Shown here: one piece after another, positions 1 to 64,000 of the stretch | How positions within the stretch are numbered: the first letter of the stretch is position 1 | Layout: every line of letters begins with the position of its first letter | Assembly: GCA_009869945.1 (NCBI GenBank) | Contig: WIXG01000116.1 | Location: forward strand, 62,001 to 126,000 | Source: Mesaphorura yosii | Taxonomy: Eukaryota; Arthropoda; Collembola; Poduromorpha; Tullbergiidae | Length of the DNA stretch: 64,000 bases | Reading direction: 5' to 3' | Position numbers and translations under genes: made by a program | Notes under the pieces: generated by a model | Database searches by the model: none | Told to the model about the DNA's origin: nothing | Seen by the model: the letters and a program-made list of their open reading frames with translations, nothing else

Positions 1-2
1 TG

Positions 3-389
3 AAGCACCGATCTTCATCATTGGACTCTTCTGATGGTACAAAATCCAGCGAAGCGGACTCTACACCCGCATCGGCATCGCCTCCATCCTCTGTCATTGT
101 TGAGGATCAGGTTGGCCAACACTTGAGAGACATGGAGCTTACAGAAGAGGAAGATGAAAAGATCATGAGTAGTAGTGTCAGCAGCAGCCGGAGCAACAGC
201 ACAGGCAGTGAGCTAGAGCTAGAAATTTTTCCAACCACCAACATTGATGCCATTACCATCATCAATGCAAGTTGCACGAAGAAGTCACCATCCGCATCCT
301 TCCTTCATCACCACCTGAAACAACTTCAACTCAACAACCACAAAAATAGCAACTCCATTTGCTACGAGCAAATTATTTGCAGCGTATAG
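3..389 (+). CDS. 3' end of an unidentified gene (partial)
   Basis: The reading frame is open from the left edge of the window to a TAG at 387-389, giving about 128 C-terminal residues. There is no ATG in this frame near the edge, so the gene must begin outside the window. The visible part is low complexity: a Ser/Glu/Asp-rich stretch, a run of serines around the middle, then a His/Gln/Asn-rich end with scattered cysteines. No domain is recognisable. It could be the disordered tail of a large signalling or channel protein, or an exon read past its true donor site. I am moderately sure it is coding because of the long open frame and biased codon use, but I do not know what it is. Confidence 0.4.
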   Translation, partial: KHRSSSLDSSDGTKSSEADSTPASASPPSSVIVEDQVGQHLRDMELTEEEDEKIMSSSVSSSRSNSTGSELELEIFPTTNIDAITIINASCTKKSPSASFLHHHLKQLQLNNHKNSNSICYEQIICSV

Positions 390-2131
390 CTTTCGATTCG
401 AATATCGCGTTCTGTAACCAGTAAAACATCGCTTTTGTGAAGTCTGAACGAACTTGATGTTATTATTGAGGCCATAAGTGCCTTCCCTTTATCATCATGC
501 TAATTTGAGTCTCAAATATTATGAGTAGATTAGAATTTAAATTATTTGTCATTTCATTTATAATCGTAATTTGTAAACCATTTACTCGTTTAATACGATA
601 GTACGAATAACTCGGTAATGGTATACACGGTTGTATAATTGTGAATGATAACGCAAGACTTTCGGATACGTCAAATTTTATCATTAATTTATTTGTAGGC
701 GTTAAATTATACAGATTTTATACAAGAATTATTAATCCTGGAATGGAGCGGAAGGAATTATTAATAAAATATTCCATTTACTTCAAATTTATGACGTTTT
801 TGTTATTCATTTTCATTTTTCACACTACTTTCACACGCAGCGTCGAGAGTTCTGTTCTGTATTCAGTGAACCTTACAAACCTCAGCATGACCTACAATAA
901 AGGGAACTTGTGACTAATGAGTGATTCTTAGAGTACAGAGGCTTGCAGTTTCAAATTTCATTTTCTATTTTGGAATCCCATTGTAATTTGAACTCGGCTA
1001 GAGTTCATCATGCGTAACGAGTAGCGAGAACGAACTGACTATTTAATGTAGTTTGCTTGTTTACATCTTCAGCTAGATAACCCGAGAGATGAGAGCGCAT
1101 ATCGCCTCGGAAAACCTGGAAACGCTGAATCGAAAGATTTTTCTGGAACATACAACGTGCAGGTTTCCTGACTTCATTCGTCGATTCGCCGGGAATTAGA
1201 AGTCGTAATCGGAGGGATTGAACTTAGGAATTCCACGACAACAATAAGTGGGGTAACCTGGAAATGCAGAAGCAATAGGTCTATTCAGCTTGGGTCTTTT
1301 CCCTGACATATCACCGGATGAAAACTGTGACGACGAAGATGCAGGAAATATCTGCGAAATTGTGATCTTGATCATGTTGGCAGTGGCAATAAGCAGACAT
1401 CCGCAAAACCTGCAAACTTAAAGGTTTCTTGCTCTTTCTTGTCCTGCAACAAGCTGAAATTGCAACTCTTTTGGACATGCAAACTCTGTGTGAACGAATC
1501 CTGGATTGAAATCCAGACAATGAGCCGTTGAAGAAATTTAACGAATTAGATATTTGTTAATTACCATCCGTGGGCTTAATGGGCGGTTTTGTTTGTACAC
1601 TTCGAAGATTGATGATGGATCCGGTAAATTGGTAAATACATACTACAAACGGTTGGATATTTCCCAAACAAATACACATTAGTTTTGTTCGGTTGAATGG
1701 CTGAGTTGCAGAGTGAGCAAAATATGTTTGGTATTGAATGGGAGCCCAGTAACTGACAAGATAAGATAATCACAACGAATGGATTAGTTTCTCTTTCTTA
1801 TATGGCCTTCAGTTGTTTGCACATTGGACCGACACAAAGTGATGTACTCACAATTACAAAATCACATATTGAAATGCCGCAAACAGCAAAACTGTACAGC
1901 TTATGAATGAATGAGCACCACTTGGCAATCTGGACCAATTCTAATTAAATTACACTGATTTACAATTTGCTGATAGCTGGCTTGTACGGAATTCCTCATT
2001 TGACCGTGGTTAAGTAATAAATAGCCGCACTTTTCCGTAACGGATCCTCACAACCACGATTCTACGTATAAACTCGTGGTTACCTTGTGGTAGGGTCCTT
2101 TTCCGAAGGCGGCCACGTACTCAAAAGTAAT
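390..2131. other. Non-coding stretch between the left-edge gene and the glycosyltransferase-like gene
   Basis: AT-rich sequence with only short, unconserved ORFs on both strands. I see no domain, no RNA gene and no obvious repeat. The part just upstream of 2132 probably holds the promoter and 5' UTR of the next gene. The frame of that gene is open back to 2072 without an ATG, so a short spliced leader exon here cannot be excluded. Confidence 0.5.
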
Positions 2132-3601
2132 ATGCCGTGGTGTTCCTTCAAACGATGTTTTGGTGCCCGAGAGTTTGACCTTGCGAGTTCACCTCCATCC
2201 ATTCAGACACAAGGAATCATTCCAACAAATGCAAGGTTCGAGGAAGAAGACAGGACTTCCTTTTTCGTCATCACGGCCATCTTCAACCCTGCCTCCTTTA
2301 AGTCACGGTATGACTTGTACCACAAATTCGCCCGCCACATGGAAGAGTGCGGGGCACAGCTTATCACCATCGAGTGCATATTCCCGATCTTGAATCAGAA
2401 CAATTTTCAAGTGACTAGCGCTCAAAATCCACACCACATTCAACTAAAATCGAAGAGCGTTTACTGGGTCAAGGAGTCACTCATCAACATCGCCGCGAGT
2501 CGACTGCCAGCTCATGCCAAGTACGTCTGTTGGCTGGACGCGGACATTGAGTTTCACGACCTAGGCTGGATTGAGAGGACGATCGTCCAGTTGCGGGAGT
2601 TCAGCATAGTTCAGATCTTTGAGAAGGCCAACTTCTTGGGCCCGGCCGATGAAGTACTCCGCACTGACTACTCGTTCGGTTACTCGGTGGTGCATGAGAA
2701 GCCCATTGACCAGACACGGTACGACAAATGGTACCCGCACTCTGGCTATGGTTGGGCTACCAGCGTGAGAGCATTCAGACACTTCGGAGGACTGCCTGAT
2801 TACGATATTCTTGGTTCAGGCGACCTGCACTTCGCCTTTTCGCTCTTGGACCGTGTCACCAATGCTCTGGAGGGTGGCCTGAACCCCGAGTTCAAGAATT
2901 TGATTGTGCAGCGGTCAAATCAAACGTACAACCAGTTACACCAATTGAGCAAGCAAGAATCCAAGGCGATGGTTGGTTACGTTCCGCTCACAATTAGTCA
3001 CAACTGGCACGGGTCTAGGAAACATCGCCAATATGTCAACAGATGGAAAATTCTGATCGCGCACAATTTTAGCTACTCGCGGGATACAATTAAAACTGTC
3101 GACGGACTTTTGGAACTTGTCCATGGGCGTCGGTCCGACGAGGACAATGGGAAGCCCTCTCTTCAGGAAGATATAATTGCGTACTTTACAATGAGGAACG
3201 AAGACGACATCGAGTACGAGCTGGAAGACAATTCCATCACTGCGCATAAAAAGAAGAAAAAGAAAAGGCAACAGACGAAAAAGAGAAAGCTCCCTAAATC
3301 AGGTGTCAAATCAACGCATTTTGTTGGAGATTTGGGCTTCGGTTCCGAGTCAGATTCGGGAAGCCACAACCATTCAGGCAATTCAAGTTCGGATTCGGAG
3401 CGCAGCAACCAGTCAAATAACTCTGGCGGCTCTGGACCCGGTACCAGTGAAGGCGACGGTGATCCCAATTCCAGCGAAGAGGGCGGTGATAGAGGTTCAG
3501 ATCTAGGAGCCGATCAGCCGGATGGAGGTACCAATGGCAATGAAGATGCAGGATATGCGCAGGATTACGGCGGAACAATCGAAACTACGTCACAGTATTA
3601 A
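2132..3601 (+). CDS. Glycosyltransferase-like protein, intronless, possible horizontal transfer
   Basis: A single open frame of 489 codons runs from the first ATG at 2132 to TAA. Residues about 43-150 look like the Rossmann-like start of a GT-A-type glycosyltransferase, with the hydrophobic strand FFVITAIFNP and an acidic WLDADIEF motif (D136, D138), which is the kind of DxD metal and sugar-nucleotide site used by that fold. Further on are YGWATSVRAFRHFGGLPD and GSGD (about 206-231), and HNWHGSRKHRQYVNRW (290-305), a signature I associate with glycosyltransferase-like proteins of bacteria and large DNA viruses more than of animals. From about 373 there is a lysine-rich block (possible nuclear signal or charged linker) and then a disordered Ser/Gly/Asn/Asp tail to residue 489. 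There is no signal peptide or membrane segment. Lack of introns beside intron-rich neighbours suggests transfer or retroposition. The substrate is unknown. Confidence 0.6.
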   Translation: MPWCSFKRCFGAREFDLASSPPSIQTQGIIPTNARFEEEDRTSFFVITAIFNPASFKSRYDLYHKFARHMEECGAQLITIECIFPILNQNNFQVTSAQNPHHIQLKSKSVYWVKESLINIAASRLPAHAKYVCWLDADIEFHDLGWIERTIVQLREFSIVQIFEKANFLGPADEVLRTDYSFGYSVVHEKPIDQTRYDKWYPHSGYGWATSVRAFRHFGGLPDYDILGSGDLHFAFSLLDRVTNALEGGLNPEFKNLIVQRSNQTYNQLHQLSKQESKAMVGYVPLTISHNWHGSRKHRQYVNRWKILIAHNFSYSRDTIKTVDGLLELVHGRRSDEDNGKPSLQEDIIAYFTMRNEDDIEYELEDNSITAHKKKKKKRQQTKKRKLPKSGVKSTHFVGDLGFGSESDSGSHNHSGNSSSDSERSNQSNNSGGSGPGTSEGDGDPNSSEEGGDRGSDLGADQPDGGTNGNEDAGYAQDYGGTIETTSQY

Positions 3602-5214
3602 ATTCATTCTAACACGAAAAGACGGTTGTCGACTCTTTAATTTCATAAGACGGCGACAGTGGCGGCGAAATAATTTTTATTGACCAGATTGCTAATACGG
3701 GCTCAGCCGACATAATATCAGCTGTTCAGTTAACTCAGTACCAGTAAAATTCTCAAAACAACCTTTGACATAACCTTTTATGATTATGCTTTTATTCTTT
3801 CAATAATTTCAATTATTCACTTAGCGTGACGTCGGGTGTTAACAATTAACACCAGGATATTCAGCACAAAAGTTTTTTCGATTATTTTCAGTTCGCAATT
3901 CTTAAGTTCAGACGCCTTGCCCAGCACCTTCGCATTTGCGTAAGTCGCGACATTGATGTTGATCGAGATTGGGTTGTTGTTTACAAATTATGCTTCAAGG
4001 ATTCGGCTCGTGCGTACGCACAAGCAGGAGCTTCGTCAACTCGCCACCACGCATAAATACACTGGGAAATTTGATTTGATAATAGTGGGTGCTATCTGGG
4101 CTTGATCTTGTTGACGACTGGCAATCTGTGAATAAGGAAGCTCATCACAAAACATTTTTGACAGATTCAGCAAAGGTTATTTGCTTGGGAAAATTTGTAG
4201 AAACATTAAAATTAGCATGCTCATAAAATTGTTGTACTAAGTATGACTTACAAAGAGCATATGGTCTGGGATCTCCATTCTCACGTGCGATCCTGATTTA
4301 TGATGTGTTGATACATGGCGTCACAAAAATTGAGTACAGAAACCATTCGTGGAATTCGAGGTAGTTTCTTACGCTTTAGAAGTTCAAGTGTGAGAGTTGC
4401 TCAAGGAGCAAAGCCATCGGCCGAGTCACAGGCGCTGAGCTGCGCATGTTTCTTTGCGAACGATGAAACTTGTGCGCCAGCGCTGGCGGCTGAAATTTCC
4501 CAGGTCGAGACTTGCAATGACATTGGCAATGGAAATTACACTCAACAAATTCATGGTCGATGTTTTTTATGAACAATCTGGTCTGACCCTCGCTGGAGTT
4601 GGAATCTTGGCTTGGTTGATCGTCATCATTAGTGTCGTCAGAGAATTCACACACTGCCCAGCGGATTAGGAACTTTATGCGATATGTGTGAAGGTACATT
4701 GTGCAACGATTCGTTAGACTGCTGTTAGACTCACACGAACCGTATTCTTTGAAAATGGCAGTTGTGAGTTTGTGATTGAGACCTTAAATTTAAACTCTGG
4801 CAACGTAGGAAAGAAATATTCTCACGTTTTTGTTACCATTCGGGCTAACGAATACTTTAGTGCCTAAATTGGTCAAGTCTCATTATTTTCTTAATCACGT
4901 TGACAATTCCATTTTTCGAATTATTTCGTGATACGCAGTTGTGACTCGTGGCTGTAATAAATAAGAATTCCAGAGTAGTAAAATTTCATTAACTTCGCGC
5001 ACGAGAATTTCGTCCAACCAGTTAAGGTGCCCGCAAGGTTGACAAACTTCATCCTGACTTCTGTGACACGTTTCTATACTCTGTCCTGCGATTCTACAGC
5101 GAGGAACAAAGCATAAACGTCCACTACAAGTGCAAAAACGTTCAGTTCCTTCTGCCGTGCATCAATTTTCTGCAACTTGCAACTAGCTGGTTAAATTACA
5201 ATACTAATTCCAAC
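3602..5214. other. Intergenic region with small unsupported ORFs
   Basis: No recognisable gene. Overlapping short ORFs lie at 4315-4669; one plus-strand frame (up to 4669) contains a hydrophobic stretch resembling a membrane helix, but nothing else supports it. The last few hundred bases are presumably the promoter and 5' UTR of the terpene synthase that starts at 5215. Confidence 0.4.
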
Positions 5215-6601
5215 ATGTCACCGCCGCTAAATTCAATCGATTTGGTTGCCCAAGTTGATCTGGGTCATGTGCTGGATTCGATCTCTGGACAAAAGGTGCA
5301 TCTTCAAGCAAGTATTCCGCTAATTCTGCCAAAAGGAGGTTTTCAACAGCCGAACCAAGAGCAGTTCTTCAAATCAGACATGTCATGGCTTACAAGTTGG
5401 ATGAAACAGTCCGGCTTTATCCGTGTTGAGTCTGACGAAGAGGAACTTTTGGAGAAAGTTAAGGACTCGCTCAGTTGCTGCTGCTTCACGATGCCAAACT
5501 TCATGCTGACTGACAACGTTGTGAAGGACGAAATGAAAATTTACGTTATCTTCATGGTGGAGTCATTACTGCTTGATGATTTGGCCGAGACGACGAATAT
5601 TTTTGGGAGCGGTTCCACGGGCAGCTCGCGGTCGCTTGAGTATTCTAAAATAATGCTGGATATACTTCAAGGTAAGTGAAGATTCATCGGGGTTGAGGGT
5701 TGAGGTATCACAGTTCGTAATACCCAGTGTACACTGAAAGGCTTATGGATTTTAAACAGGGAAGTACAAATGGATGTCTCTGCCGAAAACCTATCCCGTC
5801 CTGAAACCTTTCCTGAAAGGCGGGTTTCTCTTCTCAGAATTCGCACATAAAGTAGTGCCGGACTTTCGGAATGACTGCGTGCACTTCGCAAGAGGCTGTT
5901 CACGTTCACTGGAAGCTACCCAACTCCTCCAGGCCGAAGCAACCAAGTTAAACGGCGGAACAGGAACCGTTAAGGAGAATGGAACCTGTGAAAGCAAACA
6001 CACTCCTGTTCCAGAACAGCATGTCGACTCCAGACAAGAACGTTGGGGCATCAACGAGCAGACATTCGAATACCTCCGGGAATTTGATTCTGGCGCTCTC
6101 TTCGTCATCGAACTCATGGCTGTACTTTCGGGTATCACCGTTTCGGACACCGTACGCGACACGCTTTACTTCCGCCGCATGATGAATCTGGCCTCTTCCA
6201 TCGGCACGCACCTTAATGATATGATTGGGATCCGTCGTGACGTTGCATCAGCAAAAGAATCCTCTAACTTCAATTGCATTCTTTATCGCGTGACACAGTA
6301 CAAACAGAATCTCCTGTCTTCATTCGAGAAAACCGTCCGCAGAGTCCAGGCTGACGTGCACGAGTTTAAAGTTATCTGTGACAAACTGAGGACACTGAAC
6401 CCGAAAAACCGCAGACTGGATCAGTTTATTCACATTGTTGAGATGTACCTGGATGGGACAACGTACTGGTCACTGCAAACTGTCCATCGGTACGACGTTC
6501 AGGGTACAACGATTACAGAAGTCATTACAAATAGCGAGACAGGTGCTCCGGACGTGTCCGTAATCCAAGAATCATTGAAGTCGGTATTAATTATCGAGTA
6601 G
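5215..6601 (+). CDS. Class I terpene synthase (microbial-type motif set)
   Basis: Two exons, 5215-5671 and 5760-6601, join in phase to give 432 residues. The motifs of class I terpene synthases appear in the right order: an acidic DDLAE (D121, D122, E125) at the end of a hydrophobic helix, in place of DDxxD; a YLREFDSG segment near 258-265 that matches the diphosphate-sensing Arg region; an NSE-type triad NDMIGIRRD (N305, D306, with Gly and Asp at the Ser/Thr and Glu positions); and a C-terminal RY pair (R396, Y397) after YLDGTTYWS, about 92 residues beyond the triad. Such enzymes ionise an allylic diphosphate (C10-C20) with Mg2+ and release hydrocarbons or alcohols. No transit peptide is evident, so it is likely cytosolic. 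The prenyltransferase 3 kb downstream could supply substrate. A loop of about 40 residues (210-250) is unusually polar. A poly(A) signal lies at 6657-6662. Product unknown; family assignment is by motif only. Confidence 0.72.
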
Positions 6602-7499
6602 TTAGACAAGATTAGAATTAGAGGAATTATTCGTAGAATTTCATTGTTTTTTGCTAAATAAATCCATTACCTTTTTGTTGAAGAGCGTTTTCAACCGTCA
6701 TGTTTTACGTAAATGCCCTGATTACTCACTTAATGCGATCAACACTCTTGTTCGTCCGCAATCAAGTCATTCTTCTCCGTTGATTTTATCACCAATATTC
6801 GTCATATAGGCCAAAATAAAAGTGCATGAGGGCAAATAGAAAACAATGTACAATAAAAAGCATCTTCTATTCGAATGCTCCCAGGACGTGTTCTCTTTAG
6901 TTTTTAAAGCACATCTCATGTTCTCAAACACGCACGAGAACAGGGATTTTGAGGAAATTCATATAATTGGAAATTGCCTCACCATTTTCTTTACTACACA
7001 TGTTTACATTGAATGGAAGCCTCCCGCTGTTGGGTCCTCCTTTCTGTAATAATGGTCATTAATCTCGTTAAGTTGGTGTGGGGTCATCTGGAAAGTTTCT
7101 GTTTATCGCAAGCGCCGTTTCCCATGTAGCACTCGAACTTGCACGGAGCTCCGATTTTGCTACGAACCTACACAACGAGTTGCGTAACTCTTTCTGAAGT
7201 TCAACGGAGTCACGGAAATTATGTGAGATGGAAGGTCCTCTGCGTAGTTACAAAATATTTCATTTAGACGGCTAATAATACGAGGACGCCATTTTGAGCT
7301 CATAGCGCGCTGCGCTTAAACTGAAGCTTATTGCTTTTGCAGCGAATGACAAACAATTCAGTTGGCTAGTCAAACTTGAAGCGACAACACCTTTCTTGTA
7401 TTAGACATTATATTCAATTCCAAAAACGATAATTTTAGTTCTCCGCGTTGCGGAGCAAGCGCCTCGCGCTTATATTATACAGCAATAACCAATAACAAA
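6602..7499. other. Intergenic region between terpene synthase and exonuclease-like gene
   Basis: Holds the 3' UTR and AATAAA (6657-6662) of the terpene synthase, then about 850 bases without a supported gene. Short GC-rich hairpins at 7304-7471 are listed separately. Confidence 0.5.
7304..7471. repeat. Three compact triloop inverted repeats
   Basis: Three short perfect inverted repeats with 3-nt loops lie in this otherwise AT-rich stretch: AGCGC/GCGCT at 7304-7316, CTCCGC/GCGGAG at 7441-7455 and AAGCGC/GCGCTT at 7457-7471. The last two are one base apart. They lie just past the stop codon of the minus-strand exonuclease-like gene, so they would fall in its 3' UTR. Function is unknown; they may be remnants of a small mobile element or RNA structures near the 3' end. 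Confidence 0.5.
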
Positions 7500-8234
7500 T
7501 CAGCTCTTCCGTGATCTCTTACGACGCGCTGCTCTAATTTTCGCATTCAGCTCTACCATTTTGGGTTCATCGTCAAAGTCAACATATCTTTCGAGGTAAG
7601 AACACATTCTATGCATATCGTACTCGACAAATTCTTGCAGTTTGGGCTTGAGTTTTAAAGGCAGGATTTCTTGGAATAATTTCGCAGTGTAAAAAGCGTC
7701 GATTTCTGGATCGTGCGTCGCTGACTGAATGTCCACGTCAAAGAATTTCATGCAAAGACATCTCAAGCTAATTGGCTCAAACGAGAAGGCGTGCTCCTCG
7801 TCTCCCATTGGTAAGATTATTGTTTTTTCATTCAGAGTTTTGTAGAAGTGGAAGTGCAAATTGTAAACAGTAATTCCAATTGCGTCAAGGTTTAGACTTA
7901 TCAGATCTTTGTATGAATTCAGCTTTCCATTGTCTCCTCCTACCAAAATAACTAACTTGCCGCCGATCAAATCTTGCACCTTTTCTGTGACTTCTTCCAA
8001 TTTTGGGAATGTGGAGTTAGCTAGCGAATGTGGCAGGAATCCGTTGCATTTGATGGTGGATGAATTTGTCTGGAAGCTATTGGCTACGTGGTAAATATTT
8101 GTCTTGTAAACTGTCTTCCTGTTGTGGTCAACTAACGCAACTGACCCGCAATCGAGGGTGCTATTATTCTTCGTCACAGTCCTGGTACAGATAATTTGTA
8201 GGAAAGTAGTTTTCGAAGCCCGAGCCAGGAGCAT
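7500..8234 (-). CDS. Degenerate DEDDh exonuclease-like protein
   Basis: A minus-strand frame of 244 codons begins at ATG 8232-8234, just after an in-frame TGA, and ends at 7500. It resembles the RNase-H-fold 3'-5' exonucleases: a strand with GSVALVDHNRKTVY (compare 'vsvVd.dG.vvyd'), a central KLVILVGGDNGKLNSYKDL (compare the Exo II region), and a final HDPEIDAFYTAKLFQEI that fits the Exo III HxxxxD pattern. However, the first acidic pair looks broken (LDCG where families have LDCE), and the Exo II Asp is not evident. So only the last motif is intact, and the protein is probably inactive or has lost an N-terminal exon. It lies between the terpene synthase and the prenyltransferase on the opposite strand. 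A lysine/arginine-rich end (RRKRSRKS) could be a nuclear signal. The family call is tentative. Confidence 0.45.
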   Translation of the reverse strand: MLLARASKTTFLQIICTRTVTKNNSTLDCGSVALVDHNRKTVYKTNIYHVANSFQTNSSTIKCNGFLPHSLANSTFPKLEEVTEKVQDLIGGKLVILVGGDNGKLNSYKDLISLNLDAIGITVYNLHFHFYKTLNEKTIILPMGDEEHAFSFEPISLRCLCMKFFDVDIQSATHDPEIDAFYTAKLFQEILPLKLKPKLQEFVEYDMHRMCSYLERYVDFDDEPKMVELNAKIRAARRKRSRKS

Positions 8235-9590
8235 AGTCGTTCATTGGGAATCGAATCCAGTCTTCCGGTGGGACAGCTTTGGACCTACGATTAGCCAACC
8301 ACCAACGCCTTTCCACTCGACGGCGGAGGTCCGTAGATGATACGCGTAGCGACGTCTTTGACCTTCGTAGTCTCGCATTTGGTTGTGCATTAGAAAGTAC
8401 TTCGAGAATACGCCGGGGCTACCTGAGTCACTTCACCGACTTCCTGTGGATACTCGCAACTACACAATTCGACCTACTTGGTCGGTTCGTAGTATGTTTA
8501 CATGGGATTGTACACGAGCACGACCCCAAGATAATAATGAACTCATGTTTGGCCGATTCCGATTACCGATTATAATGGCTTTATTTGGCAAACTCTGAAA
8601 ATTTCAACATCAGACTGCAAAACAAGAATGGGTAGCATAAATTTTCCATTAATTTAATCAAAAGCGCTTGATTCTCGATTATCATTAAAAAGTGGCTATT
8701 TTGGTTTCATAAGAGCTGATTAATGCTGAAGATAGTGAACTGCCATTTCCAGATGTTTTCCCTTCGGATTATAAAATTGAGAAGATTATTCAGACGAAAA
8801 TCACGGATTGCCATTCTCGATGATATCGTTTGCGGTCAAATTAGGTTTAATGTTGATCGCCTTTTTATTGTTTTATCTCTCCATACACAAAAGGGAAGTG
8901 ATGCGCTAAGTGCAGCGCTAAATATATTGCTGATATGACTTTGTTCTGTTCTCACATATTCTCAAGAACAAATTAAAAACAAATACGCTTTTTAAGTGGG
9001 GATTACTCCTTTTTTGCTCGACATTTTGTCATTACTTGGCCCGTCGACGTATTTCCAGCTGCCCCAGTCACACTTGCGTACAAGAGCCGTGAGAAAACTG
9101 CACCATATTTTAAAGAATTCTATAGTATGAAAGCCACTCTTATTATGGGGCTTTTGACTTGTACCTGAATTTGAGTTGGAATTCATTAGTATGATGTACT
9201 ATCCGCGTCATTTTCCTCTGGTGTTTATCGATCTAATTGCAACGTTGGCGACTTTTCTCACAATATTAATTGTACGAGTCAAAGTTGATGAAAAAACTTG
9301 CCTCACGAAGAGTGGCACATGTATGAGAGATTTCGACACAGCACAGGAAATTCAGTTAGTGTTCGCCTAGCCTGTTCGTTTATGATCGTCTAGTCTGGGA
9401 TTTCCATATAGTAAAGCACGCTAATCAGCGGTATTCACAGTCTTGAGCTTCTGTCATTTAAGGAGCTCCAACGCGCTAACCTTTACTTAGTCTTTGACTG
9501 GAGTTCGGCTGAAGCGTTTACAAATTCAAAATTTGTTAGCGCACATTTTCTATTTGCCACATTGTAACGTTCCGTCAGAAAAAACTCAGA
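8235..9590. other. Intergenic region upstream of the prenyltransferase
   Basis: No supported gene. Short ORFs on both strands (for example near 8992-9370) lack family resemblance. The region separates the divergently oriented exonuclease-like gene and prenyltransferase, so it should contain both promoters. Confidence 0.45.
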
Positions 9591-10972
9591 ATGTCTCTAG
9601 TCGACGAAAACGATAACTGTAAAGAGTTCAGTGAGCGCAAAGAGTTTACCATGATGCAGCAGGAGATGGAAGACTCCTGGGTAGATATCGTGGACGAGCT
9701 CACGAACGACGCTCAATTCAAGGACATGCGGAGATCACTGGACTGGCTGAAGATTTTGATGGACGTGAATGTGCCAGATGGCAAGAAATATCGGTGAGTT
9801 GTTTAATTTAATGCATAAATTCATCTGCACACAGCAGCAAAAATTTAAACTGGCATTTCTTTACAGCGGACTCGCATGTCTGAAATTTTATCGTGAAATC
9901 ACGAAGAATTCGAAGCATTCGCCCGAAGACGACCACTCAGCCATCATCATGGCTTGGTGCCTCGAAATTCTGCAGAGTGCCGCCCTCATTGCAGATGACA
10001 TGATGGACCAGAGCCGGACTCGTCGCGGAAAGCCCTGCTGGTACTTGGTCGAGGGTGTTGGAACAACAGTCATCAACGACGTGCTCCTACTGGAGAGCGT
10101 CGTAAATCGCCTGATCGACAGACACATCACAAAACCATCGCATTACATTGCTATCATGAAACTACTCCACGACACGACAATACGAACACTTCTTGGCGAA
10201 GGTCTTGACACGAAAATGGGCCAAGAGGAAGTTGACCTCAAGAAGTAAGTTCCTCTATTTCGTAAGACTCATGGACTCCAGACCAGTGCCCAGACTTCCT
10301 GTACTAATCTCGCACGCACAATTCCAGGTTCACCTTCGACATCTACAAGTCAGTCGTAGAGTACAAAACTTCTTACTACACATTCTATGCCCCCGTTGCA
10401 ATTGCGATGATTCTGGTAAGTGTTCGTAATTATCGTAATCCTTTGACAAGATTTTATAGGAAGAAATCAGAACAATAATACTTACTTCATTTTACAGGCC
10501 GGCAGAACAAAAGAGGAAGACTATAGCATTGTGAAGAAAGTCCTGCTTCAAATCGGCTACCTTTTCCAGATTCAAGATGACTTTCTCGACTGCTACGGTG
10601 ATCCAGAAGTTACGGGGAAAATTGGGACTGACATCGAAGAGGGCAAATGCACATGGCTGATTGTTCAAGCTAAACAACTTGCTTCGAAGGATCAGCTGCA
10701 AATGCTGCAGGTAAAAAGATCAAAGGATTTTTCTTACAACGGGGCAAAAATTCAATGATTATTCTTTACATCCTTAGGAAATTTATGGAGACCCTTCACA
10801 AGCACACATGGTCAAAAAAATTTACTCTGAACTGCGCATTGCTCAACACTTCAACAAAGTCGAAGACAATTTGTACAACGAAATCAGCGAAAGTATTGAG
10901 CAGCTTCCGATAACCAACATGAAGGACCCCATGTATCATATCCTCAATTCGGTTTACAGACGCGATCATTAG
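9591..10972 (+). CDS. Isoprenyl diphosphate synthase (FPPS family, predicted long-chain product)
   Basis: Five exons (9591-9793, 9867-10244, 10328-10415, 10498-10710, 10778-10972) close in frame to 358 residues, the normal size for farnesyl diphosphate synthases. It condenses isopentenyl diphosphate with allylic diphosphates. Both aspartate-rich motifs are intact: DDMMD at 111-115, followed by [10 protein letters not shown], and DDFLD at 250-254, preceded by YLFQIQ. Also present are [17 protein letters not shown] and the [11 protein letters not shown] lysine region. The two residues five and four before the first motif are both Ala (106, 107), where FPP synthases carry bulky Phe/Tyr. By the established chain-length rule this opens the pocket, so GGPP or a longer product is more likely than FPP. 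No mitochondrial presequence is obvious. It sits between two terpene-synthase-fold genes on the same strand. A poly(A) signal lies at 11094-11099. Confidence 0.88.
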
Positions 10973-11987
10973 AAGAATACATCACAGCACCTTAAACAGC
11001 TCAACGCAGTGAATTGTGAAATAGTCGGTCATTTTTATACATTAAACGAGTAAATTAATTATTTAACACGATTTCTTTATCCTAAAAAAGGCTAATAAAT
11101 CATATACGTGGAATAAAGAAAGCAAGTGATTAAAACCTTGAACTCATTAGTGACCTCATGAATCTTGTGCTTCATTTCCGTCGAACGCCCGGTTCGGTGG
11201 GTCGATTTCCGGAACAGTCAGGTCAGAATTACATGAAACCTAACGCGGGCATAAATATCTCACACAGAGATCGGTTTCCAACCAAGGGATTCGAGACGTC
11301 AAAACACTTTTGTCAGGCCTGGGCGGAGTAGTGAGTTTTCCAGAAGGTTTCAAATTCCCAACAATGTTCTACAATTATTTAAGGTGAAGGGTGCCAAGAT
11401 GATGTGATGCCGTGCAAAACTCTAGTAAATAACTCAAATTCCCAGATTGATTGTGAGTTTTCACACGGTCATTATTGTAGTCATATAACAGTGCCAACTG
11501 TGAGCTATTCAGCGCGGCGCGGCACGGCGCATGCGCGTATGCGTGCCGATCGAATGTCGAACGTTCACAGTTGCACTTGCGCAAGACGTTGCCCAACATT
11601 CCGAGTGTTCTTCACGCGTCTCGCAATTCTCACGACCGTGCGCAAATTAGACGCGTGAACGGTGATCTTTCGTGACATTCAACTGCATTGAGGCGTTTAT
11701 CCACGTCCTTGGCCCTGACCGAATTCTAATTTTTGTTGTTTCCTAGATCGTGATAGCATGAATGACGGCTTGTAGTACAGTTAGCGCTGATTGGATGTGT
11801 GTGGCACTTCCTACTTTGGCAGTACACGTCATAGACTATCTCTCTCTGCATCTCACACGTCACACATTCTGTTAGTTTCTAGGAAAGGCGAGCAGTTGAA
11901 GTTCTTATTTTCCTTCGACCGGATCAGTGCACGCGTCAGTGCAGCCTCAAGAACAGTGATTTCTAAATTCCGCGCTAGGCTTCCCAC
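10973..11987. other. Intergenic region and 5' UTR of the second terpene-synthase-fold gene
   Basis: Contains the prenyltransferase 3' UTR (AATAAA at 11094-11099) and then a region with a GC-rich island around 11510-11545, described separately. No further gene is supported. Confidence 0.5.
11527..11536. promoter_or_regulatory. NRF-1-like palindrome GCGCATGCGC
   Basis: A perfect 10-base palindrome in a CG-rich patch, about 450 bases upstream of the ATG at 11988. It matches the core bound by NRF-1 in vertebrates and its insect relative. This is only a sequence match; it suggests a promoter island for the downstream gene or an unannotated first exon. Confidence 0.35.
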
Positions 11988-13076
11988 ATGGCGACTGTTC
12001 CGTTCAATTATGGAAAAATTCAACATCCGACTTATGGAGAGGCGACTGTCACAGGCGAACTTCAATTCGTGTTGCCTCCTGAAAAGTACAAGTACCCAGC
12101 CATCCTAAACGAACCGGACAAGCTGAAGGAAGTCGTTAAGAAGATCTTTCCTACATGCCGGGAGTTGTGGCCGGAATTACTGGATGAAGAAATCAAAGAA
12201 AGGGTGGAGAAGTTTGCGCTAGCCACAGCATTCGTTTTGCCCACGGGCTTGGAGGACGAGCCGGCAAGATTAATAATTTTCTCGCACATATTGCGGGCAA
12301 CTTTCGTGGAATTTGTAAACTCAAACATTTTGGAGGATCCTGACCTACAGGCCGAAGAAGGAGGACCTGCCATGTCGTACAAGGACTTGCTGGGACGTAT
12401 GAAGACTACTGAGCTCAACAATGAAGGCATCGAGAACGCAATTGACGAGATTCCGGCTGTTCTCCCTGAAATCTCGAATCTCAAGAATTTTATCACTAAA
12501 CTTCACACGCAAATGAAGGCACTGCTCCCGGATGCACTCGAAAAGGTGTCGTACGAATCCAGAGTCACGATGCTTCAGGACATTTCTGCAATTTTCATTG
12601 TCAGAGAAATGGAGCAAAGTGGACGCAACTTTTCGTACACTACCCGTGTTGACTTTGACCGGTACATGCAAGGAGTGAAGTCCCAAATAGAATTCCATGC
12701 CATTTGCCTCGAAATTCACCTTACAGCTGATATCCGGAATGACATCCTGTTCATCACGTTGACAAATAATTTTGTGGATATCGTCATGTTTGTGAATTGT
12801 CTTCTCACGCTCCCGAAGACAATTCAGTCCGGGGAAGATGTTGGACCGATAATGCATTTGGTTCAACAAAAACTTACGTTGGAAGAAGCATTAACGCAAG
12901 TGAAAGAATGGCTCAAGGAATCGTACCATGACTACCGCCTCACCGTGGACAAACTGCATGAGGTTTATGGTGAAGATGAAAACATCGCCAAATACATTCA
13001 ACTTCTTGGATACTTTCTGGATGGCTCAACTCATCGATACAAGACTATGAAGCAATGGGCCTTGAACATGGAGTAA
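11988..13076 (+). CDS. Terpene-synthase-fold protein lacking catalytic motifs
   Basis: A single exon of 362 residues. It aligns by eye with the active synthase at 5215-6601: a shared helix at about 90-113, a late segment NNFVDIVMFVNCLLTLPK (260-277) in the place of the NSE triad, and a C-terminal GYFLDGSTHRY (341-351) that parallels YLDGTTYWS of the other gene. Every catalytic position has changed: the DDxxD site reads FVEFV (about 106-110), the sensor Arg region reads YMQGVKSQ (226-233), the NSE triad keeps only one Asp (264), and the RY pair aligns with QW. The fold seems retained while Mg2+ and diphosphate binding are lost, so a non-catalytic role (binding, scaffolding, regulation) or a very divergent chemistry is likely. 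It is convergent with the TPP2 gene, 190 bases away. Identification is by paralogy and is moderate. Confidence 0.55.
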   Translation: MATVPFNYGKIQHPTYGEATVTGELQFVLPPEKYKYPAILNEPDKLKEVVKKIFPTCRELWPELLDEEIKERVEKFALATAFVLPTGLEDEPARLIIFSHILRATFVEFVNSNILEDPDLQAEEGGPAMSYKDLLGRMKTTELNNEGIENAIDEIPAVLPEISNLKNFITKLHTQMKALLPDALEKVSYESRVTMLQDISAIFIVREMEQSGRNFSYTTRVDFDRYMQGVKSQIEFHAICLEIHLTADIRNDILFITLTNNFVDIVMFVNCLLTLPKTIQSGEDVGPIMHLVQQKLTLEEALTQVKEWLKESYHDYRLTVDKLHEVYGEDENIAKYIQLLGYFLDGSTHRYKTMKQWALNME

Positions 13077-13265
13077 TAGCGTTTAACATAAACATTTAAT
13101 CATTTAGACGGGTGACAAGAAATCATTTTATTTGCATGTGATACCAGTTCGGGAAGTTTAGTATAAATAATTATTGGAAGTATTTAGCTACTATTTGTAA
13201 ATTACTTAAGTACAAACCAAACTGCAACCTGTCTGTCGTCATTTGTTCCAAAATCTCAAGACAAA

Positions 13266-16200
13266 TTAAAACAAACGAAAATCTTTCACACAAGTTTTTA
13301 AATGAAGGTTGCTCTGCCAAAGCCAGGACCCGTGCTTCCAGCCTAGCTTCCTGAAAATGTCAAGAATTTTTTTGTCTTTTTCGACTGATTCGTCTGATTT
13401 TAGAAGATATTTCAACGCTCGACCGTAGTGTTCATGTTGAATTGCGTGCTTTATTGTCAATTCCACAACCTGAGAAAAACAAGACCATAAAATAAAGCAT
13501 TCATAGTTGACTGGTCTTGAGACATTGCAATTTTACCTTTGCATCAGCAGGATCATAAAATGAACACACTTGTGCCCAGCACTCGTCAACTTGCTCATCC
13601 AACAAAAGTCCTTTCTTCACCATTGCGTCAGCGAACGCGCTTCTACTTCTCTCCATTAGCGATTTTACTTTAGGATTTGCGTCCACGTTCTTGCTTCCAA
13701 AGTATTGTAGCAGAGTGTTCTTGTCAATCAGTGACGTAATCTTGTCAAATAACTGACACATTTCGGCGTTAATTTCCTCTTTCTTCTTCTCATCGAGCGT
13801 GCTGTCTTTCTTCTGCGTTTCAAGCACAAGCAGCCGAGTGGTGAGCACATTTATGTAGTTCGGGTACGCGACTAAAAGTTCTTTATACAAATTAAGCGAT
13901 TCTTCTGGGTCTAATTTTGTCATCCAGGACAATTTTATGTCGCGCATCTGATCCATTAAATCTTCCTTTGACTTTTCCGTTGAAGAGGAAGATGATTGTT
14001 TTAACTTCGGCGGTGCTTCGGGCAAAATCAGCTGGACAGGAGTTCCGCCTTTCTTTTCGTCCTTTTGCAGTGTAAGCGTGCCCGACAAGAAATGAGTCGA
14101 CAGTGCACATGGTAGCTGCTTCAGGGTTCTACAGAATTCCAGTTTATAAGTTCACAAACACCTTCAAAGTATGTGCTAATTACACTCTTACTTGTCCGAC
14201 ATGAAGGAACCCAAAAATATAGAAAATGGGGTGTTTCGTTTCACTGTCGCAGTCCAGCCCGTGCCTTTCTTAACTGACCCGCATTGCACATCATGCAACG
14301 ATTGATAAACTGGAAGCGCAATATTTGTTGCCAGTTTGAAACTGATTGTGAGCGGTAGAGTTGGTACTTGACTGTCCCCTTGAAAATTTCCTGTACCATT
14401 GCTGTTCATGAACTTTTCCAGGATTTCTCGCTTCTCATGGCGAACATGAAAGCGTAGCGTGTATTCACCTTTTTCTACTTTCGCGGACCTGTCATATTTC
14501 AAGTTGAATTAAATTATTAATGATGTTAAACCATAGTATTTATGTGATATTCACCAGTTCTGCGGGTAAGCATCGCCAGAGCCTATGTATCGTTTGAAAT
14601 TGTCGAAAAGCAGCCACAGTTGTGACTCATATTCGCCTTCATACAACGTGGAACTGAGCAAGGTGCTGCAAAAACAAGGAGAGGCGATCATCTCTATACT
14701 GCGATCTTGTAGACTTCTAGATTCGCGCATACCAGTTAACTTGGATCGTGGATGGTTTAGTGACTGTGAAGTTGTACGTTGATACAAGTTCGTAGGTGAC
14801 TCTCGAGTTAGGAAACGAGTCACGAGGAGAATTCAAGCCGTTTAGCTTCATTGAGACTGGCCTGTGAATTTGAATTTAACAGATTGTAATTTCGTTAGGA
14901 TTGGCAGGTGGCATTAACACATACCTCAAAACGCAAACTTGATTTTTGAGCACAAGAGTTGGTGAAATTTCCTCACTTTGGAAATGTGTGAGTAAAGATA
15001 TTTTGTAATACGATTCCACAGCTGAATAGGAAATGGTGCTGGGAGTGTGATCCATGGCTAACGACTTGAAAGTTATCGATGAGTTGATTATCACCGATTC
15101 TTTTGGTTCCGCCCACCATCTTCCAATTACAACTTCCATCACTTTCTCATCCTACATCAGATATTAACCAGCTCGTGAAACTAACCCCTTTCGGGTATTA
15201 CATGGAGGATGCTACTAAATTCTTACCAAAACTTTAAACGTCTGCACTGATTCTTCTCCAGCAGCTAGTAGTACGATCTTGTAAAACTCCTCCGTTTTGC
15301 ATGACTGGCCAGGAACAAGAATCATGGTGTGAATATTCATTCTGACGTTTCTTGTGGAGGTATTTTTCAAGGTGAGACCTAAAAGTGAATAATTTATCAA
15401 CTTTGTCAGCTAGAAATGACAGGAGTTAAAATTCTACTATTCCATCTTTTTACTTACTTCCTTGCGTGGCCCCACGCGGGACGACTAAAAAGTATCGCTT
15501 CAATAGCCCAGGTTCGTAGGTTACTGGCGGAAAGTCAAGCGCCTTTGTGTTGGGAGTCAGAATGTGTGGAACGATGGCTGTTGCATGAAGGGAGAAGACA
15601 GCGCCGCGACCAATATCTTGCGAATCGAACGCATCAATTCTGTAATTATGAAGGCAAAGTGCATTGTGTTAAGTTCAAAATTAGCATTCATTCAGTGCTA
15701 TTGTGTCTGTCACTCACCTCGCATGATGCACACCGCTAGCAAGCCCGTCAAGATCAAGTCGAACCGTAAATGTGCGCTGTATATTCGATAGGTCCAAGAA
15801 TGTTGGCGGAAGGCACCACGATGCACTGCTCACCAGTGTTAAGTTGAGCCGAAATTTAAGCTTAATCTCCGAATCTTTTCAAGTCAAGTAGTAAGGTTAG
15901 TTGCCCAATAAGCAATCACCTAAAAGTGAATTACCTATGTTGTCACTATCCAGGAAGATTGGCTCAATCGTGACGCTGAATTCCCTTTGTGTATTCGTGT
16001 TTGCATCTCGCACATAAATTCCCTTTGCATTTCCGCCAACAACTATCTCAAACCTCACATCTCTCTCGGGCGCATTTGAATATAGTGACAATTTTTCTAT
16101 CAATGGTTCGACCTACACGAAATTTGGGTTCTTATAATAATTGTTATTGCCATTTCAATTAGCAGGAATTGTTTCATTTTCTCGTACCTGAATGAGACCA

Positions 16201-18494
16201 GCACCAACCGAAAAAGCATCCATACCATCAATTCGGCTTGCACTATTTTCAATTGCTCTTTTGAGACTAAATGGAGAGTATGATATACCCTCTCTTTTGG
16301 CCACGCACAAAGCCAATGCTGAAATTGGAATCAATGCATTTGTAATGGATGATCACGAGAGTCAGTTGTATTGTATAAATTATTCACCTATAACGCCAGA
16401 AACGTGAGGAGCTGCCATACTGGTTCCATTCATAAGTTGGCTGTTTCTGAGCGTGAAATTGGGCACGGATGTAATCGCACCGCCAGGAGCAGACACCTAC
16501 ATGCCAAATACTTGCATAGGAATATCGCTGCTAAAACCAGTTTCAGGTATGGAAATGCACTCACTGTTACTCCAATATCACCTGTGGAAGGAAGTTTATC
16601 ATTATATCGTTTGCACCTCAATTAATACAGCATGTTGGGAAAGGCAAATGCACATACCGTCGAGCGTTGGACCTCGACTGGACCATGTAAAGGGCATAGA
16701 CGGCAACTTGTCCCGCAAACTGTATTCACTAAAGCACATTTCCGGCGAGACGTACGCACCAGCACCAATCACACAGTTTGAACAAATCCAAGGAGGAGTC
16801 CCGACAGTTGAGAGTGCTGGCCCGTGGTTACCAGCACTTGCCACCCAACTCACGCCATACTTTTCCACCGTCTCACGAATAAGCTGACCAATACGACTGA
16901 AATTATGTCAGGCACAAGTTGGTAAAAGGCTGTTAATTGCATTCATTCTAATACGTATTATCCTCACCCATTGTTACCCCAATGTGCATGTTCTCCATAG
17001 CTCATATTAATAACATCGACGCGCTTGTTGTTTTTGGTAATGAAAGCAATCGCTCGGCTTATCGCGGTTCCAGTTTCCATTGTGTCTAACCGGCCGTCGC
17101 CAATTGTCAACGAGATTATTTGCGCACCCTAAATCATCGTCCACAGCTGGTATTAACTTCCGTGCTCAATATAGAAATAGGAAAGAAAAGCAAGATTCCT
17201 ACCGGCGCGACACCATTCATGATTGGGTTATCCTCAAAATAAGCTGCTGCAATGGATGAGACGTGCGTGCCGTGGCTGCCGCAAATTCCCACAATTTCCA
17301 ACCGATTTCCATCTTCCCAGACATTTACACTTATAGTCATCTTATCTTCCGGGGTCAGTTCAATCCAATCTTGATTGTACTTGTACTCTTCTAGCAATTT
17401 AACATTGGCCACACCAGCATGATCAATAATTAAGGCGACTTTCCATCGCTGCGTTGCTGAGTTTTGAAAAAGTACGCAATCAATGATATCTCCCCAGTCT
17501 TTGTACTTCTTCTCCATGATATCCAGAGCCTGTGGAACAGAGGAAGTTTCAAGTCAAATGCCAAATCCATCAGGAGTGCAGAGAAAAGTTGGACCCTTCC
17601 CAACTTCTTTAGTTGAGAAAGTTGGACAGACGGCCTCACCTCAATTTTTGCTTCCGCTTCCTCCTTTTCCAGCTTTTCCTTATCAGAAACGCCTGAACCT
17701 GGCGGCGGAGCAAGCACGGACACTTCTGAATTTGCACTCAAGCTGTTTTCGCTTTCAGGGTTCGAGGTGAAAGCGTCCGGACTGCTTGCATTGTCTCCTC
17801 CCACAATTGCCGTTGACGGTGGGCTTCCATTCTCGCTGTTGTTCAATGCAACTGTCGACGGAGATCCAGTAGGAAGCGACAGGATAGCATTGGTGGCATT
17901 GCTAGTAGCTAATCGGTGGTGCGGATCCCAGTTGGCATCCTTCCGCTTCTTCTCAAGTCTTTCTTTGAGTTTTGGCGTGTACAATTCAAACAGCGGTTTA
18001 ATGCCTATTAAAAACATGCCAAGATTTAAACCCTAGTCCTCAATTCAGATTCGGTATTTTAAATTGTACACCGTACACGTACCACAGTGATATTTTCCCG
18101 TGCTATTAAGAGTAGCCCATTCTTGTGGAATTTTAATTTTTATACCACTGGCAAGCTCCAAGTATCCGTCTGCATCCGTTGAGTTCACAGTGGAAGTGTC
18201 CACGTCTCCAGATCCACTGCAATCGTACCTCTCAATGACTTTTGGCAGCCCTTGACTAGTTACCTATCAAAATTACGGCGTGAAATGAAAACCTCCTTCT
18301 ACTCACTACAAGATTGCCAACCCAGCTGATATGCGGCTGAAACTTACTCGTAAGCCTGGCGCGGCAGGATCTACTCCCGAGTCCATGATGGCAATAATTG
18401 TTCCTCGTCCATCATCTTCTGGCCTCTTCGACAAAAACGAGAGAATGCCCGTTTCTCGTTTCGGTGTTAAACACCCGAGTGGAAAAGGTTCCAT
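13266..18494 (-). CDS. TPP2: Tripeptidyl peptidase II
   Basis: Nineteen exons close in frame to 1301 residues (human about 1250): 18348-18494, 18083-18263, 17640-18004, 17203-17529, 16968-17128, 16658-16896, 16565-16581, 16388-16496, 16188-16318, 15935-16112, 15718-15874, 15458-15639, 15227-15378, 14925-15151, 14733-14861, 14555-14665, 14192-14488, 13537-14128, 13266-13469. It is a giant cytosolic serine peptidase of the subtilisin family that removes tripeptides from N-termini of proteasome products. The triad is visible: Asp in [11 protein letters not shown] (D38), His in [12 protein letters not shown] (about 317) and Ser in [12 protein letters not shown] (about 505), with the oxyanion Asn in [13 protein letters not shown]. 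Start ATG at 18492-18494 fits the family's EPFP N-terminus. The 5'-most coding exon reaches back to 18559. A minus-strand poly(A) signal lies at 13127-13132. Confidence 0.95.
16565..16581 (-). other. TPP2: 17-nt microexon of TPP2
   Basis: Bounded by CACAG upstream and GTGAGT downstream on the minus strand. Joined to the preceding exon (ending in phase 1 at 16658) it encodes G-D-I-G-V-T, exactly bridging the family's loop before VSAPGG and the catalytic Ser. Skipping it would shift the frame just ahead of the active-site serine. Confidence 0.85.
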
Positions 18495-19004
18495 TTAGAA
18501 GCAGCTGCCCAACAACAGCAGTGAAATGGACGATGTGTAGCTGCAGCTGGGTTTAATGCCTACGAAAATAAGTTATCAATATCATTCCAGATTCTCCCAT
18601 GTATACGACTTGACCATTGATCGCATGTTCAATGAAGTAATGGGCTATGAAGCTTCAAGTAAAAAAATATACCTTGAATAGAAGTGCCTTCACTTTCACC
18701 TTCCAAATTGCAATCAAATTCACCGATTGTTGTTGAGGCAGCTTGAAATGGTACGCATTCACCAGTCTTGAGTCTTGCTCAATTTCAACTCGAACTCATA
18801 GTTCTTACCAACTCATCATGACTTACTACATCTACATGGTAGAAAGCTGCTGTGCTGTTGTACAGAAAACTCTCAAATTTCGCGCACAATGATACAGAAT
18901 CTGCCGAGACAAGCTTCTTGTAGTGCGATACATTTTGCACGCGTTTGTATATTTCCAAATCGTTGAATTCCTTATCCGAATTCCGGTTGTAATCCAAATA
19001 AACT
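18495..19004 (-). CDS. Small secreted-type protein, 5' end unresolved, ends against the TPP2 start codon
   Basis: Three phase-compatible exons can be joined on the minus strand: about 18827-19004, 18673-18766 and 18495-18559. The encoded part (about 110 residues) includes LDYNRNSDKEFNDLEIYKRV, N-glycosylation-type NVS and NST sites, several cysteines, and a hydrophobic end SISLLLLGSCF resembling a GPI-anchor signal. The stop TAA (18495-18497) is followed immediately by the TPP2 ATG (18492-18494), within the same exon. No family is recognised. An additional 5' coding exon with more cysteines may lie near 19140-19311, but the junction is not resolved. Alternatively these are TPP2 5'-UTR exons that are open by chance; continuous frame across two introns argues mildly against that. 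Confidence 0.35.
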
Positions 19005-20597
19005 CTAATCAGGTTAGATTGATGTCGTTAATTCGCAAGGATGAGATGCTTCAAGTTTCAAGTTTGTGTGCATGCACGACTTGTTAGCCTTTGAGAATTG
19101 TGAATATTTGACAATAATTGTCAAACCATATAAGAAGGTTTACACGGGCAGTGACATTGAAAGTACAAGTGCATGAAGATGAAATGCATTTAATCAGTAA
19201 TCCGATCGGTAGATTGTAACTTTTTGAATATTGAGCTTTGTGGGAATCATAAAATCGCTGCGCTGCTGGCTCAAATTGTTTTACTTCTGTATGGGCTATC
19301 TCATTTAGCACAAGCGAATTTCATTCCGGTGCGGCGTAAGCATTGGCTAGTCCATCGAGGAGCATATTTTCCCTACAAATTATCAGTTTCAATTCACACG
19401 CATGAATTACAATGCATCAACTTTGCTGAGGTGGTTTTTACAAGGTATAAGGTAGCTACTCCAAGATGCAAGTCAATTATTCCAGTAGTTAAGAAAGTTG
19501 CAGCCTGCAAAGTTTAATGAAGTAATCACCCTTCATCTATCCATGATTCATGACAGGACGGCTGACGGATGGCACATATTCGCGATTCGCGTCTCAAAGT
19601 AGTTCTCCAGGTCCCAAATCCAAAAGTCGTGTCACGACTTTTTTTCTTGCACTGCATGCAAAACATATTAACCTTTTGTGTTTGCTCGTTCCGTGAAGGT
19701 CACGGTAGTTTAGCTTTAGCAAGCAAGATAAGCCCACTAATCTAATAAGTCGACTTTTGCGATACTAGCATCACTATCCCGTTCTTTATTAACTTAACTC
19801 CAACAACTTCTGGCGTCTCGCATGATACGAGTCAGTTTTTGTCAGAATCATTATGTGAATGGTCCAAAAGGGAATTCAATAAGACGGCTGTTGTGATATA
19901 ACCATAACCATCGTAGTAGCTGTAGAGGAGAAGGTCAGTGAGAAAATAAAAGAACACGGTTACTTCTTACTGTTTCTTGCTGCATTATTCGTGTTGGCTC
20001 AACTGCACATAAAATTCAAACTAAATCCTTCCTCCAATCCGTCCAGCTGCTTATTTATTGAAGATTTGACTTAGGTTTTATTTCTTTCGTGCTTGTCTAT
20101 AGACTCACTCGTTCAGTATCTTCTATCTCTATCTCTCTGCGCCTGCCATTTCAATTTCATCTTATTTTTGTTACATATTTGTACGGTACACGCGTGTGAA
20201 TTGGGAATTGCAATTTTCTGCTGAGCGTGCTGTGCTCTCAAATGGTACAATGTGTTAACTTTGCAATCTGGTTATGTCAACTCTATAAATACATCAACAT
20301 CACTTCAATATTAGCCTCTGCATCCAGTAGGAGCCTGTTTTGTGTACAGTCATTTTTCTTATTTGGTGTTGAATACTTGAGTAGAATGGACGGATGAACA
20401 TTTTTCGTTTCACGGGCATTTCGTGTGTGTCACCGCATACCGCATCGCATCACCGACAAGTGATAAGCTCGATTTCAAGTACACACTTGTAGCATTATTT
20501 GATTGAGTTCGTGATTTCAAGCCTGTGATGCAAGTGACTGTAGAATAGATTCGCAAAATAGTACGCATATTTAAGTTGGTAAAGTCTGATTTACAAA
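19005..20597. other. Divergent intergenic region upstream of E-Syt
   Basis: Possible 5' exon of the small minus-strand gene near 19140-19311. Otherwise no gene, RNA or repeat is evident. The last part should hold the E-Syt promoter and 5' UTR. Confidence 0.4.
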
Positions 20598-23500
20598 ATG
20601 GATCCGTCCGCATCCAACGACATGGTTGATTCCGCAACTCCTTCCAGCAGTGCCCAAGCACATGGACACGTCAAGGAACGTGCAATCGGCCCACCAGCCA
20701 TTACCACTGGAAGTGTTAAGAAACGGGCGTACAAGTTTGTGGAACCGCCCGGCATCATGGAATGGGTCATTTCATTTGTAAAGAAGTGTCTCGTTTGTGG
20801 TTTGGTGTACTCTTTTGGATATTTTCAGGTTTGTACCGACGACCGGAAACAAATTACAAGGTGTGGATATGTGATGGTTAATGAGTTTACTTTTTAGATA
20901 AGCGTTGGGTGGTTGGTCGGACCGATCGTGCTTCTGGTTGCCCGAGATCAGTGGAGGCGTCATCATGATGCTCAAAGACATCTCGCCATGGCTTCGGCTC
21001 GTGGCGACGAACGTGAAATTGTACTCGCGCGTCTCGGCGACAATCTGCCCTCCTGGGTTGTGTTTCCCGATGTGGAACGCGCTGAATGGCTGAATCAAGT
21101 CATCAAGCAACTGTGGCCTCGGATTAATCACTTCACCTACGATTTGGTTGTGAACACAATTGAACCTGGACTTCGGGAAACGCTTTCAACGAGTTACAAA
21201 CTTGGCTCATTCAAGTTTGAGAAAATCATTCTTGGCGATCAACCGGTTCGCGTTCGAGGTGTGAAAGTGTATGATGAGAAGAAAACAGATCGGAATGAGA
21301 TCATCATGGATTTGGACGTGGTGTACGCTGGGGACTGCGATTTCAGATTTTCAGTTGCAAAGATTAAAGCTGGACTTAAAGATTTACAAGTAAGATTGAG
21401 GGCAATATGTCAGTTCCAATTTATTTACTTTTATTCAATTAATCCTACAAACGTGAATGTTTTCTTGCAGCTAAGCGGGACTATGCGCTTAATTCTTAAG
21501 CCACTGATCAATCAGATTCCTTTGGTGGGCGGAGTGCAGTACTTTTTTCTGAATCCACCCACTCTTGACTTCAATCTAATCGGTATTGCTGATGTATTCG
21601 ACATGCCTGGGCTTTCAGACCTGCTTCGTCGTGTTGTACAAGAGCAAATATCTTCGATGGTTGTCCTGCCCAACAAAATGTTCATCCAACTGTCTGACCT
21701 TGTCAATGCAAGAGACACTTGTGCAACCCAACCACAGGGTGTAATTCGCATTTGTGCTGTCGAGGCGAGAAATCTGCTCAAAAAAGATGTAAGCATGCGA
21801 TAATTACCTTTAGTGAAGCACATGCACCGAATAATTGAATTCCTATTCACAAAAGGTTGGAGTGCTTGGTACCGGAAAGAGTGACCCATATATTGTGCTT
21901 TCTGTTGGCGCTCAGCAGCACAAGTCAAAGGTCATCAACAACACCGTGAATCCGAAATGGGAATTCTATTGCGAGGTACGCAAGCAAGTTAATGCAGTGT
22001 GTGGCGAGATTTTGCACACAAAACGAAAACGAGGACAGAATACTAATCCGTTAATCGATTGCCTTTTTGTTTTTTTAACAACTGTTCACAAACCCGTTTT
22101 TACTTGGTTTGACGATGTGTTCCTCCTCACATTCACTCAACTGTTTTTCAGATGTTGGTTGAAGAGCTTGGACAAATTTTGAATCTTGTGCTGTATGATT
22201 ACGATGACATTCCAAGACAGGACGAGTTTTTGGGAAGGTTGTCATTGATAATTAGTGATTTTGCTAAAATGCTCTGCTTCCTTTCCTAACCAACAGCTTG
22301 GAATTGGTTTTGGTTTTCGGGCTATCAGATCCTTTTGTCACGATTACCATAGTGCCTTTTTGTCTGTTAGCATTAGCACAACAAGCATGTTTTGTGATCT
22401 GTTGTGTTATCGTCTCAATCCTTTCAATGCGATGGTTCTATTTGTAGACTTTAGTTTGTTCCACCGAACAATGGGCATTTCTTGAGGTTTGGGACTATGA
22501 TCCAGGATTTCCTGGAGTGTTAAACGATGATTTCTTGGGGCGGTAAGGCTTTTTTCGGCTTTCACCTTTCAGTTCAGTAGTCACCTTCAAGGCTTTCATC
22601 GCTAAAAGCCAAACATGTCCCGTAGTCGACGGCGAACCGCATTGCTTGCAATTTCAGCCCTCACATTTCGGCGTATCTGACTTTGGACATGTTCGCAGGG
22701 CATCCGTCGATTTGGCACTCGTACGGAGAGAAGGCACGGTTGACTTGTGGTTGGATTTGGAAGGTGTCAAGAAAGGACAAGTCCACCTTCGCCTGACGTG
22801 GTTGAGTTTCACGGACAACACTGCTGAACTGAAGAATGCGGTCGAGGAATCCCACTATCCAGGATTATCGTCTGCAATGCTTTCAGTCAAAGTTGACTCG
22901 GCTAAGAATCTGCCGGTAAGTGCATTTGATAGTTCTGCATTCAGTGGACAGCATGCAATGCGTAATTTTCGTTTGAATTCTCAGACTGTTCGCGAGGGTT
23001 CCAAACCCGACCCGTATGTAGTCCTTTCTGTCGGAAAGATTCAACAAGAATCGATCACACTTGAAAAAACTTTGGACCCAGTCTTCGAAGAAACATTTCA
23101 CTTCCTTGTGCGCAATCCAAACACGGATACACTGCTCCTCAAGTTTGTCGATCGCAAGACAAACCACGAGCTCGGCAGCATGAAGCAACCGCTGGACTTT
23201 GTCATGGGACGCCCGCACATGGCGATGGAGAAGCAAAACTTCAATCTGAGCGTAAAACACGATTCTAAAGTGGCACTTGAGATGAAGATTCAAATTCTTA
23301 AAGCTGGAAAAGTTGAAGAGGTTTCGGATAACTCCGAAGGTGAGGATGAAGGGATTGTGAACGATACAAGTCGGGACAGTCAGTCGCATCAAAGCCAAGC
23401 TGGAGCAGGAAATTCAAATCGTTCACCTAACTCGCTTGAGCGAACTCAATCGACTCACTCAGCCGCAACTCAACCTTTGCTCGACAATCAGAGTGCGTCG

Positions 23501-24051
23501 TCCAGCAATGATGGAGACGGCCACCATCCGGCAAGTCTTACGAAGAAAGTGTCTGGTCACATGTCAACATCAGCACCACTGACATCGTCTCCTGGGCAAG
23601 GCAGTGACGATGGAATGAAAATAAGACTTACAGTTCGATACAGCGCGTCGACGCAGATGCTTGTCGTTGTTGTGCACTCGGTCGCGAATCTTCCGATCGA
23701 GAAAGAGGAGCTGCCCGACCCGTACGTCAAATTATACGTACTTCCAGAAAAAAGTAAGAAGCATAAAACTGAGGCGCAAAAGGATCAATGTAATCCACTG
23801 TACGACGAACGGTTCGATTTCCCATTGTTGGACCTTCGTGGCAAAACACTTCATATTCAGGTAAAGCCATACTCTGAACTTGAACCTTTACGAGTGCTGC
23901 AATAAATGTACTTGGACTTACTATTCCTTTCGGTTTGCAGGTTTGCGACAAAAAATTCATCCGAAGCTCACCAAAGTTGGGCGAAGTTTATGTCGCACTG
24001 GAAGAGTTCCAAATGGGAAATGCACTGACGAATTGGTATCCCTTGTCTTAA
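20598..24051 (+). CDS. Esyt2: Extended synaptotagmin (ER-plasma membrane tether, lipid transfer)
   Basis: Eight constitutive-length exons (20598-20828, 20898-21389, 21471-21788, 21856-21975, 22152-22237 or the alternative 22448-22542, 22699-22915, 22985-23860, 23941-24051) give about 816 residues. Order: an N-terminal hydrophobic hairpin (about 50-95) that inserts in the ER membrane; an SMP lipid-transfer domain starting at PSWVVFPDVERAEWLN; C2A with KSDPYIVLSVGAQQHKSKV; C2B with SKPDPYVVLSVGK; a Ser/acidic linker; and C2C from RLTVRYSASTQMLVVVV to the end NWYPLS. E-Syts hold cortical ER to the plasma membrane through C2 domains and move glycerolipids in a Ca2+-dependent way. Length and domain set match invertebrate Esyt2. 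A long 3' UTR probably ends after the AATAAA at 24771-24776. Confidence 0.93.
22448..22542 (+). other. Esyt2: Alternative C2A exon of E-Syt, probably mutually exclusive with 22152-22237
   Basis: Both exons start in phase 0 after the exon ending at 21975, both leave two bases over, and both end with the same C2 motif (EFLGR and DFLGR). One encodes LYDYDDIPRQDEFLG, the other WDYDPGFPGVLNDDFLG, i.e. the Ca2+-binding loop 3 strand of the same C2 domain. Using both would duplicate a strand and, with 86+95 nt, break the frame, so only one can be used at a time. Confidence 0.75.
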
Positions 24052-25620
24052 GTGTTACAAAGTTAAAACCATAATTTTCTAATTACTCATCATACTTTTG
24101 AGAAGATCAAAAGCATCACTTCGAAATATGCAATTAGATTAAAAAAATACAGGTACTTTTGTTATATCTCCTAAGAGCTTATGAATCCTGAATTTTGATA
24201 GCATATTCATTTCTGGCATCCTTTACTTAATTACTAGAGTGTTCTTGTCTCCCTGATTAATATTTTGTGAAGGCGAACATGTTGTCCTAATTATACTAGG
24301 AGATTATGATTCTTCCGTCCCTAAAATGATTCCTTTTATCTTAACCTTTGTGCATTAACCAGGTTCAATGTTCGGAGAGATTGACCAACAATATCGTAGT
24401 TTCGGGAGATACTACATGTAGAATACTGTAACCCAAGGTGCTTCAAGAAGAAATTCATATCAAATGTGAAATGTAAAAATGGTAAATGGAATACAACTCA
24501 GGCAACATTTCACACGTGAAAATTGTGATATTGAAATGGCTTTAAATTAATTAAATGCTGTATGGGCATCTTACATAATACAATGAAAACAAATAGAAAT
24601 GTCTGAGTAAATGCTATGAAGTCAGAATGAAGGTGTTGAAATGGATTTAGCACAAGTGTATTTAATGCTTATGTTCACGGAGTGCATTTGAATCATATAA
24701 TCATGTGTGTAATCATAGATCATTGTTATCATTGTAGGAATAATTTCAGAGATTAGGAAATCTTGAGAGCAATAAAATAAAAATACGAACCATCTTGTCT
24801 TCAGCTACGGCTTTATTTAAGGGTTTATACGCTACAATCATTATTAGTTAGAGGTCAAAGGTCTTTCAATTAGGTTTGTCTGTAGTTAATTGTGCGTCAA
24901 CGCTTGGACTGCTTGGATAGCACCCCGTTTTCAATTACGTAGCAATTCGAAGAAGGGCAGAATTTTATCTACTATTGCGATCACCTAGGACGATTGGCCG
25001 GGCCTCAGCCTTGCATATGCATTATAGCTTAACTCATGTGAACTGTGCAGAACTTAATTTAATGGAGCATGACAATCATTAAACCAATCAATTCAGTCTG
25101 CTTGTGTGCGCTTTGAACTTCCAGTTCTTGTTACAATTTCTAACTTTTCCATGTCATTGTCGAAGTCTTTGAAGTTATAGCATTCATTGCATATGCCAAA
25201 TTATCTCAACGTGGAGTGGCAACGACATGTTCTGATCGTACCGATTGCGATTCTATAACATGTACGGATGGCTAATCTGACTGCGTCGCAAATGCGCCTT
25301 CTTATTAATTGAACAGGTCTATGCACGCGTGTAAGAATGGAGGGTCGGGACTCTCGAGACACTATCCTGTGAAATCATGTCATGTTACATAATTGAAATT
25401 GTTAGGATTGAAGTTCAATTTCTTTTCGACTTTCGTGCACATAATTGAAGTTAACGAAAGTTATGTTCGTCGCGCTCATGAAGTATTCAGATGAGCAATA
25501 GGACAAAACTGCGCATACTTTTCTGGAATTTGTTCAATGGTCAGACTTGAGTGAACGAAGCCGTGGGTGAAGTGAACTCAACGGGGTCAAATTGTCGGCA
25601 CCATCTAAAACTTGGTTAAA
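24052..25620. other. E-Syt 3' UTR and intergenic region
   Basis: AT-rich; AATAAA at 24771-24776 fits the end of the E-Syt transcript. After that there is nothing recognisable before the receptor gene at 25621. Confidence 0.5.
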
Positions 25621-26929
25621 ATGATCTCTGAAAAAGTGTTGAGGGTGTTGGGAACCATGTTTCAGTACTATCATTATTGGAAGTCGTACCCGTTGGAATG
25701 GGATTTCGAAAACATGAGGCTGCGATCCACAACCAACTTTTGGAATAACACGTCGATCTACCTTGTTACAGCATTCAATTCGGCCACAAACCTGATCTTG
25801 GTAATTAGCTGGATCCGAATGGCTATTCGGCAGATTTTGATTCATCAATCGATCTCCTTGCACATGGTCGTTCACTTCTTCTGCATATTCACACAAACAT
25901 TTGCTTGGGTTTCAAATCTGTTTCTCCTCCTTAATCAGAAGTATTACGAGCTGCTTTTCAATCGAATACTTCTAGCCGATCGCAGTTTTCAAAGTAATAC
26001 CAACTGATACTAAAAGTTAATCTGTGGGATTATAATTTCAATTCTGTTCTTTATTGTGTGTATTATATATAGTTAAATACTGCAAAGCAAAACCGATGGA
26101 ACCCGAAAGAAGGTCACGGATGGTCAGGTTATCGTTGGATGTCATTCTTCAGGGACTGCATTATTCATGTGCTGTGGTGCTACTGCCATTATCGCTGGAT
26201 ATTTTGTTGAACAAGAACAACGTTTTCCGTGTTCATTTGATTCCGGGTAACGTAAACGCATGGAACCCCGAAACGAGTCGGTTTGACTTCCTTTCATCCG
26301 TTAACTTAATTGGCTGGAGCTTGCTGAGTTTGTTTGCAATGCTAACCACTACCAACCTTTCACTGTTTCCACTCCTATTGGAAATCGTGTACATCACTTT
26401 CACTAAGTCTTGGCTATACGAAATTAGCAGTGGAATCCTCTTTAAACGCAGTAGCTGCAGTCTGCGTGAGCAGTTTAAAGTCTACGATATTCTATTTCTC
26501 GTTACAAACGAGTTTAACTCAATGCTCCGTGGATTTCTTCTTCCCTTTCACATGATGACGCTGAATTTGGCATTGAGCTGCTCCATTTTTACAATCATCA
26601 ACTTTTCTGATCATATCTACGAGATGAACTTTGGCATGTTCAGCATTTACATGGCCTGCTGCTCTGTCGCGTTTATAGCAGTCATTGCCGAGTACCTTTT
26701 CTTTGTATCAGTTGGGAAAATTAACAGCAACTCGATCCTATTTTTACGACGGCACGTTTTTTTTCGCATTAGAAACCACGCGTGTACAGGCATAGAGAGA
26801 AAAATAATCAAGTCATTTGCCCCGCTCAAACTCTACGCCGGGGATACGTATTTTGAACATGGTACCTATGCAAAATTTTGCTACTTCTGTCTCACCTTTT
26901 TCCTACCATTTTTGTTTGTAAGGTCATAG
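25621..26929 (+). CDS. Gustatory-receptor-like seven-transmembrane protein
   Basis: Two exons, 25621-25993 and 26073-26929, join in phase to about 409 residues, the usual size of arthropod gustatory receptors. There are about seven hydrophobic segments (for example around YLVTAFNSATNLILVISWI, LSLDVILQGLHYSCAVVLLP, FDFLSSVNLIGWSLLSLFA and SIYMACCSVAFIAVIAEYLF). The end resembles the arthropod GR C-terminus: a helix ending in SFAPLKLYAGDTYFEHGTY followed by a last membrane segment of about 17 residues. Chemoreceptors of this family act as ligand-gated cation channels in sensory neurons, with an intracellular N-terminus. I chose ATG 25621; the frame is open slightly upstream. A GTAAGG near the stop codon could be a donor to a further exon, so the last residues are uncertain. 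Ligand unknown; family call is by architecture. Confidence 0.62.
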
Positions 26930-27532
26930 GTTATGTCCCCACTGCACAGCTTTTGAACCATTTGGCTGCACGTGTGGGCTCTTATTTCAATTTAAATGTA
27001 ATAAATGTGTACAAACATATTATTAAACTGCGTGTTTACTATAAGGTGGAAGCAGAATTTTTTCAACATATCATGAAAGGAATTACAGTTTGAGAGCAAG
27101 TCCAGCAAGTGGAAAGTTGTGAACAGTAAAAGTACGGAACAACCTGTCTCAACTAAAATCTGAAGGTTTTATTGGTTCCAAACACACTACAATTATTACG
27201 AGTGGACAACTGCACACGAGTGTGTGGTATACTGACTATTGCATTAGGTTAATTGTGAGTGAATATAATCTACTCCATAAACTACGAGTAAATTCTGACT
27301 GGCGACATTATTATTATTGACTTGTTGATCACATCAAGTTATCATTATTGTTGCGTTGATTGCACCCAAGTTGGTACCTCTTTGACACTTCCTGAAACCT
27401 GCTGAACTACGAACATTAACGCGCTAACCTAAAATGCAATGCTATAGCATAATACCAGAATATTAATTACCACTTAATTAGTACCATCAAAATATCAAGT
27501 GTACTTTATAACAGAACGACGTCTGGAGAAAG
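26930..27532. other. Intergenic region between convergent receptor and prohormone-like genes
   Basis: AT-rich with no recognisable gene. A plus-strand frame running to 27093 could be a 3' exon of the receptor, but no supporting motif is seen. Confidence 0.4.
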
Positions 27533-28840
27533 CTAGTTTGCTGCACTTCCATCTCGCAAGACTTGCCGAAGTTGCTCAATGCTATAAATAGACGAAAAAA
27601 GGTTGTATCTTTCCAACTTTTGCAGTTTTTGATTAATTTGAGCCTACCTGTACGCAGCATTGATTTGCTTGATCAATTTCCCCTTCAGTTTTTCCAAATC
27701 CCCACGGCTCATTTCAACTGGAGCAGCCGCCGTAGTCAAGCGAGTGGTTGGTGCCTTCGTCGTGCTCACAGTTGTCGGTGTGGTCAGAAATACATTTTCC
27801 ATCTCACTGTTGGATGCGGCTTGTAGTTTCGGTGCAATTTCATTCGACTCAGTTGTAGCCAGTTTCTTTGCAGTAATCGAATCCCCAGCTTGCGGCTGTG
27901 CAACTTTCTCCACAATCTCTGGATTCGCAGGAGCGTCTTTCACTGGTGGAACAGGAACAGCCGTTGTCGTCGGCTCCATGACTTTCGGAATCAAAACCTG
28001 AGGTGTAATAATTGCTGCGGACACCTTCTGCATTGCGATCGTGCTGCTAACGTCACGCTTCTTCCGTCGCATGTTTGTCGCGAATGCCATGTTCTTGAAA
28101 AAGTCCTGAACTTGTTCCTCTTCCTTCTCGTGTTCAGCCTCCGACTTGGTGTGATGTTCGTGCTCCGCCGGAGCTGCTGTTGTGACAGGAGCGTGTGTTG
28201 AAGCGACCACAGCGTCGTGTGAGTGTGAAGACGGAGACTTGTGGACTGTTCCTGTCGCAGCATCAGGATGTTTGACCAGCGTTCGGATTGGAACCGGTGA
28301 CCTCTTCTTCTTATCAATTCCAAAGTAGTCCTCCCAATCTATCGCTTTCTTCTGTGGCTGTAATTTTTAGAGGCAATAATCAAAGTGGGCCCTGGACTTG
28401 TGAAGACTCAATGTTATAATTTCACATACATGCCCCGTTCGCTTATTTCGCGTTTCATAGTAATAATTCTTGGCCGGAGCAGAGTCCAAATTCAATGGAA
28501 TGGGCTTCTCATAATATCGTCCAGCCGTAGTTGCATCGTTGCCAGCCTTCGCCTTCTCAAGCAGGAACAAGAGCGTTTCCAATTCGTCCATGCTCAGCGT
28601 CGAGAGATCACTCCCATGGTAATGTGATCTAGATAATGAATTCTCTGCAGCATTTAGTATGCATTCGATTGACTTGGTCGTGCTAGCATTAGTCTCTTAC
28701 CTTAAATTTTGGTTGTAGTTATAGCTGGTGCTGGGCAGCTCGTCTTGTTGCTGGTAATGGTACCTTGATTGGCTAGTCGCCACTATGAAACTCAAAATCA
28801 CGAGAGGAACTAAAAATAAACTGAGCCTCGAGCCTGCCAT
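27533..28840 (-). CDS. Secreted prohormone-like protein with dibasic sites
   Basis: Four exons (28701-28840, 28430-28628, 27648-28357, 27533-27581) close in frame to 365 residues. A clear signal peptide opens the protein (RLSLFLVPLVILSFIVA). The mature part has several basic processing-type sites: NKR, KKKR and a furin-like RRKKR, bounding segments such as SLSTLSMDELETLLFLLEKA, AIDWEDYFGID and TNM. After the RRKKR site there is a Thr/Pro/Val-rich linker and a C-terminal helical segment (about 325-365). This layout is typical of a neuropeptide or peptide-hormone precursor, but I recognise no known peptide, and amidation-type GKR sites are not evident. It might instead be an extracellular matrix or salivary protein. 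I am confident it is a real secreted gene and unsure of its role. Confidence 0.6.
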
Positions 28841-29573
28841 TTTAGATCAGATCAATTGGCGAAAAATCAGAAACTTAGAACCAATATAAATTATTTCAAT
28901 GAACTTAATTTGGAATGGAAGCGTCCGTAATTACATTGCGTGCTATTTAAGCGACTGGACGCGACTGAATGCCTGAGCTCGCCTGACTACTACTAGCTGG
29001 ATGGCTGGAGTAATAGAAATGTCGTCCCAGTCTCTTGTATGACTCTTCATTATACACTGCGCATTACATAAAACATGTACATATTACAACCGTTTATCGT
29101 ACATAGAACCGTTTTTCGTTCTAGAATCTGGATGATCAATCGATTTCCAGGAGAAGACAGTACATGGAACGAAAGATGATGATGCTGGTGACAAAGAAAG
29201 GCAAGCCAATCTCGCATGGGTTCGTGGAGAAAGCTTTTATGGGTCAGAGCCAGAAAGTGCTGGCTCACAGTTCTGATTGAGTCATTTGTAGTATTGCAGT
29301 GTTCGCCACGCAGTGCACGTTTTCATTAAGACCGCTGGAATGCTTGCTGACTTCTTTTATATGGAATTTTCCATCGCCCAGCAACTCCTTCACATTTCTT
29401 CGTGGAAGCTGTAATAAGAAAGCTCATTCTCGTGTCGTGTATTTACCGGTTTTCATTGAATTTATTCTTCCTAAGGCTCGCAGCTTACATTTATACCAAG
29501 AATGCTCTAAATTAAATTCCTGCACTAAATGATTGTCTGCACGTACTCATCTTGCAAGTCCATTATTGCTTTA
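28841..29573. other. Intergenic region upstream of the prohormone-like gene
   Basis: No supported gene. The promoter of the minus-strand prohormone-like gene lies at its left side. At the right edge, a minus-strand AATAAA (29570-29575) probably ends the kainate receptor transcript. Confidence 0.5.
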
Positions 29574-29762
29574 TTATTGTGCTGTACTACGTGTACGATG
29601 ATGGCAATGACAGTCGTTGGGATTCATCCCAATTGTGAGATCCGGAGGAAGGTTCAATGCATTCGATGACTGGTGAAAGCGCCTGGGTGACTGGTGCCGT
29701 GGCGGTGGCGGTGGTGGAGGCAGCCGAAGCTCAGGTTCTTCCCCACCACCCTCGTCCTCTCG
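29574..29762 (-). other. In-frame extension after the kainate receptor TGA
   Basis: The receptor frame ends at TGA (29763-29765). The same frame then stays open for about 62 codons, with a Glu-rich start, a run of six prolines and a His/Arg-rich end, until TAA at 29574-29576, which overlaps the poly(A) signal. The base after TGA is C, a context that favours readthrough in animals. It is either 3' UTR or a readthrough tail. Confidence 0.3.
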
Positions 29763-32700
29763 TCATATTCCGTTCAGATTTAAGTGTGCCTGCTGCAGGC
29801 TTTGACGATGTCGATGTGGGTACGTGTGGTAATCATGGCATGGTGGTGGAGTATAAGGCCTGTGATGGTGGCCATCGAGCCCGCCCGCCTTATCGTGGTA
29901 CAGGGAACAATTTTCGCAATGACGCATAAGAGCAGGTCTTCGACGTGGCCCGACGCACCTGAAATCCGAACGATTCTTATATATTTCGCAACTGCGGCTT
30001 AATTGGTCATTATATTGGTGTACCTGATAGCGAATCGACATTCCTTGGCCATTTCCGAGCACACTGATATTGATTCACCTTTATTGTGGCAGCAGAATTC
30101 GAAAATAGAGACCGAAACTGCGATACAAAGCCCGATGGCAAGGACGATGAATACGCCACCTGAAATATGGCACATTTCGCTTGTAATGGAATACGTTTAA
30201 GCAAGTAACCAGCCAACAATCGGTGCTGGTGCTATCGTGGCTGGGGATACTTCTTACCAATACTATCAACGCCGAGCGCCGACGCTTTCGCCGCATCTTT
30301 CTTTAAGTCTGCGGAACATCCATTCACGCTGGCGCTCCGCCACCATTTGTTGTACAGACTTTGAATGATTCCCTTCTCAGTCATCTCAAGTATGGCCAAA
30401 GAAATCTTGTCTCGCCATGGAGAACCTGAGAACCAATGCAGTGCCAATTACGAGCATATGCCTATGCGCCTGAGAAGTGGTTACATGCAACAATTGAGTT
30501 ACCAATTGGTGTAGCAATTCCATATCCCTTTGAGTCCAGCAAGCCTCCAATTTGCGTCAAGTTGCAATTTTGATGAACGATATAATTCAACATGGAGCTT
30601 TCCATCAGGAAGGCATAATTGTCCTCTTCCAGCACTCGCCGGATTCCTTCTTCGTAGGTTGAAACGAACACAGATGGTTTCCTGCTTTCCATGAATCTCC
30701 ACATACGCTGGTAAGTTTCCATTTTAGAATCCTGAACAACACACGTCGGCTACTATCACATCTGCTTGTATGTTTTGTATCTCTCTACCGATTGATGAAA
30801 CCTCAAATGGTTTCGCACTTCGCTGGCCGACGTATTTTATCGTCTATCAAAAATATCTATAAGGTCATTTCACTTACACGGAAGAATGTCATCGTGGATC
30901 CGGATTCCAATGTCCCGTACGCAATTTCACTTTGTTCGGAGAGGTCCTCCGCTGATTCGATTGGAGTGCTCATGCGTTCGACAGTTAAAAACGCTGAAAT
31001 TAAATTCAATAGTCATCAAATATGCCAGGCACATTCTGGAGTCGGAAAATTGGAACCGCGACGAAGCGTAAGGGACTACCGGCAAGGTTGGCAGTGTACG
31101 AGGAGATCATGACGAGAGAGAAGAACCACCAGAACCCAGCTACGAGGCGCGTTGATATTCTTCTTGGATTCAAGTCCGAACCCTGCTGCATGAGTGTGCC
31201 AATGGGATACCAGAACGCGTTCGCCAATCCAAAGTGCTTGCCCTCTTCACTCGAGAATCTCGAGACAACGTACATTGTGAGTGACACAAATGTGTACGAG
31301 AACAAGATGGAGATCCAGATTTCAAATGCCAAAGGAGTTAAGAATGAGAACAATTTGGCGGAAGGTCGCTTTGGAACTTTGAACAGAATGCTGATGCCCA
31401 GATGCATGAAAGGCTTCGTGAAGTCGATTACCTACATGGACATTACGTATCTTATAAGTATACACTTCGTGTAAAGTTATTCCAATCCGCATGGGTTCAA
31501 CCGATGTTGCATACCGACAAGCGAGCATGGTTGATTGTCATCGAACCGACTCCCAAATCCGCTTTCTGTCACAAACACATAAACGTAAACTAGAATCCAA
31601 TTGTTGTAATTGTAAGGGCATATACTGTTTTACGGCGGAACTAACCTTGTCAAGTAATTGCCTTACAACTCCGTTCCACTCACCGGTTTCAGGATCGTAC
31701 GCTCCATATTTTTTGTCGTGTTCGATCACAAATCTGAATCCAACTTGATTTGCTATTAGTTTCAGCAAGTCAATAGAGAACCCTTCAAATCTTGCGTTGC
31801 CCGTTTGATTGGGACGAATTTGAACGTAAGGCATTTCCTATTTAAATATAAGTCGCCATCTATGAAGCCATGATAGCAATCCGTCATCTAGTGTGAACTT
31901 ACCAGCACCGTTGTGACCACAAGCGTCACATTTGCAGACGCGTTGACGGAAAATGGCTGCGTGATGCTTAGACCAGTTTCAGACGACCATGTGCCAATGT
32001 CAACCAGTCCATCCGCAGTCATTCGAAGAATGTCCAGGCTCAAGCCAACACGTTCGCCCTCACGAAACTTAACGGGACCGGTAGCACCTGGGAAGTTGAC
32101 GGAAGAAATGTAATTGACGAGCGTCAGTCCAGCTGCCCATGGAAGACTCGCGTCGCAAGAGAGGTTTCCGGCAGGTAAGAGCAAGAAGGGATCATACGCG
32201 TGTAGGCCTTGCGAGAACGCTTCAACGTTGTCCAGTGCCAAACCTTGCTCACTCTGTTACAGAAATTAATCAGAAATCGACGAGTTAGCTTACGCGTACT
32301 TCATATACATACTGCTAACAATAAAAAAAACTTGTTCATACCATTAATGACAAATTTGTGATTCCAACAAATGTGAGGTTAAGATTTGTGAATTTCTTCA
32401 GATCCAACTGTTTTGCATCCAGATTCGTAAATACAAAATGGTGGTCATTAATACCTTCGTCTTGAACTACTTGTAAAAGCGGGATAACAGACTCCAAGTC
32501 GCAATCTACAAATAAGGTTTTGACTCGTTTGCGAACTTCCTGCAAGATTCGAACTGTTGGTAGCTTTGCCTTGGTCGAACTGCTGGGAGTGGTGGTGTTC
32601 CCAGTTTCATATGCATCTATATCAACGTTATTTTCGGTTGTGGTGGCTTCGCCAAGCACATTTTCCAGCTTTCTCACGAAGATAATGCGTAGCATGGACA

Positions 32701-34515
32701 GTGTCTTAGGCTCGTTCAGAATGTGCTGCAGTCGCCGGAGCCCCTCTTCGTCCTGATAAAGCAAAGCAATCGTCTCGATGTTCAAATATTCTAAGAAATC
32801 AATGAGGAATTTGTTCCAATGATTGAATCCCATGCTGGAAGAGAATGTGAATGACGATGCCATTGGGAATGTGCTGGGAGACGAAGTGGTCGTTGTTGTG
32901 CTTGCGGACGCAGGATCGTAGCCAATTGTTCCACCATTGCTGTATGTGCTTCTCCGGCTCGTAAAGAGCGGAATATCAAATGTGCTGCTGACGGATGTGA
33001 GGAATGCATTGTCAAACGTCGTAAAGAAGCCATAGACGCCAGCTCGCAGCAGTTGGCATGTTTTCTTGATCAGCTCCAATGAGGAAGTCACTTGAATCTC
33101 GACAACCGTCCAGTTCCAGGCCACCTGTTGGCTGGCAGTGCCCTGAACCTGCACAGCGGAAGGCGGAGTGGCGGACTTGAAGCCTTGCAGGTAGCCCAGG
33201 TGGGCAGGGCCATTTCGGTCTGATGGGTGAACGAACAGACCTGAAAAAAGGCACAGTGATACTAAATTGGCGAGTAAGTGATTGAATGCCAATGCAAGGC
33301 CCAGAAATTTCATTCATCGCATGCATAATTTGGTAATTGTAGGTCTGCTCCCACGAAAATCATTGCAACCATTGCGAATGCATTGGAAGGTAAGGTTCAC
33401 TGCCACAGCATTTTGGTAGACTTCTCCTAATTTTTCCGCTCCAATTACTCCGTGCAACTCATTCGACTCCGTACTGTTCTAAGATGCCAGCAGAGTCAAA
33501 TCATTTACTCTGCTTTGGTCTGGGACGAGAAAAAACTGAAAGTGAGTCTTTAAAATTGCTTGTACATAATAAAATTTCTTGTACACAGTAGTAGTTAAGA
33601 CTGGTTCAGTTCATGCTCACTGCTCTCAACAATGTAAAGTGGGTCAGTGGCAATGGCAAGGCAAAACAACCAGCCACGCCACAGCACAGCCTAGCCGAGC
33701 TAAACTGTTATTATGGTAATGAATTGCGCTTCGGCAGAATGCAAGCAGCAGCAGCCGAGGCAGAAGAGAGAGTGAGAAAATGAATTGTGGACGTTGTTCG
33801 CATTGTGCTCCACATTCAGCTCTGCCAGCGCCAGCGCCAGCACCATAATTACGCAGCCGAATCATTGTGACTAGGAGTTCACCGTGCAATGTAAAAACAC
33901 GTTACGCGTTGCACGTTATGAGTATTTAATTGTTGCAACGAGTTTTCCATTTTGCATGCCACCAACCACCAGTTAACTGCCACCGCTCGTTTGTAGTACA
34001 GCACGTCTTTGTTTCTAGCCTATTATTATGATTCGATGTGAAACGACAAGAATTACAAGCCGACCCAGTCACAGTCAGTCAGAGCATCGCAGTCGCGAAT
34101 TATATTCTCATTTAAGTGCAATTTGTAATTTGAGCTCATGTTTGGCTTGCACAGCATGCTGTGACTGTGAACGCCAGATGATGAATTGCGAGTTCGAGCG
34201 GTAATTAGTTGGTTGAGGTTGGGAAACGGGCCCTTGATCTTGACTTTGATTCACTGTGTTAGTTCTCGTTCTCAAGGAGGAGAAACTCGAGATTGTCATA
34301 AATTGCAACTTGCAATTGCAACTATCCTATCGATAACAGAACTTTGCTTCAAGTAAGCTTTCATATAGTAGGCAGCACAAGGTAAAATTGTAAGTCCAGG
34401 AATTTTACTTACCCACTGTTGGGTTGTATCCGGGAAACAATGGACCCTTGATTCCGCTAACTGTATTCGGATTCGGATTGCAGGCGATGACAAAAGCGAC
34501 CAGTACTAAGAACAT
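29763..34515 (-). CDS. Kainate-type ionotropic glutamate receptor subunit
   Basis: Eleven exons close in frame to about 930 residues: 34413-34515, 32342-33240, 31903-32253, 31646-31837, 31515-31565, 31080-31431, 30878-30993, 30503-30731, 30258-30425, 30024-30159, 29763-29958. Order: signal peptide ([16 protein letters not shown]); amino-terminal domain with an unusual Ser/Thr-rich insert; glutamate-binding S1 ([13 protein letters not shown], then [17 protein letters not shown] with the ligand Arg); M1; pore loop [15 protein letters not shown] with Gln at the Q/R site, so a Ca2+-permeable form is encoded; M3 SSYTANLA followed by AFLTVERM; S2 with GSTMTFF and the ligand Glu in FLMESSM; M4 [17 protein letters not shown]; and a His-rich cytoplasmic tail after [12 protein letters not shown]. 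The ligand residues are intact, so it should be a real glutamate-gated channel at synapses. First-exon choice is uncertain. Confidence 0.9.
33241..33313 (-). other. Alternative signal-peptide start for the kainate receptor
   Basis: Upstream of the acceptor at 33240 the frame stays open to an ATG at 33311-33313, encoding [18 protein letters not shown], which is itself a plausible signal peptide. So the same second exon can begin either by splicing from the 34413-34515 exon or by an internal start with no splicing. Confidence 0.4.
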
Positions 34516-37500
34516 TTTCAACAACAAACGTCGCAACAAGTAACTGTTCTTATTTCTGGTTTTAAGAAGAATCAAAAAAGGATTAAACGGATTGCTCGCA
34601 AAAATTCCAATCCTGATGATGATGAGGGAAAGGCGAACCCAAAATATGGAACTCCCAGCAGCATCCAGAACATAAACAAATACAAAGCACGGGCATTATA
34701 CTTTGTAGATTGGGTGCAGGAAATTTCATCTCCTAGCTACATCCAGTTTCCGACAGGGACCGAGACCCGACGCTTAAGAGCAAGATGCTTGCGGACGCTG
34801 GAAGCTGTGGCTTTCATTGCTTTTTCCTGCATATGGGCGTAAGCATCAGAGAATGGGTCCTTGGTTCATTCCTTCCTCTTTCCTATTCTCGGGCGGTAGT
34901 TTCTCATCTAGTGACTGAGCTGCAGAAAATTGAAGCCAATGAAAGTGAGATGGCATGTAAATAATTGTCAATTAAAGAAGCACGCGAGCCGAGCCTCTAA
35001 TCTTGTAATAAGCGAATGTATGCGTGCGTGGAAGTTGACATACATACGCGTATGCGTCTTGTTATTTGAGCCAGACCATAAACCAGGCTCGCTACAAATG
35101 GTTCGTGAAATGTAAAATATGTACATAGATTCATTTTTGATAATTCATCAGACAGAGATTAAAATCGAATTATTTAACTTTACGACATGATTCGAAATGA
35201 ATGCTTGGATTTTGCCAGTTCGTTTTATGGTCGTTTAGTCATTTCGTTGCTGCTGCTTGGCAATGGCAGTGATTCGCGTCTTGTAAACATTGCCATGCGA
35301 GAAGCCATAAAACGGTAATAATGCGTGCATACATGGCGGATGACAGAGCAAAAGTGTGTCAGCAGCTTCTCATTCTCATCCTCCTCGCCAGCAAGCATGC
35401 ACGCCTGGCTGCATTGTTGAGTATTTATTGCTACTCAACAATGCATGCTCCAAGCAGCAAACCCGGTATGCTGTATTGTGCTGTAAAGTAAGACATTTCG
35501 AGAGAGAGAGTTATTTTTTGTGTACACAGCCAACACAACTGCATATTATCATATCGCTATTATGACGCTTCGTTCGTTGTTTGGCAGCAAACGACTCGGA
35601 TCACTGAAGGAAGTGAAAGCGGCGACCACGAGAAGGATTCGAATTTAATTACCGCGTTTAGCGTTCGTTCACAGTCACAGTCACACGTACTTGGCAAAAT
35701 GCTCCTGTGGTTGTTAATGAAAACAGTACACGGGCTCATTAGCCTCAGATTTGCCATTCACGGGTTTTGCCATTGCGATTTTTAAATCGCTTGCTTAGCA
35801 ATTGGCAAAATTGCCAGCAATTTACATGCTTCACGAAATCTCTACGCGTTTGTGGAATGGAGCACGGGTGATTCAGTCATTCATACACACGGATGAAGCC
35901 ACCTACCAAAGGAGATGAACCCGAGGGCACTTAAATGGCTGACACTCGCATGAGAAATAGTCGTAGTCGTAGACATAAGAAATGTTGCTCGTCTGGGCAA
36001 AGTCAAAGGCGAAGTCAAACCCACAGGCTTTTTAGCATCGTGAGAAAATTTCAGAGCCCGAATCCACGTTTTACAAAATGGTGACAGAATTTTGGGTCAG
36101 TTTTGCCAAAAATTCGCACATGCCGCATGTAATGAGAAAGAGAGATTTAACAAAAACAGTGCACTGCTGTACTGCGCACATGGCACCAGATCTCATGCGC
36201 TTAAAACGACCCACGTTTCTCGAAGTGTGCTGATGCTGAATGAGTGGTGGCTACGATGACGCTGATAATAGATTTGGCAATGGTAAATGGTGAAGATCAA
36301 GGTGGTTGCTGCGAGAAACGAGTCTGTGAGGAAAGTGAGGTGAGTGGCCTGAAGCGGAACAGCAATTGTGCTTGCTGAGCAGCCATACCTTAATGGTGAT
36401 GCTGGCGCTGATGCTGACTGCGAGCAGTACGTGTTTAACCACAACAAGTATCAGCATCAGCATCCTCAGCCAGCCCAATACAACACAGCACTCGTCCTCG
36501 TCTCGTCTATCTAGTCTGTAATAATACAGCAACAATGGGAATGTACTCTCTCTCACTGCCGCTGTTCGCCGTGAGTACCACACGCACACTTGGTCTCGTG
36601 ATGATACACAGGCTCAAACGTTAAGTCGTACCACAACATGGCAATGGCAAGGCAAGAGGGTGTAAGCACAAAGCGTTATTATGATTATGATAATGGTGAC
36701 ACACTTGTCCAACTGAAAATGTAGGACAGCATTTTATTCGAGAGCACCATGTCAGTCTATGTTTCTCCTTCGATTCGGCCACAATACCACCACCGTACGC
36801 TGCAGTGCACATCCTTGGAAGTGATCACCAACCCGCCTGCATGTACCAGCCATCACAGTGCAAAGGGTCCAGAATTCGGTCCGTGGGAACTGTGCTTCCG
36901 CGTGCGGGCGGCCAGTGAATTAAATTTATCTTGTACTCATGTAATGTGGCAGACTCCACACGGTGAGTTCTCACTTTCCTCGCCTTCGTCCGGCTCTTTG
37001 GCCTTGGCATATTTGAAGTGTCTTGTGCAAAATTCGGTTTCCGGTGAATTTGTGTGCCGCGTTGAGTAGTTGAGTTTTTGAAGACGCGAAGTGTCACCTT
37101 TTAGTGCGCACGCATGCAAGCATTTATTTTGGTGTTGTGATTTTGACTTTTTGGTGGTCTGTCACCGAGGATCGTTGTCTTGACGCGCTCAGAGTCGCAA
37201 GTCGCATATTGATAATTGAGTTTAGCGGAAAGCTAAGCGCTCTGACATATACTTTTATTTGTCTCATTGATTCATCTCGTTACATTTTATCTGTCTCGCA
37301 TTTGTCCTGTAAGCATTGACATTCGCATCTGGATATAGAAGATCATAAAAGTAATTGGAACAGAACAGAATGGCTGTCATCGTCATCAGATAACTGTCAC
37401 CCATTCTTTAGCCATGTACGAGTGGATTCATTACGTCAATGCAGCTGATATATAACGGAACCACAATCCAAAAATTCAGAAATCACCGATGATTTAAGTA

Positions 37501-40432
37501 TCTTCCAAATTAAAACCTGTTTACTATGACTAGGTTACATGTTGAGCGGCGAGAATTTTCCATGGTATGAGAACTCATACTCATCCTGCTCATACAGTTT
37601 CCCTCACACAAGTCATACAAGAGTGGCATCTGGCTCACGAAGGTGGGCACGTTCACGGACAAGGCCAAAACTCTGCATCGGCTCGAATACTCTTCGGAAA
37701 TCTTTTCCACTCAAGTTAGGCAAGCAAATTGTAAAGTTGTGGAAATTTTGGGACTGGTGGGCACAAGCTAGCTGTGCCGCCTCAATTTGGAACGATTTTC
37801 CAGGTTAATGGCTAGGGTGGCAGGGTGTCCTTTAAATGAAGTTAATTTCCATCAGGACCAATCTCGGCGTTTTCTATGACACACATTTGGCACAACTGTC
37901 AAGTCAAAGGCGAGACTGTAGGCCTGTCAGCCGTAATTTTCGACCGTAATAAAATGTTCTCTTTCTCTACTGCGCTGGGCTGGCTGAAAAGTAATAAATT
38001 CGATTTTTATTATTTCTTATGTCTAATGAGCCAAATGCCACCACCAGTGCATACGTGTGAAGTGTATCTTTCATATTTCTTTCTTAATTTATAATTAGTC
38101 CAGGAAATATGTTTAATTTTTCGTGGTGGACATTATCCTTTTGATGAATTGTCCATTCTTGCACCTGCAGAGTAGTCATGAGTCAGTTGTCGGTAGCTCC
38201 GTAGCATCAAAAAAGCCATCGCCTTGCTCGTTCGACTGATTAGATATTTACTTAGCCATTGATAAATTGAACGCGGACGTCGAGCCAACTTTTCACATTA
38301 ATTCTGTTGTTTTGTTTTACTTTTCTACGCAATTTAATTCAGGCGATTTAAATTGAGAGTGGATTCTTTGTTGCGTTTCGCCGTGCCCAGCTCATGCAGA
38401 GAATGAGGGTTAAAATGCATTTTAAAACGTAAAGCATGATATGTATGTCAACCCCAATAATTTTTTCCACTCGTTTTTCTCTGTTTCGCGTATTTATTGT
38501 GTGTAGTATTAATGGCCCACTTTCCATACGGCCGTACTGCCAGTCGGCAGTGAAGCTGTGATGCGATGTTGATGATCATCTTGCATTAATAAATCATGAT
38601 CATCATCTAGTATGGCAAGGCTTCGCAGAACAGGCAGCAGACTGTGCAGGTAGAGAAAAAGCTTGCATCCCAACAAATAAAAGTGAACTTGAGAGTTGAG
38701 GTTTCATAGTCCTTGCTCTTGGTCTTGGTTCTGCTTCTCGCGTTCTTGTCTATCGGCGTTATCTTTCGCACACAGTGAAAAGTGGGACACTTCTTTTAAA
38801 CTTGACGATGAAAAGGCAAACAATACGAACAAAACCAGAAATGTAGTCCATACCTTTTCCTTTTTAACTCTTCCCTTCATTCAACCTCCTTTGCAATAAT
38901 CACAGACATGAAGAAACATGGCGTGCTGAGGAGGTTGGCGCGTTAGCATTGTTGCAGTTGCAGACTTGCCAATATATCGCAGAATTTTCTTGCTCGGATG
39001 AAGACGCGCTCGGAGAGTTGAACGGTAAACTGAAGATTTAACGTCAGTCGTAGATTTTTCTGACTCGTACCAGGACAAACCGTTTTGAAGGTTGAACGGT
39101 AAACCAGGATTTGAGATTTGAAATCATGTGAATCATGGAGTTTAGTTGCCTTGTAATTGGCCAAGGAGAAATGAATGTCATTATTAATAGCCGAAGTCCA
39201 TCTTGAACCTCGTACAAAGCGTGTTTTGTAGACAATTTGCATTCTGAATCAATTTTCAAGACATTCGAGTTATTAGATTGAGCCTTGCCATGCACTAGAT
39301 ACTAGTCTCTGGACGGCACAGAGGAGCCTTTCCGTTAACGGAACTTGAGAGCGACGTAATGATTAATTATGCTCTCGTCAGTCCAACAAATTCTTCCACA
39401 CGTTGTTATAAATTGTACCGTTCTATAATTAGATACTTACTGCTTGGTACATTGGTGCATTTGTCGTTAGGAATTCCTCAATTCTGTGAGATAAAAATAC
39501 TTTGAGGGATCAAGTCCAATTTGCGCTCTGCATCCTGTTAAGCAAACCTAGTTAACGATGGTCAACTGGAAGGGTCATTCATGATTGCGGGATTTGACAC
39601 ACAATCTAATAATAGCTAAATTACTGGCCACTGGTCACCATGCGTCAGGGCAGAACAAAAACAGAATCAGAATCAGGAGCTCGTCGGTCGCGTCTTGAAA
39701 CAGGTCCGATTGAAAGTGAATTTTTGTCTGAGTCTAGTTCATGTTCAAGCACTACAATGCAATGAATTAGAGTAATTGTTATACCATAACTCGTTATTGC
39801 GGTGCAATGCAAACATTAGCAATGCATTAGTCACTAAGCTGGGCTGGTTTTTAGTGTGTCATGACACAGTTTTTATTTTAAGAAGAAAAGGGTTCCTTTT
39901 TCTCGCAAGGGTCCACGCATGATGTCTTTGTGCGTTTCGGAATTATTCCATCTCTCATTCATTCAGACTACGCCTGTACGAAGCAGTGCAGGCAGAAGCG
40001 GTGACAGATGACAATGAATAAGCGCATGGCAATATTCAAATTGGCTGTCATAAATAGCTACAGGATTTGAGGAACGTTGGAGTAATGCAACTCAATACCA
40101 CACGCTGGCTCCAATAACGGTATTTTCCTTTACAGAGACTACGTACGCATTACGCACAATTTCTAGGAACGAAAGATTTCAGATTCGGTGACGAGCAACG
40201 CATTTTAATTGCTCACGTAAAATCCACACAAGTCAAGAGCTGATGCTCACGATTAACTTTGTAATGTGATTAGCCTAATTTCTCACACTTCTAAAATACC
40301 AGCGGCGTTCTTCAAGATGTTTCACTATCATTCTTTAATTTAATCTGAGCAGTTTACTAGCTAACACACTTTCTCGTTTCTTGCCTGTTCCCCGCAGAAT
40401 GACCCGGACGGACCGGGACCGATGTATTGCCG
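34516..40432. other. Six-kilobase stretch without a recognisable gene
   Basis: Only short unconserved ORFs on both strands, although this sits in a gene-dense window. It is probably regulatory DNA and untranslated exons for the flanking kainate receptor (minus) and zinc-finger gene (plus); a splice acceptor-like CCCCGCAG lies just before the zinc-finger ATG. A perfect stem-loop at 35410-35445 is listed separately. I see no transposon termini or tRNA. Confidence 0.5.
35410..35445. repeat. Perfect 14-bp stem-loop
   Basis: Bases 35410-35423 (TGCATTGTTGAGTA) are exactly complementary to 35432-35445, with an 8-base loop (TTTATTGC). The flanks pair only weakly beyond the stem. This could be a small hairpin RNA such as a microRNA precursor, but the perfect part is short for one. 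Confidence 0.45.
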
Positions 40433-42910
40433 ATGAAATTGAGTGACCTTGACCCCTGCCTATGGCAGTCCTACCCAGAACTCCCGGCATCCACATCCGG
40501 ACTCGACTTTCCAGACATCCACAATGACACGTTTGCAGAACTGAAACCGCTCCCACCTTTCGACTACAGTCCGAACCCGATCACCAACAACTGCACGCTA
40601 GCCAGCGCCAACAACAACAATGGCAGTGGCGGCCTCCAGTCACTGCTCTCGAGCTCGGCTCTGTCAACAACGACCACTCTGCTAGAGCCAGCCAACGGCA
40701 ATTACGATGTCTCAACAACCACCTCGAATATCAAAACGGAGCTGGCCGAGTACCTGCTTAATTCGGATATTGACGACATTGCTGCGTTAATCGGGTCCGC
40801 CATCGCTGAACAGCAGCAGAATCCGGTAAATCCAACATCTGAAGTGAGCAGTTCAACAATCGATCCATGGACGGAAGTGAGTATTACTAAAAATGTTATT
40901 AACTTGGAATACGAATTCAGTTAAACGTTGTACGTGCGTATCTTTCTTGAAGTTGGACGCTTGGATCGAGAGCGCGTGTCAACAACCAAACATCTCCACG
41001 TGTCTGGAGCAAGATTCCACAATACACACGACGGATTACAGTCTGCCGTCGCTGATTACCGAATATGGATTCACAACATCGTCTCCGATCTTGCAGGCCA
41101 GGTAATGTACTCCAGCAATTTAAGTTGTGAATCTACTACTCGTTTCGCTTTTCTCGTTCTTGCTCTTGTCTTGCCTCCAGAACTTCGTACTTCGTATTTG
41201 TTGTTCCTGCTTGTTTTCTTGACATTACTGTGTACATTCATCTTGAACAATTCGTTGAACATTTAATCTTGAATTTCTCTATATTTAATTCTTATTCTAC
41301 CTATCACGTTTACGCCTTCAACTGTTCTGTAATTTCAATTCTTGTCCATTTCGTGTTCGTCACTTTTATTCAATTCTACTGATTCAACTGGTCCATGAAA
41401 CGTCAGCCTTTCCAGCGTTATGTGTTAGAGTTATATCCTTTGCCAGCTCAATAGCTCTCCTTCATAATAAATTGATTTCTTCAATTCCCTGATTTCATTC
41501 TTGACTTTGCTGTCCATTTGATATCTTCCACATTACTGTTATTACAACCTTCAGTTTTCTGTCACATTACACTTCCTTTTCTCTGTCTATCTTCACACAA
41601 ATCTTCTTTCACCTGTATGGACTTAGAACTTCAATATCTTTCTCAAATTCTCTTCGTTTGTGTAACAGCTTTCACTGCCGTTTGCCTGAACACAAAAAGC
41701 ATTAAAAATGCATATCATTTTTAAAAGCTTATCTTTGGGTTTTGATTGCTTGGCTGAAATGTAAAACTACACATGGCTATGTACTTAATTACGATACTAA
41801 CTAAAAATTGGCAAATGCATGATTGGTATTACGCCCTCTTGAACGTGGGGGCTTTTTGATTTTTTGTTTATTGTTCCCAACAGACTCCAGTCTTCGCCAC
41901 AACAACTTCCAGAGTCAACCACCACAAGTTCAAGCTCATCTAATAACAATAACTCTAATAGTCCTAATTTTACAAATTTAAAAGTTGAGCCAGGCTACAA
42001 CACCAACATTGAGCCACATGTGAGTCCAACATCAACCACTCCTGGACTGGGAAACGCTGGCAATAATGGGAACAGTATGACGGTGCGGTATGGACCGAAT
42101 GGACAAGTGAACCACGCCAAAGTATTCTCAGCGTCGGCCAGTGGGCGGCATTTATTCTCAATCCCGATTGGAAACTCGATGGGAAATCAGTCCAACAATA
42201 ATGGCAACCATCCACATTCACAACCGTCTCATCCACAAGCGCACCACCTCCATCAGCACCACCTGCAAGGAGGAAACCACATGCAGCACCAACAACACCA
42301 TCATCTGGCCCAGCAGCACCCGCATTCCATCCATCAACACAACGCACACAACGGAGGTGGGCCCGGGAATGGTGGCGGAGGTGCTCGAGCCAAGAAGGAT
42401 CAACGTCGGATGGACAAGAACTCTCCAAACACAAACTCCAGTACAGCTAAACTACCTTCATTTCCGTCGTTCTACACTCTTCAACAGAAGGCCAAGAAGC
42501 GTACGAGTAAAAAGTCATTATCCTCATTATCGCCACCGTCAATCCATCTCTCCACATCGCCATCTTCGTCGTCGTTATCGCCGCCGCAGAATGGTGGTGT
42601 TGGAAGCACGTCTTCCACTAGTGCGTCGTCATCTTCGAGCAGCAACGGCAGTCACCATCTCGGAGGCAACCTCTCAGCATCATCCGCCGCAACATCCTCT
42701 TCGCTGAGTGACCTTAGTGATAAAGAGAAGCCGATTCACCGCTGTAACATTTGTTCTCGTGGTTTCCTAAACAAATCCAATATCAAAGTCCACCTGCGGA
42801 CTCATACAGGCGAGAAACCGTTCAAGTGCGATGTGTGTAGTAAAGCTTTCAGACAGAAAGCTCATCTACTTAAACACGTTCAAATCCACAAGCGAATACC
42901 ACGAGACTAA
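40433..42910 (+). CDS. Two-finger C2H2 zinc-finger transcription factor
   Basis: Three exons (40433-40876, 40953-41101, 41884-42910) close in frame to 539 residues. The N-terminus is acidic and Asp/Leu-rich (LSDLDPCLW, then SDIDDIAALIG), typical of an activation region. The middle is disordered: a Ser/Asn-rich run, a long His/Gln-rich tract (about 320-370 bases of CAC/CAG repeats near 42200-42360), then Ser-rich stretches. Two classical zinc fingers close the protein: HRCNICSRGFLNKSNIKVH and FKCDVCSKAFRQKAHLLKH, joined by a TGEKP linker, with only ten residues after the last finger. It is a nuclear DNA-binding protein; I do not recognise the subfamily by name. The start ATG follows an acceptor-like CCCCGCAG, so a non-coding 5' exon is likely in the long upstream gap. 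AATAAA at 43530-43535 fits the 3' end. Confidence 0.82.
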
Positions 42911-43909
42911 ACGAATAGTGTATTAACGTTACGTAATGCGGAAAACGGACACGGTAGAGATTACATTACGGTTCTTTCCATTAGGGATTAGTAAAGGGTT
43001 TAGAAGATCGAACTTGTGTATGGCTGCTGTTTGACAATTGGCACAGAGAAAATGCTGTTAGCCTAGGACAATCTTTAACTTCATTCAATGACAATTCTGG
43101 ACACATAATTTATACAGCTACTTTGTGCATGTAGTTAGTTTCACCTGTTAAGCCTGTTAACTTAATTTATAAGCCACGTTTCGACAATTAAAATTCGTAC
43201 CGATTTTATACGTAGAGCGGAGCAGAACAGCATTGAGAGATTTTTATAAGAGATATATATTTGTGTGAGTCGATCTCAACAAAGAAGAGAAATATTTTAT
43301 CTAGATTTCACCTGCCTATCATTGTCGTCCTTCTCCAGCGCGTAGGATTGATTAACTTGTTTCGATTGATTTCCTGTGTTAATTTAAAGCTTGTGCTACT
43401 CTCCTTGTTTCTGTTTCTCGTTTGAGTTTTGTGGACAGCGATTGAGGTTAAGTGCTTGTACGTAGCTTTTAGTATGGTGAACTTTCATTTTACGTTATTG
43501 CTAATATATGATTTACTTGCTCTTCTTGGAATAAATAGCTGAAGTTACTTTTGTACTTTCGTGATGACTTTTTTGATCTTCATTCAATCGGTCCCAATCA
43601 TGGCTATCTTGCCTACACATGAGAACGAATTAAAACCCCTAGCATAGGACAACTGACTTTGGTTGGTCGCGAGATGAAGCTATTCGGGAGTCAAAGGCAA
43701 TTGCGTTGAGGATTCCAAAAATAATGGAGTAAATAATTCAACGTACAAAACAAGTACTCAGTTGAGTAAATCGTAATAAAAATTAGTTCACATTTTAATT
43801 AAAATTTTAGTTTTCATTTAGTCACAATCACTTTAAAAACAATGTTAAAAGTGGAGTAATTTGTAGGTTTCAAATTTGACACATTTGGAAGTTTCAGATT
43901 CTGTCGCCT
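42911..43909. other. 3' UTR of the zinc-finger gene and intergenic
   Basis: About 620 bases lead to AATAAA at 43530-43535. The remainder lies between two convergent genes and holds nothing recognisable. Confidence 0.55.
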
Positions 43910-45050
43910 CTAATCTGAATTCACAACATCACTGCTACCTATTGCATTGATTGTGCAAATTGGCAAATTCACATTATTTAACTCTAAGAATATCCTAAAT
44001 AAGTACATCATGAAGGTATTTCCTATCTCACACTTGCATTCATAAATAAAATCCTTAACTTGGTGGCATTTTGTGACTGAATTGATGTGCAATATCTTGT
44101 CAGTCTGAAAATTCACGAGACCTGGACGATCTAAACCGATTATGTACATCTGAGTATTGCTTTGGTAGAAAATGTTAAAGAGGACAAAGTACAACATATT
44201 TGTAGACGGAATTACGTACTCATATAAGAAGGACGATACAAAACCCTTGTCAGTTAATCTCATTGGTACAAAATGCAAGTTCACAGCATATATCAGTAAT
44301 GTCAATCAGTCAATTTACAATTACAACTCGAGTATGGTACATGGAAAGGAATTACACACCACAAAGGAATTGCTCCGTCTTAACTAAAGTTCTCGTCGTG
44401 CACGTTGAGTTCATTTTCAAAAAGAACCATAAATTGCAGACGAGTTGAACCATCCCCGTCGCGATTAAAACGGCGCTGCAATAAATTAGTGTTCTTAAGT
44501 ACTTCTCTTGTGATTGTACTTCGGCCACGATGTTTGCATTCCCTTGAAATAGGGAATTAATTTGTGAAAGAACTTCGAGGGTGCTGGGTGCAGCTTTTAA
44601 CCACGCTAGCAGCACTGTGTTGGATCTGTACAGGAGAATACTGCTGGCTGTTGTTAATACAATCGCTGTAAGCTGCAATTAACGAACACAAATGGATTAG
44701 CACTGGCACGCGATGCGACAAAATTAAAATGATCATTATGTACTTAATTATGGTGTGCATACCATTGAAACCATTGAAATCACTTTGAGTCCAGTTGGCA
44801 CGATTGTAATTTCTTTTGTTCCCGACGTTGTTATAATGGAACATGTTGAATTGTCTCTTCCGTAATAATCACTCGTGTCGTCAGTTAGCGTGGACGAATC
44901 TGTCAAATTCTGGTACTTTGCACTAGGTTTATTGCAGCAGTCGACTTCGTCGTCTGCAGTGCTCTTGACGGATTCGTACTTTGCATCCATGTTTTTCTGA
45001 TGTGATTGATATTGATTGTCGCTGGTGCTGGGATTATTTTTGAGATCCAT
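43910..45050 (-). CDS. Unidentified multi-pass membrane protein
   Basis: The first exon, 44763-45050, starts at ATG and encodes a Ser/Asp/Lys-rich cytosolic region of about 75 residues followed by the start of a membrane helix. A second exon from about 44676 down continues the helix (LTAIVLTTASSILLY), an outer loop, and a second helix (LIYCSAVLIATGMVQLVCNLWFF). A third segment ending at TAG 43910 adds another hydrophobic stretch and a Cys-containing end, but the junction between the second and third segments is not certain: the only phase-correct donor near 44387 is a weak GTTAAG. If that junction is wrong, the protein stops at about 44352. Layout suggests a 3-4 TM protein. No family recognised. 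Confidence 0.45.
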
Positions 45051-45122
45051 TTAATTCAGTAAGTAATTAACACACAGCACGCAATTTGAGCACAAGTCGT
45101 AACATAACAGACACACGACGCT

Positions 45123-45320
45123 CTATGCGAGCATGAATTTGTTGGAAGCTGGAATATTTCTTTCAACAGGACCGGGTTTAGTGAATCTCTCGGGATTTAT
45201 TAACCCTTTCTCTGCTGCTTTCTTCACCTTTTCTGTATCACTTATTTTCACGGCACCATATTTCGTCTCTTTCTTAAGAATCACGACCATTACAAGAAAA
45301 GACGAAGACAACTTCCTCAT
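45123..45320 (-). CDS. Small hypothetical protein
   Basis: A 65-codon frame from ATG to TAG with a short hydrophobic N-terminus (LSSSFLVMVVIL) and a Lys-rich remainder. It might be a small secreted or mitochondrial peptide, or the 3' end of the same transcript as the frame just upstream at 45334-45543. No family is recognised and chance cannot be excluded. Confidence 0.22.
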   Translation of the reverse strand: MRKLSSSFLVMVVILKKETKYGAVKISDTEKVKKAAEKGLINPERFTKPGPVERNIPASNKFMLA

Positions 45321-45333
45321 CCCTGCTCGTTGT

Positions 45334-45543
45334 TCAATTCCCCTTTTCTAAACCACAGTACTGAATGGGAATGGGAGAATTCGTTTGTATGACGGGATCA
45401 CATTGTTGAGAGGGACACGATTGATACGAGTAAGACAGGGATGAAAAACCAAGAAGAATGTACAAGAATGAGTAATGTCGAAATTCCAATGCTAATGCTG
45501 CAGTGCGAGTTTGCCTCGGGGCGATCTGAGAAGCGAGGCACAT
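45334..45543 (-). CDS. Small hypothetical ORF with Cys-rich end
   Basis: A 69-codon frame beginning at ATG, with a central hydrophobic stretch (YILLGFSSLSYSY) followed by cysteines (SCPSQQCDPV). It is 13 bases upstream of the other small ORF and on the same strand. Signal-peptide-like but unsupported by homology. Confidence 0.18.
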   Translation of the reverse strand: MCLASQIAPRQTRTAALALEFRHYSFLYILLGFSSLSYSYQSCPSQQCDPVIQTNSPIPIQYCGLEKGN

Positions 45544-46846
45544 AACAAATGTTAATGCATTATTACGAAATAACGTTTGCGCGATGAGCGATGAACTGCG
45601 ACTGCGAAATTACCTTCGATTCAATGTCAGTTAATTTTTAACTAACCCAATGCGACCAGGTTACTAAAGTATACACGATTGCGACGCAGATCATTGTTGA
45701 ATGATCACGGAGATCATTCTCTCCTGGTTCAGTAAAGTCCTTAGCATGAGTCAGGTAATTCATCATCAACAAGTAGCAAGTCACTCTACTATGAATCTTA
45801 CTTTTAGATGTTAATTTACGTGTTTGAGATTTCGATCATGAGCACAATTGAAAGGAATTATTTGCACAGTTCAAACCTCAAGTGTTGATCTGTTAATGTC
45901 AGCATCCAAAGCAAAGAAGCGGAAGGCAGGTGCTCGCGTTGAGGAATTGTGGTACAGAGAGGTTTAATTCACACCTGTGCTAATATTTGAAAAAGAAAAT
46001 TTGCATAAAGTGTACATCTAATTAAAATAGTCATGAAGTCACTCAAGTCGTGGTCTTATATTTCCCTCATGAGAGAGCTGCCGTAGATTAGCTCATCATC
46101 ATCAACCTTCTGACCCAACTGAATTTTGTAGTTTGAAGGAACGCAGGGCAAACAAAATGAGAAGGATGATAAATGTAAATGAAATTGAAAATGAAAATGT
46201 GTCAATGTGGTCATGAATACATCGGTCCTGACGACAGCTGAATACTTTGTTTGTGAGAATTGTGAGAGTTAGGGTCCGAGGTCTTAAACCCGAACAGATC
46301 GAGACTTTGTTGCTAGCAAATTGTTGATGCTCAAACAATAAATTGATCCGAATCCGAACCTTTCCATATTGCATAATGAACATTGATCGTCATCCTATCC
46401 GCTCACCTTGACTGACTTTCCTACTATGATTAATGAGACGACTGATGACCCTGATGATGAAGAAATGATCATGTTTCATATTTAGATTTCCAAAATTCAA
46501 TTACATTAGTTACAGATGCGCGCAATCAGACAACGCACGTGGTAGGTTGGGACTCGCTGACGGCTGCAAGCACACACAGAGAAGAAACTTGTCAGACAGG
46601 TCAACCAGGCAAACGACACAGAAAACGAGACAAGCAGGGTAATGAGAAACACGAGCCAATTCTGCTACGAGCGGAAAAATTACAATTTTAACGCAAGCCA
46701 CTTCAGAGGCAACGTGCTTTGTGTCAGGTTCTCAGTTCGTGCTTAATTTAATTTCGTTTTGTTGCGTGCGCTTGGCGGAGGAGAAAGAAGAACCCTTATA
46801 GTATTCCTTTATATTTCGCGAACGTGACAACCGGTCGGTTTACTAA
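45544..46846. other. Intergenic region upstream of IMPDH
   Basis: AT-rich; short ORFs only. Presumed promoter and 5' UTR of IMPDH on the right. Nothing else is recognisable. Confidence 0.5.
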
Positions 46847-49227
46847 ATGGTCAAAGAAGGTCCTGCAACAATGAATGGTGAAAATCGTGAAAACAATGCA
46901 CGGGTTTCCCAAATTGGAGAAAAAGGTGATAACGAAGATACCGCCAACGATTCGGAGCTTCTTGATGGATTGTCATGTGCGGAAATGTTTGGAGATAAAC
47001 AAGGGAGGACTTACAAGTACGTTTCTTATGAATCAGAACCAAGCAAAGCAAACTCGTAATCTGATTAGATGGATGAGTAATAACTAAAAGTATTTCCTTC
47101 TAATTTCAGTGACTTCATTATTTTGCCTGGATATATTGACTTCCTACCTGCGGACGTGGTAAGCTAAATCGTATTAGAGTGTCTTAGTATCCCGGCAGTA
47201 GATAATCACTTGATTTGTCGCATGTGGTATTTAGAGTTTGACATCCAATCTCACCAAGAAAATCACGATAAATACGCCATTGGTGTCGTCTCCGATGGAC
47301 ACCGTAACGGAATCGGAAATGGCAATTGGTAAGAACACGTGCACTACAACGCTTAAGCTCTATTCCAAAGCCTCAACATATAAGTCAGCAATAATTGTTC
47401 TTATGTCCTTTACAGCAATGTCACTTTGTGGTGGTATTGGATTTATTCACCATAACTGCACCATTGAATTCCAAGCTGCCGAAGTTCGTAAAGTGAAAAA
47501 GTACAAACATGGATTCATCAGGAATCCGATCGTACTTTCGCCGAAGCATACAGTACGTGACGTATTAGCAGTTAAGAAATCACACGGTTTTTGCGGAACA
47601 CCAATTACTGAAAACGGTTTGTACACATTTACTATTGTTGAGTGAAACCATTCATTTACAAAGAAAATTCCCAACACAGGAAAATTGGGTGGGAAGTTGG
47701 TGGGAATTGTTACACAACGCGATATTGACTTTCTGCAAGCCGGTCACCTGGACCTTGAACTGTCACAAGTGATGACCACCGATTTAGTAACCGCTTCAGC
47801 TGAAGTTAGCCTGAATTCAGCCAACAGGTGAACATGTCATCCCGTAAAAGAAATGGCATATTTTGACCTTGGAAGTACTGACTTTTGTTTTGTTTAAATA
47901 GTATCATGGAAAAGTCTAAGAAAGGAAAGCTGCCAATTGTGAACGAGAATTATGAACTAGTGGCTCTGATTGCTCGTACTGATTTGAAGAAAGCTAGAAG
48001 TTATCCAAATGCATCCAAGGACGGCAACAAACAGCTTTTAGTAGGCGCTGCTATTGGAACTCGAGAACACGATAAGGAAAGGTTGATTGCGTTGGTAAAA
48101 GCTGGAGTTGATGTCATAATTCTGGTTAGCCCATGACACTGTCAGACGCAAAGTGCATTAGACACCGATGACAGAGTTTTCTCTTATTTCATTTCAGGAC
48201 TCATCACAGGGTAATTCGTCATACCAGGTTGATATGATTCGCTTTGTAAAGAAGACATACCCTGACCTGCAAATCGTGGCTGGAAATGGTAAGGACCCTA
48301 ACCTCCTTTTCGATCAATTAGTTAATGCCGCATGACTGTCTTTTTTGTCAGTCGTAACTAAGTCACAAGCCAAGACATTGATCGATGCTGGTGCTGATGG
48401 ACTAAGAGTTGGGATGGGAAGTGGTTCGATTTGTATTACGCAAGAAGTCATGGCAGTTGGTCGTGCCCAAGCCACCGCGGTGTACAATGTTGCTGCTTAT
48501 GCTAAGCAGAAGGGAGTTCCGATTATAGCAGACGGCGGTATTCAAAGTGTTGGACATATAATCAAAGCTCTGTCTCTCGGCGCATCAACAGGTAACAAGG
48601 GACTTTTCATAAGTTTTCATAAAATTAGAGGCAACCAAGCTAACAAAATAACTTCTTTGGTAACAGTAATGATGGGGTCGCTTTTGGCCGGCACGACTGA
48701 AGCTCCTGGCGAGTACTTCTTCTCGGATGGTGTACGCTTGAAGAAATACCGCGGAATGGGGAGCTTGGAGGCAATGGAGAAACGTGATATGTCTAAAACA
48801 AGTGGCTATCCTCTGCCAAAAGAAAACACTCCACCAAGAAGCTTTGAAAGTGTGAGAAGTGGTGCATCTGGTGCCATGAGTCGTTATTTCCATTCGGAGG
48901 CAGATCGTTTAATGGTAGCACAAGGCGTTAGTGGGGCCATTGTCGACAAGGGATCAGTGTTGAAATTTTTGCCGTATTTGGAGACAGGACTTCGTCATAG
49001 TTGCCAAGTAAGAACTTGCGTGTTTGTCTTTTCAATACTATTTTCAGAATCGGGTACCTGAATCTACTAATTTACTGAATCAATTATAGGATATTGGAGT
49101 TCGAGGCTTGATGGAGCTTCGGGAGGGAATGTATAGCGGGAAGGTGCGTTTTGAGCCTCGTACGACGTCAGCGCAATTAGAAGGCGGAGTTCATGGTTTG
49201 TACTCATACGAGAAGAGGCTGTTCTGA
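46847..49227 (+). CDS. IMPDH: Inosine-5'-monophosphate dehydrogenase
   Basis: Ten exons (46847-47016, 47110-47158, 47235-47328, 47416-47616, 47680-47827, 47902-48124, 48198-48288, 48352-48591, 48667-49007, 49090-49227) close to 564 residues. The enzyme oxidises IMP to XMP with NAD+, the committed step of guanine nucleotide synthesis, as a cytosolic tetramer. Seen: N-terminal substrate loop ([21 protein letters not shown]), a Bateman regulatory domain with two CBS motifs (about 120-240), the catalytic Cys in [19 protein letters not shown], and the flap with SRYFH. The C-terminus [15 protein letters not shown] is family-typical. Two features differ from the usual 514 residues: a longer acidic N-terminus (about 50 residues before the DGLSC start), and about 30 extra residues between [14 protein letters not shown] and [16 protein letters not shown] lies at 49841-49846. 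Confidence 0.95.
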
Positions 49228-50281
49228 TATTCGACCCCGTCAACCCTGACGGGACACCCGAATTAGTGATGATTGACTCTTGACATGATTCGTTGAACAC
49301 GATACAGGAATGATCCTTTACTGTTTGAACAAAAGTTGGACATGCTTCTATTTATTTGTTTGATATTTGTTAGTGGAATATTCTTCTACCGAACTTTTTA
49401 TTTCAATCTTCATTTACAATAGACTTTATTACTGACCTTAAAGTAGTAATTTATTATCCGGCGTCTTGGGTAATTTCTAAAACTTATTTTCGCTTTTGAT
49501 TGCCTGAATTACGTATGAATTAATCTTGGATCTGGTCCTATGATATTATTTGGAATATGATTTCTTATGCACTGTCTTGCTATAGCTGTTTGCAGACATT
49601 TGTACTTTATCTACTTTGGTGACAATCTATGAAAATCGACACGTTCACTATCATGTTTTAATTGCTGCACTGTGTTCATCTTCAACTCGATCTTACTGAT
49701 CTATACTAATTCAATGTGTTATCATTTTCCATTCCACTCTCTTTGAAATGAGTTTGCGTCACCTGCAGTGGTTAGTGTGTCATTTCGTCTCAGGACGCTG
49801 AATGTACTTAATTGATGTGTTTATTCTCCTCTGAGTATTGAATAAAGTATTCATTTGACTTGGCGAATGTGAAACGCGTTTAATAATAATTATCAAGTTT
49901 CGCTGTCACATTCACCGAACCGAACAAAGATTTTAATGCGTCTCACGTTTTGCATTCGCTGTGCTCTGATTCGTTACTTGCCATATTTCGGCCCATGTGT
50001 TGCTATTTTGTCTCAGTTCGAACATGTATTGATTAAAGACTCAGTAGTAAACTGAGAACTCCTACAGATGCAGAGGATGTTAAATATAATGTGTCGTCAA
50101 CAATGAGGACTTGAAACGATAAACGATCTATACACATCAGTGAATTCGCAGTCCGTACAGTGATTGTCCATGTATCAGTGATTACTTGTTCATACCGCGT
50201 CAAGAATAAAATGATTGAAAAATACAGATTCTTCAGGTTCAAGCCATTATAGTTGACAAATTGGTGATTCCCAGAGGTAAA
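49228..50281. other. IMPDH 3' UTR and intergenic region
   Basis: AATAAA at 49841-49846 fits the IMPDH transcript end, about 615 bases beyond the stop. The following 430 bases should contain the LRRK promoter. No other feature is seen. Confidence 0.5.
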
Positions 50282-53200
50282 ATGGCAGAGGTGGACTCAA
50301 GGCCAGAGATTGAAGAGGATGATTTCCCTGGACACTTGTTGCATCGGGTAAGATTTAACGTTTTCGACGTTTTGCATGTGAAGATGGCTTCGAAATCTAA
50401 TTGAGTTCTGTTTTCCAACTAGGCTGCTCTTTGGGATAATGCTGGTATGTTAAATTGTTTGAATCCGTTCTTGTTGCTTCTTCTTCCAAGGTTCGAGCAC
50501 TTTTATTCGTATCCTTCTAGAATTACTTTTGGATCTATTGGATGGCGAACTCAAGGCATTCATAAACAGTCAAGATTCCTGGGGACGCGTTCCTCTCCAT
50601 GCTGCAGGTAAGTTTATTTACAACAACCACATTTGAATGTCTTGATCGTAAGGCCACAGGAGTTAAATTGCCGTTCTGACTTATTGCAGTAACGACTGAT
50701 TGCTCATCATGTGTCAACATCCTCCTAGAAGCCGGTGGTAAGTGATAAACCACTTTCGAATTTTGTATAAATTTAACGGGGGCACGTTTTATGTTACATA
50801 GCAAATCCCAATTGTACAAGTGGAGCGAAGGATAACTACATGACACCACTTCATGTCTCAGCCGAGCATGGATACTTGTCTAATGTTCAAAGACTTGTCG
50901 AAGCTGGTGCTGATATAAATAAGGTGGACGGCAGGGGACTTACGCCCGCAGATCTCGCTGAGCGTGGAGGACATTCTAGCTGCCACGAGTTTCTCAAAAG
51001 TGCAGAAGCAGCAGAGGAGACCGCTCGACACGGCATCCATACCAAATTGCGCGATGCAGCAACAAAATGTGATTTGAAGCTAGTGAAACGCATTCTCCAC
51101 ACGATGAATTCCAAAGATATCCAAACTATTGTGAATGAAACTTCTCACGGCTCAAACACGCTGTTGTTCAAGTAAGAAGGCCTAACTAGGCAAGAGCACT
51201 GGAGATCAGGAAACACGTATAACTGTGCATTCAAAATCCTTTTAGAGCTGCAGAAAGTGGGAACAAGCAATTAGTTCAGTTACTCTGCGAGAACGGAGCT
51301 GATAGCAGAGTGCATCCCGTAACAAAATATTCACCGTTATACATAGCTTGCTATTATGGGCATCGTGATGTAGTGGCTTACTTGCTTGAGGTTGGTAGTA
51401 CGTATAATCAGCGTATATATGATTCTTAATCTTTGTTTTGTAATACTAGCCTTGTTTGTGTTCAAATCATGCAGAAATTTCCAGCACTTATCGGAATTCC
51501 TACAGTAGAGAAATGGCTCCCACTTCATGCTGCCTGCATAAATGGTAAGCCAAGTCAGATTTTCGTCGTCTGTGCCGACTGGGGTGCATAATAAATTATG
51601 ATTATGCGCCTCTTTTCTCTTAGGACATTCTCATATTGTGGATCTCATCCTGAAACATAATTTCTCACCGGAGTTATTTCGACCCTACACGTGAGTGGTC
51701 ACACATACACAAACGTAAACGTCTTAATTCAGTTATTGCGTGTAATTGGCAGAGTACCAATGCATCCGGATCTTGAAGTTGAGTTACCCTTTGACATCAA
51801 TATGAAAGACGTGTCAGGGCAAACCGCGTTGTACATCGCTTGCCAAATGGGAAACCAAAAGCTGGTTGACATTCTATTACATCATAAAGTTCAAGGTCGA
51901 CCGAAGCACGGCAAGTGTTCTACACCGAAGATAGAACAACAACCTCCTCCAGCTGAAACTTCCACCTCACCTTCATCGGAGACTGGTTTAGCATCTGGCA
52001 ATGGCAGTCCTGGAAAAAAGCGTGTGATATCAGAAGGGATTCAAGGAATACTTTCGAAATTGTCGCTTGCAACAAAACAGAATTTAACGGCGGCAGCACC
52101 GAAGGTAGGGCAGATACTTTGTTGATAAGATAGTTTTGTTTTTATTTTGGTACTGGGATCCGAAGTTTGTATTCTGGGAACAGAAGTTCGAAAATGTGGT
52201 GTGCCCCTTGGATATCAACACACACTGTGAAGACTATCAAACTGCGCTGCATGTTGCTGTAAAAAATAAGCACCATGTCATCGTTACAGCATTACTTCAA
52301 AGTGGGGCGGATCCTAATGTGCCGATTTTTCCTGCGCCACACGCAGTTACACCGTATCAGCAAGTCGCACAAAGGTAACGTCAGGATTTTCTATGTTTTT
52401 TCTTTTGTGGGGTTTTGTGGTTTCAACTGCATTTTTGGATTCTTAGCAGAAAGCGCGAAGATACTTCAACAGCACTTGTCGAAGCATGCCTTTTACGTGA
52501 CCTGGGGCTGGTTGACCTCTTAATCAAATATGGAGCCACAGACAATGACAGCAAAGCGTTGGCCATTTCTGCTAAGGATGATATAATTGTGGGCAAGATC
52601 TTGGCACTGAAAGCTCACCAAGATTCTGAAAACAAAGTAAATTCTCAGTACATCAAGGAAACTATTTTGCAAAGCATGAAAAAACCACTTCTAGTCACCA
52701 GCATAATACCCTCCACGTCTGTCACTCTGAACTGGCACAACCAGAAATTGTCAAAAATCAATGAACAATGGATGATCTGCGCTACTCTCAAGCTCAACCC
52801 CAAACTACGACTATGTCCAAAGAATCAAGGCCTAGGATTACATGCAATTACCAGACTTGACTTATCTTCTAATTGCCTTGAGTCGATCTCTCCCATCGTA
52901 TTCACATTTTGCAGTTTGGTTTACTTGAATCTCTCCCAGAACAAGATCAGCCAACTAGTGTTTCCTGCCAAAATGGACGTTCCAAAGCTAGAAGAAATTC
53001 TACTGAATGAGAATCGTATCGAGTTTTGCCCAGCCCAAATATTTTACATTCCGTCATTGAATATTCTGAATTTGGCAAACAATAAGATACGTCAGCTACC
53101 TTCGTCAATGTGGGACGCACTGAATTTGCAGGAGTTGAACGTTTCACTTAACCTTTTGGTAAGTTTTGTAAAACTATAAAAGATAAACTGTCATATTCAC

Positions 53201-56200
53201 TTATCATATTTTGAACAAACCAGACGGACCTTCCGCCCTTGGATGGCGAATCGTCAGACGAACCAGCATCAATTATGTTCGACTCACTTCCTTACATTCC
53301 TCCAGACGTGATACAAAATCCCGCCAGCCAAGGCAGCACACCTTCGACTATGTCACCATTAAGCCCGGACACTGTCTTGATCCCATCTAGTCGATCGTTC
53401 CTACTGTCGAATGCCTCCGTGGACGGAAGGGCTTCTCCTCTTTTGACTCACCATGCAATGTGGAGGCAACGTTTACAGGTGGTTCAAAATTCTAAAGAAA
53501 CTGCGAAGAATCAAATTAACCAGTACTTGAATGAGAAGGCCTCGACTTTACTGTATTTAAATCTCTCCCACAACTCATTCTGCAAAATTCCTAAAGTTTT
53601 GGCGTGCCTTGCACCAAGCCTTCAGCGACTTAACTTGTCCTACAACCGATTGCGTTACATGGGTTATATTGGATATTATCCGTCAGCATTGAGACAGCTG
53701 GAGTTGTCGCACAATAACATCGACAAATGGTTTTACGCACCATCAGCTGGTGATTCTCCTGGCAAGCTGCAAGGAATTAAGATTCGATTGCAGTGTTATG
53801 CACGAGTGTGTGTGGAAGGAAATGGTGAAGACAACGAGAAATGCTGCATTCACAAGAAACATTCGAGGCTAGAAGCCCTGAAGTCACTTGTGCTTGGCGG
53901 TAATCAGTTGGAGACCATTCAAGTGGGAGGAGCAGACACGTCCGAGGATTGGGCAGGTGGTGCTTCAGGAGACAAGCGCGCCAGCACGAGGGCTTTATGG
54001 TTTCCAAATTTGACGCTGTTGGATCTTTCCGATAATGCCTTGAACGAAGTTACTGTCAAAATTTCTGAACTAAGATCTCTCTCCGTGTTGAATCTCTCTG
54101 GAAACTTTGGAATTACGGATCTCCCGCCTGAATTAGGGACTCTGAAGCATTTGTGGAATTTGAACTTATCAGGTTGTAGCTTGCAAGAACCGTTGCTGAA
54201 TATGATTGAACGAAAGCGCTGCAAGACGATGGATATCATCGGATACCTTAAAAGGTTGGGTGAACTCAGCTCAATATTCGTGTGAAAACTGTTTGTTTAA
54301 GGTAAGAAATTATTTTGTCTCTTATTGCAGCGTGTTGGAAGATGCCAAGCCGTACAGTCGCATGAAGTTAATGGTTGTGGGAGTCGCAGGTATTGGCAAA
54401 ACAACGATTCTTCAGCAAATGAGACAAGAAACTACATCGGGTCAGCAGAAATACGCCTTACAACAAGATCACTGGGCAAAGCGTATGTCTTTCCAATCAC
54501 AAGCTGCAGGAGCCGCTTCTTTGACTTCGAAAAATGCAAGTCCGAGTGGTGGGACTCAGAAGTCTGGCAAACCTATCTCCACGGTCGGAGTCGATATTGG
54601 ATCATGGGCATTGGACCCAAAAGTACATCGATCTGCTGGACATGGTCCAGGTATAGAATTTCGCATTCTTTCTCATTCCATTGCACTGTCTAAGCGTTTG
54701 CACTCGTTTTGGTCATACGCAGTTATATTCCGCACATGGGATTTCGGAGGCCAGGTACATTACGGTTTAGAAAGACATAAAGTATGAACCACTGCAATGA
54801 GTTTAATCTAATTTTGCAGAGAGAATATTACGCGACGCACTTGTATTTCCTTTCGAAACGAAGCTTGTATCTCGTTCTGTGGAATATTTGCGATGGAGAA
54901 AAGGGATTGAATGAAATTGTGCAGTGGCTTGTTAATATTCAGGTAAAAGTAAAAATGTTGTCAATGCAAAAATTCATGAATTCGTCGGGTATTTGACACG
55001 TAAGCGTCTACTTAATTACAGGCACGGGCTCCAAACTCTCCTGTGATAATTGTTGGAACACACTATGACCTTGTTAGTGAAAAGTTTCCTCCAGGTATTA
55101 CATCCTCCTCATAAGCAGGAAATCTATTCTACTAAGATGAACCTCCCACTTCTTTTTAGGGTATTTGGACTACCTGCAGCAGAAAATTCGAGACAAATTC
55201 ATCCGGATTACTGATCCAGAGAAAAGAGGATTGCCGCGAGTGCTTCACTCAATCGAAGTAAGCAACAGCCCACGGACCTTATTGTCATGCGTAAGTGGTA
55301 GGATAGTGAAGCTTTAAAATTTGGTATATTGATTGCAGGTTTCGTGTAAAACCAAGCACAATATTCGATACCTGACCAACTTATTGTATGAAACCGCTTG
55401 GAGTTTGAAGACAAACAACGGGAAAATTCTACTTGAGCAAAAAATTCCTTCAAAGTATATTCATTTGGAAGAAATCACCGCATACTTGGCTCAGGAACGA
55501 AAATCGCAAGGTAACTTGTATTTAATCAGTTCTGATTTCTAAGTTAGTTTATTCATTCAATTTATTGTATTTAAGGCCTAGAACCTGTCCTGACTGAGTC
55601 GGAGTTCAAATCTCAGGTTTCTAGTTGGCTACTGAAGGGCTTTAATTTGACCTTCCGTGACGATGCGGAGATTATGCAAGTAAGTTGCCTTTATTGCTTA
55701 CTGGAGCGTGGTTTGAGTATTTTGTCATTAATATTTGTCACTTTTAGGCTTGTTCATTTCTTCACGAAAATGGAATCCTACTCCATTTTGAAGATTCCGT
55801 CCTTCACGACCTCTACTTTCTTGACCCACAATCACTCTGTGATTTACTTGCTAACGTTGTTACAATCAGAGAAATTAACCCCTTCGTGAAGAATGGTATC
55901 ATGAAAGTGGACGACTTGAGCCATTTGTTCAAAGGCAAATCAAGCATTACGAAGGAGTACATTCTCAGCCTTTTGTCAAAGTTTGAGTTAGCCGTGCCAA
56001 TTGATAAACCAAATCAGTTACTGATACCGTCTTTGCTTCCAACATATGAACAGGTACTGGCACCTTTATTCATTATCTTTGAAACCATAAAGGATTATAA
56101 TCATTTACGCTCGTACGCAGATGAAAACTGGACAATGTGATGTTAAAATCAGCCTCAAGGCCAGACCAAGAAGGTGGGCTCCAACTCCGATTAGAAGCTC

Positions 56201-59200
56201 ATCAAGAGAATCACAAGCAGCATCAAGAACGGAAAGTCCAGCGAAGGTCGCTGATACGGAACAGTTCCCTCTTGCTTGGATACCTGAAAAGGGAGCATTG
56301 ACTCCCCTGAGTCGATTTGTGCTTCTCTCCTACTTCCCATCTGGTTTTTGGTCGCGTCTTATCAGTCGAATACTATCTGACGACAGAATTGTTGAAATAA
56401 TTCGTGACTACTTCATAATGTTTCCGACCACACCTTCGTCGCAAACGTTCGACTTGATCAGTAGCTTATGCAAAGAAGCAGATTGGACTTTATGGCAAAA
56501 TGGCTTAGAAATCCATTATGGCCCCGCGACAATATTATATGTCAAGGAAGTTACTGGAGAAAAACCATTCTCGTTCATGTTGCGTCGAGATGAAACCGTC
56601 TGCGAAATTGTTGAGCCGTCTCCTGCCGGCGATGCGCCTGTGCAAAACGCAGAGGAGCCTGAGGAACAAGTTTGGGAAGTTGTCGATTTGTCCGAGACAA
56701 GCTTACTGGAAATCCATTTACCGGTAAGTTAAATGCCGAGGCCGACATGATGTTGATTTTTTTTACTTTTCTGAGCCTGCTGACCAACTTTTAGACTGAA
56801 AGCTTACGACTGAGCTCTGACGAGCCGGAGAACGGACAAATGGTTTTGGAACCATCTTTGGAAAATGTGACTAAACTTCTTGCTCTTGTGGTTGATCACA
56901 TTGACAGGTATTCTCAATTTGAATTGCCTCATCTCGAACCTGAAGAAACATAGATTTGCATGACTATTGACAGTTTACTTGAGGATTGGTATCCTTCCGT
57001 CGGAACCAGATTCATTCACACTTCAGAAGGAAAATACCTCGTTACAAGACTCATACCTTGCCCTCATTGTTTCCCTAATCAGCAAACGAATTCAGTTACA
57101 TCGAGTAATGATCTGGAGCAACAACAGCGTCATCCACATCATTTAACCAATTCGCCAGATTCAAGCAAAAGTCCACGAATGTCGACCGATTCTGGAGTTG
57201 GCAACAGCCCAAAAGCAACGAAGGTTTCGTCTTCAGTTGAGTCAATGTCAAGTGTTGAAGTGGACGAAAGCAACTTGAATTTGAGAACCCGAACTGGACT
57301 CGTGTTTGAAACTCCCAAATTCGGAAATATTCCATCCAGTTCAAGTTTGATGAGCGGTCTCAACTATTTTCTCAAACCCGAAACTAGATTGAGAAACCTG
57401 ACAAGAAATATGTACTCTTGGACCGTTGAGCATTGCATTCTGGAATCACAACGAGGAGGTTACACGTCTGGCTCTCCTGAAATTACTGTCAAGTGTCCGA
57501 AGCATGGAGGAATTTCGCTGAGCAAAGTGGCACCTGATGTTCTATTCTTGGATTTGGACAAAAACTCGATCCTGAGCATTGAAGACATTCAGAGGGATAA
57601 ATTACTTGGTCGAGGAGCATTCGGCTTTGTGTTTGGTGGAACTCTGCGTCATCAGAAGAACGGTGGCGGACCTGCAGCAGAAATCGCTATTAAAATGTTT
57701 CAGCCGATGGACCCCAGCATGAAAGGAAGTGGTAGCTCGAAAAATCATAGCGAATCAATGGATGAAGCTTTGCAGGCTTACAAATTAGCCTACAACAAGT
57801 GGTATCGCAGCCCGTCACAATCAGCTTGTCGGGTAAGTATTCCATGTCAGTTAATTCAAGTGTTTCATGGTATGAAGGGAAAAGAAATTTTACACAAAAT
57901 CGATGCAGGCGTATTCAGCCTGTCGGGGTGAAGTCAGAGTACTTTATTGGGTGAAGCACGAGCAAATTGTGCCTTTCCTGGGCCTTTGTCAATCGCCCCT
58001 GTCAATCTTGTTACGACGAGCGCCATTCGGTTCATTAAATAAAATACTCAACGATTTCAAAAGATCTGGTGACCATTTACAAGAAGAGACACTGAAAGTT
58101 TGCATTCTTCAGGTAATGTCACATTCAAAATGGCACGTACGTATTCGTTATTGTACATTTCACTTCATCAACCCATTTGTTCTCAGGTGGCTGGTGCTCT
58201 GGAATATCTGCACCGAAACCATATAATCTACAGGGATCTGAAATCAGAGAATGTACTCGTCTGGTCGTTTCCAACCCCATTCGCAATTCGGGATATTGAC
58301 CGTGTTGACATCAAGTTAGCGGACTACGGAATAAGTCGGTCTTCTTTCGCCATGGGCTTCAGCAAGGGTTAGTTTCTTTGCAATTCAGAAATCGTGGCTG
58401 TGTAAATGGTGCTGTTTAAATGAAGCTGGTTTTTGGTAATAGGCTTTGGCGGAACAGAAGGGTACATGGTAAGTTAAGAAATCCTGGCTCGCGTACCCGT
58501 CACTGAGAAAATGCTACATTGAGTGCTTCCTTTATGTTTTAGGCGCCTGAAATTATACGCTTCAATGGAGAAGAAGAATATACAGAGAAAGTTGACATAT
58601 TTTCCTTCGGAATGCTGCTTTATGAATTAATTAGCCTGAAGCAACCATTTGACAATTGTGATAATATTAAGGAGAGTATTCTTGAAGGTGATCGGCCGTC
58701 GTTGACTCCGAAGGTAAGCTTGGTGGCTTGGTGCCGATTCAATTAGATTGCAGTGGGGCAACGACAATTTTATAACTGCGTAATTTATACCCTTCTTTAT
58801 TAGGAAAGCAATCTGTATCCTCTATATGTGTTGGACCTGATGGTATCATGCTGGTCGAATGCAGCAAACGAGAGGCCCTCCGCTGCTGAGATTGTAACGA
58901 TTGCGTCATCGACAGAATTTTTAGTTCTTCGCGATGTGGTGACAATTGGGAATGTGACAAACATAGTCACAGCAATTGGTATTGAGTACGGACGTAAGTA
59001 ACAACTTCACGTGCGTCAAGCGTCTTCGCTTCATTCGCTCTCGTCAATGTCGCTGTTTTACAGTTGAAAAAGAAGTCTGGACCAGTTGTTCTACTGGAGG
59101 AATCTATTGCTTGAAAATTCACAAGACGGACTTACAATTTGAGTGCTGCTACTGCTTCGAATTTATTACTGGTGTTGTAACGGCAATGTGTCAAATCAAC

Positions 59201-60531
59201 ACCGATTTAATATGGATGGGTGACACCACAGCGAAAATTCACTCGATGAGGCAAGCCGACTTTAACTTCGAGACATGCAAATTCGCCCTCCAATATTTCA
59301 TTTCTTTTGTCCTTACAGAGTGAACGACTATGGAAAGTTGACTGAAATTGATTTGGAAGCTCAAGTTGGACCATGTGGCGCAATTACCTGCATTGAAGTC
59401 ATTGGCTCCAACCTCGTAGCTGTGGTCGTTTCATCTGGCCGGCTCTTTTTATGCAGTCCAAGCATCAACAATGGACAAGTAATTTCAGAGCTGGGAAACA
59501 ATGCTGTGATTCACTGTTTGGCGTGTCGCACAATAGCAGAAGAGTATGACAAGTTTCACACGTTTAATGAACCATAATTCACAACCGCATGACATGTTTT
59601 ACTATTCATATAGGGAGTTTGAGATTTGGGCCGGTGAGAGAGCTGGTCAAATGACTATCTTCACAATTAAGAACAGCATTGTTGTTCAACAAGAGGCAAT
59701 CAATCACTACGAAATGACATTGGAAGGAGTCCAAGTCCTTATCGTAAAGTCACATCCCAGTCAAGAAGTATTGTTCTCTTACGTTTATCCAGGTAAAACT
59801 CAATCTATTGACACAAGCCAGGATACATGAATAGTCACTTCAAATTATATTCTATCTTTTACGCACAGGAAGCGTGATTTACGGGTGGGACAGTGAAAAT
59901 CGGGAGATGATTGCAAGACTTGACGTGGGTCGTTTGCTTCCGATCAGAGATGTAGGCATGGATGATTTAAGTCAGAAACCTCTCCAGGTGAGACATAAAA
60001 GGAGTCGAATTCCTAGAACTCACTCACAATCAATTTTGTGTTCAGGTTACTTTGATACACACGGCTCCCATGCACATTTACATTGGTACAAATTGGGGCT
60101 TCATCTTCATTACTGACATCAAATATCTGAAACCGCTCACAATTCTACAACCATTCCAAGATGATATTCGTTCTTTCTGGATGTTCCGCTCATTTCCTAA
60201 TGATGTGAATAACCTCAGCAGTAGACGCAGTAGTTTCGCCAGTGCTGCCGGCAGCGAAGTGGGGAGGTCCGAGGACCAGCGCGAAACGGCCACACCGAGT
60301 CCAAACCCGAACAGCAGTAAGAGAAAGTCTGACTCTGTTGATATTACCGAAAACGAAAATCCTGCTACATTCTCCAATTCTGATGATATTGGCATTGATC
60401 TCAACCAACTCGTGATCGTACTCGGCAAAGGGTTTTCCAGTATTATCAACCAAAACGCAGTGGATGATCAACGACGCAAGCGGATATTTGGTATTCTATG
60501 GAAAATTAATTCTAATTCTTCATGGAACTGA
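50282..60531 (+). CDS. Lrrk: LRRK1-type ankyrin-LRR-Roc-COR-kinase-WD40 protein
   Basis: About 33 exons close in frame to roughly 2643 residues. Order: ankyrin repeats (about 25-460), leucine-rich repeats (about 530-1050), Roc GTPase with P-loop GVAGIGKTT (bases 54380-54406) and RTWDFGGQ, COR (about 1330-1880), kinase (about 1900-2245) with Gly-loop GRGAFGFVFG, catalytic Lys in IAIKMF, YRDLKSEN instead of HRD and the DYG magnesium site in LADYGISR, then a WD40-like C-terminus. Ankyrin repeats before the LRRs and the LVWSF-DYGISR kinase core point to the LRRK1 branch and its insect orthologue, kinases that act on Rab GTPases at endosomes. Notable: a 26-nt microexon (58443-58468) in the activation segment, a GC-AG intron (59251-59318), a possible 72-nt frame-keeping intron (54651-54722), and a tandem NAGNAG acceptor before 52447. 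AATAAA lies at 60789-60794. Confidence 0.93.
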
Positions 60532-61168
60532 TGCAAAATTGTACCTGACTCATTTTTAGACTATAATTAAGGTAGTAAGTGTTAGTCATGGATTGAGTAA
60601 TTCGTTTCCGGACTCATCGACTTTGAGACTTGAATCGCAAGCGTGCAGTTACCCGGTTCCTTTAATGTAGAAAACATTATGTAGCTTTGTTAATTGTTTA
60701 ACGCACTCTTTTTAATACAATTCATTTAACCATGTCGCATACGAACACAATGTCGATTGTTAAATCCTGTCCATGAACTGATGTGATGAATAAATTCCAA
60801 CGTGAGACTGTTGATTTAACTATTTCTCCGTTCTCGGTTCATGCATGCATCGACAAGACAGACACGGGATGGGGAGGAACGCATTCGTCCACTGTGAATC
60901 TGTGGAGCGTGTACCGAAACCTGAACGAGAATGGCAGCGGAGACGGGTTGCTATGAGATGAGACAAAACAATGAGCTTTCCCATTATTCTGATCTCTTCT
61001 GAATCACGTTCAGTTGTAAGACAAGTTGTCAACCCAGAAATCAATGCTGTCTTGGGCCATGTATGGACAAATCAAGCAGTGTTGCTGAATCTTTGCTTGA
61101 AAAGATTTTATTTGCAATAAGGGACCTTCTATTTTTCCAAAGTGTTAAAATCAGATTAAATCTTCGCC
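60532..61168. other. LRRK 3' UTR and TMEM107 upstream region
   Basis: AATAAA at 60789-60794 marks the likely LRRK transcript end. The rest, to 61168, contains no supported ORF and should hold the TMEM107 promoter. Confidence 0.5.
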
Positions 61169-61758
61169 ATGTTTAAGCACAAAACTACATTCATTTCCGT
61201 CAGGTACATTCTTCTGCTCCTCAATTTCATTCAACTGCTGACAATCATGCTAAGCTCGGTAAGAAACTCAGCCCAAAAAAGGACTAAAACGCCTATGCTA
61301 ATTGCTAATGCTTTCTTTTGTCCCTCCCATTTGTAAATACAGAAACAGCAGCTTCTGGAAATATCACTCCCGTACATGAGCACCAAGGTGGATGAAAACT
61401 CAAGCCACAAAAGCCTAATCGTTAACATTTCATTGAGCATGATGTTTCTGATTTGCGAGTTTCTTACGTTTGGCTCCGGATTCACGATGTTCAGCGACAT
61501 TTGCACTTTACTTTGTATGTTTGACTCAATTAAGTAACTAATTTGAGTTGTGGATCGTGACAATTTCCTTTCTCGTCCTGCTTTTCAGCCATTTTTGGTC
61601 ACTTGCTCGGAAACATTTTCCTGGTGTACTTTTTAAACAGTGGCCTCGACGTTGGACTGCTCTGGTGGATTTTCCCGTTCACGTATTGTCTTCCATTGCT
61701 TGCAGACATTATTTCGACTGTGGCGACGATTTGTTTTGAGGGGATCAAATACAAGTAA
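61169..61758 (+). CDS. TMEM107: TMEM107-like ciliary transition-zone protein
   Basis: Three exons (61169-61258, 61343-61514, 61589-61758) close to 143 residues, the family length. The four-helix layout of TMEM107 is visible: TM1 (YILLLLNFIQLLTIM), a short extracellular loop, TM2 (LIVNISLSMMFLICEFLTF), a GFTMFSDICTLLS segment that matches the family's GVSMFNSTQSLIS pattern, TM3 (IFGHLLGNIFLVYFL) and TM4 (WWIFPFTYCLPLLADIISTV). TMEM107 belongs to the MKS module that controls protein entry at the base of cilia. In an arthropod this would matter only in ciliated sensory neurons and, in some lineages, sperm. Poly(A) signal AATAAA at 61858-61863; convergent with the next gene. Confidence 0.72.
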
Positions 61759-61886
61759 TTAACTAATGTTAACGCTAATTGCCTACACCTTACTCATGTC
61801 TTTTCGCTTCGTTTATGCATTGTTTGTTGTACTGAAGAGATTACTTGATACTTTATCAATAAAGCTTCTGCAACTACTGCTACAAA

Positions 61887-62857
61887 TTACGCGACCGAGA
61901 AGCAACGCTCGCCATTTTCCGTTTCGGGTTGCAAAGTTTCTTCGTCCAACTCGTCAACACGAAACAAACATTCATCACAGAACTCATTCCCTTGTAACAA
62001 TCTTAGCTTGACTTCGTAATCGCCTCGTTGATGAACAAACCGGCTGATCAGGTAGTGCATATTTTTGTTCACTATGGAGTCACAGAGTTCAAAACGATGG
62101 AGTCGCTTGACTTTGGAGGCAAGAATCCAGTCTACGATGGGACACTCGCTACAGTCGACGAGTCGAAGCACTTCTAAGCTTGTTAGGTCTAAAATACCGG
62201 CCGACGCAACTGGATTCACGTGCTCCGAAGCTATGCATAGCTCATTCATATTTAAAACAAGTTCGCTGAGCGCTGAGAAGAGCGCGAGAACTGAAGTCAG
62301 TTCCTTTTCGGTGATGCGACCATCCACGATGAGAGTTCGGACATTCTTAAACTTGGATCCGCGGTGTTCGACTGTAAAAGAACGGCTGTCTAACGATTTG
62401 ATTCGAACAGCTGCACTGGTGTCGTTCAAGTCGTAAAGTTGCTGCCATGAACTAATTAGGATCATGTCCGAAGACGTTGGGTCTGCATTCGGAGGGCTAT
62501 GCAGGTCAGCGTTCGGTATCATTCTGACGACGGGAGGTTCGAGTTCGCTCAATTTCTCGTTGATTACAGATGCTGACTGGCGATTGACATCATCGGGTGA
62601 ATTAATCAAAGTTCGTATGGTCAGTGTTGTTGCCATTACCGCCATCACAAATATGACGAAGAAACAAATGATCAGGCGATTCCTGTAGTCACTGCAAGCA
62701 CAGGAACATAAAATCGCAATATAATCCTCAAGTAGAAGGTTGTACGTGACCTGATTAAAGCGAGCCGTGTAGTTCTTGGATACGTGAAATCCTCGACAGT
62801 CGTGAAGCAATTTTTCGCACACTTCTTTGCTATTTGCTTAGGGGCACGCTGAGACAT
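61887..62857 (-). CDS. Single-pass membrane protein with LRR-like domain
   Basis: Two exons (62751-62857 and 61887-62691) close to 303 residues. The first exon starts with ATG and a lysine-rich cytosolic segment (APKQIAKKCAKNC); the joined frame then contains one strong helix (about 42-60), making it a type II anchor. The intron ends with CTTGCAG and the phase is correct. The outer part has two N-glycosylation-like sites and, from about 165 on, a leucine-rich-repeat-like pattern (VRTLIVDGRITEKELTSV, LSELVLNMNELCIAS, LEVLRLVDCSECPIVDW). The end is Cys/Glu-rich. I do not recognise a family; it might be a lineage-specific surface protein. It shares a divergent 290-bp promoter with the Myb-like gene. 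Confidence 0.5.
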
Positions 62858-62873
62858 TAGTCACGCTCACTAT

Positions 62874-62967
62874 GTCACTTCTTTCACTTTTTTCACTTTC
62901 ACTTATGGCGCCGAGCCGAAAGTGAAATCATAAGTAAAGTGAAAAGAGTAAAATAATCAGAAGTGAC
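62874..62967. repeat. Imperfect inverted repeat in a divergent promoter
   Basis: The left arm begins GTCACTTCTTTCACT at 62874, the right arm ends AGAAGTGAC at 62967. The arms are about 35 bases with mismatches, around a GC-rich centre (62906-62930). Arms are rich in CACTTTC/GAAAGTG units, so part of the pairing comes from simple repeats. It sits between the two divergent start codons. Confidence 0.4.
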
Positions 62968-63146
62968 TCCATCGTTACTTCTGGAGGAACGAATTGGTTT
63001 TCAAAGTTTGAGAATTCCTAGTTCTTAATTTTGTCCGTCGCACATGATCGGATTTCGATCTCCTTCAGTTTTTAAAGTGTTCGTTCCAGTGACCCAGTGA
63101 TTAGCTGACAGGTTTCAAAATCTGAGGACCAAATCTCATCTACGAA

Positions 63147-64000
63147 ATGGCTGGAGCCAAAAATAAACGCAGTGCAGTGGCTGGGTCCAGTAAGAAAGCA
63201 CCCAAACGAATCAAGAAGACGGATGACACCAAGCACGCCTGGGCGAAAGGTGAAGAAGTCGCAATCGCCAATTTTGTATCCGAAAGGCCATATTTGGGAA
63301 AGAATCAAGTATGTAACATTAGTTTAGTAATTCTTAGAGGCTGGAAGTCTGTCTGATGAGACATTGAAATTTTTGTAGGCGAAGACAACACTCATTCAGT
63401 ACTTACGTCGAATGGTCAAGGAATTAAACCTGCGCTGCACTGATAGACAAATTGCGAACAAATATGACGCTATGAAGAAGGCTTACGAAAAAACTCGTAA
63501 CTGGATCAACGAGACTGGTCAAGGAGTTGAAGACGACGATCCAATTAGCTTTCCAGGTATGTGTCATGCTCTTAATATCAAGTTAAATTCGGTAACCTCA
63601 TAATTGGCATTTTTCCAGACAAAGTCAAAGAGCAATGCCACTACTACTACCTGCTGGATACAGTGTTTGGTACCAGTCAAGCGTTTAATACATCGTATCA
63701 AAGGGATTCAGGTGAAGAGAGATTTGGTGACGAAGACCCAATAATTGATGACAACAAAAGCCTTTGCAGCCAGTCAGATGACGTACAGAGTGGGTAAACA
63801 AGACTAAAGTTGTACTACTAACGTATTAGCCAGTGCGTATCCACCATGTTGCATTTCTTGTAATTTTAGGGTCAGCTTAATCTCAGATAATCCAGCTACT
63901 GGTCAGGTAACAATTGCTGCGAAGAGGTTTGAAGCTGCTCTTCAACGGGAAAAAGCTAAGCCTGGCCGCTTGAGCGGATCTGAGAAAATCCAGCAGTTAT
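63147..64000 (+). CDS. Myb/SANT-like DNA-binding protein (5' part, runs off the window)
   Basis: Exons 63147-63308, 63379-63556, 63619-63793 and 63870 onward are in frame to the edge of the window, about 215 residues so far. It opens with a basic NLS-like N-terminus (KKAPKRIKK), then a helix-turn-helix region: HAWAKGEEVAIANFVSE with the conserved Trp, LRCTDRQIANKYDAMKKAY and a further helix ending NWINETGQ. This is the layout of Myb/SANT-like or MADF-like domains, often domesticated from transposases. An FPDKVKEQCHYYYLLDTVFG segment follows, then an acidic Ser/Asp linker. The C-terminus is outside the window. Likely nuclear; target unknown. Confidence 0.55.

Follow-up and report, generated by a model that had tools for sequence, protein, structure and literature searches.

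Gene content of the locus

The window analyzed here, a stretch of 64,000 nucleotides from the springtail Mesaphorura yosii, contains three adjacent genes that we designate A, B and C. The coordinates, strand and lengths reported for this region in the earlier note proved right. All three genes are indeed on the plus strand, but the earlier description needs correcting in that a repeat-derived open reading frame on the minus strand lies between genes A and B. The features are as follows.

5215-5671, plus strand: gene A exon 1, N-terminal part of a predicted class I terpene synthase, with DDLAE at 5575-5589 and the donor site CAAG/GTAAGT
5760-6601, plus strand: gene A exon 2, with the PF19086 match, Arg259, NDMIGIRRD at 6215-6241 and RY at 6488-6493; AATAAA at 6657
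7500-8234, minus strand: open reading frame of 244 aa, a multicopy repeat between genes A and B, not judged a pathway member
9591-9793, plus strand: gene B exon 1, FPPS-family prenyltransferase, with GKKYR completed across the exon 1/2 junction (splice model)
9867-10244, plus strand: gene B exon 2, with DDMMD at 9994-10008, Ala-Ala at 9979-9984 (alignment) and a PF00348 match of 86.4 bits
10328-10415, plus strand: gene B exon 3 (gene model)
10498-10710, plus strand: gene B exon 4, with DDFLD (gene model)
10778-10972, plus strand: gene B exon 5 and stop codon (gene model)
11988-13076, plus strand: gene C, degenerate terpene synthase homologue with an intact 362-aa open reading frame, NSNIL at 12318-12332, NCLLTLPKT at 12795-12821, and QW

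The setting of the locus is that of an animal nuclear genome: genes A and B have introns, the contig is 205 kb long, and TPPII-C, IMPDH, LRR and C2-domain genes lie nearby. Weak markers in the assembly point to Pancrustacea, perhaps to a springtail; a search of the assembly for COX1, with one candidate scored, did not find it. Codon usage correlated weakly with a small host sample for gene A (r = 0.36) and gene B (r = 0.30), with gene C at 0.54; the weak values are uninformative because gene B is itself an animal-type gene. The 244-aa reading frame has 25 matches in the genome including itself, nine of them with internal stops, and no Pfam or PHROG match at E<=0.01.

Gene A is a predicted class I terpene synthase of the microbial type

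Gene A (5215-6601) consists of two exons separated by an 88-bp GT-AG intron and encodes 432 aa. PF19086 (Terpene_syn_C_2) matched exon 2 at 27.6 bits, above the curated cut-off of 23.7, and was the sole Pfam match listed for that exon at E<=10, a setting at which most matches with E above 0.1 are still filtered out; exon 1 by itself had no Pfam match listed. The metal-binding motifs named in the earlier note are present, the NSE-type one as a variant. DDLAE at residue 121 fits the Asp-rich motif DDxx(D/E), an RY pair occurs near the C-terminus at residue 396, and Arg259 is exactly 46 residues ahead of N305 of the NSE-type motif NDMIGIRRD, which is the spacing expected for the sensor Arg of class I terpene synthases. 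The motif at residue 305 is a variant in which the ligand positions are N, G and D versus the usual N, S and E (Gly replacing Ser, and Asp replacing Glu), and the corresponding site reads NDLFGLEKE in the paralogue on contig C175 and NDLLGLEKD in that on C242.

The sequence of gene A alone had no significant match in the PDB (best E 0.38) and matched NCBIfam models only below their cut-offs (best E 5.7e-4, 19.2 of 500 bits). A profile built from 12 members of the family retrieved BcBOT2 at 1e-15 and 7ofl (Copu9) at 4.9e-12, and both fungal and bacterial enzymes are among the best-matching solved structures. The predicted structure of the gene A relative on C242 (pLDDT 66.7) matched class I terpene synthases in Foldseek with an E of 4.4e-8 and a TMt of 0.77. 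Derivation of gene A from the IDS family (PF00348) was considered and rejected, since no PF00348 match was listed for either exon (most matches with E > 0.1 being dropped). On its motifs and profile match, gene A is predicted to be a canonical class I terpene synthase of the microbial type, not one derived from a prenyltransferase, as had been proposed. Two scans of GTDB genome contigs for a microbial donor, with an alignment of three proteins (A5) and the C1048 protein alone as queries, yielded no confirmed relative; the peptide patterns lacked the NSE motif, so this result is weak.

Terpene synthase-prenyltransferase linkage recurs in the genome

Physical linkage of pathway genes, the criterion of an animal biosynthetic gene cluster, was found at three places in the 93-Mb genome. 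In addition to the window, contig C242 carries a terpene synthase gene (60335-61402) amid three FPPS-type genes, and on contig C556 a DHDDS-type cis-prenyltransferase gene (4881-5795) is surrounded by six terpene synthase genes.

It is possible that such linkage is incidental, local duplication having expanded both the terpene synthases and the FPPS-type genes and left them as neighbors without a common pathway. The tandem terpene synthase genes on C556, the tandem FPPS-type genes on C242 and the multicopy repeat between genes A and B fit this explanation, as does a genome-wide PF00348 search that placed a trans-prenyltransferase on only two (C116, the window contig, and C242) of the 13 terpene synthase contigs. 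However, the linkage is seen on three contigs and involves two unrelated prenyltransferase families. Moreover, random placement of loci, a rough model in which loci are taken as independent and the event is at least two terpene synthase loci within 8 kb of one of eight FPPS-family loci, gave the two FPPS-type cases a P value that ranged from about 1e-4 with 11 loci to 3e-4 with 18 loci. The linkage of substrate-making and substrate-using genes to which the earlier note drew attention is thus more than chance would give and is seen again on other contigs, and we regard a purely incidental origin as possible but not probable.

No P450 was among the matches listed on C116, C242 and C556 (92 of 306 candidates scored), and thus a neighboring tailoring gene is not known. 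A search with PF14226 for isopenicillin N synthase, taken as a springtail marker, gave 12 matches; the best 1 of 12 (L071), a full-length, intronless 2OG oxygenase of bacterial appearance, is no evidence for a springtail and suggests that the assembly includes contaminant contigs. Contig C1048 (11.7 kb), which has a terpene synthase gene, an SDR fragment and two P450 genes, was not counted as a cluster because of possible contamination.

Gene B is predicted to make a product longer than FPP

Gene B (9591-10972), as modeled here, has five exons and encodes 358 aa, and the spliced protein matched PF00348 at 232.5 bits. Both DDxxD motifs (DDMMD and DDFLD) are intact, as is the GKxxR sequence (GKKYR), an IPP-binding element. 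In comparisons with avian FPPS entries in the PDB, gene B scored slightly higher with 1ubx (262.4 bits), presumably an avian chain-length mutant, than with 1fps (258.4 bits). The FPPS tree, in which long branches draw gene B to the outgroup rows, is uninformative.

The alignment places Ala-Ala at the fifth and fourth positions before DDMMD of gene B, and the aromatic residues of FPPS proper are absent; among the eight FPPS-type loci compared, the paralogues C284 and C71 retain Phe-Phe at these positions. Chain length is set by these two positions, and the avian mutant F112A/F113S makes longer chains, under C50, according to the available sections of PMC7887238. Gene B resembles this mutant in that both positions are occupied by small residues; it differs in being a natural protein and in carrying Ala-Ala. 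Since Ala-Ala replaces the chain-length Phe-Phe of FPP synthases, the product of gene B is likely longer than FPP, a prediction made from two residues that agrees with the earlier assignment of gene B as an FPPS-family enzyme with a longer product.

Alternatively, gene B might itself be an IDS-derived terpene synthase of the arthropod kind and not a supplier of substrate. Insect terpene synthases have repeatedly arisen from FPPS/GGPPS duplicates (PMC13143122, in the text available), and gene B is one among eight FPPS-type loci. It nevertheless retains both Asp-rich motifs and GKxxR, whereas the first Asp-rich motif is broken in its paralogue C242c, and we consider this alternative unlikely.

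Gene C probably encodes a non-catalytic terpene synthase homologue

Gene C is a single open reading frame of 362 codons. The earlier note had suggested profile searches of both proteins flanking gene B; PF19086, which exceeds its cut-off with gene A, matched gene C at 22.6 bits (E 1e-4), just below it. An AlphaFold model (pLDDT 81) has a terpene synthase fold, with Foldseek matches to class I terpene synthases, that to BcBOT2 at E 5.6e-7. BcBOT2 (presilphiperfolan-8-beta-ol synthase, PDB 8h6q) is the best match both by the family profile and by the fold of gene C, with 12-14% identity and a TMt of 0.64-0.70 in the structural match, but its motifs are absent from gene C. The fold assigned to gene C in the earlier note is borne out by the model. 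Its relationship to gene A is not a close one, the two proteins being 14% identical; gene C falls in a second clade of the terpene synthase tree. This tree was built from 14 of 16 aligned rows, with the long, divergent C581 and C1022 aligned but omitted; the alignment was made without C964 (a weak partial match), C970 and C959 (broken or multi-exon). Both clades are represented in the window and on C556 with opposite partners degenerate, as motif-intact C-types accompany a degenerate A-type on C556 and motif-intact gene A accompanies degenerate gene C in the window.

All three motifs are lost from gene C, with NSNIL at the Asp-rich site, NCLLTLPKT at the NSE site and QW at the RY site, and consequently the protein should not ionize a diphosphate and is probably non-catalytic. 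Such losses might be expected of a pseudogene caught ahead of its first stop codon, and neither AATAAA nor ATTAAA occurs in the 164 bases past the stop of gene C. Against this, the 362-codon frame is intact, the predicted fold is confident, R250 and E235 are retained, and none of 300 neutral simulation runs attained this degree of motif change without a stop codon, which makes a pseudogene improbable. That gene C is a still active enzyme with a different chemistry is quite doubtful, for while the fold and N270 of the NSE site are retained and an arginine (R225) is near the sensor position, 45 rather than 46 residues before N270, the Asp-rich motif is lost, and so is the third NSE ligand. We think that gene C has been kept as a partner or binding protein without catalytic function, rather than being a pseudogene in decay.

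Discussion

The explanation that best joins these observations, and one we consider reasonably probable, is that the locus is a terpenoid gene cluster in which gene B supplies a long prenyl diphosphate, gene A cyclizes it and gene C is non-catalytic, the linkage being recurrent in the genome. From the gene structures, families and motifs, the predicted folds of gene C and of the gene A relative, and the recurrence on other contigs, we infer the activities, the product and the role of gene C as follows. Gene B would condense IPP onto an allylic diphosphate and, with the two stopping Phe residues absent, proceed to a product longer than FPP. Gene A, judging from its motifs, would ionize and cyclize a prenyl diphosphate, most simply that of gene B, by the three-metal class I mechanism. 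Gene C retains the all-alpha terpene synthase fold in its predicted structure and would serve as a non-catalytic partner or binding protein.

Terpenes of the poduran kind, known from springtail cuticles, combine a long isoprenoid tail with a ring system like that of sesquiterpenes. A more speculative reading, unlikely to hold as a whole, is that the locus encodes a dedicated animal pathway to long, head-cyclized terpenes of this kind. Gene B would then be a home-grown, FPPS-derived long-chain prenyl diphosphate synthase and gene A a non-squalene long-chain cyclase with a dead partner of terpene synthase fold, and the A-type and C-type proteins would together form an ancient two-subunit terpene synthase whose active site may be kept by one partner or by the other.

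Canonical arthropod terpene synthases (in mites in 2018 and reportedly in Chen et al. 2024, PNAS) and animal terpene clusters (those of octocorals, reportedly in Scesa et al. 2022) are already known; new here is that terpene synthase-prenyltransferase linkage recurs within one animal genome. Trombidid mites have families of terpene synthases obtained by lateral transfer (Dong et al. 2018, PMC6275457, in the sections available), and as in those mites, the genes described here belong to an expanded family of microbe-type class I terpene synthases in an arthropod nuclear genome with low identity to microbes. Unlike in the mites, as far as those sections go, a terpene synthase gene adjoins FPPS-type genes and degenerate members have intact frames. 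In octocorals, too, an animal-encoded terpene cyclase lies in a genomic cluster, beside P450 genes (PMC11784711, in excerpt), whereas the partner in the window is a prenyltransferase, with no P450 among the matches listed on the window contig. Together, the mite enzymes and the octocoral clusters weaken the earlier claim that a cluster of this type is rare in animals, insofar as the available text of both papers indicates. FPPS-family duplicates also take part in the terpenoid biosynthesis of arthropods with IDS-derived terpene synthases, such as termites (PMC13143122, in part), as they would here; unlike those enzymes, genes A and C have no PF00348 match listed.

Higher terpenes are carried in the cuticle by 16 of the 23 springtail species examined in PMC11321324, whose authors suggest an origin by recruitment from the ubiquinone pathway; the term "terpene synthase" is absent from the main text of that paper, and no cyclase is assigned to the unusual long-chain terpenes in the literature on them, as far as the available portions of these sources extend. 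Genes A, B and C are candidate genes for this cuticle chemistry, and animal terpene metabolism gains both a recurrent linkage of terpene synthases with prenyltransferases and degenerate terpene synthases that have been retained.

Results

The genome analysed comprises 93.0 Mb in 1127 contigs. The window spans 62001-126000 of a 205-kb contig (C116), and the genes of interest lie in it as follows:

5215-5671 and 5760-6601, plus strand: gene A, microbe-type class I terpene synthase, 432 amino acids, GT-AG intron
7500-8234, minus strand: ORF of 244 amino acids between A and B, multicopy element
9591-9793, 9867-10244, 10328-10415, 10498-10710 and 10778-10972, plus strand: gene B, FPPS-family prenyltransferase, 358 amino acids
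11988-13076, plus strand: gene C, terpene-synthase-fold homologue, single open frame, 362 amino acids

The 244-residue ORF has 25 matches in the genome, including itself, nine of them with internal stops, and is thus a repeat rather than a pathway gene; neither Pfam nor PHROG matched it at E ≤ 0.01. The surroundings of the cluster are animal in character. Its neighbours in the window include a TPPII C-terminal domain, and IMPDH, LRR, C2 and zinc-finger domains were also found there (five of the ten window ORFs in that scan matched). An Rfam scan returned nothing at gathering scores. Upstream of gene A, a 504-residue ORF (2087-3601, plus strand) lacked a Pfam match at E ≤ 0.01 and by eye is somewhat glycosyltransferase-like.

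Exon 2 of gene A matched Terpene_syn_C_2 (PF19086) at 27.6 bits against a cut-off of 23.7, and exon 1 had no Pfam match. The family alignment places DDLAE at 121, NDMIGIRRD (a variant NSE-type motif with ligand residues N, G and D) at 305 and RY at 396. Arg259 sits exactly 46 residues ahead of Asn305, a spacing typical of microbial enzymes. Gene A alone had no significant match in the PDB (best E 0.38), and terpene synthase models of NCBIfam matched it only below cut-off (best E 5.7e-4). A 12-member family profile reached BcBOT2 (1e-15), 7ofl (Copu9; 4.9e-12) and epi-isozizaene synthase (1e-8), and the structure model of a relative of gene A on contig C242 (pLDDT 66.7) matched class I terpene synthases with E 4.4e-8 and TMt 0.77.

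Genome searches with PF19086, gene A and gene C listed 9, 16 and 15 matches, respectively, which overlap and fall on 13 contigs in total; that on C964 is weak and partial. When ten paralogues were scanned against Pfam, seven scored above the PF19086 cut-off, two fell below it and one (C556f) had no match. A tree of 14 rows grouped gene A with C556f (88/87) and the C242 gene (94/92), and gene C with C349 (96/93) within a second clade (99/99) that holds C246, C980 and C556a-e; C242, C556f and C1048 are long branches, and their placement is less sure. By these placements, both clades are represented in the window and on C556. The window has a motif-intact A-type gene and a degenerate C-type gene; on C556 the A-type gene (C556f) is degenerate, with all motifs lost, and five C-type genes, one of them (C556a) cut by the contig end, retain DDxxD and NxxxGxxxD. 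Two further terpene synthase ORFs, on C1022 (L003) and C581 (L006), span 551 and 625 residues counted from the first Met and, unlike other members, have long N-terminal extensions and NDxxSxGKE motifs.

Gene C scored 22.6 bits with PF19086, below the cut-off, and has NSNIL, NCLLTLPKT and QW at the Asp-rich, NSE and RY positions. Its AlphaFold model (mean pLDDT 81, pTM 0.83) matched BcBOT2 first in Foldseek (E 5.6e-7, rmsd about 5), followed by terpene synthases from bacteria, whose TMt values reached 0.75 among the matches listed. Gene C retains R250, which is invariant across the alignment, and has R225 at 45 residues ahead of N270, which misses the usual sensor position by one. Not every family member has a sensor Arg: the aligned sensor stretch lacks one in C556d, C556e, C980, C1048 and C556f. 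An alternative explanation for gene C is long neutral decay. In 300 runs of a simple neutral simulation that started from its present coding sequence and ignored indels, about 790 substitutions were needed to change at least nine of the 11 motif residues, and stops arose in every run (minimum three codons), which makes such decay unlikely. Neither AATAAA nor ATTAAA occurs within 164 bases 3' of the gene C stop.

Gene B matched the trans-prenyltransferase family PF00348 at 232.5 bits, with GKKYR, DDMMD and DDFLD all intact. Its best solved matches were isoprenyl diphosphate synthase 8a6u, which we take to be the enzyme of the leaf beetle Phaedon, and the FPPS entries 1ubx and 1fps, presumably avian. 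Ala-Ala occupies the fifth and fourth positions ahead of DDMMD. Across eight FPPS-type loci compared at these positions, the paralogues have Phe-Phe (C284 and C71), Ala-Ala (C99), Ser-Cys (C144), Ser-Ala (C242a), Gly-Ala (C242b) and Ser-Val (C242c, whose first Asp-rich motif is broken). Gene B scored slightly higher against 1ubx (262.4 bits), which we assume carries chain-length mutations of this kind, than against 1fps (258.4 bits). Chain length is set by these two positions, and the avian enzyme mutated at both yields longer products, below C50 (PMC7887238).

Terpene synthase and prenyltransferase genes are also linked on two other contigs:

57301-65113 of C242 (L046, L011, L048, L052): terpene synthase and three FPPS-type genes, with the first Asp-rich motif disrupted in the last of them
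1-13543 of C556, both strands (L018, L028, L007, L020, L019, L012): a tandem array of six terpene synthase genes around a DHDDS-type cis-prenyltransferase

The C242 terpene synthase (60335-61402) lies amid FPPS-type genes at about 57.3-58.6, 61.5-62.5 and 63.8-65.1 kb. The C556 cis-prenyltransferase, found by reading that contig, is an ORF pair (4881-5378 and 5397-5795) between terpene synthase genes that matched PF01255 at 59.4 and 85.9 bits; the closest PDB match of its first part is DHDDS (82.9 bits). PF00348 was searched across the whole genome (22 matches), and a trans-prenyltransferase shares a contig with a terpene synthase on two of 13 contigs (C116 and C242). Under random placement, at least two FPPS-type linkage cases would arise with a probability of about 1e-4 (11 terpene synthase loci) or 3e-4 (18 loci), values that are rough since tandem duplication makes the loci non-independent. 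A P450 search in which 92 of 306 candidates were scored placed none on C116, C242 or C556 among at least 111 matches listed; two were on C1048.

The two P450s share the short contig C1048 (L001) with an SDR fragment and a terpene synthase (DDILD, NDLLSFKKE); this contig may be a contaminant, and bacterial contigs may be present in the assembly. A full-length, intronless 2OG-Fe(II) oxygenase on C759 (L071) has a bacterial look. Four matches to OS-D chemosensory proteins, which are mainly pancrustacean, lie close together at 45268-52767 of C80. Arginine kinase scored 661-684 bits against six PDB entries taken to be from decapod crustaceans, ahead of entries taken to be from Limulus (627-628), a spider (617) and Daphnia (615); by summed score, two entries that matched in two stretches ranked highest. 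A search for insect odorant receptors had no match; its prokaryotic controls were equally silent, and the family may still be present. These markers point to Pancrustacea and fit a springtail, a mite being less likely.

Discussion

What might the three genes do together? Probably, gene A cyclises a prenyl diphosphate that gene B provides and that exceeds FPP in length, and gene C, a non-catalytic relative that retains the fold, has been preserved to bind a ligand or to act as a partner. The gene structures, the motifs and the predicted fold of gene C come directly from the analysis; we infer the activities and the product.

Published work offers several comparisons. Trombidid mites have laterally acquired terpene synthase families, with 39 and 21 members in one cluster, and the Folsomia candida enzymes are called closer to those of flea beetles (PMC6275457). 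Five fungus-gnat terpene synthases are apparently mite-derived (Chen et al. 2024, PNAS, per PMC12051294). Two terpene-related antiSMASH clusters are reported in F. candida (PMC5490193), and octocoral terpene cyclases occur in gene clusters, one adjoining P450s (PMC11784711). In the parts of the open-access literature searched, a body that most subscription papers lie outside, we found no account of terpene synthase and prenyltransferase genes clustered in an arthropod, nor of intact terpene synthases paired with degenerate ones. A 2025 paper, to go by its title as cited, reportedly concerns a metazoan metabolic gene cluster family.

The regular terpenes of springtail cuticles are of the [7]- to [9]- classes, and in some of them, poduran for example, the head carries sesquiterpene-like rings (PMC11321324). 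A long-chain synthase acting with a class I cyclase could give such terpenes, which would link the cluster to this chemistry if the animal is indeed a springtail.
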